Part shown: positions 1 through 64,000 of the stretch, piece after piece
Layout: every line of letters begins with the position of its first letter
How positions within the stretch are numbered: position 1 is the stretch's first letter
Origin: Porphyromonadaceae bacterium H1
Lineage (GTDB): Bacteria; Bacteroidota; Bacteroidia; Bacteroidales; Paludibacteraceae
DNA length: 64,000 nt
Assembly: GCA_001653155.1 (NCBI GenBank)
Contig: BDEJ01000011.1
Span: forward strand, 1-64,000
Reading direction: 5' to 3'
Program-made: the position numbers and the translations under genes
The notes under the pieces: generated by a model
The model's database searches: none
What the model saw: the letters and a program-made list of their open reading frames with translations, nothing else
What the model was told of the DNA's origin: nothing

Positions 1-15
1 AAAGAAATCTTTTTC

Positions 16-291
16 TTAAATTTGAAACAAAAAGTTGCATTCTCTGGTTGAAACTACGCAAGCTTGATTAGGCTTGCCTAATGTTGCTATTTGGGCAATT
101 GTTTCAATAAGAGTAGCTGCCGGATTCATGTGTTTGGAAAGAGTATCCGAAGTTGGAGTTTTTTCAACTTCTTCGATTCTTAAGCCTTCTTCACCCGATA
201 TTCTTAGCTGCTCTCGTAATGCAACTTTCTGATAATGAATTTTGTGTGCCTTTGGTTTGATTTTTAGGAGAAAAATTGTACTTTTGCAGGC
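16..291 (-). pseudogene. Open frame of unknown origin, possible 3' gene remnant
   Basis: A 91-codon frame is open on the minus strand and ends in TAA at 18-16. It has no plausible start: a stop lies at 294-292 and the first internal ATG is about 40 codons in. The translation is helix-like and charged (for example KVALREQLRISGEEGLRIEE) and looks more like protein than a random frame. It runs antisense over the efp promoter, so it cannot be an intact gene as it stands. I do not recognise the family. It may be the tail of a degraded mobile-element or accessory gene, or chance. Confidence 0.25.
256..286 (+). promoter_or_regulatory. Bacteroidota-type promoter of efp
   Basis: TTTG at 256-259 and TACTTTTG at 279-286 are separated by 19 nt. 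This exactly fits the -33/-7 consensus (TTTG, TAnnTTTG) of the Bacteroidota primary sigma factor. Transcription would start near 293, about 30 nt before efp. Confidence 0.75.
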
Positions 292-322
292 CTAAATATC
301 AACATATTAAAAGAATGCTCTC

Positions 323-889
323 ATGATTAATGCTCAAGACATAAAAAACGGTACCTGCATCCGAATGGACGGACGGCTTTACTTCGTTATTGATTTTCTG
401 CATGTGAAGCCCGGTAAAGGCAATACTTTTATGCGGACTACACTGAAAGATGTGGTGGACGGTCGTGTGCTTGAACGTCGTTTTAATATCGGCGAGAAGC
501 TGGAAGATGTACGCGTCGAACGTCGTCCCTATCAATATTTGTATCAGGAAGGTGAAGATTTCATTTTTATGAATCAAGAAACTTTCGAGCAACAACCCAT
601 AGCGCGTGCGCTCATCAACGGGGTTGATTTCCTGCTTGAAGGAATGATTTTGGACGTTGTGTCCGACGCCTCCACCGATACGGTGTTGTATGCCGATATG
701 CCGATCAAGGTACAAATGAAGATAACCTACACCGAACCCGGCCTGCGCGGCGATACGGCCACCAATACTTTGAAACCGGCTACGGTAGAGTCGGGGGCTA
801 CGGTGCGTGTTCCCTTGTTTATAAACGAAGGAGAAAGCATCGAAATTGATACTCGGGACGGTTCTTATCTGGGACGGGTGAAGGCATAA
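323..889 (+). CDS. efp: Elongation factor P
   Basis: EF-P binds the ribosome between the P and E sites and relieves stalling at polyproline stretches. The 188-residue length is normal for the family. The N-terminal KOW-like domain carries the conserved VKPGKG loop with Lys32 at the tip, the residue that is post-translationally modified in many bacteria. The two OB-fold domains follow, ending in the usual C-terminal block (IDTRDGSYLGRVK). The ATG at 323 gives the canonical start and sits behind a consensus promoter. A strong terminator follows, so it is probably monocistronic. No EF-P modification enzyme is in the window. Confidence 0.97.
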   Translation: MINAQDIKNGTCIRMDGRLYFVIDFLHVKPGKGNTFMRTTLKDVVDGRVLERRFNIGEKLEDVRVERRPYQYLYQEGEDFIFMNQETFEQQPIARALINGVDFLLEGMILDVVSDASTDTVLYADMPIKVQMKITYTEPGLRGDTATNTLKPATVESGATVRVPLFINEGESIEIDTRDGSYLGRVKA

Positions 890-916
890 ATTTTGAATCG
901 AATTATAGTACTATGG

Positions 917-960
917 AATCCGGCAAGATGCTTCTCTGCCGGATTTTTTTTATTTTTGTT
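917..960 (+). terminator. Intrinsic terminator after efp
   Basis: A perfect 9-bp stem (AATCCGGCA at 917-925 with TGCCGGATT at 937-945) is followed by a long T-rich tract to about 960. It separates efp from dgkA. Confidence 0.85.
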
Positions 961-984
961 GCAAATTCTTATTCGGTTTTGCGT

Positions 985-1347
985 ATGAAACGCTTGTTTA
1001 AAAGTTTCGGCTTTGCCCTTCAGGGCATAGCTTCTGCCTTACAAAGCGAAATGAATTTGAGAATTCATTTGCTTGTCAGTTTTGGAGTCGTCGTATTCGG
1101 TATTGCGCTCGATATTTCGCTTTATGAGTGGATGCTTTGTTTGCTGTGTATGATGGTAGTCATTGCCTTGGAACTGTTCAATACCGCTATTGAGCGGGTT
1201 GTCGATTTGCTTTCACCCGAGAAGCAGCCCTTAGCCCGTGTAGCGAAAGATGCTGCTGCCGGAGCAGTATTTTGGACAGCCTTGCTGTCCTTTGTGATTG
1301 GAGTGCTGATTTTTCTGCCTAAAATTATAGATATGCTTTTTCCGTAG
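985..1347 (+). CDS. dgkA: Diacylglycerol/undecaprenol kinase family membrane protein
   Basis: A small integral membrane lipid kinase of the DagK_prokar family. It phosphorylates diacylglycerol or undecaprenol and so recycles lipid carriers. At 120 residues it has the usual size and about three membrane segments. The family signature is clear: an LELFNTAIERVVD motif followed by a KDAAAGAV motif, which form the active site. The ATG at 985 is chosen because a longer in-frame start at 913 would lie inside the efp terminator. The stop is 9 nt before comF, so the two are likely co-transcribed. Substrate preference cannot be read from sequence. Confidence 0.9.
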   Translation: MKRLFKSFGFALQGIASALQSEMNLRIHLLVSFGVVVFGIALDISLYEWMLCLLCMMVVIALELFNTAIERVVDLLSPEKQPLARVAKDAAAGAVFWTALLSFVIGVLIFLPKIIDMLFP

Positions 1348-1356
1348 TGAAGCCTC

Positions 1357-2049
1357 ATGAAAGTTGCCTCTTGGATTTCAGATTTCTTTAGCCTTTTGTA
1401 TCCCGATTTGTGTCCGGCTTGTGGGAACAATCGGCAGCGAGGCGAAGGCGAGATATGTTTGTATTGTCAGGATAACCTGCCTCGAACGAATTATCATCTT
1501 CAAGCGGATAACCCGGTAGAACAGCGCTTTTGGGGAAAAGTTCCGGTCTTTCGCGCCACGGCTTTTTTCTTTTTTCGCAAGGGCTCGCCTTATCAGAGCC
1601 TCCTCCATCAACTGAAATATAAGGGCAATTGTGAACTGGGGCGCTTCTTGGGGCGCTGTGCCGCTCAAGACCTATTCGCGTCTCCGGACTTTAGGTCCGT
1701 GGACTTGCTTATGCCGGTGCCACTGCATGTCAACAAACTGCGTAAAAGAGGCTACAACCAAAGCGCCTGCATTGCCGAGGGGCTTGCTGCCGTACTGCAA
1801 AAACCCATCGATACGAAGAGCCTTGTCCGCAGTGTCGAAAACCCGACACAGACCCGTAAGGGTGTTTACGAACGTTTTCGAAATACCGAAGGGGTTTTCT
1901 CTCTGATCGACAAGCAGGCTGTTGCTTCCAAGCATATTTTATTGATTGACGATGTGCTTACAACAGGTTCTACCCTTGAGGCTTGTGTACATGCCTTACG
2001 GGAGGCTGATGATGTTACAGTCAGTGTCTTTGTTTTGGCCTTAGCCTAA
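1357..2049 (+). CDS. comF: ComF family phosphoribosyltransferase-like protein
   Basis: ComF proteins are linked to DNA uptake in naturally competent bacteria. The 230-residue protein begins with a zinc-finger-like pair of CxxC motifs (CPAC, CLYC, residues about 19-39), followed by a phosphoribosyltransferase-fold domain. The PRPP-binding loop is present near the C terminus (LLIDDVLTTGSTL). It lies 9 nt after dgkA and is followed by a moderate terminator hairpin. Other competence genes are not in this window, so a role in transformation here is family inference. Confidence 0.9.
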   Translation: MKVASWISDFFSLLYPDLCPACGNNRQRGEGEICLYCQDNLPRTNYHLQADNPVEQRFWGKVPVFRATAFFFFRKGSPYQSLLHQLKYKGNCELGRFLGRCAAQDLFASPDFRSVDLLMPVPLHVNKLRKRGYNQSACIAEGLAAVLQKPIDTKSLVRSVENPTQTRKGVYERFRNTEGVFSLIDKQAVASKHILLIDDVLTTGSTLEACVHALREADDVTVSVFVLALA

Positions 2050-2080
2050 GAGCCTTGAAACTGCTTCCCTGCAAGTGCTT

Positions 2081-2114
2081 TGCCGGGCTTTGCGGCAGAA
2101 TGTTTTTTCTTCTT
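2081..2114 (+). terminator. Possible terminator after comF
   Basis: A short stem TGCCG/CGGCA (2081-2085 with 2093-2097) is followed by a T-rich run at 2101-2114. The stem is short, so this is a moderate call. Confidence 0.5.
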
Positions 2115-2143
2115 AAAGGCGCCGTGTTTTTCATCCGAATGTC

Positions 2144-2174
2144 TTTCCACTCTCGCGGATTATGTGTATTTTTG
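2144..2174 (+). promoter_or_regulatory. Promoter of guaB
   Basis: TATTTTTG at 2167-2174 matches the -7 consensus. TTTC at 2144-2147, 19 nt upstream, is one base from the -33 TTTG. The start site would lie near 2181, giving a leader of about 70 nt. Confidence 0.6.
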
Positions 2175-2233
2175 CACGCAATAAATTTTTCATAGCCTGT
2201 TTTGCAGGGCTTTGCAAGCATCCGTATTATTGA

Positions 2234-3727
<1,494 letters not shown>

Positions 3728-3811
3728 CGAATCCTGCAGTTTTAGAAAGTTAAATATCTTCACCGTATAAATACGTAAATCTTTTATAACAAAAACACAT
3801 CAGTAACTATC

Positions 3812-5740
3812 ATGAATCTGAGAACTTTAATCCCTGTGATTTTGCTCTGGAGCTTTGGCTTTTTGAATGCACAAACTCCCGATCCTGTTTTGATGACGGT
3901 AAATGACAAGCCGATACTCAAGTCGGAATTTGAGTATGTGTACAATAAAAACAACGCAAACAATAGTATTGATAAAAAAACTCTTAATGAGTACGTCGAT
4001 CTCTTCATCAATTTCAGATTGAAAGTAGAGGAGGCTCTTGCTCAAGGGATGGATACCACAGCTTCTTTTCGCAGCGAGTTAGCCGGCTATCGCACCCAAC
4101 TTGCTCAGCCTTATCTGATTGATAGCGCGGCCGACGAAGCCATTCTGCATGAAGCCTACGAACGCATGAAGGAAGACATTGAGGTGAGCCACATTCTTAT
4201 CCGTGTGAACCAGAATGCAAGCCCGGAGGATACATTACTGGCATGGAACAGGGCTCAGATGGCTTTGCAGCGTTTGCAACAGGAAGATTTTGCACAGGTA
4301 GCCAAGGAAGTATCCGAGGATGAGTCGGTGGTGCAAAATGATGGCTATATCGGTTGGATTACAGCCTTTCGCACCATCTATCCCTTTGAAACTATGGCCT
4401 ACAACACTCCGACAGGGAAGCTTTCTCAACCGGTGCGTACTATGTTCGGCTACCATATCCTGAAGGTGCATCAACGTCGTAAGAGTATGGGCGAGGTACT
4501 TACCGCACATATTATGAAATTTACCTCCGAAAATCCTTTGGAGGCTAAAAAGAAAATCGACTCTTTGTATCAACGCGTTCTTGCCGGAGATGATTTTGCT
4601 GCTTTGGCCGAGAAGTATTCCGATGACAAGGCCTCGGCTGTCGATGGCGGAAAGCTGCCTTGGTTTGGCTCGGGGCGTATGGTTCCCGAATACGAAAACG
4701 CTGCTTTTGCAATTCATAATGTGGGCGAGTTTTCTCAACCGATCGAATCGCGTTATGGCTGGCACATCATAAAATTACTCGATAAAAAAGATTTAGCCTC
4801 TTACGCAGATCTGAAACCGGAACTGGAACGTCGTGTTAAACGCGATGAACGCGGAGAGAAAGGGAAGCTGGCCTTTGTTGCGAAGCTTTATGCGGATTAT
4901 AACGTGGTGATGCATAAGGAACATTTGAAAGACTACTATGCTCTGCTTGCCGGACGGCATTTGGGAGATTCTTCCTTCTTAGCCGAAGCTGCTAAGCTGA
5001 ATAAAGAGTTGCTTAGCTTTGCCGGCCGGACGCGGAGTCAGTCCGATTTCACAACTTATTTGGCTACTTATTCCGAAACCGACAAATTGTCCATTGAGGA
5101 TATTGTTGCCGATAAATTCAAAAAATATGTAGATGGAGAATTACTCGCTTACGAGGACTCTCAGTTGGAAAAGAAATATGCCGATTTCCGTCTCTTAATG
5201 AAGGAGTATCACGATGGTATTTTGCTTTTCGAGGTAAGCAACAAAGAAGTCTGGGAACGCGCTTCGAAAGATGTTGCCGGTTTGCAGAGGTATTTTGCAT
5301 CCAACAAGAAAAAATATAAATGGCCCAAGCCGCATTTCAAGGGGCATGTAATCTGGTGTAAGGACGAATCAAGCTACGATGCGGCGAGAGACCTCGTAAA
5401 ACGTGTTGAGAAGGACTCCATCACCAAGTATTTGTCCGAACGTTTGAACGACAGCGTGCAATACGTCAAAATAGAAAAGGGTCTCTTTGCAAAAGGCGAA
5501 AACAGGGTTGTTGACAGGGATGTGTTTAAGGATAAGACGATCGAACTTTCTGAAGAATATCCTTATGCTTTCGTCGTGGGTAAAAACCTGAAAAACAAGC
5601 CTGAGGATTATTCCGATGTACGCGGATTGGTCGTTTCCGATTATCAGGATTACCTTGAGAAGCGCTGGATCAGCGATTTACGGAAAAAATACCCCGTATT
5701 TGTAGACGAAAATGTTTTGAAAACGGTTAAGAAAAACTAA
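3812..5740 (+). CDS. Periplasmic peptidylprolyl isomerase with two parvulin domains
   Basis: A 642-residue exported protein with an N-terminal signal peptide (cleavage near NAQ, residue about 21). It has a SurA/PrsA-like N-terminal chaperone region and two consecutive parvulin-type rotamase domains. The first begins near VSHILI (residue about 130) and the second near LTAHIM (about 230); each ends in the typical FGYHILK or YGWHIIK strand. A long C-terminal region has no recognised domain. Proteins of this architecture escort outer-membrane proteins through the periplasm. It is the first of three SurA-like exported proteins ahead of the OstA-like gene. Exact clients are unknown. Confidence 0.88.
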   Translation: MNLRTLIPVILLWSFGFLNAQTPDPVLMTVNDKPILKSEFEYVYNKNNANNSIDKKTLNEYVDLFINFRLKVEEALAQGMDTTASFRSELAGYRTQLAQPYLIDSAADEAILHEAYERMKEDIEVSHILIRVNQNASPEDTLLAWNRAQMALQRLQQEDFAQVAKEVSEDESVVQNDGYIGWITAFRTIYPFETMAYNTPTGKLSQPVRTMFGYHILKVHQRRKSMGEVLTAHIMKFTSENPLEAKKKIDSLYQRVLAGDDFAALAEKYSDDKASAVDGGKLPWFGSGRMVPEYENAAFAIHNVGEFSQPIESRYGWHIIKLLDKKDLASYADLKPELERRVKRDERGEKGKLAFVAKLYADYNVVMHKEHLKDYYALLAGRHLGDSSFLAEAAKLNKELLSFAGRTRSQSDFTTYLATYSETDKLSIEDIVADKFKKYVDGELLAYEDSQLEKKYADFRLLMKEYHDGILLFEVSNKEVWERASKDVAGLQRYFASNKKKYKWPKPHFKGHVIWCKDESSYDAARDLVKRVEKDSITKYLSERLNDSVQYVKIEKGLFAKGENRVVDRDVFKDKTIELSEEYPYAFVVGKNLKNKPEDYSDVRGLVVSDYQDYLEKRWISDLRKKYPVFVDENVLKTVKKN

Positions 5741-5769
5741 CGCGATAAAGCCGGAGAAAATAAAAGCTT

Positions 5770-5863
5770 TATCTTTGAAATCACTTATGAATCAATCTCT
5801 TTGGAGAACTAATAAATAAAGAAGGCTTTAGCCGTGAAGAGATTCATGGCTAAAGTTGTTTTT
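5770..5863 (+). promoter_or_regulatory. -7-like element and leader stem-loop before the lipoprotein gene
   Basis: TATCTTTG at 5770-5777 matches the -7 consensus but lacks a clear -33 box. Downstream is a stem CTTTAGCC (5826-5833) with GGCTAAAG (5848-5855), extended inside by TGAA/TTCA, then a T-rich run at 5856-5863. It resembles an intrinsic terminator. It either ends the 3812-5740 transcript or acts as an attenuator in the leader of the next gene. Confidence 0.55.
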
Positions 5864-5900
5864 GGTTGATAAAGAAAAAATCTCCCGGAAAAACGAATTG

Positions 5901-6797
5901 ATGATGAAAACCGCTATTCTTTGTGTACTCTTGCTCTTCTCGATGCTGCAAACCTGCCGCAAGAAGAGTGTTGACAATCATCATGCTGCCGTGGCAGAAG
6001 TAGAAGGTCAGTTTCTGTATTACGATGATGTGGCAAAGGCAATTCCTTCGGACATAAGTTCGACCGATAGCATTGAAATGGCTCATAACATCGTTCGTAA
6101 ATGGGCCATAGACGTGCTCATGTATGAAAACGCGAAGCGTAATACACCCAACGAGGAAGAGATTGAAAAGATGGTGCAGGAGTATCGTAAATCTTTGATT
6201 ATCCATCAATACCAGCAAAATCTGATTGATCAGCGCTTGAATACGGATCCTCGGGAGGAGCGGATAGAGGCCTTCTACAAACAATACGGCTCCCAGATGC
6301 TTTTGAAAGAACCGGTTATCAAAGGCTTTCTTTTAATAACTCCTAAGGCCTCACCCAAGCTGAAAGATATGCGCGAATGGGTGAGGAGGGGGAACACGCA
6401 ATCTCTTGAGAATATAGAAAAATACCGTTTTCAGAATGCAGTCGGTTTCGAATATTTTGTAGATGCCTGGATGCCTCTTGCTTCCCTGCTGAAAAAACTT
6501 CCGATACAAACTAAAGAACCCATTGAGAAAGCTGTCAGACAATCCTTTTATGAGGTGTCGGATTCGTTGCATACTTACCTCTTGCATATAAACGATTACC
6601 TGCCTTCCGACCGTCCGGAACCTTACGAGTTGGCCAAAGAAAAAATAACGAATATTATTCGTATGCAGATGAAAGCTGATTACATCGTATCTTTCGAGAG
6701 CGATTTGTACGAAGAGGCCTTAAAAGAAGGGCGAATAAAAATCTACAGGAAAGAAGATCCCCTTCTTTCCAAGGAAGAGCCTGCTCCGAAACCTTAA
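5901..6797 (+). CDS. SurA-cluster lipoprotein (parvulin-like chaperone without an obvious active domain)
   Basis: A 298-residue predicted lipoprotein. The ATG at 5901 is chosen because it gives a short hydrophobic signal ending in a lipobox (MLQTC), whereas a longer frame upstream begins in the preceding stem-loop. The body is helical and charged, with features of the SurA N-terminal domain (a DVAKAIP segment, then helices ending in IIHQYQQNLIDQRL). The central part lacks the hallmark HI-L-I and FGYHI motifs of parvulins. It may be a degenerate parvulin or a pure chaperone. Its place between two PPIases suggests a shared outer-membrane protein folding role; this is inference. Confidence 0.75.
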   Translation: MMKTAILCVLLLFSMLQTCRKKSVDNHHAAVAEVEGQFLYYDDVAKAIPSDISSTDSIEMAHNIVRKWAIDVLMYENAKRNTPNEEEIEKMVQEYRKSLIIHQYQQNLIDQRLNTDPREERIEAFYKQYGSQMLLKEPVIKGFLLITPKASPKLKDMREWVRRGNTQSLENIEKYRFQNAVGFEYFVDAWMPLASLLKKLPIQTKEPIEKAVRQSFYEVSDSLHTYLLHINDYLPSDRPEPYELAKEKITNIIRMQMKADYIVSFESDLYEEALKEGRIKIYRKEDPLLSKEEPAPKP

Positions 6798-6857
6798 TTG
6801 TGTATGAATATTTGTGCTTATTGAGCAAATAGAAAGAAATCAAAATACGGAAAAAGA

Positions 6858-8207
6858 ATGAAAAAAATAATGTTTCTCGGACTGCTTTTAGCTGCAAACC
6901 TTGTTACTCTAAATGCTCAGTCGAACATCATAGATGAAGTCATTTGGCTGGTTGGAGACGAAGCCATATTGAAGTCGGAAGTAGAAGAACAGCGCTTGCG
7001 GGCTCAATACGAAGGTACTCTGATACAAGGCGATCCGTATTGTGTCATCCCGGAGCAGATTGCCATTCAGAAACTTTTTCTGCACCAAGCCGAATTGGAC
7101 AGTGTTACGGTGAGCGAGAGCGCTGTGTCGAATCAGGTGGAGACTCGAATGAACTACTTTCTCTCTCAAATAGGCTCGCGCGAGAAGCTGGAGGAATATT
7201 TCGGAAAACCCAGTAACCGCATCCGTGAAGACTTGCGAGAGGTAGTTCGTAATCAGATGATTATACAAGAGATGCAACGGAAGCTGGTCGATAATATTTC
7301 TTCCCGTCCGGCGGATGTCCGGCGCTATTATCATTCGCTTTCACCCGACAGTATTCCGCTTGTTCCGGCGCAGGTAGAACTCCAGATTATCAGTTTTACC
7401 CCGCCTGTTTCTTCCGAAGAAATATCACGTGTAAAAGAGCGTTTGCGTGATTTTACAGATCGTGTGAATAAAGGAGAAACCGAGTTCTCGGTATTAGCCC
7501 GTCTCTATTCCGAGGATAAAGCCAGCGCTACGCATGGAGGAGAGTTAGGTTTTCTTGCTCGGGGGGAGCTGGATGCTCAATTTGCTGCCGCTGCCTTTAA
7601 TCTCCAAGACCCGAATAAGGTATCGCGTGTGGTCGAGTCGGAATTTGGTTTTCATATTATTCAACTGATTGAGAAGCGTGGAGACCGGATCAACTGCCGG
7701 CATATACTGATGAAACCCCGTGTTTCCTCTGAAGATCGCGAGGTAGCTACCCGAAAACTGGATTCCATCGCCGGCCTTATACGTGAGGATAAAATCAGTT
7801 TTGAACAGGGAGTCGTGCTTCACTCTCAGGATAAAAATTCGGCCATGAATGCCGGTTTGATGCTCAACGAAAAAACGGGTACCTCCAAATTCGAATATCA
7901 GGACTTGCCTCCCGAAGCAGCCAAAATAGCTTATGCTATGAAGGTCGGCGAAATTTCTCAACCTTTCAGTATGATAGACCCTAAAACGAATAAGGAGATG
8001 GTGGCTGTAATCAAGGTGAAGTCGAAAACCGAGAACCACAAGGCCAATCTTACGGACGATTACCAGCTGTTGAGAAATATTTACGAAGCTAAAAAACGTG
8101 AAGATTTCATCAATGCCTGGATTGTGAAGAAGCAGAAAGAAACCTACATCAGCATCGATCCTCGTTGGAGCAACTGCAAATTTGAGTATCCCGGTTGGAT
8201 TAAATAG
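6858..8207 (+). CDS. surA: SurA-like periplasmic peptidylprolyl isomerase
   Basis: A 449-residue exported protein with SurA architecture: signal peptide (to about LNAQ, residue 21), SurA N-terminal chaperone domain (about 25-165), a first parvulin domain (about 172-275, ending GFHIIQLIEKRG), and a second parvulin-like domain starting at CRHILMKP. SurA carries unfolded beta-barrel proteins to the Bam machine. The gene lies about 60 nt after the lipoprotein gene and 27 nt before the OstA-like gene, so these three are probably one operon. Confidence 0.9.
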   Translation: MKKIMFLGLLLAANLVTLNAQSNIIDEVIWLVGDEAILKSEVEEQRLRAQYEGTLIQGDPYCVIPEQIAIQKLFLHQAELDSVTVSESAVSNQVETRMNYFLSQIGSREKLEEYFGKPSNRIREDLREVVRNQMIIQEMQRKLVDNISSRPADVRRYYHSLSPDSIPLVPAQVELQIISFTPPVSSEEISRVKERLRDFTDRVNKGETEFSVLARLYSEDKASATHGGELGFLARGELDAQFAAAAFNLQDPNKVSRVVESEFGFHIIQLIEKRGDRINCRHILMKPRVSSEDREVATRKLDSIAGLIREDKISFEQGVVLHSQDKNSAMNAGLMLNEKTGTSKFEYQDLPPEAAKIAYAMKVGEISQPFSMIDPKTNKEMVAVIKVKSKTENHKANLTDDYQLLRNIYEAKKREDFINAWIVKKQKETYISIDPRWSNCKFEYPGWIK

Positions 8208-8234
8208 TTTTTTCACCTGCTGTCGCCGTATTGC

Positions 8235-9908
8235 ATGAAGCGCTATTCCTCTTTCTTTCTCCTTGCCGCCTGCTGCTTGGGCTTTTTACCCTCCTTTGCC
8301 CAAAATAGCCGGGGAGAGCTTCGGGAGGAGGTATTGGATCAGGTGAGCAAAACTTCTGCTCGGCAAACGGAAAAAAACAGACCTAAAACCGCTTCAAATA
8401 AGAAAACTACTTTTGTTTATCTGGAACACACGGATATCATTTCGGTGGATGAAAGCCTGAGACCCGGTGTGCAGTTGCTCAGCGGGAATGTCTGTTTCCG
8501 GCACGATAATGCTCTGATGTACTGCGACAGTGCCTATTTTTATCAGAATGAAAACTCCCTTGATGCTTTTGGAAATGTACAAATCATACAGGGCGATTCG
8601 GTGTTTGTATACGGAGATGTGCTTTACTATAACGGGAATACCAAATTAGCACGCTTGCGTAACAACGTTCGTTTGGAAAAGGGGGATGCCGTGCTTACAA
8701 CGGACAGCCTCAATTACGATCGTGTAGTTAATTTGGCTTATTATTACACGGGTGGGGTTATTAATGACAAGTTGAATGCTCTTTCTTCGCTTTGGGGACA
8801 GTATTCGCCCGATACGGAGCGGGCGCTTTTTCGCAATGAAGTCCGTTTGGTAAACCCCAACTTCACTATGGATGCCGATACCTTGAGGTATAATACGAGA
8901 TCCAAAGTTGCTGATATTGTCGGAACTACACATATTGTTTATCAGGATGAAACCGACATCTACTCCACCTTGGGCTGGTACGATACGGATCACGAGCGCT
9001 CAATGCTGCTGAAACGGTCTTTGGTTTTACACAAAGACGGAAAATCTCTTGTGGGCGATACCATTTTTTATGATAAAAAGCATTCTTTTGCAGAGGCTTT
9101 CTCGAAGGTAGAGCTTACCGACTCAATTCATAAATCCACCTTGTACGGTAATTACCTGCACTACAACGACAGTACCGAACGAGGCTTGGCCACCGACTCG
9201 GCTCTGTTGGTCGACTGGTCGGGCGAGGATCGTATGTACCTCCATGCCGATACGTTGCGGAGCTTCAAAGACTCGATTTTTAATGTCTCTTTGGGCTATT
9301 ATAATGTACGGGTCTTCCGAACGGACATACAAGGGATTTGCGACTCCTTGATTTACTCCACCCGTGATTCGATTATCTGCATGAACGGAGAACCCGTTCT
9401 TTGGGCGGAAGGGAGCCAGCTTTCGGGCGACAGCATTAAGGCCTATACCAAGAATCAGAAAGTTGAACGTGTTGTTATCGAGCAGTCGGCTATGGCCTCA
9501 CAGCAAGTGAGCTCCGAATATTTCAATCAGCTCTCGGGGAAGGAAATTATTGCTTATGTGGACAGTGGTGCCGTACGGAAAATCTTTGTGAACGGTAATG
9601 CCGAAACGATTTATTTTCCTCAGGACGAATCGGATGGCCTTTTGGTGGGGATGAACAAGACACAGAGCAGCTACGTTACCATGTATCTGAAAGCCAAAAA
9701 AGTGGATAAAATTTTGTTGACTACCACTTCTGCCGGAACGATGTTCCCTTTGGATGAGGCCAAGGAAAAGGGTTCTTACCTCAAAAACTTTTTCTGGCTC
9801 GAAGAACAGCGTCCCAAGGATGAAAAGGATGTATTTACCTACTATCCCAAAACCGAGCGACTAAAACCTGCTACAACCACTCCAAATCCGCCTTTGCAGG
9901 AACCCTAA
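8235..9908 (+). CDS. OstA/LptA-like LPS-transport family protein
   Basis: A 557-residue exported protein with an N-terminal signal peptide (about 22 residues). The body is made of repeated beta-strand motifs of the OstA/LptA type (for example LSGNVCFRH, ALMYCDSAYFY, DAFGNVQIIQGDSVFVYGD). In Proteobacteria LptA bridges LPS across the periplasm and LptD inserts it. The larger Bacteroidota OstA-like proteins are thought to have a related role. No barrel is evident, so it resembles an enlarged LptA more than LptD. The short distance to surA fits a shared outer-membrane assembly unit. Confidence 0.85.
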   Translation: MKRYSSFFLLAACCLGFLPSFAQNSRGELREEVLDQVSKTSARQTEKNRPKTASNKKTTFVYLEHTDIISVDESLRPGVQLLSGNVCFRHDNALMYCDSAYFYQNENSLDAFGNVQIIQGDSVFVYGDVLYYNGNTKLARLRNNVRLEKGDAVLTTDSLNYDRVVNLAYYYTGGVINDKLNALSSLWGQYSPDTERALFRNEVRLVNPNFTMDADTLRYNTRSKVADIVGTTHIVYQDETDIYSTLGWYDTDHERSMLLKRSLVLHKDGKSLVGDTIFYDKKHSFAEAFSKVELTDSIHKSTLYGNYLHYNDSTERGLATDSALLVDWSGEDRMYLHADTLRSFKDSIFNVSLGYYNVRVFRTDIQGICDSLIYSTRDSIICMNGEPVLWAEGSQLSGDSIKAYTKNQKVERVVIEQSAMASQQVSSEYFNQLSGKEIIAYVDSGAVRKIFVNGNAETIYFPQDESDGLLVGMNKTQSSYVTMYLKAKKVDKILLTTTSAGTMFPLDEAKEKGSYLKNFFWLEEQRPKDEKDVFTYYPKTERLKPATTTPNPPLQEP

Positions 9909-9943
9909 TTTTGCTTTGGATGCGCCTCAGGTGGCAAACATAA

Positions 9944-10004
9944 AAACTTCCACATAGACTCCTCCCTTGATTGATGAGCCTTTTGTGGAAGTTTGTGTTT
10001 TATA
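9944..10004. terminator. Bidirectional terminator between the OstA-like gene and pgi
   Basis: An 11-bp perfect stem AAACTTCCACA (9944-9954) with TGTGGAAGTTT (9984-9994) has a long loop and a T-rich stretch after it. It sits between two convergent genes, as expected for a shared terminator. Confidence 0.65.
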
Positions 10005-10019
10005 TATCTACTCTTAGGT

Positions 10020-11366
10020 TTAGAGTCGGGCTTTAATCGCCTTACTTTCGGCTTCGTAGCCGGGTTTCTCAAGTAGAGCGAACATATTTTTCTTATAAGC
10101 TTCTACGCCGGGCTGGTCGAATGGATTCACTCCGAGGAGATAACCGCTTATTCCGCAAGCTTTTTCGAAGAAGTAGAGCAGCTGTCCGATGTAGCGCTCA
10201 TCAAGTTGCGGCAATTCTATCTTCAGATTGGGAACTCCTCCGTCCACATGGGCAATCATGGTTCCAAGTTCGGCCATTTTGTTCACTTCATCTACATGTT
10301 TACCGGCCAAGAAATTTAATCCGTCCAGATTGTCTTCGCTATGCGGGATGATTTTTCGATGCTTTGCTTCGCAAACCGAGATAACGGTTTCGAAAATCGT
10401 CCGTTCACCATCCTGTATCCATTGTCCCATGGAGTGAAGGTCCGTCGTAAAATCGACTGCCGCCGGGAAGATGCCTTTGTGCTCTTTGCCTTCGCTTTCG
10501 CCGTAGAGCTGCTTCCACCATTCGGCTATGTAATGTAATTTGGGGTGAAAGTTAACGAGTATTTCGATTTTCTTTCCTTGTTTGTAGAGTTCGTTCCGCA
10601 CTGCCGCATAGCGGGCCGCAGGATTCTCCTCGAAAGCCCTATCGGGAGCACAGTCTTTTTCCATTTCTACAGCTCCCTGAACCAGGGCTCTGACATCGAA
10701 ACCGGCAACGGCAATCGGTAATAAGCCTACCGGCGACAATACCGAGAAGCGTCCGCCGATGTTGTCTTCTATCACGAAGGTTTTGTAGTTCTCTTGTGTG
10801 GCCAGTGTGCGTAAGGCGCCACGAGCTTTATCCGTGATGCAGACAATGAGCCGCTGCGTTTCTTTTTTCCCTTGTTGTTCTTCCAATTGGGCTTTCAGCA
10901 GGCGAAAGGCAATAGCCGGTTCGGTAGTGGTGCCCGACTTGGATATGGAAATAATACCGAAACGTTTTGTCTTGAGCAGCTCTTGCAGTTCGAACAGATA
11001 ATCTTCCGAGATGTTGTGTCCGGCATAGAGGATGAGTGGATGTCCTTTGCGAGATCCTTGCAGCTGCTCGAAGCTGTTTGAAAGGGCATCGATAACAGCT
11101 TTGGCACCCAAATAGCTACCGCCGATACCTACCACTACCACTACTTCGCACTCCGAACGCAGGAGCCGGGCGGAGCTTTCTATCTCGTCCAGATCCGCGG
11201 AGCTTATCGAGGAGGGAAGGTTTAACCATCCTAAAAAGTCATTGCCTTTTCCCGTTGCCCGGTGAAGACTCTCGTTTGCGGCTGCTGAAGCTGCGGCATA
11301 AGATGCTATGGCCTCTTGGGATACAAAACCGAATACTCGGTCTATCGAAAGTTTGATACGATCCAT
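10020..11366 (-). CDS. pgi: Glucose-6-phosphate isomerase
   Basis: Interconverts glucose-6-phosphate and fructose-6-phosphate. The 448-residue length matches the shorter bacterial Pgi group. The SIS-fold signatures are visible: [10 protein letters not shown] near residue 80, [11 protein letters not shown] near 140, and [11 protein letters not shown] near 205. The conserved [10 protein letters not shown] and a C-terminal [10 protein letters not shown] segment follow. It is the last gene of a minus-strand lysS-gpsA-pgi run, with 31 nt to gpsA. Confidence 0.97.
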
Positions 11367-11397
11367 GATGTACTGTTTTTATTGGTTTTATAACTTC

Positions 11398-12396
11398 TTA
11401 CTTCAGCAACTCGCTCAATCTTCGGATTTCGAGTGTCGGGGAGTTGCGGTTGTATAGTATCTCATAAACGGCATTAACAATGGGCATGTTTACTTGATAT
11501 TTTTCGTTTATTTCATATATGCACTTGGTTGCGTAATACCCTTCGGCAATCATCTCCATTTCTATTTGGGCGGTTTTTACGGAATATCCCTTCCCGATCA
11601 TAGTCCCAAAGAGGCGGTTGCGACTGAATTTGGAGTACGAGGTTACCAGCAAGTCGCCCAGATAGGCGGATTCGTTAATGTCGCGGTGCATAGGGTTTAC
11701 TGCGTTACAGAAGCGATTTATCTCTTGTATGGCATTTGAAAGGAGCACGGCTTGAAAGTTATCTCCGTACTTGAGGCCGTGGCAGATACCAACCGAAATG
11801 GCGTAGATATTCTTCATTACGGAAGAGTATTCGATGCCCACAATATCGTCGCTGATGGCTGTTTTGATATAGGGTGTGCTAAACTTCTTGGCCAGATTGC
11901 GTGCACGCTCCCTCGAGCTGCAGCCCACCGTAAGATAGGATAGGCGTTCCAAGGCTACCTCTTCGGCATGACAAGGGCCTGCCAGTACGGCAATATTGTC
12001 TTTGGCTACTCCGTACACTTGCTCGAAGTAGTCCGAAACAATCATATTCTCGTCCGGTACAATACCCTTGATGGCGGATACGATTATTTTCTTCTCAAGT
12101 TTTCTCCGCAACTTTTTAAGATGTTGTTTCAGAAAAGGTGAGGGCGTGGCGAAAATAATTATATCCGATGTACGCACCAGCTCGTTGATATTGCTGGTAA
12201 AACGAATCCGATCCAAATCGAATTTCACGCCTGTAAGATAGGAGGGGTTTTTGCTGAGGCGTATAAACTCGTCGATTTGCTCCTGCCGGCGCATGTACCA
12301 ATTGATACTCTCCTCATTGGTAACTAATATTTTGGCAATAGCCGTAGCCCAACTGCCTCCGCCAATTACGGCCACTTGTAGGTCTTTGCTCATCAT
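11398..12396 (-). CDS. gpsA: NAD(P)H-dependent glycerol-3-phosphate dehydrogenase
   Basis: Reduces dihydroxyacetone phosphate to sn-glycerol-3-phosphate, the backbone for phospholipids. The 332-residue protein has an N-terminal Rossmann motif (VIGGGSWATAIAKIL) and the family blocks VSAIKGI, LAGPCHAEEVA and the SSVMKNIYAI region with its catalytic Lys. Two start codons are adjacent; the second would shorten it by one residue. It lies between lysS and pgi on the same strand. Confidence 0.96.
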   Translation of the reverse strand: MMSKDLQVAVIGGGSWATAIAKILVTNEESINWYMRRQEQIDEFIRLSKNPSYLTGVKFDLDRIRFTSNINELVRTSDIIIFATPSPFLKQHLKKLRRKLEKKIIVSAIKGIVPDENMIVSDYFEQVYGVAKDNIAVLAGPCHAEEVALERLSYLTVGCSSRERARNLAKKFSTPYIKTAISDDIVGIEYSSVMKNIYAISVGICHGLKYGDNFQAVLLSNAIQEINRFCNAVNPMHRDINESAYLGDLLVTSYSKFSRNRLFGTMIGKGYSVKTAQIEMEMIAEGYYATKCIYEINEKYQVNMPIVNAVYEILYNRNSPTLEIRRLSELLK

Positions 12397-12449
12397 GCTT
12401 CTTACTGGTTAATTTAGGGAAGCTCCCTTACTGTTGTATTCAAGCTCTC

Positions 12450-14174
12450 TTATTTTTCAGCAGCACTTATCCATTCCTGTACTTCCTCTTTCGAGGGATT
12501 TTGCAATGCCAATTTTTCTTTTTTATTAAGCCCACAGAGGTCTTGATGGAGTTTGTTGGGGTTCAGCTCCTTCATGGCCTCCACTGTGTTGATGCCCGTT
12601 TTGCGCAAGACTTCAATCCATTCGGCCGGAACACCCAAAGCAGCGAATTTTTCGTTACTGTCTTTTTTCTCGACCTTTTCGGGTTTCATTTGTGGGAAGA
12701 AGAGCACCTCTTGTATGGCTTGTTGTCCTGTCAGTAGCATCACCAGCCGGTCCATACCGATACCCATACCCGATGTGGGAGGCATACCATACTCCAGGGC
12801 ACGTACAAAATCCATATCGATGAACATAGCTTCGTCGTCTCCTTTCTCACTCAGTTTGAGTTGTTCCTGGAAGCGCTCGAGCTGGTCGATAGGGTCGTTC
12901 AGCTCTGTGTAGGCATTGGCTAACTCCTTACCGTTGACCATCAGTTCGAAGCGTTCGGTAAGCTCCAGATTGGAGCGGTGACGCTTACATAGGGGACTCA
13001 TTTCTATCGGATAGTCGGTAATAAAAGTGGGTTGTATGTACTTGCTTTCACATTTTGCTCCGAATATTTCGTCAATTAACTTTCCCTTGCCCATGGTTTC
13101 GTCTGTCTCTACCTGCAAGTTGCGGCATACTTCGCGTAATTGCTCTTCATTCAATCCGGAAATGTCGATGCCGGTATGCTCTTTGATGGCGTCAATCATG
13201 CTAATGCGCTTGAATGGAGCCTTGAAGCTAATTTTTTTCTTTCCCACTTGCAGCTCGGTCGTCCCGTTTACGTCCAAACAGATCTTTTCGATCATCTTTT
13301 CCGTAAAATCCATCATCCAATTGTAGTCTTTGTAGGCTACATAAATCTCCATGGCTGTGAACTCCGGGTTGTGGGTGCGATCCATACCTTCGTTACGGAA
13401 GTTTTTTGAGAATTCATATACCCCTTCGAAGCCACCTACAATCAGACGTTTGAGATAAAGTTCGTTGGCTATGCGCAGGTAGAGCGGAATGTCCAAGGCA
13501 TTGTGGTGTGTAACAAAGGGGCGGGCGGCGGCTCCTCCCGGTATGGGCTGGAGTACCGGTGTTTCTACTTCAATGTAATCGTGTGCATTGAAATAGTCGC
13601 GCATCGATTGGTATATTTTGGTGCGTTTAATGAAAATGTCCTTAATGCCTTCGTTTACAACCAGATCTACATAGCGTTGGCGGTAGCGCTGTTCGGGGTC
13701 GTCGAAGGCATCAAAAGCGACTCCATCCTTGTATTTTACAATCGGGAGCGGCCGAATGGATTTTGAAAGTACCGTGAGTTCTTGTGCGTGTACGCTGATT
13801 TCGCCCATTTGTGTGCGAAAAACAAAGCCTTTAATGCCGATAAAGTCACCTATATCCAAGAGTTTTTTGAATACGGTGTTATACATTTCGGGCTGTTCGG
13901 GACTGTTTATCTCGTCGCGGTTTATGTAAATCTGAATACGGCCCTTGGAGTCTTGTAACTCTACGAATGAGGCCTTGCCCATGATGCGCCGACTCATAAT
14001 TCGTCCGGCAACACAGACCTCCCTCTTGCTCTCGTCGTCCTTAAATGTTGCCTTGATTTCACATGAGAAGGCATTGCTCGGATAGGCTTCCGCCGGGTAA
14101 GGGTTGATGCCCATTGTCCGCATGGTTTCAAGGCTTTGACGCCTGAAAATTTCCTGTTCGCTTAATTCGCTCAT
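12450..14174 (-). CDS. lysS: Lysyl-tRNA synthetase, class II
   Basis: Charges tRNA-Lys. The 574-residue protein has the N-terminal OB-fold anticodon-binding domain (about 55-165), then the class II catalytic core with motif 2 ([20 protein letters not shown]) and motif 3 ([14 protein letters not shown]). A C-terminal tail of about 65 residues after motif 3 contains a helix-hairpin-like segment. I believe such tails are common in Bacteroidota LysRS, but they are absent from E. coli LysS. A consensus promoter lies upstream, and gpsA and pgi follow. Confidence 0.97.
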
Positions 14175-14199
14175 ACGTTATTTTGTGTACAATCTGTTG

Positions 14200-14232
14200 C
14201 AAATGTATAAAAAAAGGCGGGGCTTGTCCAAA
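14200..14232 (-). promoter_or_regulatory. Promoter of lysS-gpsA-pgi
   Basis: On the minus strand TACATTTG (14207-14200) is preceded by TTTG (14232-14229) with 21 nt between, matching the Bacteroidota consensus. The leader to lysS is about 20 nt. Confidence 0.65.
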
Positions 14233-14273
14233 AATTATGGTTTGGCTCCCTGCTGCGTTCTCCCTTTTTAAGG

Positions 14274-17200
14274 TTAAACAATTTTTTCGATCCGTAGTTT
14301 TACTACGTATTCGTCGAAATCCAAATCGCTGGCCTCCGTAAGGCGGTCTTCCAGACTGATACTGTCGGCCAACACCTGTGTTGCGATGTAGGATTCGAAA
14401 GCTTTCACCGCTGCACTTATTTCCTCTCGCTTCTCGATGCTTACAGCTATCCGGTCTACAATATCATAGCCATTGGCTTTGCGGATGTTTTGAATCCGAT
14501 TGACCAGTTCACGGGCAATCCCTTCCTGTATCAGGCTGTCGTTGAGGCTGATGTCGAGAGCCACTGTTAGCTTGCCTTCATTGGCCACCAGCCAACCGGG
14601 CATGTCTTCGGTAATTATTTCCACATCTTCGGAGCAGAGTTCGACTTGTTCGCCCGAAGGGAGTGTGAAGGAATAGCTTCCTTTACGTTCTATTTCGGCT
14701 ATTTGCCGTTTGTCGAAAGCCGCTATTGCCTGCGCCAGCTCTTTCATGAGTTTGCCGTAACGCCGCCCCAAAGTTTTGAAGTTGGCTTTGGCCTTTTTTA
14801 CAAGGCTGTCCATGTCGGCATCTGCCGCTATCACCTCTAGTTCCTTTATGTTTACTTCGGCTTTTATCAGGTCGGCCATGTAGTTTATCTGCCGGAAGGC
14901 TTTTTCGTCGATAGCCGGTACGACAGCTTTTGACAGAGGTTGGCGTACTTTCTTCTCGGCTTTCCGGCGCAGGGCTAGTATCATGGACGAGAGCTGTTGG
15001 GCCAGTTGCATGCACTCCTCCAAATCGGTGTCTATAAGTTTTTCATCGTAGCTGGGGAATGCCGCCAAATGTACGGACAGGATTTTGTTCTCGTCCATGG
15101 CGTGCAGGTCTAAGTAAAGCTTGTCGGCAAAGAAAGGTGCCAAAGGAGCCATCAGGCGCGAAACGGTCTCGAGGCAAGTGTAAAGGGTCTGATAAGCAGC
15201 TATTTTGTCTTCGTTGTATTTTCCTCCCCAATAACGCTTCCGGTTGAGACGAACGTACCAGTTGCTCAGATTCTCGTTTACAAAATCGGAAATAGCTCGT
15301 CCGGCACGAGTGGGTTCGTAGTTTTCATAATGCTCCTGTACTTCCTTCACCAGGGAGTTGAGTAAAGATATAATCCAACGGTCGATTTCCGGGCGTTTTG
15401 CCAAGGGAATTTCGCTTTCGGAAGGGCGGAAATTATCCACATTCGCATAGAGAGCAAAGAAAGAATAAGTGTTGTAAAGTGTCCCGAAAAATTTCCGTCG
15501 AACTTCTTCTACACCTTCTATATCGAATTTGAGGTTGTCCCAAGGGGAAGCATTGGTGAGCATGTACCAGCGCAATGGGTCGGAACCGTATTTCTCGATC
15601 GTGGAGAAGGGGTCTACGGCATTACCCAAACGCTTCGACATTTTATTGCCTTTCTTGTCGAGCACCAGCCCGTTGGAAATTACATTCTTGAAAGCCACAG
15701 ATTTTCTGACCATGGTGCTGATGGCATGCAGGGTGAAGAACCATCCTCGGGTTTGATCCACACCTTCGGAAATGAAGTCGGCCGGATAGAAACTGCCGGA
15801 CTCCACCAGTTCTTTGTTTTCGAAGGGGTAGTGCAGTTGCGCAAAGGGCATGGCGCCCGAATCGAACCAAACGTCTATCAGGTCTGTCTCCCGCTTCATG
15901 GGTTTTCCACCGGGCGATACGAGGACGATGGCATCTACGTAAGGACGGTGCAAGTCGATGTTTTCGACCGAATAGTTTTCGGCGTTATAAACTCCGGGCT
16001 TGAAGTTTTTATAAGGATTCTCGGTCATGAAACCGGCCTGTATCGCTTTTTCGATTTCTTCAATAAGTTCTGCTACCGATCCGATACAGAGCTCTTCGAT
16101 TTTATCTTCTGTTCTCCAAATGGGCAGAGGAGTTCCCCAATAGCGGCTTCGCGAGAGATTCCAGTCTTGGAGATTTTCAAGCCACTTCCCGAAGCGTCCG
16201 CTTCCGGTGGATTGCGGTTTCCAGTTGATGGTTTCATTCAGAGTAATCATCTCCTCGCGACAAGCGGTAGTGCGTATGAACCAGCTGTCGAGGGGATAGT
16301 AAAGCACCGGTTTGTCGGTACGCCAGCAGTGCGGATAGCTGTGTAGGTGTTTCTCGATTTTGAAGGCCAAGCCTTGCTGTTTCAGCATGATGCAGATGGA
16401 AACATCGAGGGTTTCACTGTCTTCATCGAGACTTTCGTCGTAGGCATTTTTTACGTAACGTCCTGCAAAATCCTTATAGAGTGTTTTGTCTACCTGCGTG
16501 GCCACAAAGTCAGGATCCAAATCCTCCAAGCGGAAGAACTTTCCGGTGCGGTCTACCATCGGTTGGCGGTTAGCGTCTTTGTCAGTGAGCAGGAGGGGGG
16601 CTATCCCGTTTTGTTTCGCCACGCGGTCGTCGTCGGCGCCAAAGGTCGGAGCGATGTGCACAATGCCTGTTCCGTCTTCGGTGGTAACAAAGTCACCCGT
16701 GATGACACGGAAAGCTGTCCCTTCGGGTTTTACCCAGGGGATTAACTGTTCGTATTCGATACCTGCCAGCTCGGCGCCTTGGCAGCGGGCAGTTATTTCG
16801 TAGTCGTTTTTGCCCATGATGGCTGGCAACAAGCTTTCGGCTACGATAACCGAAACGGGCTTTTGAGTATAAGGTTGCTGGGTTTTTACCAGTACGTAGT
16901 CGATAGTAGGGCCTACAGCGAGAGCCGTGTTGGAGGGGAGGGTCCAGGGAGTTGTGGTCCATGCAAGGAAGTAAGCATCCTGCCAATCGCTTAAAGACGA
17001 GTCGGCGGGGAGGTGCTTCAACTTAAACATCGCGATGCAGGTCGTATCCTTCACATCGCGATAGCAGCCCGGCTGATTCAGTTCGTGGGTGCTAAGACCC
17101 GTTCCGGCGGCAGGAGAGTAAGGCTGTATGGTATAACCCTTGTAAAGCAGGTTTTTGTTGTAGAGCTGCTTGAGGAGCCACCACAGAGACTCGATGTAAC

Positions 17201-17666
17201 GGTTGTCGTAGGTGATGTAGGGATCTTGCATATCCACCCAATAGCCCATCAGAGTGGTGAGGTTCTCCCATTCTTTGGTGTACTTCATCACATCGCGGCG
17301 GCAGGCTGCGTTGTATGCGTCGACCGATATTTTTTTACCGATATCTTCTTTGGTGATGCCGAGGTCTTTCTCAACACTTAGTTCTACAGGAAGCCCGTGG
17401 GTGTCCCAGCCGGCTTTACGTTCCACACGAAAGCCTTGCATCGTTTTGTAACGACAAAACACATCTTTGATACTGCGCGCCATCACGTGGTGGATGCCCG
17501 GCATGCCGTTGGCGGAGGGAGGCCCTTCGTAAAAAACGAAAGTTGTGTGCCCTTTGCGTTCGTCTATGCTTTTGCGAAACACATCGTGGCGCTGCCAGTA
17601 TTTCAGTATTTCCTTGTTGACATCGGAGAGGTTAAGACCGGAGTATTCGGTAAATTTTTTTTCCAT
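14274..17666 (-). CDS. ileS: Isoleucyl-tRNA synthetase
   Basis: Charges tRNA-Ile with editing of misactivated valine. From the ATG at 17666 the protein is 1130 residues. A longer in-frame start upstream falls in the promoter region and is rejected. Class I signatures are present: a HIGH-box variant (GIHH, residue about 55) and KMSKR near residue 690, separated by the editing domain. The length, the SPAAGTGLSTHELN segment and the lack of an obvious C-terminal zinc finger point to the longer IleS2/eukaryote-like class rather than the 938-residue E. coli type. It is transcribed alone from its own promoter. Confidence 0.97.
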   Translation of the reverse strand: MEKKFTEYSGLNLSDVNKEILKYWQRHDVFRKSIDERKGHTTFVFYEGPPSANGMPGIHHVMARSIKDVFCRYKTMQGFRVERKAGWDTHGLPVELSVEKDLGITKEDIGKKISVDAYNAACRRDVMKYTKEWENLTTLMGYWVDMQDPYITYDNRYIESLWWLLKQLYNKNLLYKGYTIQPYSPAAGTGLSTHELNQPGCYRDVKDTTCIAMFKLKHLPADSSLSDWQDAYFLAWTTTPWTLPSNTALAVGPTIDYVLVKTQQPYTQKPVSVIVAESLLPAIMGKNDYEITARCQGAELAGIEYEQLIPWVKPEGTAFRVITGDFVTTEDGTGIVHIAPTFGADDDRVAKQNGIAPLLLTDKDANRQPMVDRTGKFFRLEDLDPDFVATQVDKTLYKDFAGRYVKNAYDESLDEDSETLDVSICIMLKQQGLAFKIEKHLHSYPHCWRTDKPVLYYPLDSWFIRTTACREEMITLNETINWKPQSTGSGRFGKWLENLQDWNLSRSRYWGTPLPIWRTEDKIEELCIGSVAELIEEIEKAIQAGFMTENPYKNFKPGVYNAENYSVENIDLHRPYVDAIVLVSPGGKPMKRETDLIDVWFDSGAMPFAQLHYPFENKELVESGSFYPADFISEGVDQTRGWFFTLHAISTMVRKSVAFKNVISNGLVLDKKGNKMSKRLGNAVDPFSTIEKYGSDPLRWYMLTNASPWDNLKFDIEGVEEVRRKFFGTLYNTYSFFALYANVDNFRPSESEIPLAKRPEIDRWIISLLNSLVKEVQEHYENYEPTRAGRAISDFVNENLSNWYVRLNRKRYWGGKYNEDKIAAYQTLYTCLETVSRLMAPLAPFFADKLYLDLHAMDENKILSVHLAAFPSYDEKLIDTDLEECMQLAQQLSSMILALRRKAEKKVRQPLSKAVVPAIDEKAFRQINYMADLIKAEVNIKELEVIAADADMDSLVKKAKANFKTLGRRYGKLMKELAQAIAAFDKRQIAEIERKGSYSFTLPSGEQVELCSEDVEIITEDMPGWLVANEGKLTVALDISLNDSLIQEGIARELVNRIQNIRKANGYDIVDRIAVSIEKREEISAAVKAFESYIATQVLADSISLEDRLTEASDLDFDEYVVKLRIEKIV

Positions 17667-17748
17667 TAAAAATATATAACTACAATAAGTTTCAGGCAAA
17701 AATTCCGTTATAAGGCGGTGTATGTACTTTACACGGATTTGCAAAGCG

Positions 17749-17780
17749 CAAAAGTACAATAAAAACTCGAATATGAGAAA
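17749..17780 (-). promoter_or_regulatory. Promoter of ileS
   Basis: TACTTTTG on the minus strand (17756-17749) is preceded 20 nt upstream by TTTC (17780-17777), one base from TTTG. The leader of about 75 nt shows no T-box-like structure. Confidence 0.55.
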
Positions 17781-17919
17781 CAGAGATGGGTTCGGCCTTG
17801 CAAAAGCCCCGAGCCGCTAAACAATTACTTCTCTGAGTTGTTTTAACAGCGAAAGCCCGTTTTTGCATCCCGAAATCAATGATGGGCAAAGGGCTTGGAT
17901 GCACTTATTAATTATAGTT

Positions 17920-18873
17920 ATGAATCGTTTCGTAAAGCTGCTTTTGGCAGCATGGATTGTAGCTGTTGCGGCATGTGCACAGACTACGGAAAAAAGAAAA
18001 GTTATGAAATTTAAGCAATTGACACTCGAAGAAGAAGCCGTCATCATTCATAAGGGGACGGAACGTCCTTTTAGCGGCGCCTATACCAACCACAAGGAAG
18101 CCGGTAACTACCACTGTAAACAATGTAACGCTCTGCTGTATCGTTCGGAAGATAAATTCGAATCGCATTGCGGATGGCCCAGCTTCGACGATGAGGTGCC
18201 CGGTGCCGTGTTGCGTTTGCCCGATGCTGACGGAAGGCGCACGGAGATTGTCTGTGCTACTTGCAAGGGACATTTGGGACATGTCTTCCTCAACGAAGGT
18301 TTTACCGAGAAAAATACCCGCCACTGCGTCAATTCCATCTCGCTGACCTTTGTGCCTCGTGACCAGGAGCAAGCCTTGTCGGCCGATACAGCCTTGCAAA
18401 AAACCTACTTTGCTTCCGGCTGTTTCTGGGGTACCGAATACCATTTTATGAAAGCCAAAGGAGTACGCCAAACGACCGTTGGTTTCATGGGTGGTAGGGT
18501 CGATAATCCCACATACCGCGAAGTCTGTGCCGGCGGTACGGGACATGTGGAAACCACCGAAGTGATTTTCGATCCCCGTGAGACTTCTTACGAAACCCTG
18601 CTGAAGCTCTTTTTCGAGACACACGACTTTACTCAGAAAAACGGACAGGGGCCTGATATCGGCGAGCAATATCTTTCGGTGCTTTTTTATGAGACGCCCG
18701 AACAAAAGCAATTGGCCGAAAAATACATCGCTATCCTGCGCAACAAAGGTTACGATGTGGCGACTTCTTTGCGCCCTGCCGATACTTTCTGGGAGGCCGA
18801 AGCTTATCATCAGGGTTATTACCAAAAAAAGAACGGCAGTCCCTATTGTCATATTTACAAGAAAATTTTCTGA
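17920..18873 (+). CDS. msrBA: Bifunctional methionine sulfoxide reductase, MsrB-MsrA order, lipoprotein
   Basis: Repairs oxidised methionine in proteins: MsrB acts on the R and MsrA on the S sulfoxide. From the ATG at 17920 the protein is 317 residues, with a signal ending in a lipobox (AVAAC, Cys19). An upstream in-frame ATG would bury the signal and is not chosen. The MsrB domain comes first, with zinc ligands in CKQC (66-69) and CATC (112-115) and catalytic Cys136 in RHCVN. MsrA follows, with GCFWG (Cys168). The lipid anchor implies periplasmic or outer-membrane repair. Many known fusions have MsrA first. Confidence 0.93.
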   Translation: MNRFVKLLLAAWIVAVAACAQTTEKRKVMKFKQLTLEEEAVIIHKGTERPFSGAYTNHKEAGNYHCKQCNALLYRSEDKFESHCGWPSFDDEVPGAVLRLPDADGRRTEIVCATCKGHLGHVFLNEGFTEKNTRHCVNSISLTFVPRDQEQALSADTALQKTYFASGCFWGTEYHFMKAKGVRQTTVGFMGGRVDNPTYREVCAGGTGHVETTEVIFDPRETSYETLLKLFFETHDFTQKNGQGPDIGEQYLSVLFYETPEQKQLAEKYIAILRNKGYDVATSLRPADTFWEAEAYHQGYYQKKNGSPYCHIYKKIF

Positions 18874-18878
18874 AAAAA

Positions 18879-18909
18879 TTCGGATATTCCCAAAACTTCC
18901 GTATCTTTG
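18879..18909 (+). promoter_or_regulatory. Promoter of tRNA-Ala
   Basis: TATCTTTG at 18902-18909 with TTCG at 18879-18882 (19 nt spacing, one mismatch in the -33 box). The tRNA begins 20 nt after the -7 element. Confidence 0.6.
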
Positions 18910-18928
18910 CGCCCGAATCAGAACAAAT

Positions 18929-19002
18929 GGGGGTTTAGCTCATCTGGCTAGAGCGCGACACTGGCAGTGTCGAGGTGACCGGTTCGAGTCCGGTAATCTC
19001 CA
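18929..19002 (+). tRNA. tRNA-Ala (anticodon GGC)
   Basis: A 74-nt cloverleaf. The acceptor stem is GGGGGTT with AATCTCC and contains G3·U70, the identity element of tRNA-Ala. The anticodon stem CGACA/TGTCG encloses the loop CTGGCAG with anticodon GGC, which reads GCC/GCU. The T-arm has the TTCGAGT loop closed by ACCGG/CCGGT. The 3' CCA is not encoded: the DNA reads A-CCG. It has its own promoter and terminator. Confidence 0.96.
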
Positions 19003-19005
19003 CCG

Positions 19006-19040
19006 AACCGCAGCAGGATTAGTCTTGTTGCGGTTTTTGT
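19006..19040 (+). terminator. Terminator after tRNA-Ala
   Basis: Stem AACCGCAGCA (19006-19015) with TGTTGCGGTT (19026-19035), one G·U pair, followed by TTTTGT. The stretch from here to 19163 shows no gene. Confidence 0.8.
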
Positions 19041-19163
19041 TTGCCTTTGATTCGGCCTTTGAAGTTCAGCAAAAGAATATACTCCTGCTTTTTTATACAG
19101 GGATTAAGATAGCTCGTTCTGCTGTCTCATCGTGGGATGATGCTTCGACTACCTCTTGAATAA

Positions 19164-19207
19164 AAAAGAAGAAGCGTGAAAAAATCTTTTTTCACGCTTC
19201 TTCTTTT
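19164..19207 (-). terminator. Strong terminator after valS
   Basis: A perfect 19-bp inverted repeat (19164-19182 with 19189-19207) with a 6-nt loop ends 17 nt beyond the valS stop. On the minus strand the stem runs into a T-rich tract. Confidence 0.85.
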
Positions 19208-19223
19208 ATTTTACTTTTATGTT

Positions 19224-21869
19224 TCAACCGATGCTTTTGAAGGCTGTGATGCTTTCTTTCAGCGAAGCTATTTTGCTTTCGGCGTCGGCTTTTTTCTTCC
19301 GTTCGATTTCTACTACTTCGGATTTTGCATTAGTTACGAATTTTTCGTTGCTTAGTTTCTTCATCACCGACTGTAGAAAGCCTTCGTGATAGTTCAATTC
19401 GTCTTGGAGCTTTTCTAATTCTCCGGCTACATCAATCCGGTCGCTGATCGGTACGGCATACTCGGTGGTTCCGACCAGAAAAGCGCTAGCTCCCGGGGCT
19501 TTCTCGTGGCTTGCTACGAGCGTCGATAAGCGACACATCTTCATAATAATCGAGTCGAAATTGCTGTTGTGCGAACCCAGTACCTGTAATTGAAGTTCGT
19601 CTTTGTTGGGTATGTTTTTTTGCAGACGTATGTTGCGCACTCCGGCGATAATTTCCTTCACGGTTTCGAAGTCGGATAGCAGTTTTTCGTCGTAGTCCGT
19701 TGCCTGGTCTTGCATGGCCAGCATGATGCTTTCATCTTCCTTGCGGGGACTGAGGGCCTGCCAGAGCTCTTCGGTAATGAAAGGCATGAAAGGGTGTAGC
19801 AGGCGGAGCAGAGCATCGAAATAGTCGAGTGTGGCTTCGAGACTGCGACGGTCGATGGGGCATCCGTAGGCCGGCTTTAGTAATTCCAGATACCAGCCGG
19901 AAAACTCATCGCGGAAGAGTTTGTAGAGAAGCATCAAAGCTTCTGAAAGGCGGTACTTGGAAAAGAGATCGTTCATTTCGGCCGTGGTTTTTCGGAGCAT
20001 GTTGCCAAACCACTCTACTGCGACGGCAGCCGTTTGTGGTTGTGGTTCGTCGCTTACCTCCCAACTTTTCAGGAGTCGGAAAGCATTCCATATTTTGTTG
20101 TTGAAATTACGGCCTTGCTCGCAGAGGGCTTCGTCGAAAGGTATGTCGTTGCCGGCCGGTGCCGTGAGGAGGAGCCCCATGCGTACCCCATCGGCTCCGT
20201 AGCGCTCCATCAGCTCAATGGGATCGGGCGAGTTGCCCAGTTGCTTGGACATTTTGCGCCCCAGTTTGTCGCGAACGATTCCGGTGAAGTAAACATTCCC
20301 GAAGCAGGCTTCTTTGCGGTAGGCATATCCGGCCATAATCATACGTGCCACCCAGAAGAAGATGATGTCCGGTGCGGTCACCAGGTCTTGTGTGGGGTAG
20401 TAGTACTGTATCTCTTCGTTGTCGGGGTTGCGGATGCCGTCGAATACGGAGATGGGCCAGAGCCAGGAAGAGAACCAAGTGTCGAGGCAGTCTTCATCCT
20501 GCCGCAGTGTGTATCTGCCTTGCAGAGCGGGGTGCTTGTCGGCTTGCCTGCGTGCTTCGGCTTCGGTTTGGGCTACGATGAGAACGGGGCTCGTGTCACT
20601 TTCTTTGCCTTGTAACGGAGTAGCGTAGTAGGCCGGTATGCGATGGCCCCACCAAAGCTGTCGGGAAATGTTCCAGTCGCGGATGTTCTCCATCCAATGG
20701 CGGTAGGTGTTTTTTAACTTCTCCGGAACGAAACGTATGTTGTCTTTCAGTACGGCATCGAGGGCCGGCTTGGCCAGCTCTTCCATGCGGAGAAACCACT
20801 GGGTGGAGAGCTTGGGCTCGATGGCTACATCGGTACGTTCCGAGAAACCTACCTTGTTTTTGTAGTCCTCCGTTTTTTCGAGGAGCCCCTTTGCTTCCAA
20901 TTCTCGAACTATGGCTTCGCGCACCTCAAAGCGGTCTTTGCCTTTGTAGTGGAGGCCTTGAGCGTTGAGGCTGGCATCGTCGTTGAAGATGTCGATGCAT
21001 TCCAGTCCGTATTTCTCGCCGAGAGCGTAGTCGTTTACGTCGTGTGCAGGCGTTACCTTGAGGCATCCCGTCCCGAATTCGATATCGACGTATTCGTCCT
21101 CTATGACCGGAACTACACGATTTACGATGGGGACGATGAGTTTTTTCCCGCGGAAACGGGCTGTCTTCTCGTCGGCAGGGTTGACGCAGACGGCCACATC
21201 ACCGAAGATCGTTTCGGGACGGGTAGTGGCTATCACGGCATAGTCGTCTTCGTCCGCCACACGGTATTTGATGTAATAGAGTTTCCCGTTTTGTTCTTTG
21301 TGTATCACCTCTTCGTCGGAGAGGGCTGTTTTGGCTTTGGGATCCCAATTTACCATCCGAGCTCCACGGTATATAAGTCCTTTGTTGTATAAATCGACAA
21401 AGACCTTCATTACGCTTTCGGAACGCACTTCGTCCATGGTGAAGCAGGTTCGATCCCAATCGCAGGAGGCTCCGAGCTTTTTAAGTTGTTCCAAAATGAT
21501 GCCGCCGTGTTTGTGAGTCCATTCCCAAGCGTGTTCGAGAAACTCTTCGCGGCTTAGTTGCGACTTGTCGATGCCTTCGGAGGCAAGTTTGGCCACCACT
21601 TTAGCTTCGGTAGCAATGGATGCGTGATCCGTACCGGGTACCCAGCATGCGTTTTTGCCTTGCATCCGGGCACGGCGTACCAATACGTCCTGAATGGTGT
21701 TGTTGAGCATGTGTCCCATGTGTAGAACACCGGTTACATTAGGGGGCGGGATAACGATGGTATAGGGTTCACGGCTATCGGGCTGGGAGTGAAAAAAGCC
21801 TTTTTTCATCCAATGGGCGTACCATTTATCTTCGATATGGGTTGGGTCGTATTTGCTTTCAAGTTCCAT
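19224..21869 (-). CDS. valS: Valyl-tRNA synthetase
   Basis: Charges tRNA-Val. The ATG at 21869 gives an 881-residue protein starting MELESKYDP; a longer in-frame start would overlap the -7 promoter element. The HIGH-box variant HMGH (residue about 48) follows PNVTG, and KMSKQ lies near residue 535. The C terminus is the coiled-coil tRNA-binding arm typical of ValRS (rich in Glu/Lys, residues about 810-880). It is transcribed alone toward a strong terminator. Confidence 0.98.
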
Positions 21870-21911
21870 AAAGCTTGGGAATTGTATTTTTATCGCATTT
21901 TTTTTCGAGCT

Positions 21912-21919
21912 GCAAAGAT
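21912..21919 (-). promoter_or_regulatory. -7 promoter element of valS
   Basis: TATCTTTG on the minus strand about 45 nt before the valS start. No matching -33 TTTG is seen at the usual spacing. Confidence 0.4.
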
Positions 21920-22031
21920 ACAAAAAATAATGACAGCCTTCGGTCCCTCAACGGAAGGGCCTTGGGCTGTTTCCTTGCAGAAGTCTGCTTGATTTTTTGC
22001 GCTTTTCGGGAGGCCTGAGGCGACAGAAGCC

Positions 22032-23024
22032 TCAGGTTTTGTTTTTTTTATTGCGGCGTTTGTTTGCACGATGCTTGGCCAGTACGAGTTTCAGATACTC
22101 GATATAGGGCTCGATGTAGCGTTTCTTTTTCGACTCGAAGAGATCCTTTATCGTAATCATGATGCCGGTTTCGTAGGTGCCGCCAAAGTCAGGGTCGCAC
22201 ATGGTGCCAAACATGCGCATCGTATTGGTTAGCCCGAGGTAGGCATTGATGAGAGGCGGAATGGTCTCGCCTTCGTTTCGGACGTTCTTTTGCAGTATTT
22301 TGTAGCAGGCGTCGGCATCTTTATCGGCAAACAGGCTGCGGGCGAGGCTCCGGTTCTCTTCGCTTACTACAAATTCCTTCACAGGGTATATCAAGCGTTC
22401 GGGATCGTTGCAGAAGCGGTACATGTATTCGTAAATCAGTTCGCGAGCTACTGCCGGGTAATCGTTGTAGATAGTTACTTTGCCGATGAAGTAGCGTACT
22501 TGCTTTTCCTTATGGATAAGAGCTCCCAATCCATCCCAAAGGTTGTCCAGCGCAAAGAGGCTTTTCATACCCATTTTGGCGCTTTGGTAGTCGGGTTGCA
22601 CAAAAGCACGCCCGAGCTCAATGGTATATTTGAGATGTTTTTCGATGAATTTAGGACTGAATAGGAAGAGATGTCCCATGGTGAAGAGGGGTTGTCCCTT
22701 GTCGTCGAACTTTACTTGCGAGCCTGATAAAAAACGATAGCCACCGATAATTTCTTCGGCATCGGGATTCCAAACGATGAGTTGCGAGTAAGGCTCTTCC
22801 ATCAGGTCGTATTCGTCGATGTCGCACTCCTTACCGCTGCCGCCTCCCCATGACCGAAAGGATAATTCGCGTAAGCGACCGATTTCCCGCATGACGTTAG
22901 GAGCCTGATGGGCTGTGATGATGTAAATCTCGTTGTGTGCTTTGTTTGTGGGACGAAGAAAACACTCCTGATTCAGTTCCTTCTTTAGCAGTTCTTTATC
23001 GACGGGTGGAATTATGGCTTGCAT
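22032..23024 (-). CDS. GNAT-fold (Acetyltransf_5-like) acyltransferase, candidate amino-acid lipid synthase
   Basis: A 330-residue protein often annotated as hemolysin or GNAT acetyltransferase. It shows a GNAT/acyl-homoserine-lactone-synthase-like core (IGRLRELSFRSWGGGSG, CDIDEYD, IGGYRFLSG, ELGRAFVQPDYQ). In Bacteroides, GlsB-type proteins of this kind N-acylate glycine to make glycine lipids; OlsB does the same for ornithine. The C terminus is very basic (Lys/Arg/Asn-rich), which may favour membrane contact. The usual partner O-acyltransferase is not adjacent. It has a perfect promoter of its own. The family call is good; the glycine substrate is inference. Confidence 0.65.
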   Translation of the reverse strand: MQAIIPPVDKELLKKELNQECFLRPTNKAHNEIYIITAHQAPNVMREIGRLRELSFRSWGGGSGKECDIDEYDLMEEPYSQLIVWNPDAEEIIGGYRFLSGSQVKFDDKGQPLFTMGHLFLFSPKFIEKHLKYTIELGRAFVQPDYQSAKMGMKSLFALDNLWDGLGALIHKEKQVRYFIGKVTIYNDYPAVARELIYEYMYRFCNDPERLIYPVKEFVVSEENRSLARSLFADKDADACYKILQKNVRNEGETIPPLINAYLGLTNTMRMFGTMCDPDFGGTYETGIMITIKDLFESKKKRYIEPYIEYLKLVLAKHRANKRRNKKNKT

Positions 23025-23074
23025 CGTTTTTCTTAGTCAGTCTTTCATTATAGTTAGCTTCTTTTTTTCAGCTA

Positions 23075-23105
23075 CAAATGTACTACAAGCAAGCGAATCG
23101 ACAAA
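23075..23105 (-). promoter_or_regulatory. Consensus promoter of the GNAT-like gene
   Basis: On the minus strand TTTG (23105-23102), 19 nt, then TACATTTG (23082-23075). Both boxes are exact. The leader is about 45 nt. Confidence 0.75.
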
Positions 23106-23222
23106 ATATGCTGCTACAAAAAACGAGAATAAAGAAATTCTTGTCTCGAATGCCTTCCCGGCTTGATTTCGTATTCTCGTATTTTTTGGGGACTAAAGCT
23201 TTAAATATGCGGTAAAATAATG

Positions 23223-23230
23223 TATCTTTG
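23223..23230 (+). promoter_or_regulatory. -7 promoter element of the rRNA methyltransferase gene
   Basis: TATCTTTG; no clear -33 box. The predicted start site (about 23237) coincides with the first in-frame ATG, which argues for translation from the ATG at 23276. Between this gene and the divergent GNAT gene there is also an inverted repeat (CGAGAATA near 23130 with TATTCTCG near 23173) of unknown role. Confidence 0.4.
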
Positions 23231-23275
23231 CATTCGATGAGCAATGTAAATCACCCTGATAAAGCTTCTTGCAAC

Positions 23276-24613
23276 ATGAATTTACCGGAAGAGTTTTCAG
23301 CTTACAGCCGCACGTTGCTTGGCGAGGAATTCTCGGCTTTTGAGCAGGCTTTAGCGGCCTCTCCTCCGGTAAGCATTCGCGTGAATGATAAGGTCGCTTT
23401 GTCTCCTTCGGATGATCCGGTGCCTTGGTGCGAAACGGGCTATTATCTTGCGGAGCGCCCTCGTTTTACAGCTGATCCTTTGCTGCATGGAGGGGCTTTT
23501 TATGTCCAGGAAGCTTCGTCGATGTTTCTCTTTCAGGCGGCCCGGCAATACATTCCAACTGCATCCAGAGTCCTCGATCTCTGCGCTGCTCCCGGCGGAA
23601 AATCAACTTTGCTGTTGCAAACCCTCAGTAAGGATAGTCTGCTGGTGAGTAACGAAGTGATTCGTCCGAGAGCTAAGGTGCTTTGTGAGAATATTCTGAA
23701 ATGGGGCAATTCCAATGTGCTTGTTACCTGCAACAGTCCGGCAGATTTCGGGCGTTTGCCGGCTTACTTCGATGCGGTGTTGGTAGATGCGCCTTGCTCG
23801 GGCGAGGGTATGTTTCGTAAAGATCCCGGAGCTCTTTCGGAATGGCATCCCGGGCTTCCGACCTTCTGTGCCCGGCGCCAGCGCGAGATACTGAGCCAGG
23901 TTTGGCCTTGCCTCAAACGCGATGCCGTACTCATTTATAGCACCTGTACCTTCAACCGTGAGGAAAATGAGGAGAATGTGCGCTGGATTTGTGAGGAACT
24001 GGGGGCTTCCCCTCTGCCTGTCGATATTGCTGCATGCTCCGGTATCGTCTCGGGAGAATACGGCTATCGTTTTTATCCGCACAAGCTCCGGGGTGAAGGC
24101 TTTTTTCTGGCTGTACTCCGTAAAACATCGGGAAGCGAATCTTTTCGACCGAAAGCTTGTAGACGGTCTGAACTGAAGAATTTAGCTCAAGGCCGGATGT
24201 TGAAGTCTCATGCCGATTGGGCTTTCTTTGCCTCCGAATCGGGCATCAAGGCCTACCCAAGAACTTTCCTGAGCGATTGCTTTTGGCTGGAAGAAAAACT
24301 TCGCTGTTTGTTGTCGGGTTTGCTTCTGGGACAGCAGAAAGGACGAGATTTTTTGCCTTCGCAGCAGTTGGCTCTTTCAAAAGCACTTGACCGGAGCGCC
24401 TTCCAAGCACTCGAGTTGAGTTATGCCGACAGCATTGCCTTCCTCAGACGGGAAAGTTTGCAATTGCCGGATGACGTTCCCCAAGGACTCGTATTGCTTT
24501 GTTATCGCGGACTCCCTTTGGGTTGGGGTAAGAATCTCGGCAAGCGTTGCAACAATCTTTATCCTGCCGAATGGCGTATACGGATGGACATAAATACGGA
24601 GGAAGGTTTATGA
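23276..24613 (+). CDS. NOL1/NOP2/Sun family rRNA m5C methyltransferase
   Basis: Methylates cytosine in rRNA with S-adenosylmethionine, like RsmF/RsmB. The start at 23276 (MNLPEEF) matches the usual family N terminus and follows the predicted transcription start; in-frame codons at 23228 and 23237 lie in or at the promoter. The SAM-binding motif is VLDLCAAPGGKST. The two family cysteines are in DAPCSGEGMFRK and STCTFN. The C-terminal part is an RsmF-like extension, probably PUA-like. Total 445 residues. It overlaps the next gene by 4 nt (ATGA). Confidence 0.92.
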   Translation: MNLPEEFSAYSRTLLGEEFSAFEQALAASPPVSIRVNDKVALSPSDDPVPWCETGYYLAERPRFTADPLLHGGAFYVQEASSMFLFQAARQYIPTASRVLDLCAAPGGKSTLLLQTLSKDSLLVSNEVIRPRAKVLCENILKWGNSNVLVTCNSPADFGRLPAYFDAVLVDAPCSGEGMFRKDPGALSEWHPGLPTFCARRQREILSQVWPCLKRDAVLIYSTCTFNREENEENVRWICEELGASPLPVDIAACSGIVSGEYGYRFYPHKLRGEGFFLAVLRKTSGSESFRPKACRRSELKNLAQGRMLKSHADWAFFASESGIKAYPRTFLSDCFWLEEKLRCLLSGLLLGQQKGRDFLPSQQLALSKALDRSAFQALELSYADSIAFLRRESLQLPDDVPQGLVLLCYRGLPLGWGKNLGKRCNNLYPAEWRIRMDINTEEGL

Positions 24614-25356
24614 GAGTGAGCATTCTTGGAAGCGGAACTTCTACCGGAGTGCCGGTAATAGGCTGCAAATGTCCGGTTTGCCTCTCGACCGACAAGCGAG
24701 ATAAGCGTTTGCGGGCATCGGCTTTGATAAGCTGTGGTTCTACGCGCCTGCTCATTGACTGTGGCCCCGATTTCCGGCAACAGATGCTCCGTTTTGTGTC
24801 GGGGCGGATAACGCAGGTGCTGCTTAGCCATGAGCATTACGACCATATCGGTGGATTGGACGATTTGCGTCCCATGGGCGATACCCGCATTTATGCCGAA
24901 GCTCGGGTCTTGGATGTCATACGGAGAAACATGCCTTATTGTTTTGTGCCGGAACCCTACCCCGGTACTCCGGTCATGCAGCTGCAGGAGATTGCGGAGG
25001 AGGCTTTTAGCATCGAAGGTATCGAGATACAACCCATTCGGGTGATGCATGCCAAGTTGCCCATATTGGGCTACCGCATTGGAAAGATGGCATACTTGAC
25101 GGATGTGAAAACTTTAACTCCCGAATCCTTGGCCAAGTTGCAGAATTTGGAACTGTTATTGCTGAATGCTCTTAGGCCGGAAGCGCATTTCTCGCATCTC
25201 AACCTTCGGGAAGCCATCGAACTGGCCCGACAAATCGGGGCGCGGAGGACGTTTTTTATCCACATGAGCCACGATATGGGCCTGCATCGTTTTGTGGACG
25301 CCGAGTTGCCCGAAGGCATGCATCTGGCTTACGACGGACTGGAATTGGAACTATAA
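24610..25356 (+). CDS. MBL-fold metallohydrolase (PhnP-like)
   Basis: A 248-residue metallo-beta-lactamase-fold hydrolase. The ATG at 24610 overlaps the upstream stop. The metal-binding HxHxDH motif is present (SHEHYDHIGG), with further His and Asp ligands in RVMHAKLP, YLTDVK and FIHMSHD. The N-terminal GSGTSTGVPVIGCKCPVC is typical of PhnP/YycJ-like phosphodiesterases, with two Cys that may bind an extra zinc. The substrate is unknown. It is translationally coupled to the methyltransferase. Confidence 0.88.
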   Translation: MRVSILGSGTSTGVPVIGCKCPVCLSTDKRDKRLRASALISCGSTRLLIDCGPDFRQQMLRFVSGRITQVLLSHEHYDHIGGLDDLRPMGDTRIYAEARVLDVIRRNMPYCFVPEPYPGTPVMQLQEIAEEAFSIEGIEIQPIRVMHAKLPILGYRIGKMAYLTDVKTLTPESLAKLQNLELLLLNALRPEAHFSHLNLREAIELARQIGARRTFFIHMSHDMGLHRFVDAELPEGMHLAYDGLELEL

Positions 25357-25380
25357 ACTCGAACACAAAACATAATAACA

Positions 25381-26415
25381 ATGAAAAAACTACTGAATCT
25401 ATCCTTGTTGATTGTTGTAGCATGCTGCTCAACAGCTTGTACGGGAATGCTCTATACGAGCATCGACGTATTGCGTCCGGCAAAAGTCGCTTTCCCCACC
25501 GGGCGTCTTCTCATCGTAAATAATGCTGCCACGCAGCCCCCAAAAGAAGGACACAGCACTTGGTTGCTCGAAGATACGAAGCGAAATATCGAACAGGCTA
25601 CCGACAGTCTGAGTATGCTTCTGCTGAGCGCATTAAGTGAAGAAATTGCCGGGAAAACTTTTTTTACAGGTGAGGAGCTGATTTACAAGAGCCTTAATAC
25701 AACCGGCGACTACCGGAAGGTACAAAGCCTTACAGCCGATCAGGTGAAGGAGCTTTGTCGGCGCTACAATGCCGATGCTTTGTTGGCACTCAATCGTTTG
25801 GAGACTTCCAGTCGCCTCGAAGAGTTTTATCAGGATTATTACGTTTACGGTCTTTCTCTGGCGGCAATTTATCGTTCCGACTGGAGCGTACACCGCCCCG
25901 GAGTGGAACAGAGCGAGCGTTTACAATTTGCCGATAGCTTGTTTTGGGAGGATACTGCTTTTTCGCGCAAAGAAGTCTTCGAGCGCTTCCCCTTGCGCGG
26001 CGATGCTCTGAAAAACGGGGCTCTATACATCGGTCGCAAGTCGGTGAAGCGCTTCCTGCCTTATTGGGAACCGGAAGATCGCTATTTCTTTGATGTGCGT
26101 GGCAAGCTTATGAAACAGGGGCTGGACTCTATTTATGCCAAAAACTGGAGCGCTGCGATAGCTCTTTGGGAAAGGGCCTTCGAACAAAGCAAGCGTTTGT
26201 CGGAGAAGGCTTTTGCCGCCAATAACTTAGCCGTGGCCTACGAAATGAGTGGAGACCTTAGCAAGGCTTGGGATTACATCAACAAAGCCATTGAGATTTA
26301 CCGCCAGAAGACGAACACCGATCATCTGAAGTTTTATCGAATGAGCGTCTATCATCAGCAGCTCGATCGTCGCAGGAAAGAAGAAGCCGCCTTGAGCCGG
26401 CAAATGCAGCAATAG
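25381..26415 (+). CDS. DUF6340-like lipoprotein with TPR-like C terminus
   Basis: A 344-residue predicted lipoprotein: a short signal followed by a lipobox (STAC, residue about 20). The N-terminal half is an uncharacterised domain resembling the Bacteroidota DUF6340 family. It includes a block about finding a protein partner or nucleotide-like fold (LCRRYNADALLALNRL). The C-terminal third has helical pairs that look like tetratricopeptide repeats (AIALWERAFEQ, AANNLAVAYEMSGD, AWDYINKAIEI). It follows the MBL gene by 24 nt. Function unknown; a periplasmic scaffold is plausible. Confidence 0.75.
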   Translation: MKKLLNLSLLIVVACCSTACTGMLYTSIDVLRPAKVAFPTGRLLIVNNAATQPPKEGHSTWLLEDTKRNIEQATDSLSMLLLSALSEEIAGKTFFTGEELIYKSLNTTGDYRKVQSLTADQVKELCRRYNADALLALNRLETSSRLEEFYQDYYVYGLSLAAIYRSDWSVHRPGVEQSERLQFADSLFWEDTAFSRKEVFERFPLRGDALKNGALYIGRKSVKRFLPYWEPEDRYFFDVRGKLMKQGLDSIYAKNWSAAIALWERAFEQSKRLSEKAFAANNLAVAYEMSGDLSKAWDYINKAIEIYRQKTNTDHLKFYRMSVYHQQLDRRRKEEAALSRQMQQ

Positions 26416-26441
26416 GACTTCATCCGCTCTGAAAAATGCAG

Positions 26442-26490
26442 ACCCGAAGCTGACTCTTTCTTATTGAAAAGAAGAGGTTTCGGGTGTTTT
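26442..26490. terminator. Bidirectional terminator overlapping the rhomboid 3' end
   Basis: Outer stem ACCCGAA (26442-26448) with TTCGGGT (26479-26485) and an inner pairing of CTCTTTCTT with AAGAAGAG, followed on the plus strand by a T run. It serves two convergent genes and includes the last codons of the rhomboid gene. Confidence 0.6.
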
Positions 26491-27201
26491 TTTCGTTTCT
26501 TCTGAGCCGGGAAGCTTTTCGTAGTCCTCGTTTGTGGATTCTTTCTCGTCTGTCTCCGATGTGGAGGTCGGAATATCTTCATCCTCGTCTTCCCAATGCT
26601 CGGGTGGCGCCTGAGGGCCTTTTTTGCGTAAGATTATGGCCAGTAACAAGCCGCTTATCGCTCCTGTAAGATGCCCCTCCCAAGATACCGGGTCGTTGGC
26701 TTGCCAAGGGAATAACTGCCAGACAATGCTGCCGTAACAGAATACCACAACAAAGGATAATGCCGTCAGTGCTATGTGTCTTCGTATGGCTCCGCTTATG
26801 GCGAGGAAAAAGGCGAGGGCGTAGATGAGCGCGCTGGCACCCACGTGCCAGTTGTCTCGGCCAATGAGCCAAAGGCCACTTCCGCTGAGGATTGTTGCTA
26901 ACAGGGTAGTCCGTGAAGCAATGTCGGGATAGAAATAGTAAAGGGCGCTTGCTAAAAGAATGAAAGCAGGCAGATTGGTGGCCAAATGAGCCCAGTCGGC
27001 GTGTACAAAGGGCATGCTGAAGATTCCGCCAAGCGATGCCGGTCTGAGGGGAAAGATGCCGGCGCGGTGGAAGTCCCAATCCATTCCTGTTTGGAGGATT
27101 TGGATGAGGAGCATGATCAGAGCTAACAGACAGGGTATGACGACTGCCGGAAAGAGGCGTCGCTTCTCAGGCTCTCTGTTATCGGTTTCGAGTGAAGACA
27201 T
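26461..27201 (-). CDS. Rhomboid family intramembrane serine protease
   Basis: A 246-residue polytopic membrane protein with about six membrane segments. Rhomboid catalytic features are present: an HxxxN-type motif (HLATN, residues 72-76), the nucleophile Ser123 in the GASA variant of GASG, and His177 in EGHLTG. An acidic, low-complexity tail of about 50 residues follows the last membrane segment. Substrates are unknown. The gene is last in the clpC-uvrA-xseB run, 8 nt after xseB, which suggests a stress or quality-control link. Confidence 0.88.
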   Translation of the reverse strand: MSSLETDNREPEKRRLFPAVVIPCLLALIMLLIQILQTGMDWDFHRAGIFPLRPASLGGIFSMPFVHADWAHLATNLPAFILLASALYYFYPDIASRTTLLATILSGSGLWLIGRDNWHVGASALIYALAFFLAISGAIRRHIALTALSFVVVFCYGSIVWQLFPWQANDPVSWEGHLTGAISGLLLAIILRKKGPQAPPEHWEDEDEDIPTSTSETDEKESTNEDYEKLPGSEETKKTPETSSFQ

Positions 27202-27209
27202 AGGCGCGC

Positions 27210-27422
27210 CTATTCGTCGAGTTGCTTCATGACTCCTTCTATTTCGCTGTCGACCTCGTGGAGGTGTTTTTTACATTGTTCGAGAAGTTCGCTACTCCGC
27301 TGCAATTTTTCTTTAAGTCCTTTGAAAGAGGCTTCCTTGCCTTTTTCCAGTTCCAGAAGGATGGCTTGCAATTCGGCTACAGCCGCTTCGTAGTTGAATG
27401 CTTTCTTTTTGATTGTTCTCAT
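27210..27422 (-). CDS. xseB: Exodeoxyribonuclease VII small subunit
   Basis: XseB is the small helical subunit of exonuclease VII, which degrades single-stranded DNA. The 70-residue protein matches the family: FNYEAAVAELQAIL near the start, LEKGKEASFKGL in the middle, then a coiled-coil C terminus. It lies 16 nt after uvrA and 8 nt before the rhomboid gene. The large subunit xseA, often adjacent, is not in the window. Confidence 0.88.
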   Translation of the reverse strand: MRTIKKKAFNYEAAVAELQAILLELEKGKEASFKGLKEKLQRSSELLEQCKKHLHEVDSEIEGVMKQLDE

Positions 27423-27438
27423 ATGCTTGATGTTTTTC

Positions 27439-30267
27439 TTATTTTTTAGCGGCTTTTTCAGCTTTTGACTCCAATTTCTTCTTCAGAAAGTGTCCGGTAT
27501 AGGAAGCTTCGCATGCTGCGAGTTGCTCGGGGGTTCCCTCGAAGAGGATCCGTCCTCCCGCTTCCCCTCCTTCGGGTCCCATGTCGATGACATGATCGGC
27601 AGATTTTATCACCTCCGGGTTGTGTTCGATTATGATGACCGAATGCCCCTTTTCGATGAGGGCATCGATGGCGGCAAGGAGGGTTTTGATGTCGTGCAGG
27701 TGCAATCCGGTGGTAGGTTCGTCGAAGATGAAGAGGGTGGCTTCCGACTTCTCGTTGGCCAGGAAAGAGGCTAACTTTACGCGCTGACTCTCACCGCCCG
27801 AAAGCGTTGCGGAGGATTGTCCCAGTTTAATATAACCGATACCCACATCCTGGAGCGGTTTGAGACGCTTTACGATTTTCTTTTCGGTGCTCCCCGACTG
27901 GCTTCCGAAAAATTCGATAGCCTGATTTACCGTCATCTCCAATACATCGTATATGTTAACTCCTTGGTAGTTAACTTCGAGAATGTCTTGCTTGAAACGT
28001 TTACCGTGGCATTGCTCGCATTCCAGCGTCAGGTCGGCCATGAATTGCATCTCTACCCGCACGCAGCCTTCTCCCTGACATTCCTCACAACGTCCTCCTT
28101 CGGTGTTGAAAGAGAAATGCGAGGCGGCATAACCCATTTGTTTCGACAGTTGCTGTGCGGCAAATAGTTTCCGTATTTCGTCGTAAGCTTTAATGTAAGT
28201 GACCGGATTCGAGCGCGACGAGCGTCCTATGGGATTCTGATCGACGAACTCAACATCCGTTATCCGGTCCATATCACCCTTCAGTACACCGAATTGTCCG
28301 CTACGCTCGGCTATGCCGCCATAGTATTTTTTTAGTGCACTGTAAAGAACCTTGCGTACCAGCGACGACTTACCCGATCCGCTTACTCCCGTTACCACGG
28401 TCAGCACATTCAGAGGGAAACGGACGTTGATATTTTTCAGATTGTTTTCCTGTGCACCCAGTACTTCGATGTAACTGTTCCATTTGCGGCGCAGCTTGGG
28501 AACGGCTATTGCTTCTTCTCCGGCCAGATAGCGCAGGGTGTGCGATTGTTTGAGCTGGGGAGTTTGAGCTTTGAGTTTCCCTGCAAAAACAACTTCCCCT
28601 CCCAGTCGTCCGGCTTGGGGACCGATATCGATGATGTAATCGGCAGCTCGAATGATTTCCTCGTCGTGCTCTACCACCACTACCGTGTTGCCCAAGTCGC
28701 GTAGCTGCTTAAGCACTTTTATTAAACGCTGTGTGTCGCGATCGTGCAATCCGATACTGGGTTCATCCAGCACGTAAAGCGAGCCTACCAGGCTGCTTCC
28801 CAGCGAAGTGGCTAAGTTAATGCGCTGACTTTCACCGCCCGAAAGGCTGTTCGACAGGCGATTCAGTGTGAGGTAGCCCAGTCCCACATCGCAAAGAAAT
28901 TGCAGGCGTTTGCCGATTTCAAGCAGCAGGCGTTTGGCCACAGTGGCATCGAATGCCTCGAGCTCGATGTTATCAAAAAAGGTTTTTAGCTCAGTTACGG
29001 GCATTTGCACCAGCTCGCAGATGTTGTGCCCGGCTACTTGTACGTAAGTGGCTTCTTTTTTCAGACGGCTACCTCTGCAGTCTGGACAAAGGGTTTTGCC
29101 GCGGTAGCGTGCCAGCATAACGCGGTATTGGATTTTGTACTGATTCGACTCCAAATGATGGAAAAATGCGTTTAGACCTTTAAAGTGATGATTGCCCGTC
29201 CAAAGCAAGGCGCGTTCATCAGCACTCAGCTCGTAATAAGGCTTGTGAATGGGAAAGCCGAATTTGCCTGCCGAGCGCAGCAAGGCGTGCTTCCATTCGC
29301 TCATTATCTCCCCTTTCCAACAGACGATAGCGTCTTCGTAAACCGATAGCGCCTTGTTGGGTACTACCAAATCTTCGTCGATGCCGATGACCCGCCCGAA
29401 ACCTTCGCAGCTGGGACAAGCTCCCGTGGGACTGTTGAAGCTAAACATATGCGCATTCGGCGCTTCGAAAGAAATGCCGTCTGCCTTGAAACGTCGTGAG
29501 AAGCGTTGACGCTCTTCTGCTTGCCCTTCGGGCAGGGCCAGCAGGATGCATTCGTCCTTCCCTTCGGAGAAAGCTGTCTCGATGGAATCGTTCAGACGAC
29601 TGATACCTGCTTTCGAGGGGTCGGCTGTCAGGCGGTCTATGAGTAGAAGGAGTTCTTGTCCTTCCTTTTCGAAATTCGTGTTCGTTTGTAGCAACTCATC
29701 GATGCCGCACACACGTCCGTTGAGCATGATTCGGCTGAAGCCTTCGAGCTGCAGGCCTTGCAACTTGTCGCTTATGGAACGTCCTTCGGTACTGTGGATG
29801 GGAGCCAGAATCATAATGCGCGTTCCTTCGGGATAGCTCAGTGCAGCCGCCACGACGTCTTCTACCCGATGTTTTTGCACTACCTGTCCCGATACGGGCG
29901 AAATGGTCTTACCGATGCGGGCAAAAAGGAGTTTTAGGTATTCGTATATTTCGGTAGAAGTACCTACGGTGGAACGCGGGTTGCGAGTATTTACTTTTTG
30001 TTCGATGGCGATGCTGGGAGGGATGCCTTTGATAAAATCCACTTCGGGCTTGCTCATTCTTCCCAGAAATTGACGGGCATAGGCAGACAGGCTCTCGACA
30101 TAGCGACGCTGTCCTTCGGCATACAAAGTGTCGAATGCCAAAGAAGATTTGCCCGAACCCGACAGACCTGTGATGACTACCAGTCGGTTACGTGGAATTT
30201 TGACATCGATATTTTTCAGGTTGTGAACACGGGCGCCTTTTATGGAAATATTTCCTTCTGTCTGCAT
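27439..30267 (-). CDS. uvrA: UvrABC excinuclease subunit A
   Basis: DNA-damage recognition ATPase of nucleotide excision repair. The 942-residue protein has two ABC-type ATPase modules with Walker A motifs (GLSGSGKSSLAFD near residue 32 and GVSGSGKSSLVRK near 640). ABC signatures (LSGGESQR) occur in both halves. Zinc-finger cysteines are present (CPDC; CEEC, CEQC). It lies 10 nt after clpC. Other uvr genes are not in the window. Confidence 0.98.
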   Translation of the reverse strand: MQTEGNISIKGARVHNLKNIDVKIPRNRLVVITGLSGSGKSSLAFDTLYAEGQRRYVESLSAYARQFLGRMSKPEVDFIKGIPPSIAIEQKVNTRNPRSTVGTSTEIYEYLKLLFARIGKTISPVSGQVVQKHRVEDVVAAALSYPEGTRIMILAPIHSTEGRSISDKLQGLQLEGFSRIMLNGRVCGIDELLQTNTNFEKEGQELLLLIDRLTADPSKAGISRLNDSIETAFSEGKDECILLALPEGQAEERQRFSRRFKADGISFEAPNAHMFSFNSPTGACPSCEGFGRVIGIDEDLVVPNKALSVYEDAIVCWKGEIMSEWKHALLRSAGKFGFPIHKPYYELSADERALLWTGNHHFKGLNAFFHHLESNQYKIQYRVMLARYRGKTLCPDCRGSRLKKEATYVQVAGHNICELVQMPVTELKTFFDNIELEAFDATVAKRLLLEIGKRLQFLCDVGLGYLTLNRLSNSLSGGESQRINLATSLGSSLVGSLYVLDEPSIGLHDRDTQRLIKVLKQLRDLGNTVVVVEHDEEIIRAADYIIDIGPQAGRLGGEVVFAGKLKAQTPQLKQSHTLRYLAGEEAIAVPKLRRKWNSYIEVLGAQENNLKNINVRFPLNVLTVVTGVSGSGKSSLVRKVLYSALKKYYGGIAERSGQFGVLKGDMDRITDVEFVDQNPIGRSSRSNPVTYIKAYDEIRKLFAAQQLSKQMGYAASHFSFNTEGGRCEECQGEGCVRVEMQFMADLTLECEQCHGKRFKQDILEVNYQGVNIYDVLEMTVNQAIEFFGSQSGSTEKKIVKRLKPLQDVGIGYIKLGQSSATLSGGESQRVKLASFLANEKSEATLFIFDEPTTGLHLHDIKTLLAAIDALIEKGHSVIIIEHNPEVIKSADHVIDMGPEGGEAGGRILFEGTPEQLAACEASYTGHFLKKKLESKAEKAAKK

Positions 30268-30277
30268 GGCCTCCCCC

Positions 30278-32788
30278 TTATTCTTCCTGTTTGTTTTCCG
30301 GTTTTATTACCCTCGGAAGTATTTTGCCGTTTTCTTTGTCGAGCTCCATAAGGATGTTATCCCCTTCGGAAACTTCTCCCGAGAGAAGGAGATCGGCCAG
30401 TTCGTCTTCGAGGTAGCGTTGTATGGCTCGTTTCAGAGGACGAGCTCCGAACTGCACATCGTAGGATCTTTCGGCAATGAAATCTTTGGCTTCCTTGCTT
30501 AATTCGAGTCCGTAGCCCATATTGATAATCCGTCCGAAGAGGCCTTTCAGTTCCAAATCGATGATGGCATAAATGGAGTCGCGACTGAGTTGGTCGAACA
30601 TAATAATGTCATCCACGCGGTTAATAAATTCGGGAGAGAAAGTGCGGTTTAGGGCTTTTTGGATGACAGATTTCGAATAATCGGAATTGATGCTCATCTC
30701 GCCGGGGAGGTTGAAACCTACGCCTTTCCCGAAATCTTTAAGTTGCCTTGTTCCGACATTCGAGGTCATGATGATGATGGTGTTCTTAAAGTCAATACGT
30801 CGGCCGAGGCTGTCGGTCAACTGTCCTTCGTCCATCACCTGCAGCAAGAGGTTGAATACATCGGCATGAGCCTTCTCTATTTCATCCAGCAGAACGATGG
30901 AGTAGGGTTTCCGCCGTACCTTCTCGGTCAGCTGTCCGCCTTCTTCGTAGCCCACATATCCCGGAGGAGCTCCTATCAGACGCGAAACACTGAATTTTTC
31001 CATATATTCGCTCATATCGACCCGGATAAGTGCATCGGCGCTGTCGAACATGAACTCAGCCAATGCTTTTGCCAAGTGAGTTTTTCCTACTCCGGTAGGT
31101 CCGAGGAAGATGAAGGAACCGATCGGTTTGTTGGGATCTTTCAGGCCGATGCGGTTGCGTTGTATGGCTTTGACGATTTTCTCGACGGCGTTGTTCTGAC
31201 CGATAACTTTTTGTTGCAACAAGTCTTTCATCTGCCGGAGTTTTAATCCTTCGGCTTGTGCAATGCGTTGTACCGGTATCCCCGACATCATGGCCACGAC
31301 CTCAGCTACTTTTTCTTCATCTACAGTTTCGGGGTGCTGCTGCGATTCTTCTTCCCAGCGCTTAATCGCATCTTCGAGGGCGTATTGAGCCTGACGCTCC
31401 CGGTCGCGGATGGGCCCGGCCAATTCGTATTTCTGTTCGGCCAGTACCTGTAGCTTTTCTTTTTTGAGGGCTTCGATATTTTTTTCAAGTTCTTCTATTT
31501 CTGCCGGTACGGCTGCATTCCCGATGTGTACCCGCGATCCTGCTTCGTCCAGAGCATCTATGGCTTTGTCGGGGAAACAGCGGTCGGTAATGTACCGGTC
31601 GGTCAATTTTACACAGGCTTTGATGGCTTCGGGGGTGTAGCGTACGTTGTGGTGGTACTCGTAGCGATCTTGTATGTTTTCGAGTATTTTGAGTGTTTCC
31701 GCAGCTGTAGTGGGATCGACCATTATTTTCTGAAAACGGCGTTCGAGAGCCCCGTCTTTTTCGATACTTTGGCGGTATTCATCGAGAGTGGTAGCTCCGA
31801 TACATTGTATTTCGCCCCGTGCCAGCGCGGGTTTCAGCATGTTGGCTGCATCGAGGGAACCGGGTGCTCCTCCGGCTCCTACGATGGTATGTATCTCATC
31901 GATAAAAAGAATGATGTCGCTGTTTTTCGACAGTTCGTTGAGTATGGCTTTGATGCGTTCCTCGAATTGTCCTCGGTATTTCGTTCCGGCTACGATGGAA
32001 GCCATGTCCAGCGAAACAACACGTTTGTTGAAAAGTACGCGCGATACTCTGCGTTGGATAATACGCAGGGCAAGACCTTCCACGATGGCGGATTTCCCTA
32101 CGCCCGGATCACCGATGAGGACGGGGTTGTTTTTTTTTCGCCGGCTGAGTATTTGAGCCAGACGTTCGATTTCTTTTTCACGACCTACGATGGGGTCGAG
32201 ACGATTCTCGAGAGCCGCTTTCGTTATATCCGTGCCGAAGGTGTCGAGCGCGGGAGTCTCGCTGGTCTTGCCGGAAGCCGGATTGGCCGTTGGGCGTTGG
32301 CGACGGGGCTCGTCGTCATCGTCTTCGTCGTCTTGAAATCCGGAGTGCATGTTGCTTGTCTGCCGGCTTGGGTCGAGCAGGGCTCTGGCTTGTTCGTAGT
32401 CGAGGTTCTCGGCTTGCAGTACATCTACGGCCAGGTTGTTTTTTTCTTTGAGAATGGCCAGGAGAAGGTGTTCCGTATCGACTGTCTGCGCAGCTAAGGC
32501 ACGGCTTTCGAGCTCCATCAATCGTTTGATGCGCTCGGAGCTTTTCAGGAAGGGGATTTCCGCGCCCGTCGGTTCGAGACCCGTGCGAATCTGACTTTCG
32601 ATGTTTTGCTTGATCTTGGATAAGTCGATTTGCGATAATTTGAGCATTTCGATGGCTTTACCGCTTCCGTTGCGCAGGATGCCCAGCAGCAGATGCTCGG
32701 GGCCTACGTAGTTGTTGCCCAAACGCTCGGCTTCCTGAGTGCTGTATATCAGTATATTCTGTAATTGTTCGGAATAATTGCTAGTCAT
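30278..32788 (-). CDS. clpC: ClpC-type AAA+ ATPase subunit of Clp protease
   Basis: Unfolds proteins and feeds them to ClpP. The 836-residue protein has two N-terminal Clp_N repeats (to about 150), D1 with Walker [14 protein letters not shown] and Walker B FIDEIH, a middle UVR-like region, and D2 with Walker [17 protein letters not shown] loop in D2 (in [10 protein letters not shown]) matches the ClpP-docking tripeptide of ClpC. The start at 32788 follows a -7 element by about 20 nt. It opens the clpC-uvrA-xseB-rhomboid run. Confidence 0.96.
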
Positions 32789-32808
32789 GACTTGTTGTTC
32801 TTGTTTTG

Positions 32809-32816
32809 CAAATGTA
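32809..32816 (-). promoter_or_regulatory. -7 promoter element of the clpC run
   Basis: TACATTTG on the minus strand. No TTTG is found at the expected distance. No CtsR- or CIRCE-like operator is obvious nearby. Confidence 0.45.
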
Positions 32817-33117
32817 GTATTGTTTGCCCTTTCGCATGGGAATTGTCAAGCGCCCTTAACTAAAGTTTTGATTATTTTTCGTCTTTGCTGTTATGCTTAA
32901 CAAAGAAAGGACTTGTATTGTTGTCGTTGTTGGACGGATATTAGCTATAAAGGGACAAAAATAATACCGCCTTGCATGTAAAGAGCGAATTCGGTAATTC
33001 TGTCAGCCTCCATGTTTTTCTCTGCCTCTTTTGGCGGCTTCTGTCCGGCGAAAAGGCAGACTCTTTTTGCCGAAACTGTAAAGGAGGCTTTTTCTTCGTT
33101 TTTTGTTCGGATTGATT
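32817..33117. other. Intergenic stretch between clpC and the hybrid regulator
   Basis: About 300 nt between divergent genes. Beyond the promoter elements at each end I see only short T- and A-rich tracts and weak local pairings. The small frames here lack plausible starts. No convincing gene or RNA is visible. Confidence 0.5.
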
Positions 33118-33125
33118 TATATTTG
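33118..33125 (+). promoter_or_regulatory. -7 promoter element of the hybrid two-component gene
   Basis: TATATTTG about 34 nt before the start codon. No TTTG at standard spacing; a TTTG lies only 12 nt upstream. Confidence 0.4.
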
Positions 33126-33158
33126 TAGCCTTGTTTCACCGGCTGCCTTGAAAAAATT

Positions 33159-36100
33159 ATGACTTTTTGGCCCAAAGATATTTGCTTACGGATCTTCTGC
33201 TTGTCCTTGCTTCTGCCCCATGGTTTCGTAGAGGCACAGCGCAAGCCCTTCGTTTTCGATTACATTACCAACAACGAAGGCCTGACGCATAATACCGTAT
33301 ACGATATTTGTCAGGATTCCAAAGGATTCCTTTGGTTTGCCACAGAATTGGGTTTGAATCGCTACGACGGGCAAGCGATACGTCAGTATCATTACCGGGC
33401 TGAGGATGAAAATTCCTTACCGGCCCATTCGGTGCCTTGCCTGCTCTATACTGTAGACTCGCTTTTGTTTGTGGGTACCTCCTCCGGCCTTGCTCTTTAT
33501 CGCCCCGAGACGGATAATTTCCGGCGTATTTCTTTTCGTGACGAGTCCTTGGGACATTTTGTTACGATGGAAGAGGGTTTCGGTGGCGAGTTGCTTATTT
33601 GTACCGAAGACAAGGGGGCTTTTGCCTACGACCCTGTGAACAATACCTTGCAGTCTTTCTCCGTTGATGCCAAGCTCTATGGGCTTGTTTGCGACCGGCA
33701 GACTAGCTATTGGGGCTTTTCCCGTTATGCCGTCTACCGCTTCAATCGCGAGCGTCGGCTTATGGCTGAATACCCCATATCCGAACGGTTTTTCGGGTCT
33801 TCCATTTCTTATATCGGCTGCGACAGCGGCGGCAGGCTTTGGGTAGGAACCTTCGAACACGGCCTTTTCAGTTTCGACTCCCGCAGGAATACTTTCGAGC
33901 AATTGCCTCTCTGTCGCGAAAATAAGATGTACTACGTCCGCACCCTTGAGGAGAGCGAATCGCCGGACGAATACTGGATCGGATCCGAAAGCGGCCTTTA
34001 CATCATCAACACTCGTTCGGGAGATTTGAGGCACTACGTACAATCATTCGACGGCAGACGCGGCACGATAAACGACAACGCGGTTTACAAAATACACCGC
34101 AGCCGAGAAGGTCTGTTTTTTACCGGTACTTATTTCGGGGGCGTAAATGTCGTTAGTACCCGGCATAGCGGTTTCCGGGCCATACTGCCCGACGATAAAA
34201 ACGGCAGTTTGCAGGGTAAAGCCATCAGTGCCATAGCCAAAGCCCCTACGGGAGACCTGTGGATGGCTACGGAGGATGCCGGTATTGCCGTTTTCGATCC
34301 TCAGCATTATCGTTTCCGGCACTTGTGTTTCGACGAAAAGAATCCTTTTAGCATATCGAGCAATAACGTTCACGCCCTACTCATGGACGGTGATTGGTGC
34401 TGGGCGGGACATTTTATGGGAGGTATTTCCCGAATCCGTCTCTCCGACGGCCGGGCGCGGCGTTTCCCTGCTAAAGCCGGCGGATTAAGCAATAACTTTG
34501 TGTTTGCCCTCCACTTCCTTTCTCCCGACAGCATACTGGTGGGGCATCTTGCTGGCGTAGATGTTTTTGACAAGAGGGGGGAGCGTTTCGCGCCCTTTCG
34601 CTCCGAAGAATTTGCAGGAGCTTTCATCTACGATATTTTTACAGATACGGATGGACGTATCTGGTTTTGTAGCTACGATCGCGGTATCTTTATCTTCGAC
34701 CGGAACAAGCCCGGAGCGATGGAACACTATCAAGCCGGCGATGCTTCGGGGCTTACGAGCAACTCCATCATTAGCTACTGCATTGATGCGCGACGGGATG
34801 TCTGGATTGGTACCCGCGATGCCGGTATGTTGCGTTATCGCAACGGACGATTCGAGGCTTGTCCGCCTTCCATGTTGGCCGACAATGTGGTTTACGGTAT
34901 TGTAGAGGATGACGAGGGCTTCTTTTGGTTGAGTTCCAATAAGGGAATCAGCCGTCTTAATTTTCAGGATTCTACTGCCCTGCATTTCAATGTTACGCAC
35001 GGCCTTTCGGGCAACCAGCACAACTATAAGTCTTACTTCAAAGACGGGAAACTCATCTACTTCGGGAGTGTGGCCGGTCTTACATATTTCGATCCCCGCA
35101 GCATTTTAGCCGTCCGCGAGAGTCCGGTGTTGTATTTTACCGCTCTGCGTATTTTTAATCAGGATGTCCGACCGGCTGTCTCCGGAGTGCTGGAACGGCA
35201 GATCGATTTTACCTCCCATTTGACGCTTACGCACAAGCAAAATTCTTTCGGTTTCGATTTTGCGTCCATCAGCTTTTTGCCCGGCAACATCAACTATCAG
35301 TATTATCTCGAAGGTTTGGAGGAGAGCTGGTCGCCGCCGAGCGATAAGAAGCAGGCGGATTATACCAATATTGCACCGGGCGACTATGTCTTTCATCTGC
35401 GTGCAAGTGATCCGATAAGCGCCACTACGAGTGGAGAACGTTTGTTGTATATCCGGGTGCAGCCTCCCTGGTGGGCTTCGTGGTATGCCTACGCGCTTTA
35501 CATACTGGGCGTCTCGGGCTTGAGCTACTATGTGTACCGAATCTACAGGAACCGGCAACGTGAAAAGTTGGCTTTGACCATCGAAAAAATCGAAAAAGAA
35601 AATCTAAAGCTCTTGCATCAGCATAAAATGAATTTTTTCACCTACATCTCGCATGAGTTTAAGACCCCCTTGAGTATTATCGCAGCTTCGGTCGAAATGC
35701 TCGCCTCGCGTAGAAGCGGAGAAGAAAACGAGCTGCTTCAGTCGGTGAAACGCAGTGCCGAACGCCTCCTGTTTCTGGTAAATCAGTTGATGGAGTTCCG
35801 AAAAATAGAAAGCGATCATGCTGTGGTGCATATCACCCGCGGGAATGTTATCGAGTTTATCCACCGTATCATTGATGCTTACCGTTTGTTGTTCGAGAAG
35901 AAAAACATTCAGCTCAACATGAGTTTGAATTATACGCGTAGCGAGGTGTTTTTCGATTTCGACAAACTGGAGAAAATAATTACCAACTTGCTGACCAATG
36001 CCATCAAATACACTCCTCGCAACGGGCAGATACACTTCAGCCTCGATGTGGAAGAGGAAGCCGTAGCATTTTCGATAGCCGACAGTGGCAAGGGTATTTC

Positions 36101-37169
36101 GGAAAGTAAGCGCGATAAGATTTTTGAAGTTTTTTACAGCGACAGTACATCGAGCGATGTAGTGGAGAGCAGCGGTATCGGTTTGGCTCTTACCGCCAGT
36201 CTGGTCAAACTGCTGGGAGGACGCATCAGTCTTCACAGCGAAGTAGGACTGGGGTCTCGCTTCGATGTTAGCTTGCCGTATGCCGGGCAGCCGGAAGACT
36301 CCGGAGATTCCGCAACATCGGAGGACATAGTGCTGCCTGCCGGCGAAGAATTGCAGGCTCTGGCTATGCCCGAGCAAGGCAGCCGGGAATATACCCTTGT
36401 GTTGGCCGAAGATAACAAAGACCTTGCTGAGCTCCTTTACAAAAATTTTACTCCGAAATATCGCGTCCGCCGTTTTGCGAACGGAGAGGAAGCCTGGGAC
36501 TACATCCGCAGCAATAACCCCGATTTGCTCATTACCGACATTATGATGCCCCGCATGAGCGGTATCGAACTTTGTAGTAAACTCAAGACCGATGTCAATC
36601 TCTGTCACATTCCCGTATTGATGCTTACGGCTAAGGATGGTAACGAATCCAGGCTCGACGGCCTGCGGGTGGGCGCCGATGCCTACCTGACCAAGCCTTT
36701 CTCGATGCTCGAACTCGAAATACGTATCGAAAACATCCTCAGTCGCGAGAAAGCCCTCCGCCTTCGTTTAAAGGAGCTGGCCCGCTTCGAAGGCTTCGAG
36801 CTGCCTGCAGCCAATCACGACCGTGCCTTCGTTCAGAAGTTACTTGCCTTCATTCAGGATAATATCGGAAACAGCGACCTCGATATTCCTTTCATTGCCG
36901 ATACTTTGCACCTGAGCCGCAGCAGCCTCCATAACAAAATGAAAACCATCATGCGGATGAGCAGTTCCGAGTTCATCAACACCGTACGCATCAACAAAGC
37001 CCGCGAACTGATGGCCGACCCGGAGCTGAGCCTTTCTGAAATAGCCTTCCGTGTCGGTTACAACGACTCCGCCTATTTCAGCCGGATATTTAAAAAGCAC
37101 AGTGGTAAAACGCCTAAGGAATACCGAAGTACCCTGCGCGATAATGCCGAGGATTCGTCTCATAGCTGA
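33159..37169 (+). CDS. Hybrid two-component system (HTCS) sensor-regulator
   Basis: A 1336-residue one-protein sensor and transcription factor. In order: signal peptide; a periplasmic beta-propeller of about 14 Reg_prop-type repeats (motifs like GLWFATE, GRLWVGT); a Y_Y_Y domain (about 690-765); a membrane segment (about 772-795); HisKA with phospho-accepting His832 in YISHEFKTP; HATPase (NLLTNAIKYTP, GIGLALT); a receiver with Asp1127 in TDIMMPRMSG; and an AraC-type DNA-binding domain ending SGKTPKEYR. HTCS proteins usually control adjacent polysaccharide-utilisation genes, but no SusC/SusD pair is next to it. The ligand is unknown. Confidence 0.97.
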   Translation: MTFWPKDICLRIFCLSLLLPHGFVEAQRKPFVFDYITNNEGLTHNTVYDICQDSKGFLWFATELGLNRYDGQAIRQYHYRAEDENSLPAHSVPCLLYTVDSLLFVGTSSGLALYRPETDNFRRISFRDESLGHFVTMEEGFGGELLICTEDKGAFAYDPVNNTLQSFSVDAKLYGLVCDRQTSYWGFSRYAVYRFNRERRLMAEYPISERFFGSSISYIGCDSGGRLWVGTFEHGLFSFDSRRNTFEQLPLCRENKMYYVRTLEESESPDEYWIGSESGLYIINTRSGDLRHYVQSFDGRRGTINDNAVYKIHRSREGLFFTGTYFGGVNVVSTRHSGFRAILPDDKNGSLQGKAISAIAKAPTGDLWMATEDAGIAVFDPQHYRFRHLCFDEKNPFSISSNNVHALLMDGDWCWAGHFMGGISRIRLSDGRARRFPAKAGGLSNNFVFALHFLSPDSILVGHLAGVDVFDKRGERFAPFRSEEFAGAFIYDIFTDTDGRIWFCSYDRGIFIFDRNKPGAMEHYQAGDASGLTSNSIISYCIDARRDVWIGTRDAGMLRYRNGRFEACPPSMLADNVVYGIVEDDEGFFWLSSNKGISRLNFQDSTALHFNVTHGLSGNQHNYKSYFKDGKLIYFGSVAGLTYFDPRSILAVRESPVLYFTALRIFNQDVRPAVSGVLERQIDFTSHLTLTHKQNSFGFDFASISFLPGNINYQYYLEGLEESWSPPSDKKQADYTNIAPGDYVFHLRASDPISATTSGERLLYIRVQPPWWASWYAYALYILGVSGLSYYVYRIYRNRQREKLALTIEKIEKENLKLLHQHKMNFFTYISHEFKTPLSIIAASVEMLASRRSGEENELLQSVKRSAERLLFLVNQLMEFRKIESDHAVVHITRGNVIEFIHRIIDAYRLLFEKKNIQLNMSLNYTRSEVFFDFDKLEKIITNLLTNAIKYTPRNGQIHFSLDVEEEAVAFSIADSGKGISESKRDKIFEVFYSDSTSSDVVESSGIGLALTASLVKLLGGRISLHSEVGLGSRFDVSLPYAGQPEDSGDSATSEDIVLPAGEELQALAMPEQGSREYTLVLAEDNKDLAELLYKNFTPKYRVRRFANGEEAWDYIRSNNPDLLITDIMMPRMSGIELCSKLKTDVNLCHIPVLMLTAKDGNESRLDGLRVGADAYLTKPFSMLELEIRIENILSREKALRLRLKELARFEGFELPAANHDRAFVQKLLAFIQDNIGNSDLDIPFIADTLHLSRSSLHNKMKTIMRMSSSEFINTVRINKARELMADPELSLSEIAFRVGYNDSAYFSRIFKKHSGKTPKEYRSTLRDNAEDSSHS

Positions 37170-37179
37170 AACAGCTATG
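37161..37179 (+). terminator. Stem-loop across the HTCS stop codon
   Basis: Perfect 8-bp stem CATAGCTG/CAGCTATG with a 3-nt loop. The stop TGA (37167-37169) lies in the stem and loop. A T run follows only about 15 nt later (37195-37200), so termination is possible rather than certain. Confidence 0.5.
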
Positions 37180-37204
37180 CCGCCGGAAAAATAATTTTTT
37201 ATAT

Positions 37205-37224
37205 CCCTTGCCTGCTACGGAAGT
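37205..37224 (+). repeat. 20-nt intergenic repeat, copy 1
   Basis: CCCTTGCCTGCTACGGAAGT; a copy with 19 of 20 identical bases lies at 55288-55307 on the same strand. Both are just upstream of genes. Role unknown. Confidence 0.6.
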
Positions 37225-37257
37225 TTTACCCGAGCAACTCTTCGGGCTTCGAGGGTA

Positions 37258-37289
37258 TTTGCACGGAGAGCCCTAAAACATTACCTTTG
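37258..37289 (+). promoter_or_regulatory. Promoter of the thiamine-binding-type gene
   Basis: TTTG (37258-37261), 20 nt, TACCTTTG (37282-37289). Both boxes match the consensus. The start codon is 25 nt downstream. Confidence 0.7.
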
Positions 37290-37313
37290 TGGCATTCAAC
37301 AAAAAAACGATTC

Positions 37314-37613
37314 ATGGAAAAACAAGTCAATGTAGCGCTTCAGGTGCTACCAAGCTCCGACACGAAGCATTCTTACACTCTTGTGGATGAGGCTATTTCC
37401 CTTATCCAAGCTTCCGGGCTTCGCTACCGTGTTTGCCCTTTCGAGACGGTTATCGAAGGTCCTTACGATCGCGTGATGGAGCTTGTCAAGCAAGCGCAGG
37501 AAGCTTGCTATCGCGCCGGAGCCGACAAGTTGATGACCTATATCAAAATACAATCGGCCCGCGACGAAGATGTTTGCATCGAAGATAAAATGGCGCAATA
37601 CGACGCTCCGTAG
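37314..37613 (+). CDS. MTH1187/YqgV family thiamine-binding-type protein
   Basis: A 99-residue cytosolic protein of the DUF77/MTH1187 family, which has a ferredoxin-like fold. Some members bind thiamine. Family features include VALQVLPSS at the start, a central FETVIEGPYDRVMELVKQA, and YIKIQSA near the end. The ATG at 37314 is chosen; an in-frame TTG at 37287 lies within the promoter. Its function in the cell is not established. A TPP-riboswitch-controlled receptor lies 5 kb away on the other strand. The glycosyltransferase gene follows after 14 nt. Confidence 0.8.
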   Translation: MEKQVNVALQVLPSSDTKHSYTLVDEAISLIQASGLRYRVCPFETVIEGPYDRVMELVKQAQEACYRAGADKLMTYIKIQSARDEDVCIEDKMAQYDAP

Positions 37614-37627
37614 CCCGCATTCTACTC

Positions 37628-38440
37628 ATGTTCAACGCATCCATCGTTTTGTACCGGCATGATCCGGAGGATATATTTCCCCTGCTGAACAGCTTACTCC
37701 GTTGCCGGGGCTTGAGGCGCCTCTTTCTCTTGGATAATTCGCCCGAGGCCACCAAAGCTTTTGATCATTTGCCCGTGATCTACCATTTCAATGGGCGGAA
37801 TCTCGGTTATGGAGCGGCTCACAATATCGCCATCCGGAAGAGCCTTGCCGAAGCTATCCCTTACCATTTGGTGCTTAATCCCGATGTTTCTTTGGAGCCT
37901 TCCGTACTCACCCGTCTCGAAGCCTTTATGGAAGAACACCCCGATGCCGGCTTAGTGATGCCTAAAGTTCTGTTTCCAAACGGTGAAACGCAATACTTGT
38001 GCAAGTTGCTGCCTACGCCGGCCGATTTGCTTTTCCGGCGCTTTCTGCCTCCTTCCTGGACAATGCGCCGCCGCCATCGCTTCGAGCTCCGTCATACCGG
38101 TTATAACCGGACTATGGATGTGCCCTATCTTTCCGGATGTTTCATGTTTCTCCGCTGCGATACCCTTCGTGAAGTCGGAGTTTTTGACGAGCGTTTTTTT
38201 CTTTATCCTGAAGATATCGACCTGAGCCGTCGCATACACCGCCGGGCCCGAACGCTCTTCTTCCCCGAAGTCAGCGTAGAACATCGCCACGAACAAGGCT
38301 CTTACAAAAATGCGAAATTGTTTCTGCTTCACCTGGTAAACATGGCTCGCTATTTTGGGAAATGGGGTTGGTTTTTTGATGCCGAACGACGCGAAATAAA
38401 TAGGTGTATCCTGCGAAGCTGGAAGCAGGATGAATATTGA
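37628..38440 (+). CDS. Family 2 glycosyltransferase (rhamnosyltransferase-like)
   Basis: A 270-residue GT-A fold enzyme. The N terminus has SIVLYRHDPEDI, followed by NGRNLGYGAAHN, a nucleotide-sugar loop, and the metal-binding LVLNPDVSLEP (a DxD-like motif, residues about 83-93). The later FLYPEDIDLSRRI matches the ED catalytic-base region of WbbL-like transferases. No membrane anchor is seen. It probably adds a sugar to a surface polysaccharide. The donor and acceptor are unknown, and no other glycan genes surround it. Confidence 0.87.
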   Translation: MFNASIVLYRHDPEDIFPLLNSLLRCRGLRRLFLLDNSPEATKAFDHLPVIYHFNGRNLGYGAAHNIAIRKSLAEAIPYHLVLNPDVSLEPSVLTRLEAFMEEHPDAGLVMPKVLFPNGETQYLCKLLPTPADLLFRRFLPPSWTMRRRHRFELRHTGYNRTMDVPYLSGCFMFLRCDTLREVGVFDERFFLYPEDIDLSRRIHRRARTLFFPEVSVEHRHEQGSYKNAKLFLLHLVNMARYFGKWGWFFDAERREINRCILRSWKQDEY

Positions 38441-38456
38441 TTTCTTCGTCCTTCCC

Positions 38457-38486
38457 CTGCCTGTTGTTGCAACAGGCAGCATTTTC
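38457..38486 (+). terminator. Stem-loop after the glycosyltransferase gene
   Basis: Perfect 10-bp stem (38457-38466 with 38470-38479) with a 3-nt loop, then a short T stretch. It abuts the marC promoter. Confidence 0.65.
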
Positions 38487-38513
38487 ATTCAAAGAATATT
38501 TTTTGTAATTTTG
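38483..38513 (+). promoter_or_regulatory. Promoter of marC
   Basis: TAATTTTG at 38506-38513 with TTTC at 38483-38486, 19 nt apart (one mismatch in the -33 box). The leader is about 80 nt. Confidence 0.55.
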
Positions 38514-38599
38514 TACCGGCCTCGGGAAAACTCTCAAATCGGAGAAGAACCGTATTAGAGACAGCGCTGAGGTATAAGAACCCGATAGCAATTTACAAC

Positions 38600-39181
38600 A
38601 TGAATTTCAATTTCGTAGAACTCTCCAGTGCGTTTATTGTCCTTTTTGCCATTATCGATATATTGGGTTCCGTACCCATTATTCTCAATATCAAAAGGCG
38701 AGGCGATACCATCCATCCCTACAAAACGAGCTTGGTTGCTTTAGCCATTCTCATCTTTTTCCTGTTCTCGGGCGAGGCCATCCTCAAACTTTTTGGGGTC
38801 GATATCCAGTCTTTTGCCGTGGCCGGATCGCTCATCATTTTTGTTTTTGCTATTGAGATGATTCTCGATGTCGAACTTTTCCGGAATAAAGGGCCTAAGG
38901 GCTCTTCGTCCATTGTTCCGTTGGCCTTTCCGCTTATTGCCGGGCCGGCATCCTTCACTACCTTGCTTTCGCTCCGTGCCGAATTTGCCGTCGAGAATAT
39001 CATTGTAGGATTGATTTTAAACCTTGTTTTTGTTTATTTTGTGCTTCGGGCGACAGACAAAATCGAGCGATTTTTCGGCGAAGGAGGCATCTACATCATC
39101 CGGAAATTTTTTGGAATCATCCTCCTGGCGATCTCCGTAAAACTATTTACGAGCAACATCAGCTTCCTGGTAGGAGGCTGA
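38600..39181 (+). CDS. MarC family integral membrane protein
   Basis: A 193-residue protein with six predicted membrane segments and the MarC signatures: an N-terminal FVELSSAFIVLFAIIDILGS, the GPASFTTLL region, and a C-terminal FGIILLAISVKLFTSNI. MarC proteins were once linked to antibiotic resistance, but that has not held up and their transport substrate is unknown. The gene has its own promoter and a long hairpin across its stop codon. Confidence 0.9.
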   Translation: MNFNFVELSSAFIVLFAIIDILGSVPIILNIKRRGDTIHPYKTSLVALAILIFFLFSGEAILKLFGVDIQSFAVAGSLIIFVFAIEMILDVELFRNKGPKGSSSIVPLAFPLIAGPASFTTLLSLRAEFAVENIIVGLILNLVFVYFVLRATDKIERFFGEGGIYIIRKFFGIILLAISVKLFTSNISFLVGG

Positions 39182-39194
39182 TGTTGCTCGTAAA
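39146..39194. terminator. 18-bp perfect inverted repeat across the marC stop codon
   Basis: Left arm 39146-39163 and right arm 39177-39194 are perfectly complementary, with a 13-nt loop. The marC TGA (39179-39181) lies in the right arm, so the last marC codons form the left arm. A short T run follows at about 39205. It may also limit transcription from the convergent gene. Confidence 0.75.
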
Positions 39195-39231
39195 CAGCAT
39201 AATGTTTTTGAGTCTGCGAGGCAGACCTTAA

Positions 39232-39897
39232 TTACTTTATGTCTTTAAGTTCTTGTTCTTGCTTCTGGAGTTGCTCTTGTTGTGTTGCCAGCTCTTTTTT
39301 CGCCTTTTCGATATCTTTTTTTGCTTTTTCAATTTCCTTTTCGGCTTTTTCGATATCTTTTGTGCGTTTTTGTATGGTCTTCTCCAGCGATGTAATCGAG
39401 GCGCTCGTGCCTTTTATTTCTTTATTCTTATCGCCTATCTTTTCTTTCACCACGTTGTTGTAAACTTCTTGACTGTAGCGTTGGTTTAAGAAGGTTTTCA
39501 GGTTGCTCACCAAAGTAGCGTCGTTGGCCGACGAGACAAAATCGTTGCCGATACCCTTCGATACGAATACATAAACATTCGTCACCGGGTTGATTGAGCT
39601 TTTATCTACCGCATCCGCTTTCACGTAGAGATTGATGTATTCGGTAGAAATGGCCGGGAAGACGGTTTTTTCGTAACGCAGGGTTTTGCCCGACTTTTTG
39701 CCTTTCAGGCCTTCGCTTTTCAGGAGGGATTCGAATGTTTTTAAGGCGTTATTAACCGAAGCATTCACTTTAATTGCCAAACAGGAAGCATTGGTTTTAT
39801 CCCATTTTTCGATGGTCTCGTAGGCTTCCTGAGCGTTTGCAGCGAAAGTAAACAAGGTAGCCAATAAAAGAGTGAGTAGGTTTCTTTTTGTTTTCAT
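39232..39897 (-). CDS. Exported DUF4468-like protein with C-terminal coiled coil
   Basis: A 221-residue exported protein. A signal peptide (to about FAANA, residue 21) is followed by a domain of about 125 residues similar to the Bacteroidota DUF4468 (TBP-like fold) family (SCLAIKVNASVNNALKTFESLL, LYVKADAVDKSS). Residues about 155-221 are a highly charged coiled coil made of repeated EKAEKEIEKAKKDI-type heptads. It may oligomerise or tether in the periplasm. Function unknown. It stands alone between convergent marC and the receptor gene. Confidence 0.7.
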   Translation of the reverse strand: MKTKRNLLTLLLATLFTFAANAQEAYETIEKWDKTNASCLAIKVNASVNNALKTFESLLKSEGLKGKKSGKTLRYEKTVFPAISTEYINLYVKADAVDKSSINPVTNVYVFVSKGIGNDFVSSANDATLVSNLKTFLNQRYSQEVYNNVVKEKIGDKNKEIKGTSASITSLEKTIQKRTKDIEKAEKEIEKAKKDIEKAKKELATQQEQLQKQEQELKDIK

Positions 39898-40010
39898 AAT
39901 TTTAAAAATTAGTTGTTTATATCAAACTTCTGTTGAGACAAAAAACATGCCATCGGATTGCTATGCTCTATGTTCTTTTGACGAATCAATGTGACGGAGG
40001 AAAATAACAA

Positions 40011-40049
40011 AGCCTGCCTGTCGGCAGCAAGTGCTCCGGCAGACAGGCT
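40011..40049 (-). terminator. Terminator after the TonB-dependent receptor gene
   Basis: A long imperfect stem (AGCCTGCCTG at 40011 pairing with CAGACAGGCT-side bases ending at 40049) leads on the minus strand into a T-rich run. It lies 50 nt past the receptor stop. Confidence 0.65.
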
Positions 40050-40098
40050 ATTACTTAGAGTAAGACTCTTCCGGTCAAGTCATTGACCTGGGATGAGC

Positions 40099-42345
40099 TT
40101 AAAAACGAAGGGTCAGTCGTGCCATGTAGTTACGCATGGCTTGAGGGTAGTAACCAACGTAGCTGTTCGGCGTATCTTTACCGCCATCTCGGTAGTAGAA
40201 CTTGGAAGCATATCCGTTGGCGATATACTCGGTATCAAACAAGTTGTTCACGAAAAACTGAAGGCTTATTTCTCCCAATCCGGTCTTCCGGAAAGTATAT
40301 CCCGCTGAGAGGTTGGTTACGCTATATGCCGGTAACGAGCGCTCGTCATCCGAAGTATTGTCGAGGTATTGCTTGCTCACGTATTTGCTTTGGATGTTGA
40401 AGTAGAGTACATCGAAGGGCGTATAGGTCAGCCTCGCGAAGCCTACGTGGTTGGGCGAATAGGATATGTGGGTAGATGGGAAGAGTTCCGGGAGACGCTC
40501 TAATTCTTTGTCACTGCTGTCATACACAGGGAAATAAGCGATGTAATTCTTGATTTTATTTTCGCTCAGCGTATAGTTTGCGTCGAAATGGAGCGATTTC
40601 AGAAGCTTGAGTGAAAGCTCCAATTCCAGTCCTGCGCGGTAACTTCGGGCAACATTTTCCATCAATTTATATCCCACATCGTTGAGTTTGCCGGTTTGTA
40701 CGAGCTGATTGCGATAATCCATATAGTAGAGATTAGCTCCGAAGCTAAAATTCTCGTACCGGTAGCGATAGCCCAGCTCGTAGTCTATCATTTGTTCCGG
40801 TTTTACAGCGTCCTTGTCCTTTCCCTTTATGGCGTCTTTCAGGTCGGCACGCAAGGGTTCGCGTTGTCCCACGGCTACAGAGGCGTAGAGGTCGTTTCGT
40901 TCGTTGAGGTGATAAAATAGCCCAGTTTTGGGGTTGAAGAACTTGTAGTTGAATCGGTGCGTCAAATCGACCAAATCGTCATCTTTGCCCGAAAAATCGT
41001 AGTCAATGAGCCGGTATTGCAGGTCTCCGAAGAGGGAAAGTTGTTCGGTAAGCAGATATTCGGCTTTCGCAAAGGTGTTGAATTCTCCTTTTCTGCCGTT
41101 GTTGCGATACCATTCAAAAGTTTCTAGGTTTACGGCATTGTCTTTTTCCCAATATTTTACCCAAGGCAGTTTGCCGAAGTGTGCTCCGTTGTATAGGCTG
41201 TAGAGGGCGCCGAAGTTTGCTTTGAGGCGTTCGGTGCTGTACTCCAAGCCGAGGTTTGCTACATAGAAATCGTTTTCCATCAGCTTTCTCCGGATCATAT
41301 CCGATCTCTCGTAGGTTTTGCTGTCAATGACTTGCGGCTGCAATCCGAAGTCTTTGAATTCACGAGCGGTTTTGTAGTTTTCGTAATATCCGTATCCGTG
41401 GTTCCAACTCAGGGAGGTATTGAGCATGAGATTGTCGATGAGTTCGCGTGAAAAGAGCAACTGCACGATGTCGGAATAGTAGTTGTCGGTTTCGTTGTCG
41501 TAGTAGAAGCGGTTGCCGACTTCATCGAAATATTCTCCGCTGAGGTTGTAGCGGCGTCCGTACTGTGGGTCTTTCATTTGTTCGGCTGTAACACCTTCCC
41601 AGGTGATTCCCGTGTGCTGCACGCCTTTGATGTAGCTCAGGCGGATGAGTTGCCGATGGGCATAGTGAGAGAGGGCGGCGTAGAGGTTGCTGTGGTTTAC
41701 TTTTCCGTTGCGGATGTACCCGTCGCCCAGCACACGGGAATAGCGCACGTCGAGGGAAAGTCCGTTTTCTAGTATTCCGGTACCGCCCGCAAGTGTCGAC
41801 GCGAAAGTGTTGTAGCTCCCCAAGGCTGTTGATGCTTCGCCATAGGCTTCGGACCGTGCACCAGTGGTTTTGAGCGAGATGCTGGCTCCAAAGGCTGCGC
41901 TACCGTTAGAGGAAGTACCCACGCCACGCTGTATTTGAATGCTTTGAAGGGCGTTCGATAAATCGGGCAGGTTTACCCAAAAGACTTCCTGACTTTCGGG
42001 ATTGTTGAGCGGCATGCCGTTGAGCGTTACGTTGATGCGCGTGGCGTCCGTGCCGCGAATACGCATGGAGCTGTTGCCTACGCCCGACCCGTCTTCGGTG
42101 AAAGCCACGAAAGAGGGCTGGCTTTGCAGGATAAGAGGAATGTTGCGTGCGGCATTGTCTTTTTTGATCTCCATCTCGGAAAGGTTGGAATAAGCCATAG
42201 GTGTGGTTCGTCCGGCCCGTATGGCCGAAACGGTAACTTCTTCCAGCTGCCTGCTTTTGATCGTGTCGGCCGGATTGCTCGCGGCGTTAAGCTTTGTGCC
42301 GGCGATAGATACACCGGCCAGTAGAATAACAAATAACTTTCTCAT
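40099..42345 (-). CDS. TonB-dependent outer-membrane receptor, predicted thiamine/precursor importer
   Basis: A 748-residue TonB-dependent receptor. Signal peptide (to about LNAA), a TonB-box-like EEVTVSA near residue 36, the plug domain (SSMRIRGTDATRINVTLNG, SIQIQRGVGTSSNG), then a 22-strand-type barrel ending in aromatic Phe (ARLTLRF). It lacks an N-terminal carboxypeptidase-like domain, so it is not a SusC type. The leader carries a TPP riboswitch, which assigns it to thiamine or thiamine-precursor uptake. No inner-membrane thiamine transporter or thi genes are adjacent. Confidence 0.92.
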   Translation of the reverse strand: MRKLFVILLAGVSIAGTKLNAASNPADTIKSRQLEEVTVSAIRAGRTTPMAYSNLSEMEIKKDNAARNIPLILQSQPSFVAFTEDGSGVGNSSMRIRGTDATRINVTLNGMPLNNPESQEVFWVNLPDLSNALQSIQIQRGVGTSSNGSAAFGASISLKTTGARSEAYGEASTALGSYNTFASTLAGGTGILENGLSLDVRYSRVLGDGYIRNGKVNHSNLYAALSHYAHRQLIRLSYIKGVQHTGITWEGVTAEQMKDPQYGRRYNLSGEYFDEVGNRFYYDNETDNYYSDIVQLLFSRELIDNLMLNTSLSWNHGYGYYENYKTAREFKDFGLQPQVIDSKTYERSDMIRRKLMENDFYVANLGLEYSTERLKANFGALYSLYNGAHFGKLPWVKYWEKDNAVNLETFEWYRNNGRKGEFNTFAKAEYLLTEQLSLFGDLQYRLIDYDFSGKDDDLVDLTHRFNYKFFNPKTGLFYHLNERNDLYASVAVGQREPLRADLKDAIKGKDKDAVKPEQMIDYELGYRYRYENFSFGANLYYMDYRNQLVQTGKLNDVGYKLMENVARSYRAGLELELSLKLLKSLHFDANYTLSENKIKNYIAYFPVYDSSDKELERLPELFPSTHISYSPNHVGFARLTYTPFDVLYFNIQSKYVSKQYLDNTSDDERSLPAYSVTNLSAGYTFRKTGLGEISLQFFVNNLFDTEYIANGYASKFYYRDGGKDTPNSYVGYYPQAMRNYMARLTLRF

Positions 42346-42403
42346 TGTAATTTATAAAATTAAATAGTTAATAAATTAATGAGAGAGCCTGAATGACGGA
42401 AAT

Positions 42404-42492
42404 AATGTGAGGATACTTTTTCCCTTTCCGGAATTACCCGGACAGGTTCAAAGGGTATGATCTCAGCCCGAAACAGTAAGGCACCCCATTTT
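42404..42492 (-). promoter_or_regulatory. TPP (THI-element) riboswitch
   Basis: On the minus strand the conserved core is clear: GGGGTGC (42487-42481), CTGAGAT (42466-42460) and ACCCTTTGAACCTG (42456-42443), followed by a closing arm near 42416-42404. These are the invariant blocks of the thiamin-pyrophosphate aptamer. It lies about 60 nt before the TonB receptor start. No terminator hairpin is seen after the aptamer, so control may be at translation initiation. Confidence 0.93.
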
Positions 42493-42535
42493 TAGTGATT
42501 AAATACCGGTGGAAAATCCGAAAATTTTCCGCGCG

Positions 42536-42566
42536 CAAAAGTATAAAAAAAATGGATAGCTACCAA
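42536..42566 (-). promoter_or_regulatory. Promoter upstream of the TPP riboswitch
   Basis: TACTTTTG on the minus strand (42543-42536) with TTGG (42566-42563) 19 nt upstream, a partial match to TTTG. The start site would precede the aptamer by about 35 nt. The region 42570-42700 shows no gene. Confidence 0.55.
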
Positions 42567-42700
42567 TTCATCGGGGAGGGGATGTTTTTTTGAGCTTGCC
42601 GGGCCTTTGCTTTAAGCTGTAAGAAATGCGGAGCTATTTTTACTTGAGATATGCCGTTTTTCTTTAAGTGGCTGTTTGTGAGTTTTTTATGTTCCTTTTG

Positions 42701-43264
42701 TCAGAAGTGATAACTCAGCATAATCATGCCTACATAACCGACATTGGTGTCAAATTGATTTCTATTGGCCTCGGGTATAGGATTTTCCGGGTTCCGATAG
42801 TTCGTATACAGGAAATTAATGCCCAATTCGGTGGATACCGAAAACCGGGGCGACAGGAAGTATGCAATGCCGGCTAAAGGACTTAATCCCCAACGCAGGT
42901 AGTAGTTAGGCATGAAGTTGCGCAACCAATAAGACATGCGTGCGTCTGCGCCATAGTAAAAAAGCCAGTGTTCTGAGACGATGGGGAGTTTTCGCTCGTA
43001 GCCGACACGTAAGCTTGCCGTTTTATAGCCTTCTTTCCCGTTACTCCAGTCCAGATCCAAACCACTGCGGAGTGCGTTCCGTGTGTCGAAGTGCCACTTG
43101 TAGTTAATCAGGTTCGATTCTTTTTTCTTCGACAGAAAAGTAATGATATTGGCAATGTCTACCGAAATCTGATGCCGTAGCAATTTGTTGTTTTCTTCGG
43201 CAAAAGCAGCGGCGTTGTAAAGAAACAACGCCGCTATCAGAATGTGTTTCAGCTTTTTTATCAT
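42701..43264 (-). CDS. Small outer-membrane beta-barrel protein
   Basis: A 187-residue exported protein: signal peptide (to about AAAFA), alternating amphipathic strands, and a C-terminal aromatic residue (LSYHF) typical of outer-membrane barrels. About eight strands are expected at this length. I do not recognise a named family. Its start overlaps the stop of the upstream lipoprotein gene by 4 nt (ATGA), so the two are translationally coupled and probably act together. Confidence 0.75.
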   Translation of the reverse strand: MIKKLKHILIAALFLYNAAAFAEENNKLLRHQISVDIANIITFLSKKKESNLINYKWHFDTRNALRSGLDLDWSNGKEGYKTASLRVGYERKLPIVSEHWLFYYGADARMSYWLRNFMPNYYLRWGLSPLAGIAYFLSPRFSVSTELGINFLYTNYRNPENPIPEANRNQFDTNVGYVGMIMLSYHF

Positions 43265-44514
43265 GCTGTTATAAAGAGTTTTTTGAACAAATCGACTAAC
43301 TCTTTGTAGTATATTTCGGAGTTTTCGTTGCTGTTGTCCTTATAGCGAATGAAGACAGTCAAATTTTTGTCTATCTCCTTTATGAAAAGCTGAGCAATCT
43401 CTTTTTCGTTGTAAAGAAGCTTTAAGTTCAGACAGTTGTTTAGAACTTCAGCGTTGATGTTGTCTTCATTCTTGAATAATGTTTCCGTATCGATGTCTCC
43501 AAGCAATGAAAGTTTCTCTTGTCTGATGGTGAAAGACAGGTTTTTTATGCCTTTACTGATGCTGAATCCGAAAATATCGGACAAGCTTTTCTGCGAATCG
43601 ATATCCTGGCTTGCAGTTACTTTGCTTTCAATCTGCAAGTTGTTTTCGGTTTTGTTTGCATCGCTTAGTCGGGTAAAGATAGAGTAACTATTTGCTTCTT
43701 CTTGCTTAAGTTCGGTTTTTATTGTAAATGGTTTTACAAAAACATCGAAAGAGATATGTGTCGGTATACCATTTTCCGTATACTGGCCCGTAAAATCCGC
43801 TGTAATCATTCGCGCGTTATCTTTCTGGAAATAAGCTTTTAGTTTTATGGGAGACAGCAGTTTCATGCCGTCCTGAATTGTTTGCTTAAGCTGAGCCGCT
43901 TCTATACCTATTTCACAGTTGTTTTTGGGGGAGTTTTTCTCTTCGGGGAAAACTGCCAGCAAGTATCCGTAGTCTTCTTTGTCAAAGGATTGGGTTTTGT
44001 GGTTCCAGATGTATTTGCCTCTGTATGGAGACATGTCAAAATTCGGATTATTAGCAAAATCTTCATTGAGGCCTTGCGCAAAAAGATGCTCGTTCAACTT
44101 GTTCATTAAATCCGAAGAGATGAGTTGCAGGAATCCGGAAGGTTGCCACAAGACATTTCTGTTGAAATCCCCTTTGCCTTGACCTACATACACGTATTCA
44201 TAATTGTCGTATGTGTAAGAACCCAATGATTTCCCTACAAATACGTAATCGTAGTCTTTGCTTTTTTCGACCAGGAGGTTGAAGTTTTCACTTTCCCGGA
44301 TGTCTTGGATGATGTTTTTTATCCGGTTAAAAGAAGATTTGATGTGCTCTTTGTCTTGTTCCACCGTAGTGGGGAGCTCTTCTTCGAGCTTTTTTTCCGG
44401 CTGGCAGGAGCTCAGTATACTCGATGCTGCAATAACCAGCAATAAAATTTTACTCAGATAGCTTGTTGTGAATAACTTTTTAGCTTGAAAGAGAGTTGCT
44501 TTGTGTTTCATCAT
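43261..44514 (-). CDS. Lipoprotein of unknown function
   Basis: A 417-residue predicted lipoprotein. The ATG at 44514 gives a signal with a lipobox (LSSC). A longer in-frame start adds an unlikely N terminus and is not used. The mature part is hydrophilic, rich in Lys, Asn and Glu, with a repeated beta-strand pattern (FVGKSLGSYTY, YVYVGQGKG). The codon use looks more AT-rich than the neighbouring housekeeping genes. No known domain is recognised. It is coupled to the small barrel gene downstream, which suggests a surface pair. Confidence 0.7.
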   Translation of the reverse strand: MMKHKATLFQAKKLFTTSYLSKILLLVIAASSILSSCQPEKKLEEELPTTVEQDKEHIKSSFNRIKNIIQDIRESENFNLLVEKSKDYDYVFVGKSLGSYTYDNYEYVYVGQGKGDFNRNVLWQPSGFLQLISSDLMNKLNEHLFAQGLNEDFANNPNFDMSPYRGKYIWNHKTQSFDKEDYGYLLAVFPEEKNSPKNNCEIGIEAAQLKQTIQDGMKLLSPIKLKAYFQKDNARMITADFTGQYTENGIPTHISFDVFVKPFTIKTELKQEEANSYSIFTRLSDANKTENNLQIESKVTASQDIDSQKSLSDIFGFSISKGIKNLSFTIRQEKLSLLGDIDTETLFKNEDNINAEVLNNCLNLKLLYNEKEIAQLFIKEIDKNLTVFIRYKDNSNENSEIYYKELVDLFKKLFITA

Positions 44515-44627
44515 TTTTGTTTTTATTTCCGTTGCTTTAAGAAAACGAATGGGTTGTTGAGATGTAAAAAATAAAACTGTAAGTGTTATCAGAAACCAAA
44601 CTTCATAGAAGTCTGAAAAACAAGTTG

Positions 44628-44635
44628 CAAATGTA
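44628..44635 (-). promoter_or_regulatory. -7 promoter element of the lipoprotein/barrel pair
   Basis: TACATTTG on the minus strand, about 115 nt before the chosen start. TTTG repeats lie upstream at non-standard spacing (44644-44651). Confidence 0.4.
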
Positions 44636-44670
44636 TTAAAAAACAAACAAAAAATGTTCTATAGAAAGCC

Positions 44671-46077
44671 TTATCTTCCTTCATCCGGATAATTAATCAG
44701 GAAAATTTGTTCGCTGGCACGCGTCAGAGCTGTGTAGAGCCAACGGTAAAATTCCGTATTTACCTGCTCGTCGGACAGCCTGCCCGTATCGATAAATACG
44801 TGTTTCCATTGTCCGCCTTGTGCCTTGTGGCAGGTGACGGCGTAGGCAAACTTTACCTGCAGTGCATTGAAAAACTCGTTTTCAAGTATCTTTTTGATGC
44901 GTTCGCGCCGGTTGCCTATCTCGATGTAGTCTTCCTCTACGCGAGCAAAGAGGGTGTCGGTCAATTGCTTCATTTCGGCCGGTGAGCCGGATTGTAGGGC
45001 GTCGAGCCATATTCGTGCATCGACTTCCCAGCCGTAGTCCTGCGAGTAAAGTGTCAGATCAACAAAGCGGAAACCGTAAATTTGATGATACTTACCGATG
45101 CGTTTTACCTCTACAATGTCGCCGTTGGCAATGAAGTCGATGTCGGGGGCATTCTTGTTCCAGAAGTAATTATTTTTCGTTACCATCAGCAAGTCGCCGT
45201 TATTGAGTTCCTCTTCACGCATCATCACGCGGGCCCGGATGCCGTTATTATAGAACTTTGCCCGTTGGTTCGAGCGTGTTACCACCATGCACTGCTCTAC
45301 TCCCTGCCTGTCGTAGGAGCGTTGCATTTGCTCGATGAGTTCGTTGCCGCTCAATCTCCTCACATCCGTAAAATCTCCGGTATTAAAGGGGGGGAGTTTG
45401 AATGTGTCGCCTTGTTCGATGCGCCGGCGAAGTTTGGTTGCGTACCAGAGGATACCGCTTTCCAAGGCCTGTCTCACCACTTGAGTGAGAACAAACTCCT
45501 TTACCGAAAGACCGTATCCTTCGAGAAATTCTGTTTGTAAAGCCGGACTGTTTTCCTGCATTACGGGAGGGAGTTGCGCCGTGTCGCCCAGTAGCAGGAG
45601 ACTGCAAGATTCAGCCTCGTACACATAACGGATCAGGTCGTCGAGCAAGCGTCCCGATCCGAAGGCGCTGCCTTCTCCATCGCTGTTGGAAATCATGGAA
45701 GCCTCATCTACCACGAAGAGCGTATCCCGATGACGGTTGTCCGACAGCTGAAAGCGAAACTCGGCCATTGACTTCTGGCGGTATATTTTTTTGTGTATGG
45801 TGTAGGCCGGCGAGCCGGAGTAACCGGAAAGGACTTTGGCTGCACGTCCGGTAGGAGCCAATAGTTGTGTCTTCTGTCCTAATTGCTTCATCGCCTTCAC
45901 CAAAGCACTGACCACGGAGGTCTTCCCTGTGCCGGCATAGCCCTTGAGTAGAAAAAGCTTTCCCGGCTCTTTCGAAGATAAAAAAACTCCGAGAGCTTCT
46001 ATCAGTTGCTTTTGTTGCTCGGTAGCTTCGAAAGGCAACTGTGCTTCTATTTGTCGGGCGATGAAGTCTTGTATCAT
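44671..46077 (-). CDS. RecD-like superfamily 1 DNA helicase
   Basis: A 468-residue ATPase of the RecD2/AAA_30 type. Walker A is GYAGTGKTSVV (near residue 45), Walker B is VVDEASM, and a C-terminal UvrD_C_2 motif is present (AVTCHKAQGGQWKHVFID). The family also has the conserved LLAPTGRAAKVL motif. These 5'-3' helicases act in DNA repair or recombination. RecB and RecC partners are not adjacent, so the protein probably works alone. It lies downstream of serC-serA on the same strand, separated by an inverted repeat. Confidence 0.9.
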   Translation of the reverse strand: MIQDFIARQIEAQLPFEATEQQKQLIEALGVFLSSKEPGKLFLLKGYAGTGKTSVVSALVKAMKQLGQKTQLLAPTGRAAKVLSGYSGSPAYTIHKKIYRQKSMAEFRFQLSDNRHRDTLFVVDEASMISNSDGEGSAFGSGRLLDDLIRYVYEAESCSLLLLGDTAQLPPVMQENSPALQTEFLEGYGLSVKEFVLTQVVRQALESGILWYATKLRRRIEQGDTFKLPPFNTGDFTDVRRLSGNELIEQMQRSYDRQGVEQCMVVTRSNQRAKFYNNGIRARVMMREEELNNGDLLMVTKNNYFWNKNAPDIDFIANGDIVEVKRIGKYHQIYGFRFVDLTLYSQDYGWEVDARIWLDALQSGSPAEMKQLTDTLFARVEEDYIEIGNRRERIKKILENEFFNALQVKFAYAVTCHKAQGGQWKHVFIDTGRLSDEQVNTEFYRWLYTALTRASEQIFLINYPDEGR

Positions 46078-46118
46078 GCAGCGGAGGAGCTGTGAAGCAC
46101 AAAAGTTCGGATACAGTA

Positions 46119-46153
46119 GAGGCTGTTCGGTTTTTGCTTTTCCGAACAGCCTC
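46119..46153. terminator. Inverted repeat between serA and the helicase gene
   Basis: Perfect 12-bp stem (46119-46130 with 46142-46153), 11-nt T-rich loop. On the minus strand no T tract follows, so it may be a processing or weak termination site after serA. Confidence 0.55.
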
Positions 46154-46167
46154 TTTGTTGAATTTTT

Positions 46168-47085
46168 TTAATTCACCCGGAAACTTTCGTTTCCGTTTTT
46201 GAGAAAATCGACAATTTGTTGGGCTGCTGCGATGCCGGCATTAATATTGGCTTCAGCTGTTTGAGCCCCCATCTTTTTCGGTGTCGAGAAGTAACGTCCC
46301 TTGCCGGCTTCTTGCATAGCCGCATCGTTAGCCGGAAGAATGTCGGTAAGATATTTGAAGTCGGGACGCTCTTTCATGAAGAGCAGCAGAGCCTCTTCGT
46401 CGATTACTTCCTTGCGTGCCGTATTCACAAGTACGGCTCCTTTAGGCATTTTTTCGAGCAGAATCTTGCCGATGGATTTTTTTGTTTGTTCGGTAGCGGG
46501 AATGTGCAGCGATACTACATCGCAAGAGGCATAGAGTTCTTCAGCGGAAGGGAGGGCTTTCACGCCGTCGGCCTCTATCGATGCAGCCGGACAGAAGGCG
46601 TCGTAGGCGGCAACCTCCATGCCGAAGCCTTTGGCAATACGGGCTACGTTGCGTCCCACGTTGCCGTAGGCGTGTATGCCGATACGTTTCCCCTTCAGCT
46701 CGAAGCCGGAACTTCCGTTGTAAAAGTTGCGGAAGGCAAAGACCAGGAGCCCGAATACCAGCTCGGCCACCGCATTGGAGTTTTGTCCGGGGGTGTTCAT
46801 CACACAAACCCCTGCCTTGCTCGCTGCGTCCAAATCTACATTGTCGTAGCCGGCGCCTGCCCTGACCACGATTTTCAGTTTTGGGGCTGCCGCTATTACT
46901 TCCGCGTCTATCAGGTCGCTTCGGATGATGAGCGCTTCGGCGTCGGCTACAGCTTCCAGCAGTTGCTCTTTGCTGCTGTATTTTTCCAGCAGAGCTAAAG
47001 AAAATCCCGCAACCTCTACTTCCCGGCGAATACCTTCGATGGCCACCGGAGCAAAGGGCTTGTCTGTTGCTACAAGTACTTTCAT
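46168..47085 (-). CDS. serA: D-3-phosphoglycerate dehydrogenase
   Basis: First step of serine synthesis: oxidises 3-phosphoglycerate with NAD+. At 305 residues it is the short form without an ACT or ASB regulatory domain. The substrate-binding and Rossmann features are present: VVRAGAGYDNVDLDAA, GKRIGIHAYGNVGRNVARIA, and the catalytic Arg, Glu and His blocks (NTARKEVIDEEAL). It lies 33 nt after serC, forming a serC-serA operon. The third gene, serB, is not in the window. Confidence 0.94.
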   Translation of the reverse strand: MKVLVATDKPFAPVAIEGIRREVEVAGFSLALLEKYSSKEQLLEAVADAEALIIRSDLIDAEVIAAAPKLKIVVRAGAGYDNVDLDAASKAGVCVMNTPGQNSNAVAELVFGLLVFAFRNFYNGSSGFELKGKRIGIHAYGNVGRNVARIAKGFGMEVAAYDAFCPAASIEADGVKALPSAEELYASCDVVSLHIPATEQTKKSIGKILLEKMPKGAVLVNTARKEVIDEEALLLFMKERPDFKYLTDILPANDAAMQEAGKGRYFSTPKKMGAQTAEANINAGIAAAQQIVDFLKNGNESFRVN

Positions 47086-47118
47086 AGGACTTTGTTTTTT
47101 AGATGTTCGGTGTAAAGA

Positions 47119-48186
47119 TTAGTGCTTTTTCTCGAATTCTTTCATGCAATCCACCAAGGCTTGAACGCTTTCCTTCGGCATGGCGTTGTAGATTGAAGCC
47201 CGGAAACCACCTACCGACCGGTGTCCTTTTATTCCGACCATTCCGCGCTCGGTTGCGAACTTAAGGAAGTCGGCTTCGAGCTCTTCGTAACCTGCCTTCA
47301 TAACGAAGCATACGTTCATACGCGAACGGTCTTCTGCGGCGGCTGTGCCGGTAAAGAGCTTGTTCCGGTCTATTTCGTCGTAGAGCAAGGCAGCCTTTGT
47401 CGTGTTGCGTTTTTCCATTTGGGCGACGCCTCCCATGTTTTTAATCCACCTGAGAGTTTCCAGTGCCGAATATATCGGCAGTACCGGTGGGGTGTTGAAC
47501 ATCGATTCGTTTTTGATGTGTGTACGGTAATCGAGCATCGTTGGGATGTGGCGCGAGACTTTACCCAACAAGGCTTCTTTTACGATCACGAAAGTCAGGC
47601 CGGCGGGTGCGAGGTTCTTCTGGGCTCCACCGTAGATTATACCGTACTTCGATACGTCCAGCGGACGGGAAAATATGTCGGAAGACATGTCGGCAACCAA
47701 GGGTACGGGCGAGTCCAAATCTTTTAATATCTCCGTACCGAAAATCGTGTTGTTGGTTGTTATGTGGAAGTAGTCGGCATCAGCAGGAATCCTGTAGTTC
47801 TTGGGTATGTAGGAATAATTCGACTCCTTTGACGAAGCCGTTTCGATGACTTCTCCAAAGCCTTTGGCTTCCTTCATCGCTTTGTTTGCCCAAGTCCCGG
47901 TGTCGAGGTAGGCTGCTTTTTTTTCCAGCAGGTTAAAAGGAATCATGGCAAATTGCAAACTCGCTCCTCCGCCCAAAAACAACACCGAATAGCCAGCAGG
48001 GATGTCGAGCAATTCTTTGAAAAGGCTGTTAGCTTCGTCGATAACTGCTTGGAAGTCTTTTGAACGATGGCTGATTTCGAGGATGGAAAGCCCGGAATCG
48101 TTAAGGTTCAAAACGGCATCAGCTGTTTTTTCAATTACTTCGCGTGGCAAAATAGAAGGACCTGCGTTAAAGTTGTGCTTTGTCAT
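47119..48186 (-). CDS. serC: Phosphoserine aminotransferase
   Basis: PLP enzyme converting 3-phosphohydroxypyruvate to phosphoserine; it can also serve pyridoxine synthesis. The ATG at 48186 gives a 355-residue protein beginning [14 protein letters not shown], the family N terminus. The PLP lysine lies in [12 protein letters not shown]. The C-terminal [18 protein letters not shown] is typical of SerC. It is the first gene of serC-serA and is divergent from pyrE. Confidence 0.96.
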
Positions 48187-48284
48187 ATTGTCGTTTTTTT
48201 GTTTGTGGCTCAGGAGAAACAACTGGCTCTGAGGTTTCCCGTTTCGCCGGATTTATGTTATCAGGGTCGAAGATATTCGACATA

Positions 48285-48292
48285 CAAAAGTA
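48285..48292 (-). promoter_or_regulatory. -7 promoter element of serC
   Basis: TACTTTTG on the minus strand, about 100 nt before serC. No -33 TTTG at standard spacing. Confidence 0.45.
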
Positions 48293-48416
48293 CGTCTTTT
48301 TTATGATTAACCGTCTTTCCGGCTCCGATAAATTTAAACAATCCGACAAATCCGAGTGTTGACTGCCGGATCTTGCTATAAATTGCAAAGTTTTCTCAAA
48401 AAATGTCTTGTTTCTT

Positions 48417-48447
48417 TTTCTTATCCGAATTTGTTTGGTTAATTTTG
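48417..48447 (+). promoter_or_regulatory. Promoter of pyrE
   Basis: TAATTTTG (48440-48447) with TTTC (48417-48420) 19 nt upstream, one mismatch in the -33 box. It is divergent from the serC promoter. Confidence 0.6.
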
Positions 48448-48507
48448 CAAACCTTCCGGTCAAATTCGGGAGGAGCTCAAAACAACCATCCTAAAGACTT
48501 GAAAAAT

Positions 48508-49143
48508 ATGGAATTATTGGAAAAACAAGTGGCTCAGCGTTTGTTAAAGGTGCGAGCCATCAAACTGCAACCCAAGAACCCTTTTGTGTGGGCTTCGGGT
48601 TGGCATTCTCCTATCTATTGCGATAACCGCAAAACTCTTTCTTATCCCAGCACCCGCAACTTCATCAGAATAGAATTGGCCAGACTCGTCATGGAACTTT
48701 ATCCCGAGGTGGAAGTTATTGCCGGAGTGGCAACCGGTGCCATTGCTCAAGGGGCCTTGGTGGCCGATTTGCTGGGGCTTCCTTTTGTTTACGTACGTCC
48801 CAAACCCAAAGACCATGGTCTGGAGAACAGAATCGAAGGCGATTTGCGTCCCAAACAAAAGGTCGTGGTTATTGAAGATCTGGTTTCCACCGGAGGCAGC
48901 AGCCTCAAAGCCGTAGAAGCCATCCGGAACGATGGTTCGGAGGTGTTGGGAATGTTGGCGGTATTCAGCTATGGTTTTCCTCATGCGGAAGAAAATTTCC
49001 GGAATGCAAAGGTAGAGCTGACCACGCTTTGCAATTACGATGCCGTTCTGAACGAAGCTCTGGCAACCAACTACATTTCCGAGAAGGACTTGGAGGAGCT
49101 CAAGAAATGGAGAAAAAGCCCCGAGACATGGAATCCGACCTGA
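48508..49143 (+). CDS. pyrE: Orotate phosphoribosyltransferase
   Basis: Joins orotate to PRPP to form OMP in pyrimidine synthesis. The ATG at 48508 gives a 211-residue protein (MELLEKQVAQ); earlier in-frame starts lie in the promoter. The family motifs are present: SGWHSPIYCDNR near the N terminus, ATGAIAQGALVADLLGLPF, and the PRPP loop VVVIEDLVSTGGSS. The SRPBCC gene follows after 57 nt. Confidence 0.96.
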   Translation: MELLEKQVAQRLLKVRAIKLQPKNPFVWASGWHSPIYCDNRKTLSYPSTRNFIRIELARLVMELYPEVEVIAGVATGAIAQGALVADLLGLPFVYVRPKPKDHGLENRIEGDLRPKQKVVVIEDLVSTGGSSLKAVEAIRNDGSEVLGMLAVFSYGFPHAEENFRNAKVELTTLCNYDAVLNEALATNYISEKDLEELKKWRKSPETWNPT

Positions 49144-49200
49144 GGCAGATGGGTTGCATGGCATATCCACAGGCTAAGAAAACCGCATAAAAACAAACAG

Positions 49201-49626
49201 ATGACAACTTACGAAAGTACGATAAAAACCATTTCTTCCGCCGAAGAAGTGGTTTTTAACATTCTTAGTGATTTTACAAATCTCGAGAAAATACAGGATA
49301 AACTGCCCGAAAGCGATGCTATAAAAGATTTGGCATTCGATAGAGATTCTTGCTCGTTTCAGCTTTCAGGGATGGGAAAAGTGGGCTTCCGCATTGCAAG
49401 TCGCGAAGCTTACAATACCATCGTTTTGAAAACGGAATACCTGCCTGTAGAGGCAGAGGCTCGCATCGATCTGCAGGGAAGCGGAGCTAAGGAGACGCAA
49501 ATGAAGCTTAGCTTGAGCGCAGAACTTCCGATGATGATAAAAATGATGCTTGACAAGAAACTGAAAGAGGGTATCGATCTGTTGGCCGGGAAGCTGGCAG
49601 AAGCCCTCAGTGAGTCGGCACAATAA
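49201..49626 (+). CDS. SRPBCC (START-like) family protein
   Basis: A 141-residue cytosolic protein. The predicted fold is SRPBCC/CoxG-like: an N-terminal strand-helix (YESTIKTISSAEEVVFNIL), central strands with a conserved GxGxVGFRI-like segment, and a long C-terminal helix (MLDKKLKEGIDLLAGKLAEAL). Such folds bind hydrophobic ligands. No ligand can be predicted. It lies between pyrE and argH on the same strand. Confidence 0.7.
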   Translation: MTTYESTIKTISSAEEVVFNILSDFTNLEKIQDKLPESDAIKDLAFDRDSCSFQLSGMGKVGFRIASREAYNTIVLKTEYLPVEAEARIDLQGSGAKETQMKLSLSAELPMMIKMMLDKKLKEGIDLLAGKLAEALSESAQ

Positions 49627-49652
49627 ATTCAAAATCAAAAAGCAGACCTTAG

Positions 49653-51011
49653 ATGAAACTTTGGGAGAAAGACATCAAACTCAACGAGTCGATAGAGCAG
49701 TTCACTGTGGGGCGCGACCGTGAAATGGATCTTTATCTTGCGCCTTTCGATATATTAGGCTCTATGGCGCATATCCGGATGTTGGAGTCGGTAGCCTTGT
49801 TGCAGAAAGAGGAGCTGGATGCTCTCAGTCGGGAGCTGAAACGTCTCTATTCCAAAGCGCAGTCGCAGCAGCTTGTTATCGAGGATGGGGTAGAGGATAT
49901 ACACTCTCAAGTTGAGCTGGAACTTACACGGAAGTTAGGCGATTTGGGAAAGAAAATACACAGCGGTCGCTCGCGAAACGATCAGGTATTGCTCGATTTG
50001 CGACTGTTTACCCGTTCGGAAATAGAAAAAACAACGGAACTCGTTTCCGAACTTTTCGATGTGTTGATAGCCCAAAGCGAAAGCTACAAAGATGTGCTTA
50101 TGCCCGGCTATACCCATTTGCAGGTAGCCATGCCTTCGTCTTTCGGACTTTGGTTCGGAGCCTACGCCGAAAGCCTTGCCGATGATTTGCAGCTCTTGCT
50201 GGCCGCCTGGAAGATCAATAACCGCAATCCCTTGGGGTCGGCTGCCGGCTACGGGTCGTCTTTCCCGCTCAATCGGAGTATGACTACCGAACTGCTCGGT
50301 TTCGATACGATGGCTTATAACGTGGTGTATGCACAGATGGGACGTGGTAAAACCGAGCGTGTCGTGGCTACGGCTTTGGCAGGTATTGCTGCTACAATTT
50401 CAAAACTGGCCTTTGATGCCTGTCTTTTCAATTCTCAGAATTTCGCTTTCATACGCCTGCCGGACGAATTTACAACGGGATCGAGCATTATGCCTCATAA
50501 AAAGAATCCGGATGTATTCGAACTGCTGCGCGGCAAATGTAATAAAATACAAGCTTTGCCTCAGCAGATTGCTTTTATCACCAATAATCTGCCGTCGGGC
50601 TACTTTCGCGATTTGCAAATTACCAAGGAGATTTTTATACCCATCTTCGAAGAGTTGAATGCCTGCCTCAGGATGGCCAGTATGATGATGAAGCAAATAG
50701 AGATAAACGAAGATATATTGTCCGATAAGCGCTACGACTATCTCTTCAGTGTCGAGGAGGTGAATCGCCGTACGCTGTCGGGTATTCCTTTTCGCGATGC
50801 CTATAAGCAGGTGGCCGGCGAAATAGAGCAAGGGCGTTTCCAACCCGAAAAACGCCTGCGGCATAGCCATGAAGGAAGTATCGGAAATCTTTGTAACAGT
50901 CATATAACCAGTTATATGCACGAAATAAAAGAGAGCTTCGGTTTTGCCCGGGTAAAAGTCGCCGTGGAAAAACTTTTGGATTTGAGCTGGCTTGAAAATG
51001 AAAGACCGTAA
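49653..51011 (+). CDS. argH: Argininosuccinate lyase
   Basis: Splits argininosuccinate to arginine and fumarate. The 452-residue protein has the fumarase/aspartase superfamily signatures: GEDVH-like GVEDIHSQVE, SGRSRNDQV, and TGSSIMPHKKNPD (the catalytic-loop signature). Other arginine genes are not in the window. It is at the end of the pyrE-SRPBCC-argH run. Confidence 0.96.
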   Translation: MKLWEKDIKLNESIEQFTVGRDREMDLYLAPFDILGSMAHIRMLESVALLQKEELDALSRELKRLYSKAQSQQLVIEDGVEDIHSQVELELTRKLGDLGKKIHSGRSRNDQVLLDLRLFTRSEIEKTTELVSELFDVLIAQSESYKDVLMPGYTHLQVAMPSSFGLWFGAYAESLADDLQLLLAAWKINNRNPLGSAAGYGSSFPLNRSMTTELLGFDTMAYNVVYAQMGRGKTERVVATALAGIAATISKLAFDACLFNSQNFAFIRLPDEFTTGSSIMPHKKNPDVFELLRGKCNKIQALPQQIAFITNNLPSGYFRDLQITKEIFIPIFEELNACLRMASMMMKQIEINEDILSDKRYDYLFSVEEVNRRTLSGIPFRDAYKQVAGEIEQGRFQPEKRLRHSHEGSIGNLCNSHITSYMHEIKESFGFARVKVAVEKLLDLSWLENERP

Positions 51012-51032
51012 GGATATTTTCGCAAAAAATGT

Positions 51033-51040
51033 TATTTTTG
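51033..51040 (+). promoter_or_regulatory. -7 promoter element before the DUF4290 gene
   Basis: TATTTTTG about 42 nt before the start; no good -33 box. Confidence 0.4.
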
Positions 51041-51081
51041 CAGCATAGACCATGAAAAACCAACCATAAAAACTCATACGT

Positions 51082-51669
51082 ATGGAATATCCGACTTTAG
51101 AAGGGAGATTGATAATGCCCGAATACGGACGTAATATCCAGCATATGGTGCAGCATGCTCTTAGCATACAAGACCGTGAGGAACGAACGCTTTGTGTAAA
51201 ATCAATCATCCACATCATGGGTAATATGTTCCCTTATTTGAGGGATGTAAACGACTTTAAGCACAAACTTTGGGATCACGTAGCCATTATGTCCGATTTC
51301 AAGCTGGATATCGATTATCCCTACGATGTGTTGAAAGAAAACATTCAAGAGGCTCGTCCCGAAGCAATTGCCTACCAACAATCTACAATTACCTACCTGC
51401 ATTACGGACGCACACTGGAGCAGATGATAGAAAAGCTGGTCGAGTACCCTGAAGGCGAAGAAAAAAAGAAATTTATGCGTTTGGTAGCCGGTTATATGAA
51501 ACGGAGCTTCCTGACTTGGAACAAAGAGCCTGTTGACGACAAGAAAATATACGACGATCTGCGTGAACTGTCCAAGGGCAGGCTGGAGGTTACGGAAGAA
51601 GCCATCAAGCTTTCGGAACTTCGTCCTGCATCCAATAACAATAAGAAAGTAAAACCTAAAAAGAAATAA
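51082..51669 (+). CDS. DUF4290 family protein
   Basis: A 195-residue cytosolic protein of a family found in Bacteroidota. The N-terminal NIQHMVQHAL and FPYLRDVNDFKHKLWDH motifs are characteristic. The C terminus is strongly basic (Lys-rich, last 15 residues), which suggests nucleic-acid or membrane contact. Its position directly before murA is, as I recall, conserved in the group. The function is not known. Confidence 0.85.
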   Translation: MEYPTLEGRLIMPEYGRNIQHMVQHALSIQDREERTLCVKSIIHIMGNMFPYLRDVNDFKHKLWDHVAIMSDFKLDIDYPYDVLKENIQEARPEAIAYQQSTITYLHYGRTLEQMIEKLVEYPEGEEKKKFMRLVAGYMKRSFLTWNKEPVDDKKIYDDLRELSKGRLEVTEEAIKLSELRPASNNNKKVKPKKK

Positions 51670-51730
51670 GGCCCTTTTCAGACCAATCAATTGATTGGGA
51701 GCCTTGCTAGCCGGAGCCTTATCGAAAATT

Positions 51731-53041
51731 ATGTCATCATTTATCATTGAAGGAGGACGCCGGCTCAGCGGAAGCATTACCCCCCAAGGAGCCAAGAATG
51801 AAGCTTTACAGGTGCTCTGTGCCGTTCTGCTGAGTTCCGAGGAGCTTGTCATTGACAATATTCCGGACATCCTCGATGTGAATAACCTCATTGATTTGCT
51901 GCAAGAGATGGGGGTGCGCGTGGAGAAAAAAAGAAAGGGCTGTTACGCTTTCAACGCTGCGCATATAGATTTAGCCTATCTCCGGACGGAAGCATATTAT
52001 CAAAGATGCGCTTCGCTTCGAGGCGCTGTAATGCTCGTCGGGCCGCTTCTGGCACGCTTCGGAGAGGCCGTTCTTCCTCAACCCGGAGGAGATAAAATAG
52101 GGCGTCGCCGCTTGGATACTCATCTTATAGGAATCCGGAAGCTCGGCGCTGTTTTTAGCTACGACTCCAGCAAGAAACGTTACAACATACAGGCAAAAAG
52201 TCTGAAGGGCTCCTATATGCTTTTGGAAGAAGCCTCTGTTACCGGAACGGCCAACATCATCATGGCTGCTGTTCTGGCTGAGGGAGAAACGTGTATTTAC
52301 AATGCTGCCTGCGAGCCTTATGTGCAGCAACTCTGCCGGATGTTGAATCGGATGGGGGCAAAAATATCGGGAATAGGTTCCAACTTGTTACGCATACAGG
52401 GTGTCGAAGCTCTTGGAGCCTGTGAGCATCGTATTCTGCCCGATATGATTGAGGTTGGAAGTTTTATCGGGATGGCTGCTATGACTGCCTCTCAGATAAG
52501 CATCAAAGATACTGCCTTTAACGAACTCGGAATCATTCCGGACAGCTTCCGGCGTTTGGGGATTGCTCTGGAGCAGCGGGGAGACGATATATTTATTCCG
52601 CATCAAGAGGGCTATACCATTGATTCTTTTATCGATGGATCTATCATGACCATAGCCGATGCCCCGTGGCCGGGTTTGACTCCCGATTTGCTCAGTGTAT
52701 TGTTGGTGGTTGCCACCAAAGCTACCGGGAGCGTGCTGATTCATCAAAAAATGTTCGAGAGCCGTTTGTTTTTTGTGGATAAACTGATTGATATGGGAGC
52801 ACAAATCATTCTCTGCGACCCACACCGCGCCACTGTCATTGGCTTGGGCAGACAGTTTCGCTTGCGGCCAGCCACAATGACCTCCCCCGATATCCGTGCC
52901 GGTATTGCCTTGCTTATTGCTGCCTTGTCCGCCGAGGGCAGAAGCGTCATACACAATATCGAACAGATCGATCGGGGCTATGAAAGCATAGACCTCAGAC
53001 TGAATAAATTGGGAGCCTCTATAACGAGGGTCTCGTCATAA
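51731..53041 (+). CDS. murA: UDP-N-acetylglucosamine 1-carboxyvinyltransferase
   Basis: First committed step of peptidoglycan synthesis: transfers enolpyruvate from PEP to UDP-GlcNAc. The ATG at 51731 gives 436 residues; an upstream in-frame start at 51695 has no support. Substrate-binding Lys22 is in GAKNEAL. The catalytic-loop position normally occupied by the fosfomycin-reactive Cys is Asp121 (in PGGDKIGRRRLD; codon GAT at 52091-52093). Asp variants are active but do not form the fosfomycin adduct. It follows DUF4290 by 61 nt. Confidence 0.97.
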   Translation: MSSFIIEGGRRLSGSITPQGAKNEALQVLCAVLLSSEELVIDNIPDILDVNNLIDLLQEMGVRVEKKRKGCYAFNAAHIDLAYLRTEAYYQRCASLRGAVMLVGPLLARFGEAVLPQPGGDKIGRRRLDTHLIGIRKLGAVFSYDSSKKRYNIQAKSLKGSYMLLEEASVTGTANIIMAAVLAEGETCIYNAACEPYVQQLCRMLNRMGAKISGIGSNLLRIQGVEALGACEHRILPDMIEVGSFIGMAAMTASQISIKDTAFNELGIIPDSFRRLGIALEQRGDDIFIPHQEGYTIDSFIDGSIMTIADAPWPGLTPDLLSVLLVVATKATGSVLIHQKMFESRLFFVDKLIDMGAQIILCDPHRATVIGLGRQFRLRPATMTSPDIRAGIALLIAALSAEGRSVIHNIEQIDRGYESIDLRLNKLGASITRVSS

Positions 53042-53073
53042 GCGACAACGAAATTAGATAGAAAAGAAACGAT

Positions 53074-53853
53074 ATGAAAATCAGACAAAAAATACTTTTT
53101 TCCTGCCTTGCAGCTTGCATGTTCCTTCCTGTTCAGGCACAACTGCAGATTATAGCACATCGAGGCGCTTCGGCCTATGAAGAGGAGAACAGCCTGGCTG
53201 CCTTTAAGAAAGCCTTTGAATTAGGCGCCGATGCCATTGAGCTCGATATTTGGCGTACTACGGACGATTCCCTGGTCGTAATTCACGATCGGGAAACACA
53301 ACGCCTTGCTGACAGGAACATCATCATTCCGGAATCGGATGCAAAGACTGTGCGCAGCCTGAAACTCAAAAATGGAGAACAAATTCCCTTTTTGGAGGAA
53401 GCTCTAAAGATCCTTCCTAAAGGTAAGAAGATCGTTATCGAGATAAAATGCTGCTGGGAAGAAGGACGAGCCGGAAATGTATTTCCCATGCTGAAAAATA
53501 TATTGCTGCGTAGCGGAAGGTTGCAAGATGCCATCCTGATTGCATTTAATCCGCAGCGCCTTGCGGAGGCGAAAAAAGAACTTCCTCATACAGCTTGCTA
53601 CTACCTGTCGGGGAAAAGAGATGCCGAGGATGAGCTGCTGCAAACTTGCAAAACCCTAAAGCTCGATGGATTGAATGTGAATTACGGCCTGCTCACGCCA
53701 AGTCTTGTAAAAAAGGTAAAAGAGGCCGGGTTGGAGCTTTGGGTGTGGACCGTGAACAATGCCGAAGTAGCCGAGGAAGCGGTGAAAAATTTTCATGTAT
53801 CGGGTATCACTACCGACAGACCCGACACAATAAGAGAGGCGCTCGAACCTTGA
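53074..53853 (+). CDS. Exported glycerophosphodiester phosphodiesterase
   Basis: Hydrolyses glycerophosphodiesters to glycerol-3-phosphate and an alcohol. The 259-residue protein has a signal peptide (to about VQAQ) and a GDPD TIM barrel. Catalytic features are AHRGASAYEEENS (first His), ELDIWRTTD (metal-binding Glu/Asp) and VVIHD (second His). It is probably periplasmic. A role in phospholipid turnover is family inference. Confidence 0.93.
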   Translation: MKIRQKILFSCLAACMFLPVQAQLQIIAHRGASAYEEENSLAAFKKAFELGADAIELDIWRTTDDSLVVIHDRETQRLADRNIIIPESDAKTVRSLKLKNGEQIPFLEEALKILPKGKKIVIEIKCCWEEGRAGNVFPMLKNILLRSGRLQDAILIAFNPQRLAEAKKELPHTACYYLSGKRDAEDELLQTCKTLKLDGLNVNYGLLTPSLVKKVKEAGLELWVWTVNNAEVAEEAVKNFHVSGITTDRPDTIREALEP

Positions 53854-53920
53854 AGAGAGCGGCAGAGAGCCCTTCGGAACTGAGGGGCTTTCGTAACGAA
53901 CACAAACAACAGAAAAAAAG

Positions 53921-55252
53921 ATGAAGATTATTATTGTAGGTGCCGGGGAGGTTGGTAAGCATCTTGCCAAACGCTTGCTGCGGGAGAATGTAAGTATCAG
54001 TATTTTGGATGAAAATCCCGATAACATGCGGCCTTTGGAGGCTTATGATCTGCTGATACATCAAGGATCTCCTACGTCTATTTACGATTTGAAGGAAATA
54101 GGGAGCGCCAGCGCCGATCTGTTTATAGCGGTGACGCCGCACGAAAGTGTCAACATGACTGCCTGCATGATTGCGACTAATCTGGGAGCAAAGCGTACCC
54201 TGGCACGTATTGATAACAACGAATACCTGCTGCCTAAGAACAAAGAGTTTTTCAAGAAACTGGGTGTCGATTATCTGATATATCCCGAAGTGCTGGCTGC
54301 AAAAGAAATCGTTGAGTCCTTGAAGATGAGCTGGATGCGCCAATATCTTAGCTTCTGCAACGAGGCTCTTATTTTATTAGGGGTGAAAGTCCGGAGCAAT
54401 GCCCAGATTCTGGATAAAAAGTTTATGACCGGCTTTTTCAATCATTCACGCTATCGGGTAGTAGCCATCAAACGCGACAGTCAGACTATTATCCCCATGG
54501 GGCCCGATGAGATAAAAGCCAACGACATCGTTTATTTCATTACCACCAAAGAAAATCTCAACTTTGTTCGTGACCATGCCGGAAAAACCAGCTCCCCGAT
54601 TAAAAATATCATGATTATGGGCGGGTCGCGCATCGCGCAAAAGATAGCCCAGTTTCTGCCCAATGAAATCGGCGTGAAGATATTGGAGAAGGACAGGGAA
54701 TGTTGTTACGCTCTTTCTGAAAAATTGGACAATGCTTTGATTATCAATGGAGATGCTCGCAATATCGACGATTTGCGTGAAGAAGGTATCGAGGATATAG
54801 ATGCTTTTGTGGCCGTATCGCCCAATTCGGAGGAAAATATATTAGCATGCTCGGTAGCGAAACGACTCGGTGTGGAACGCACCATCGCTGAGGTAGAAAA
54901 CCTCGATTACATCATGCTGGCCGAGAATATGGACATCGGCATGGTTATCAACAAAAAGATGATTGCCGCAGGTTATATTCATCAAATAACCCTTGATGCC
55001 GAAGTGCTGGATGTGAGGATACTTACTGCGGCCGATACCGAGGTTATAGAATTTGTAGCCAAAGAGAAATCGAAGATTACCCGCGATATGGTTAAGAACC
55101 TGCGCTTACCGCCAAAAGTGAATATCGGAGGTATTGTGCGCGACGGCAAAGGAAGTATTGTCGATGGAAACACGCGCATTTTACCGGGCGATCATGTCAT
55201 CGTATTCTGCGAAGCAAGTTCTGTACGGAAGATGGAATCCCTCTTCAATTAA
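53921..55252 (+). CDS. trkA: Trk potassium-uptake regulatory protein TrkA
   Basis: Cytosolic NAD-binding subunit that gates the Trk K+ channel. The 443-residue protein has two RCK modules. The first Rossmann motif is intact (IIVGAGEVGKHLAKRLL); the second is divergent (MIMGGSRIAQKIAQF), as in other two-module TrkA proteins. RCK_C domains follow each. The membrane partner trkH, usually next to trkA, is not in the window. Confidence 0.94.
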   Translation: MKIIIVGAGEVGKHLAKRLLRENVSISILDENPDNMRPLEAYDLLIHQGSPTSIYDLKEIGSASADLFIAVTPHESVNMTACMIATNLGAKRTLARIDNNEYLLPKNKEFFKKLGVDYLIYPEVLAAKEIVESLKMSWMRQYLSFCNEALILLGVKVRSNAQILDKKFMTGFFNHSRYRVVAIKRDSQTIIPMGPDEIKANDIVYFITTKENLNFVRDHAGKTSSPIKNIMIMGGSRIAQKIAQFLPNEIGVKILEKDRECCYALSEKLDNALIINGDARNIDDLREEGIEDIDAFVAVSPNSEENILACSVAKRLGVERTIAEVENLDYIMLAENMDIGMVINKKMIAAGYIHQITLDAEVLDVRILTAADTEVIEFVAKEKSKITRDMVKNLRLPPKVNIGGIVRDGKGSIVDGNTRILPGDHVIVFCEASSVRKMESLFN

Positions 55253-55287
55253 ATAAAACCTTTCCTTTTTAACAGAATAAAGCATGC

Positions 55288-55307
55288 CCCTTGCCTGCTA
55301 AGGAAGT
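55288..55307 (+). repeat. 20-nt intergenic repeat, copy 2
   Basis: CCCTTGCCTGCTAAGGAAGT; differs at one base from the copy at 37205-37224. It lies just upstream of the outer-membrane protein gene. Confidence 0.6.
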
Positions 55308-55345
55308 ATAAAGAGCGCGTGATTGGGTCGAAGATAAAAGAAAAA

Positions 55346-57778
55346 ATGCGTCCGGCGCATGGAAGACTGGCAAGGAGTTTTTTTACTTCTTGCTTCTTCC
55401 TTTTTCTGGCTTTTGAGCTCTGGGCCGTGGAGGCTCGACCGGTGCCGGGACTTCCGGAGACTGTTGTTGTGGGGCAGGTGTTCGACCGGCAGGGCAGGCC
55501 TTTGGGAGGGGTTAGCATTTCCACAGAGGGGAGTAATCTTGTTGCTGCGCAAAGTAACGAAGAGGGCTATTTTCTTATTCGTTTTCATTCCGAAAAGCGA
55601 ATCCGGCTGCTTTTTTCCTCCTTGGGCTACCACAAGCATCGTGTTTGGGTGGAGCCGGGGCAAGGCTTAGGCATCGAAGTCCGCCTGCAGGAGTCCATCA
55701 ACTGGTTGCCGGAAGTTTTTGTGCTTCCGGGTAGCAACCCGGGCCTTGAATTGATAAAAAAAGCACGCAAGTACCGCAAACGCAACGATCTGACTCAGCA
55801 GGCCGGATACGAGGCGAAGGGGAGCGAAGAGACCTTCGTCTTCCTGAGGAAACTGTGGAAGCCCGACAGTCCTTACCGGCGTCATCTGTGGAAACCTGAT
55901 TTTGCTGAGGACAGCAGCGCTTTGATGCCTCTTTACCGCTCCCAAAAGAGCTTTCTCCTTTCTCCGGCAGGGCGCAGCGAAATTTCCGACAGCACGCTCC
56001 GGGCCGACGAGAGTCCGGAAGGTTTTTTCGAAGGCCTGAGCCAAAGTCTTGGGGCTCTTTCAATGAATTTTTATGAGAACTCCGTTTTCCTCCTCGGAAG
56101 AGGCTTTGTCAGCCCACTGGGGCAGGTGGGAACTTCCTACTACAAATATTTCTTGGCAGACAGTATTGCTTCGGCAAACGCCAAACGCTACCGGATCGAT
56201 TTCCGAAACGCCACAGGACAAGATGCGGCTTTCGACGGGACGCTCTGGCTTGATTCGGCCAGTTTGGCCTTGGTGGCCCTTGAGGCTCGATTGCCTCGGA
56301 ATTCAGCGGCAAATTTTGTGGACGGCTTTCACATTCAGCAGCGTTTCGGGCGATTAAGTAACGGAAGCTGGAGCAAACAGAGCGAGAAACTCAGCCTGAG
56401 TTTGACTTACGAGCTTTTTCCCGATAGCCTGCCGGGCAAAACAGCTCTGATTCTTCATAAAAACACGAGACTCGACACTCGAATCTCCGAGCCTCCAGTG
56501 GCAGACGAAATACTTGAAGCGCCTGATTATGAGTGTGATAGTATCGACATCCGCCTGGAAGCTCTGCGTAAGGATCCGCTTTTTCGTTCGGCTTTGTGGA
56601 TTGCCGATGCAGCTTTCACGGGGCAGGCCCGTATCGGGAAAGTGGATGTAGGCCCTGTGCAGCATATCCTTCGGGTGACCGACGTTGAGGGGTGGCGTTT
56701 CAACCTCCCCCTGCGTAGCAACGAGAAGCTTTGGAGGAATTTCAGCATCGGCGGAAACCTAGGCTATGCGGCAGCTAAGAAAGTCTTCCTTTATTCGGCT
56801 TTTGCTTTTTTTCGCCCCAAAGCCTGGAGAAGTCAGCGTTTTGGAGGAGGATATACCCATGATTTCCGCCGCATCGACTATAGCTACAGCGATTTCCTCT
56901 TTCGAGAAAATCCTCTGCAAAGTGGTGACGAAGACTTCTCCTCGTCGGTGATGTCTCTCCTCTCGTCGGCCAAGCTGAATGAGCGGAAAGAGTTTTGGCT
57001 CTCCTGCCGCAGCGACTGGACGCCTTCCCTCGAAAGCAACATCTACCTGAGGCATACGCAACAACTGCCGGCCCTTTGGCTGCCGATGCATAGTCCGAGG
57101 GGTGGGGTTGCGGCCCTGAACAGCAGCTCGCTGCTGCTGAGCTTCCGTTACGCTCCCCGCCAACGCTACTACGACGACCACCTGCAACGGATATACATCC
57201 CCGGGGGCGAGCCTGTGTTTTACTTCAATGCCGAATGGGGACAATACCAATTCGGAGGGCAAAAAGGGCTTTATGCCAAGCTCAGCGCGATGCTACTGAA
57301 GCGTTTCAGTTTTGGTTTCGGCCATACCGATTTGCTTTTGCGTGCCGACGGAGCCTTGGGGGCGCTGCCTTATCCTCTTCTTATCTTTCCCCACGGAAAC
57401 GAAACCCCCGGCTACCACTTGCAGCGCTTCAGCATGATGAACTACATGGAGTATGGAGCCGACCGCAACCTGCAGCTGCACAACGAATGGACTTTTAATC
57501 GCCTCCTGCTGGGGCGCCTGCCTTTTATCAGCCGCCTGAGGCTGCGCGAATTGCTTTCCCTTAAAGTCAATTACGGTGGACTCCACAGCCGCCACCGCGA
57601 CTTGATGGATTTTCCCGAATACCTGAAGGCTGCCGATCGCCCCTACGCCGAATTCGGTATCGGCATTGCCAACATCCTGCGGATATTTTCTTTCCAAAGT
57701 ATATGGGCTTGCAACGATTTGTTGGGCCCGGCTCCTCTACGCTGGAGCCCGCGTCTTTATATGGCCATCGAGTTCTGA
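55346..57778 (+). CDS. DUF5686-like outer-membrane protein with carboxypeptidase-like N-terminal domain
   Basis: An 810-residue exported protein from the ATG at 55346 (an in-frame GTG at 55319 is also possible). Signal peptide, then a CarboxypepD_reg-like beta-sandwich (VVVGQVFDRQGRPLGGVSI), then the DUF5686 region (LELIKKARKYRKRND) and a long stretch of barrel-like strands to a terminal Phe (YMAIEF). This layout is common in Bacteroidota outer membranes; the function is unknown. It is not a SusC homologue because it lacks the plug. Confidence 0.8.
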   Translation: MRPAHGRLARSFFTSCFFLFLAFELWAVEARPVPGLPETVVVGQVFDRQGRPLGGVSISTEGSNLVAAQSNEEGYFLIRFHSEKRIRLLFSSLGYHKHRVWVEPGQGLGIEVRLQESINWLPEVFVLPGSNPGLELIKKARKYRKRNDLTQQAGYEAKGSEETFVFLRKLWKPDSPYRRHLWKPDFAEDSSALMPLYRSQKSFLLSPAGRSEISDSTLRADESPEGFFEGLSQSLGALSMNFYENSVFLLGRGFVSPLGQVGTSYYKYFLADSIASANAKRYRIDFRNATGQDAAFDGTLWLDSASLALVALEARLPRNSAANFVDGFHIQQRFGRLSNGSWSKQSEKLSLSLTYELFPDSLPGKTALILHKNTRLDTRISEPPVADEILEAPDYECDSIDIRLEALRKDPLFRSALWIADAAFTGQARIGKVDVGPVQHILRVTDVEGWRFNLPLRSNEKLWRNFSIGGNLGYAAAKKVFLYSAFAFFRPKAWRSQRFGGGYTHDFRRIDYSYSDFLFRENPLQSGDEDFSSSVMSLLSSAKLNERKEFWLSCRSDWTPSLESNIYLRHTQQLPALWLPMHSPRGGVAALNSSSLLLSFRYAPRQRYYDDHLQRIYIPGGEPVFYFNAEWGQYQFGGQKGLYAKLSAMLLKRFSFGFGHTDLLLRADGALGALPYPLLIFPHGNETPGYHLQRFSMMNYMEYGADRNLQLHNEWTFNRLLLGRLPFISRLRLRELLSLKVNYGGLHSRHRDLMDFPEYLKAADRPYAEFGIGIANILRIFSFQSIWACNDLLGPAPLRWSPRLYMAIEF

Positions 57779-57801
57779 GTGAGAAACCTTCCTTGCACAA
57801 A

Positions 57802-57830
57802 AAAAGCCTGCAAAAATGTTGCAGGCTTTT
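57802..57830. terminator. Bidirectional terminator between convergent genes
   Basis: Perfect 12-bp stem AAAAGCCTGCAA/TTGCAGGCTTTT with a 5-nt loop. A and T tracts flank it on both sides, so it works in both directions. Confidence 0.9.
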
Positions 57831-57853
57831 TCATTAGCTTTGGTGAGAAGGGG

Positions 57854-60274
57854 CTATTGTTTCATTATACGGTAGCTGCCATTTCCCGTAGCGGTTTTCA
57901 CTTGCACACTATACATGCCCGTCGGTAACTGATTGAGGTTGATTTGCTTCGTATTTGTTTCCGAAGCTACGGCTATGCCTTGCATGTTGTACACCGTTAT
58001 GCTCAATACGGCCTCTTCCGATTGGATGTAGAGCTTGTTACGTACCGGGTTGGGGTAGAGCTGGGTATTGGCAAGCCCTGTCTCGGCAAGGTTGTTCCCG
58101 TTCGGTGAAATGAGCACTTGAATTTTTTCGATATTGCCTTTAGCATCCACTACAGCTTTTTTGATAGCATCGAACCTGCCCCCTGCCGGCGAAGTGATTT
58201 TACAACCTTGCAGGTTGAGTTCTTTTAGATTCGCTATACAATTGTCTCCCAATGCTGCTAAGTAAGATTTGTTAACTGTAAGTTTGGAGTTTGTGTATCC
58301 GGTTATGCCGAATTCCTTTCCTCTTGCTGTTAGGAAACCGGTAGCTACCGTTAGCTTATCGGAAATATAGATCCCTGATTTTTTCGTGGACTCTACTAAT
58401 AACTTACCCTGTACTCCTATGATGCTTGTCGGAGCTCCGACCCATAGTGCGTCTTTATCTTCTGTCTTAAGTTTATTGTTATACCCGATTAATTTTAAAG
58501 TAAGCTCTTTGTATATAGATATGGCAGTTTCAGTCTTTGCTTCTATCGTAGCATTCTCGAGGGTAAGGATTTTTTTTGAAGGATCGTAGCTAATGCTTCC
58601 GGAAACTCCTTTTATATTAATGAGTTCTTTGTAATTGTCCGAAGTGATTTCTATTCCGTTGATAGAAAAGCCGTAGGGTTCTACAGGGATTATGCTTACT
58701 ACGGGGGCGTGCTTATTGTTGTCGTAGACGCCGTAACCTCTCACAAAGACAGCTTTTTCAGGTGATTTTATGATGCAATTTTGTAACTTTAATTCTCCGA
58801 CGGAGATGATTGCTCCGTCTTTTTCCCCCGTGGCTTTGACGGTAGAGTTTTCGATGATAAGATCCCCTGTTCCGCCACCGTTAATTCCGTATGTCGAGCC
58901 TGTTACGACCAAAGAAGTGTTTTCTATACTAACTTTCTTTGGATGTCGCTTGATATAAATACCTCCTCCGTGGTTGTTCTCGATTTTCAGCAGCCCTTTC
59001 CCGTGAATTCGTACATTGTCATATGCCGTCAATATCTCTGAAGAGTTTGTTACGTTGGTATTTTTTAATATATTGGTTCCGGAAAGCTTTATTTTAAAAG
59101 ATGTACCGAATGGGTGATTCTCTTCATTGTGTATCACCGGACTACTTCCTAATGCCTTTATGGTGGCGTTATTGAGTGTCAGTTCTCGGATCTTGTTGTC
59201 GAATACCACATCTCCGGAGACATTGGGGAACTCGGTAAGTCTTTTGTAATTACCTGAGTGTACTTTAAATCCATTGATGGAAAAATCGTAATGAGTCTCT
59301 ACGGGGGCTATTTCTACGCTTTTCTTTACTACATTATCCCGGTAGCCCACCACTCCGGCATGCTGCTTGAATTTGGCTCCTATGGGATAGATGATTTCAC
59401 ACTTTCTTTTCAGTTCAAGCTCTTCCCACTCGCCTACAATGGCGCCATCAGTACCCTTGGCCGTAAGGTAGGCGTCGTCTACCACCAGATATCCCGAGGG
59501 ATGCGAAGTCGGAGCATACATCCCATTGCTACCTCCTTCGGCTATTACCCGGGCTCCTCCTTCGATGGTGAGGGTGACATCGTTACCTACGTAGATACCC
59601 ACGCCCTGACTATCCGAGGCATCGATCGAAAGCGTCCCTCTTCCTTTGATTTTGGTATCGGCCCCAAGCGACAAGGCGCCGTCTCCTATCGATTCAGTTT
59701 CCAGATTGTTTTCTCCTTTCAGTTCGATAATCATGCCGGGGTTAGCTTCGTTTCTCAATGCCGGCTTTTCTTGGTAAGCATCGTTGGATATGCTGGCGCC
59801 GTCGAGGGTCAGAGTTTTCGTCGCGGGATTGTAAGTTATCTTACCGCTTACTCCACTGAGAGATTTCAAGTTTTTATAATTACTCGGAGATATTTCGATT
59901 TCGTTGATAAAAAAACCGTAAGTTTCTTTTTGTGTCTTAACTTGTATAGTAGGCGAAGTGTCTGAATCCGGAGAATAGCCTACCCATAAGTATATGTCGT
60001 ATGAGGTGTTTGATTCCAAGCCTGTGATGGTATAGGAGGAAATACCGGATTTCATACCGCTATTTTTGTAATTGCTACTGCTTTCCGTCGCTTTTTTCCA
60101 GGCTATTATATACTCATAATATTCTGGATAGCTAAGTTCGGGCCAAGAGATAGTGATGCTGTTTGTGGTTATTTTGTCCACTCTGAGATTCCCGGGGTAG
60201 GGATTTTGTGCTGTGGAAATACCCCACGAAGTTGCTAATATAGCCAGGATTGCTGTTAATAGAAATTTTTTCAT
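57854..60274 (-). CDS. T9SS-secreted multi-repeat surface protein
   Basis: An 806-residue exported protein. Signal peptide (to about ISTAQ), one fibronectin type III domain (about 25-118), three homologous repeats of about 200 residues (starting near 119, 326 and 531, each with Y-FxIN-ExxxxNYK-L and VSG-ITY motifs), and a C-terminal T9SS sorting domain (LYPNPVRNKLYIQ, TVYNMQG, LPTGMYSVQV). The repeats contain runs of short beta-strand motifs suggestive of a right-handed beta-helix. The CTD predicts export through the type IX system and attachment to the cell surface. No enzyme signature is visible. Confidence 0.85.
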   Translation of the reverse strand: MKKFLLTAILAILATSWGISTAQNPYPGNLRVDKITTNSITISWPELSYPEYYEYIIAWKKATESSSNYKNSGMKSGISSYTITGLESNTSYDIYLWVGYSPDSDTSPTIQVKTQKETYGFFINEIEISPSNYKNLKSLSGVSGKITYNPATKTLTLDGASISNDAYQEKPALRNEANPGMIIELKGENNLETESIGDGALSLGADTKIKGRGTLSIDASDSQGVGIYVGNDVTLTIEGGARVIAEGGSNGMYAPTSHPSGYLVVDDAYLTAKGTDGAIVGEWEELELKRKCEIIYPIGAKFKQHAGVVGYRDNVVKKSVEIAPVETHYDFSINGFKVHSGNYKRLTEFPNVSGDVVFDNKIRELTLNNATIKALGSSPVIHNEENHPFGTSFKIKLSGTNILKNTNVTNSSEILTAYDNVRIHGKGLLKIENNHGGGIYIKRHPKKVSIENTSLVVTGSTYGINGGGTGDLIIENSTVKATGEKDGAIISVGELKLQNCIIKSPEKAVFVRGYGVYDNNKHAPVVSIIPVEPYGFSINGIEITSDNYKELINIKGVSGSISYDPSKKILTLENATIEAKTETAISIYKELTLKLIGYNNKLKTEDKDALWVGAPTSIIGVQGKLLVESTKKSGIYISDKLTVATGFLTARGKEFGITGYTNSKLTVNKSYLAALGDNCIANLKELNLQGCKITSPAGGRFDAIKKAVVDAKGNIEKIQVLISPNGNNLAETGLANTQLYPNPVRNKLYIQSEEAVLSITVYNMQGIAVASETNTKQINLNQLPTGMYSVQVKTATGNGSYRIMKQ

Positions 60275-60385
60275 GATTCAAATTGTTTTTTTGTTAAACG
60301 AGAATTTATTTATTAAGATGCTTGTTTTGAGATGTTGCTTTCTTCGAACTTCGATACCGCCTCAAGGAGGTCTCTGGAGGCGGTC

Positions 60386-60475
60386 CGGAAAAACACACAT
60401 CTTTTTTCCGAAAACACGCGTGTTTTTCTCCAAAATGTAGCGTGTTTTTTTTCGGAAACAAGGCTGTTTCTCCGA
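60386..60475 (-). repeat. Four degenerate ~22-bp quasi-palindromic tandem repeats
   Basis: On the minus strand four adjacent units follow the pattern GGAGAAAAACACGCGTGTTTTC with substitutions. The central unit contains a perfect 16-bp palindrome, AAAACACGCGTGTTTT (60411-60426). The array lies between the T9SS protein gene and the HU-like pseudogene. Confidence 0.65.
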
Positions 60476-60485
60476 ATCGGGATTC

Positions 60486-60761
60486 TCAGAGTTTTTCGTA
60501 CTTGAGTTCGTTGAGCATTTTTTTGAGTTCGCTTCCGGGCGTGAACACGGTTTTGGCTCCGGTGATGGAGGCCTGACTTACTTTTTTCTCCTCAGCTTCG
60601 CCGCGGCTGCTGATGCTCACACGCAGGCTGCCCAGTTGATCCAAACGCAGGGACAGCCCTCAGTCAATACCGATCGTGTTGGCCGAAGCGTAATACTTTT
60701 TCACACCACCGCCCTTTACGCCGGGCTCACCCTTCTGAATGACTTTGTACTTGATAGCCAT
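60486..60761 (-). pseudogene. HU-like (HU-related/TIGR01201-type) DNA-binding protein, inactivated
   Basis: The first 33 codons (MAIKYKVIQKGEPGVKGGG, then KKYYASANTIGID) match the N terminus of Bacteroidota HU-related proteins. An in-frame TGA follows at 60662-60660. The frame continues with LDQLGSLRVSIS and ends FTPGSELKKMLNELKYEKL, the usual C terminus. From memory, about 40 residues of the family's central helical region are missing, including the part just before the DNA-binding arm. So the gene has both an internal in-frame deletion and a stop. Its promoter is still consensus. Confidence 0.85.
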
Positions 60762-61013
60762 AACAAATAGAATTTAAAATTAGACTTATGTGCAAACACA
60801 GCCTGACCCTGCTCCTGCGGATACTGGAGAGGAGGGAGAGGAATGTTTGTTTTCTGGGATAAAATCCCCTTTGTCAGTTGGTTGGTTGTGTGTGGAGTGG
60901 TAAGCAGCAAGAGAAAATCCACCTGCAGGGTGGTTCTCGTTCCGGTTGTGGGCCGGGGTCCTTGTTGGTGGTTTTGTTTCTGGCATGCTGCTGGTGTTTA
61001 CAGGAAACAATTG
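60762..61013 (-). other. Long leader upstream of the HU-like pseudogene
   Basis: About 245 nt of predicted untranslated leader, poor in G on the transcribed strand and rich in CA-type tracts. It contains a 66-codon open frame (ATG at 60986, stop at 60786; Pro/Thr/Asn/His-rich, no known family) close to the predicted transcript start. This is probably not a real protein, but an upstream ORF cannot be excluded. A small GGGA/TCCC hairpin is also present. The stretch to 61130 has no other feature. Confidence 0.35.
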
Positions 61014-61044
61014 CAAATATAATAAGTTTTTTTTTACATACAAA
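61014..61044 (-). promoter_or_regulatory. Consensus promoter upstream of the HU-like pseudogene
   Basis: On the minus strand TTTG (61044-61041), 19 nt, TATATTTG (61021-61014). Both boxes are exact. Confidence 0.7.
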
Positions 61045-61130
61045 CAGAAAGTAGAAAAAACAAAAAATAGCTAATGTTTTTTAGGAATACTGCATGAAGC
61101 CTGTGATTTTTTTATATTTTATTCTTCGTC

Positions 61131-62231
61131 TCAGAAGGCTTCGGTGGCAGTGATGTAGAATCGCAGTGTTTCGTCCCGGTTGTTACGGGCCAAGTCGAGG
61201 CGGAGGTGTACACGGGCGTCGTTCAGCCGGAAGCGCAGTCCGGCCCCGTAGCCGAGCTTAAGTCCGCTTCCTTCTGCCTTCGAAGTGTTAAAGACGTCGC
61301 CGGCGCTGAGAAAGACACTGGCCTTAAGTCGTTTGTAGAGCGGGATGCGGTATTCGCCTTGCCAGAGGGCGAGCAGATTATCGCTGTACATACCGGCGGG
61401 GAAGCCTCGACCGGCATCCCGGCCTCCGAGGCTGGGTAGTAACTGAAAGGGTAGTATGCCCCGGCTTCCCCAAGCGCCTTTGAGAAGTAGCTGCCAAGCT
61501 GCCACTTGCCCCTGCCAAGTGGGGATGTAGTGCCGCAGGTCGAAGCTGAAGCGTCGCAGGGAATAGCTGCTGAGCAAGTGCCTCGAAGAAAGGTCGAAAG
61601 CCGTTCGAAGGAAGAGGCCGCGATGCGGATAAAAGGGATTGTCGCGACTGTCGTAGCGCAGCACGGCTCCGAGTCCTATGTTGCGGTAGAGCTCCCAGCC
61701 GGCAGCTCCATAATGCTCGAAGATCTGCTGTTTCAGTTTTGCAGAGTCGGTCATCAGCCGGGCAAACTCGGTAATGAAAGAGAGGCGCAGCCCGACGAAG
61801 AAATGATCCAGTACTTCGCGTTGTATTTCGGGGCTTATTTCGAGTTTGCGCGAGATGTAGGCTTGCCGTTCGGCCAGCAGGCGCTTGCCTCGGCCGTAGT
61901 AAAAATCGGGGTAGCTTTGTAGCTTCAGTTTGGAATGCAGATAGTATTTGCCTGCTCCAAAATAAAACTTGGGACTGAGGTTCAGCAGGAACTGATTGTG
62001 CAGGGTGTAGTACATGCTCCCCGATATGGAGTTGATGCGGCTGATGTCCCGACTCTTGGCGTAGTAGGCACCCGCCACTCCGAAGGCGAAATCCGTTTCG
62101 GGCTGGTAGGCCACGTTGGGAATGATAAAGAGGCTGCTCCGTACGGGAAGGGAGTCGGATGCTTCTCCGGCCGATAGCTTCGGGAGCCAGAGGCAGAGGC
62201 AGCAAATCAGGGATAAGCGGATGTTTCTCAC
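61131..62231 (-). CDS. Omp85/BamA-type surface-antigen barrel protein without POTRA domains
   Basis: A 366-residue exported protein. Signal peptide (to about LSAGEA), then a 16-strand-type barrel of the bacterial surface antigen (BamA/TamA C-terminal) class. Supporting features: GLGAVLRYDSRDNPFYPHRG (the first-strand signature), LPSLGGRDAGRGFPAG (the lid/VRGF-like loop), and a C-terminal aromatic residue (TEAF). No POTRA domain precedes the barrel. The short form is widespread in Bacteroidota with unknown function. It lies 113 nt after frr on the same strand. Confidence 0.85.
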   Translation of the reverse strand: MRNIRLSLICCLCLWLPKLSAGEASDSLPVRSSLFIIPNVAYQPETDFAFGVAGAYYAKSRDISRINSISGSMYYTLHNQFLLNLSPKFYFGAGKYYLHSKLKLQSYPDFYYGRGKRLLAERQAYISRKLEISPEIQREVLDHFFVGLRLSFITEFARLMTDSAKLKQQIFEHYGAAGWELYRNIGLGAVLRYDSRDNPFYPHRGLFLRTAFDLSSRHLLSSYSLRRFSFDLRHYIPTWQGQVAAWQLLLKGAWGSRGILPFQLLPSLGGRDAGRGFPAGMYSDNLLALWQGEYRIPLYKRLKASVFLSAGDVFNTSKAEGSGLKLGYGAGLRFRLNDARVHLRLDLARNNRDETLRFYITATEAF

Positions 62232-62343
62232 AATGGCTGCGGGGAAGAAGAGGCCATTCTGCTGCTTCGGTTCGAGAAGAGGAGAATGGCCTGGTGAAAA
62301 AGTTTGACAGAGGTTTTCGGATTGCCTCTTTCCGGAAAGAGAA

Positions 62344-62904
62344 CTATACGGTCATGATTTCTTTTTCTTTGTCGGCCAGTAGTTCGTCCACCTTTTTGAT
62401 GTATTTGTCGTGGAGTTTTTGTGTGTCGGCTTCGGCATCTTTTTCCACGTCCTCGGGCAATCCGTCTTTTACGAGTTTTTTCAGTTTGTCGATGGCATCG
62501 CGACGGGCATTACGGATGCTGATTTTTGCTTCTTCGCCTTCGCTGCGGGCTTGTTTTACCAGTTGTTTCCGGCGTTCTTCGGTCAAGGGAGGCATCATCA
62601 GGCGGATAACTTCGCCGTTGTTGGCCGGTGTAATCCCGATTTCGGAGTTCAACACGGCTTTTTCGATGACCGGTAGCATGGCTTTTTCCCATGGTTGTAT
62701 GGCAATGGTCTTGGCGTCCGGCGTCGTTATGGTGGCCACGTTGCTGAGGGCTGTCATCGCACCGTAATAATCCACCCGTATCCCGTCCAATATGCGGGGG
62801 TTGGCCTTCCCGGCACGGATGTGAGCTAAGGCTTCATCGAGAAAGAGGATAGCTCCTTCCATGCTCTCTTGCGCATCGTTCAAATAAGGTTTTACATCTA
62901 TCAT
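62344..62904 (-). CDS. frr: Ribosome recycling factor
   Basis: Splits the post-termination ribosome with EF-G. The 186-residue length is standard. Family features are [32 protein letters not shown], and [19 protein letters not shown]. It follows pyrH by 42 nt, the common pyrH-frr order. Confidence 0.97.
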
Positions 62905-62946
62905 AACTTGTATAACTTTAAAGTGATTTTGTTGAGTTTTCAGTTC

Positions 62947-63651
62947 TTAGTTGCGCACCAGCGTGCCTATCTTTTCTCCGGCGAGAACTTTTTTCAGGTT
63001 GCCGGCCGTGTCCATATCGAAGACGTAAATTGGCATGGCGTTTTCTTTACACATGGTTGTCGCGGTAAGGTCCATCACCTTCAGGTTGCGCGCATAAACC
63101 TCGTCGTAACTTATGGTCTCGAATTTGACGGCTTTCGGATCTTTTTCGGGGTCGGCCGTATAAATACCGTCTACGCGGGTGCCTTTCAGCATGGCATCGG
63201 CGCCAATCTCTATGGCCCGCAAGGAGGCTCCGGTATCGGTTGTGAAGAAGGGGTTACCCGTACCGCCGGCCAGTATCACCACCTGCCCTTTTTGCAAACG
63301 TGCCAAAGCCTTCTGTTTGCTGTAAAACTCACCGATAGGTTCCATGCGTACGGCCGTTAGTACGCAGGACTGCAAACCCAAGGATTGTAAAGCTGAATTT
63401 AGAGCCAGACTGTTTATTACCGTTGCCAGCATACCCATTTGGTCACCTTGTACCCGGTCGAAACCCTTGGTTGCACCACTCAGGCCGCGGAAGATATTGC
63501 CGCCGCCAATGACAACGGCTACCTGAACCCGCATGGCTACGGCTTCTGCAATTTGAACCGCATATTCCTGTAACCGCTTTTCATCGATGCCGTAGGGCTT
63601 ATCACCCATCAGCGATTCGCCGCTTAATTTTAATAATATCCGTTTATACAC
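62947..63651 (-). CDS. pyrH: Uridylate kinase
   Basis: Phosphorylates UMP to UDP. The 234-residue protein has the amino-acid-kinase fold: KRILLKLSGESL at the N terminus, VVIGGGNIFRG, and the GTRVDGIYTADPEKDP loop. A consensus promoter precedes it and frr follows. Confidence 0.97.
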   Translation of the reverse strand: MYKRILLKLSGESLMGDKPYGIDEKRLQEYAVQIAEAVAMRVQVAVVIGGGNIFRGLSGATKGFDRVQGDQMGMLATVINSLALNSALQSLGLQSCVLTAVRMEPIGEFYSKQKALARLQKGQVVILAGGTGNPFFTTDTGASLRAIEIGADAMLKGTRVDGIYTADPEKDPKAVKFETISYDEVYARNLKVMDLTATTMCKENAMPIYVFDMDTAGNLKKVLAGEKIGTLVRN

Positions 63652-63676
63652 TTTTCTTCTAAATTTATTTCCTCAG

Positions 63677-63708
63677 CAAAAGTAACTAAATTGAGCCGGA
63701 TATACAAA
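63677..63708 (-). promoter_or_regulatory. Promoter of pyrH-frr
   Basis: On the minus strand TTTG (63708-63705), 20 nt, TACTTTTG (63684-63677). Both boxes match. Confidence 0.7.
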
Positions 63709-63757
63709 CCTGCGGTGAAGAGAAAGTTTTGGATGAAAGTTCGCCTCCTTGCAAAGC

Positions 63758-64000
63758 TTAGATGAGCAGGAGTCGGTATATCGGATAGTAATGCGGGTTG
63801 TAATGTTGCCGGAAATGTGCTTTTATGAAATTCTCCATTTCTTCCTTCTGAGTAACGTAAGCCTCGGAAGAAGTCATTCGGAGTAATTTGCGATGTGTTT
63901 TGATGAGTCGCAGGATGACTTGCCGCAGGATGGAAGTTCTGTCTGCCGACGAAAGTTTATCCGATTCCGCAACGAATTGATAAATTTCGGCATTCACGTT
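63758..64000 (-). CDS. C-terminal part of an unidentified protein, cut by the window edge
   Basis: The frame is open to the window end and stops with TAA at 63760-63758. At least 80 codons are present; a GTG at 63997 is unlikely to be the true start. The visible part is helical and charged, with a Tyr/His-rich end (HYNPHYYPIYRLLLI). No family recognised. Confidence 0.5.
   Translation of the reverse strand, partial: NVNAEIYQFVAESDKLSSADRTSILRQVILRLIKTHRKLLRMTSSEAYVTQKEEMENFIKAHFRQHYNPHYYPIYRLLLI

Follow-up and report, generated by a model that had tools for sequence, protein, structure and literature searches.

How can a riboswitch act on translation in bacteria whose mRNAs carry no Shine-Dalgarno (SD) sequence? 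The question arises at a receptor gene of Porphyromonadaceae bacterium H1, within a window of 64,000 nucleotides (contig BDEJ01000011.1), for which a first-pass annotation, made from the sequence letters, had proposed a TPP riboswitch at 42404–42566 in front of a gene for a TonB-dependent receptor. The mRNAs of this phylum are described as lacking SD sequences, with mRNA structure tuning initiation (PMC6847099, in the parts cited here), and because they lack them an account in which the SD sequence is hidden cannot hold in the Bacteroidota. Three TPP elements of Bacteroides thetaiotaomicron are listed in the cited part of PMC7366714, SD sequences lacking, and the function of TPP riboswitches in the phylum was termed uncertain by Costliow and Degnan in 2017 (PMC5613172, in part).

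The TPP aptamer upstream of the receptor gene

The Rfam TPP family RF00059 (THI element) matches positions 42404–42493 of the minus strand over model positions 1–105 with 40.5 bits, corresponding to E 1.4e-6 in a search of 471 bases and E 1.9e-6 over the 2.84 Mb genome. The gathering score of the family is 54.3, about 14 bits higher, which is why scanning the full window with gathering thresholds listed a tRNA alone and missed the TPP element. The covariance search confirms the annotation by its genome-wide E value, although the score stays under the family's own cut-off. The proposed interval holds for the stretch covered by the match; the rest of it, up to 42566, belongs to the upstream leader and to promoter-like sequence rather than to the aptamer, with a TAnnTTTG box that we take to be the Bacteroidota –7 motif (Table 1).

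The invariant blocks said to lie on the receptor's strand are all there (GGGGUGC, GGCUGAGA, AUACCC, GAACC, UAAU and GGGA), and the match ends 58 nt before the receptor ATG, close to the 60 nt given originally. The element shares with RF00059 the helices P2, P3, P4 and P5 and the core blocks CUGAGA, ACCC..GAACC, UAAU and GGGA, but differs in forming none of the five model pairs of P1, in having U.U as its outer P2 pair (both from the Rfam alignment) and in scoring under the gathering threshold; some 10 model positions, in the optional P3a region, are also missing. P1 is the helix usually credited with carrying the switch. Taken alone, the aptamer region folds no better than its shuffles (z 0.50). 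The match is nonetheless real and the kind of element already known, and binding of TPP by this RNA is predicted. The next-best match in the genome has E 0.74, leaving no second credible TPP element.

Table 1. Positions of the receptor gene and of the elements of its leader within the window
Feature	Position	Strand	Basis and remarks
TonB-dependent receptor, 748 aa, plug and barrel	40099..42345	-	Pfam PF07715, PF00593; homologues behind TPP matches
Start-codon hairpin GGCU-C-UCUCAU-UAAUUUAU / AUAAAUUA-CA-AUGAGA-A-AGUU	42335..42389	-	MFE fold
TPP aptamer core without P1	42421..42488	-	Rfam matches and invariant core; CUGAGA at 42461-42466
Aptamer 5' strand AAUGGGG	42484..42490	-	putative; proposed alternative partner of the anti-start segment
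Promoter-like TAnnTTTG box	42536..42543	-	read from sequence; TTG at 42564-42566

Conservation of the aptamer in related genomes

In a survey of 61 genomes, this one included, 39 contain a homologue of the receptor (E 1e-30 or better) and 53 a TPP match (E up to 0.01). The two lie together, with the TPP match just upstream on the same contig and strand, in 35 of the 39 (own genome included; tables compared by eye); the remaining four comprise receptor fragments in G035, G042 and G053 (genome numbers are ours) and a TPP match in G013 situated on another contig, 165 nt short of its end. With the Rfam match, this co-location confirms a TPP riboswitch before a TonB-dependent receptor.

A wider draw of 122 receptor loci yielded 105 with an aptamer, recognised by its core pattern, and a start; the other 17 were left out. 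We define the clade of the window's element as leaders whose genes begin AUGAG, and aligned 40 of its 69 members, leaving out seven long leaders, one without a P2 match, three with hairpin inserts, and near-duplicates. The core blocks are invariant in these 40 leaders, whereas the 15 nt preceding the core contain no column conserved at 90% or more, and compensatory changes occur in 5 of 16 consensus pairs, all within P4 and P5. U.U replaces the outer P2 pair in 54/68 clade elements compared to 8/30 other receptor elements and 0/24 biosynthesis elements, the rows being related and not independent. The mean best P1 helix measures 2.66 bp in the 68 clade elements, 3.90 bp in the 30 other receptor elements and 4.75 bp in the 24 biosynthesis elements (raw means, without the chance level). 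Proximal P1 strands in the clade fit their own partners no better than those of other genomes (p 0.85, 14 clusters), and a distal P1 formed with upstream sequence found no support in the same comparison (p 0.40, 22 clusters; a row for the further set described below, whose energies were not physical, is left out). P1 appears to be missing from the aptamer throughout the window's clade. In six genomes of the genera g21 and g9 (G021, G009, G173, G319, G299 and G259) the chosen receptor start comes only 47–50 nt past CUGAGA, immediately where the aptamer ends on its 3' side, and there the aptamer itself may cover the start.

The receptor and its probable cargo

The receptor has a plug and a beta-barrel, with Pfam scores of 50.7 bits (PF07715) and 100.8 bits (PF00593), both over the cut-off. 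By name we take it to be of the OMthi/Omr1 type, and we predict from its sequence and setting that it is an outer-membrane thiamine receptor. In the cited parts of PMC5613172 a TPP riboswitch is described upstream of the outer-membrane thiamine receptor OMthi (BT2390) of B. thetaiotaomicron, with pnuT-tnr3; TPP-regulated outer-membrane receptors are thus indeed known in the Bacteroidota, as had been stated. The same source gives receptor-pnuT-TPK as the commonest array (Costliow and Degnan 2017; PMC5613172, in part). Comparison of coordinates places pnuT- and TPK-type genes after the receptor in G022, G003, G040 and G060, and in G022, whose receptor is 57% identical to ours, these are a PnuT-type gene and a thiamine pyrophosphokinase. 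The window receptor has the upstream TPP element and neither pnuT nor TPK adjoining.

Over its last 650 aa, the receptor body is 52–59% identical to the receptors of G075, G022, G055 and G431 and 39–42% identical to those of six other genomes of the same family tested (the comparison names G075, G024, G142, G095, G150, G034, G033, G022, G055 and G431), while the whole receptor is 62% identical to that of Proteiniphilum sp. UBA1403 (Dysgonomonadaceae). In leader and first codons (AUGAGAAAGUU), by contrast, the window's gene is similar to those of G024, G112, G125 and G150. It looks like the receptor body was exchanged beneath a retained riboswitch. Elsewhere on the receptor's strand, at 44671–48222, serC (47119–48222) and a phosphoglycerate-dehydrogenase-like gene (46168–47085) stand in tandem upstream of a gene for a RecD2-like helicase (44671–46077).

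The genome is 99.87% complete at 2.84 Mb. It contains no match to ThiC or ThiE, and none to thiamine pyrophosphokinase (TPK) with two models. ThiL is present (C62:9490–10479), and the combination of ThiL without ThiE and without TPK recurs in 19 of 37 genomes of the same family, counting matches over the cut-offs. One transporter of the PnuC/PnuT type is encoded on another contig than the receptor (C18:37876–38415), with no TPP match in the surrounding 10 kb. The description of the receptor as a stand-alone member of its regulon is upheld by this and by the lack of a second credible TPP element. A small RNA of the FopS family, at L064:8777–8852 on the minus strand of genome contig 18, is about 3.3 kb away from the PnuT-type gene; its match to Rfam RF04319 scores 71.8 bits, above the cut-off of 56.

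We predict that the organism needs thiamine and imports it through this receptor and the PnuT-type transporter. As for the cargo, 'thiamine or a precursor' had been suggested at first; as ThiC and ThiE are unmatched, a precursor would be useless by the known route, and the cargo that we infer is thiamine itself. For the missing thiamine kinase, two matches to the APH family are weak candidates only, as 58 of 61 genomes contain such matches, this one at two places, and they single out no one gene.

The start codon is predicted to pair within the leader

The minimum free energy (MFE) fold of the window's leader contains a start-codon hairpin even without ligand, in which an anti-start arm (42371–42389) is joined by a 15-nt loop to a 3' arm formed by the translation start. 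Opening positions –4 to +10 costs 10.2 kcal/mol, the highest value among 41 open reading frames of the window (median 3.3; the set consists of the longest non-overlapping frames of 150 codons or more that begin with ATG, the receptor among them). The median over 35 receptor clusters is 8.2, likewise raised compared to the open reading frames of the window (Mann-Whitney p 1.9e-5). With the short arms held fixed, loops fold better than shuffled loops (mean z –2.76 in 64 leaders; –2.37 in 12 cluster representatives, one of which, G010, is positive at 1.75). Inner arms also fit their own partner better than those of others (p 0.0045, 20 clade clusters), a comparison that kept a few rows with a misplaced anti-start (e.g. 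G075, G023, G101, G125). The anti-start motif is retained in G018, G163, G142 and G075 despite hairpins or long inserts before the start.

Other measures are less clear-cut. The mean unpaired probability of the AUG is 0.24 compared to 0.36 in shuffles (96 leaders), a modest difference, and it is at or under 10% of shuffles in 28 of the 96, a mixed result. RNAalifold did not recover the start hairpin from a plain alignment, which we think is due to misalignment of the gapped loop.

One leader segment with two probable partners

The anti-start segment has a second possible partner within the aptamer: by hand count, AAUGGGG can form seven pairs with 42378–42384, two of them G-U, and the leader segment selected for both partners is identical in the window's element. 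We compared leader pairing across 53 clusters of TPP elements, excluding the first 16 nt past the aptamer to keep P1 out; the clusters here, and in the further set below, retain some dependence on one another. Pairing a leader with its own start rather than with another genome's gains 1.54 kcal/mol (p < 5e-5; shuffled leaders 0.26 +/- 0.21), and the corresponding gain for its own aptamer 5' strand is 0.95 kcal/mol (p 1e-4; shuffled leaders 0.11 +/- 0.19). In 20 of 29 receptor clusters the segment that pairs best with the start overlaps the one that pairs best with the 5' strand, compared to 10.9 +/- 2.5 in shuffles (1 of 100 as high). A joint score reaches 5.43 in these 29 clusters against 2.05 +/- 0.52 (none of 100 shuffles as high), and only 3.46 against 2.45 +/- 0.69 in 20 biosynthesis clusters (7 of 100 as high).

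The same picture emerged when the comparison was extended to a further set, drawn from other families of the order. Of its 66 loci, 58 had an aptamer and start by the same rules (8 missed), forming 41 clusters unlike the earlier elements, 34 of them of usable length. In these 34, overlap was found in 20 (shuffles 11.9 +/- 2.8, 1 of 200 as high), the joint score was 4.69 against 1.92 +/- 0.48 (0 of 200 shuffles), and the preference for the own start (p 1e-4) and own 5' strand (p < 5e-5) was again evident. Clear single cases of dual pairing are G051, where leader ACCUCAUUCU can face either aptamer AGAAUGGGGU or the start AUGAGGU, and L270 in the further set. Two genomes, G144 and G116, have an ATG directly after GGGA that is probably wrong, as the sister G033 starts later; their short leaders placed them outside the later tests, and G003, with a stop in the frame read, is outside the leader set.

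For the window's own leader, pairing with the 5' strand of its own aptamer is no stronger than with those of others (–7.9 vs –9.0, in a comparison that took in the P1 3' strand); this speaks against the dual pairing here, as does an MFE fold that holds the start hairpin without ligand. Because this pairing is not specific, the alternative pairing, i.e. the ON state, of the window's element is extrapolated from the wider set. A sequence test for direct resemblance of the aptamer 5' strand to the start ('mimicry') was non-significant in all four groupings (p 0.07 to 0.31), and the idea that the strand acts as a decoy of the start therefore remains conjecture.

Proposed mechanism and alternative explanations

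We propose that translation of an outer-membrane thiamine receptor is governed by a P1-less TPP riboswitch, through sequestration of the start codon, and consider this probable. The aptamer match, the receptor and the start hairpin with its conservation are computational observations; the direction of the switch is our inference, as follows. At low TPP, the aptamer 5' strand AAUGGGG would hold the C/U-rich segment UCUCAU of the leader, leaving the start codon open. Bound TPP would lock the AAUGGGG strand in P2 and release the leader segment, and the released UCUCAU would pair with AUGAGA, burying the start codon and preventing synthesis of the importer. The translational control favoured initially is thereby supported and specified as a start-codon hairpin.

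It is unlikely that the element is instead an ordinary TPP riboswitch acting on transcription, through intrinsic or Rho-dependent termination, with the start hairpin a constant brake on translation. Terminator-like hairpins were seen by eye in biosynthesis elements of some relatives (G049, and one each in G055 and G059), and Rho control would be invisible to our scans. However, no terminator-like site was detected on the minus strand of 42250–42720 (there is one on the plus strand), in agreement with the original reading that none follows the aptamer, and the leader's dual pairing, strong among receptor elements, is weak in biosynthesis elements. RNA-seq of B. thetaiotaomicron, moreover, showed no significant response of the OMthi transcript to thiamine, and transporter transcripts hardly changed (PMC5613172, in the results cited here); an OMthi transcript without such a response is what translational control predicts.

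Decay of the aptamer, with loss of TPP sensing, could be read from the low score, the absent P1 and the U.U pair, but is very improbable given a core that stays invariant in 40 diverged leaders next to unconserved sequence, and the compensatory changes in P4 and P5. That the receptor carries something other than thiamine, be it a precursor, a phosphate ester or an unrelated ligand, we regard as quite unlikely. Its specificity is unreadable from sequence, its likeness to many receptor families is weak and in each case under the cut-off, it matched no solved structure by sequence, and the genome has no TPK match; against this stand the uselessness of a precursor without ThiC and ThiE, the receptor-pnuT-TPK arrays in which homologues sit, and the genetics of BT2390. 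Deletion of that receptor alone had no effect on growth, though combined with loss of biosynthesis or of pnuT it led to poorer growth at low thiamine (PMC5613172, in the experiments cited here).

Relation to known systems

The proposed start-codon sequestration by a TPP riboswitch without P1 has a counterpart in the translational TPP riboswitches of the E. coli thiM type, in which a freed leader segment hides the SD sequence. In both, TPP would free a leader segment that hides the translation start; here, however, the start codon and first codons would be hidden and not an SD sequence. With OMthi BT2390 the locus shares a TonB-dependent receptor implicated in thiamine uptake, a TPP aptamer in that receptor's leader and separation from pnuT, but it is set apart by description in having no match to ThiC, ThiE or TPK, a PnuT-type gene without a TPP match, and no P1.

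A search of titles and abstract openings found no description of start-codon sequestration by a riboswitch in this phylum. A 2019 preprint by Costliow, Degnan and Vanderpool (bioRxiv 867226), cited in PMC7366714, deals by its title with transcriptional or translational control by these riboswitches, and may already cover part of the mechanism for Bacteroides. The element and its kind are known from OMthi of Bacteroides; the expression platform is the newer part, with that reservation.

More tentatively, and with somewhat more doubt than belief, we suggest that the TPP riboswitches of thiamine receptors in the Bacteroidales form a distinct platform class, in which one leader segment pairs alternately with the start codon and with the aptamer 5' strand; this platform would have taken the place of P1 entirely in the window's clade, and the outer P2 pair would have been sacrificed there for AUGGGG as a decoy of AUGAGA. 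An aptamer core has been kept across many genera without P1, and the lineage seemingly depends on imported thiamine and has no recognisable enzyme for the first phosphorylation, to the monophosphate that ThiL uses. For a phylum without SD sequences, the proposed mechanism would give a concrete and testable answer, in which it is the start codon that is masked, in keeping with bacteria that initiate without the usual ribosome-binding sequence.
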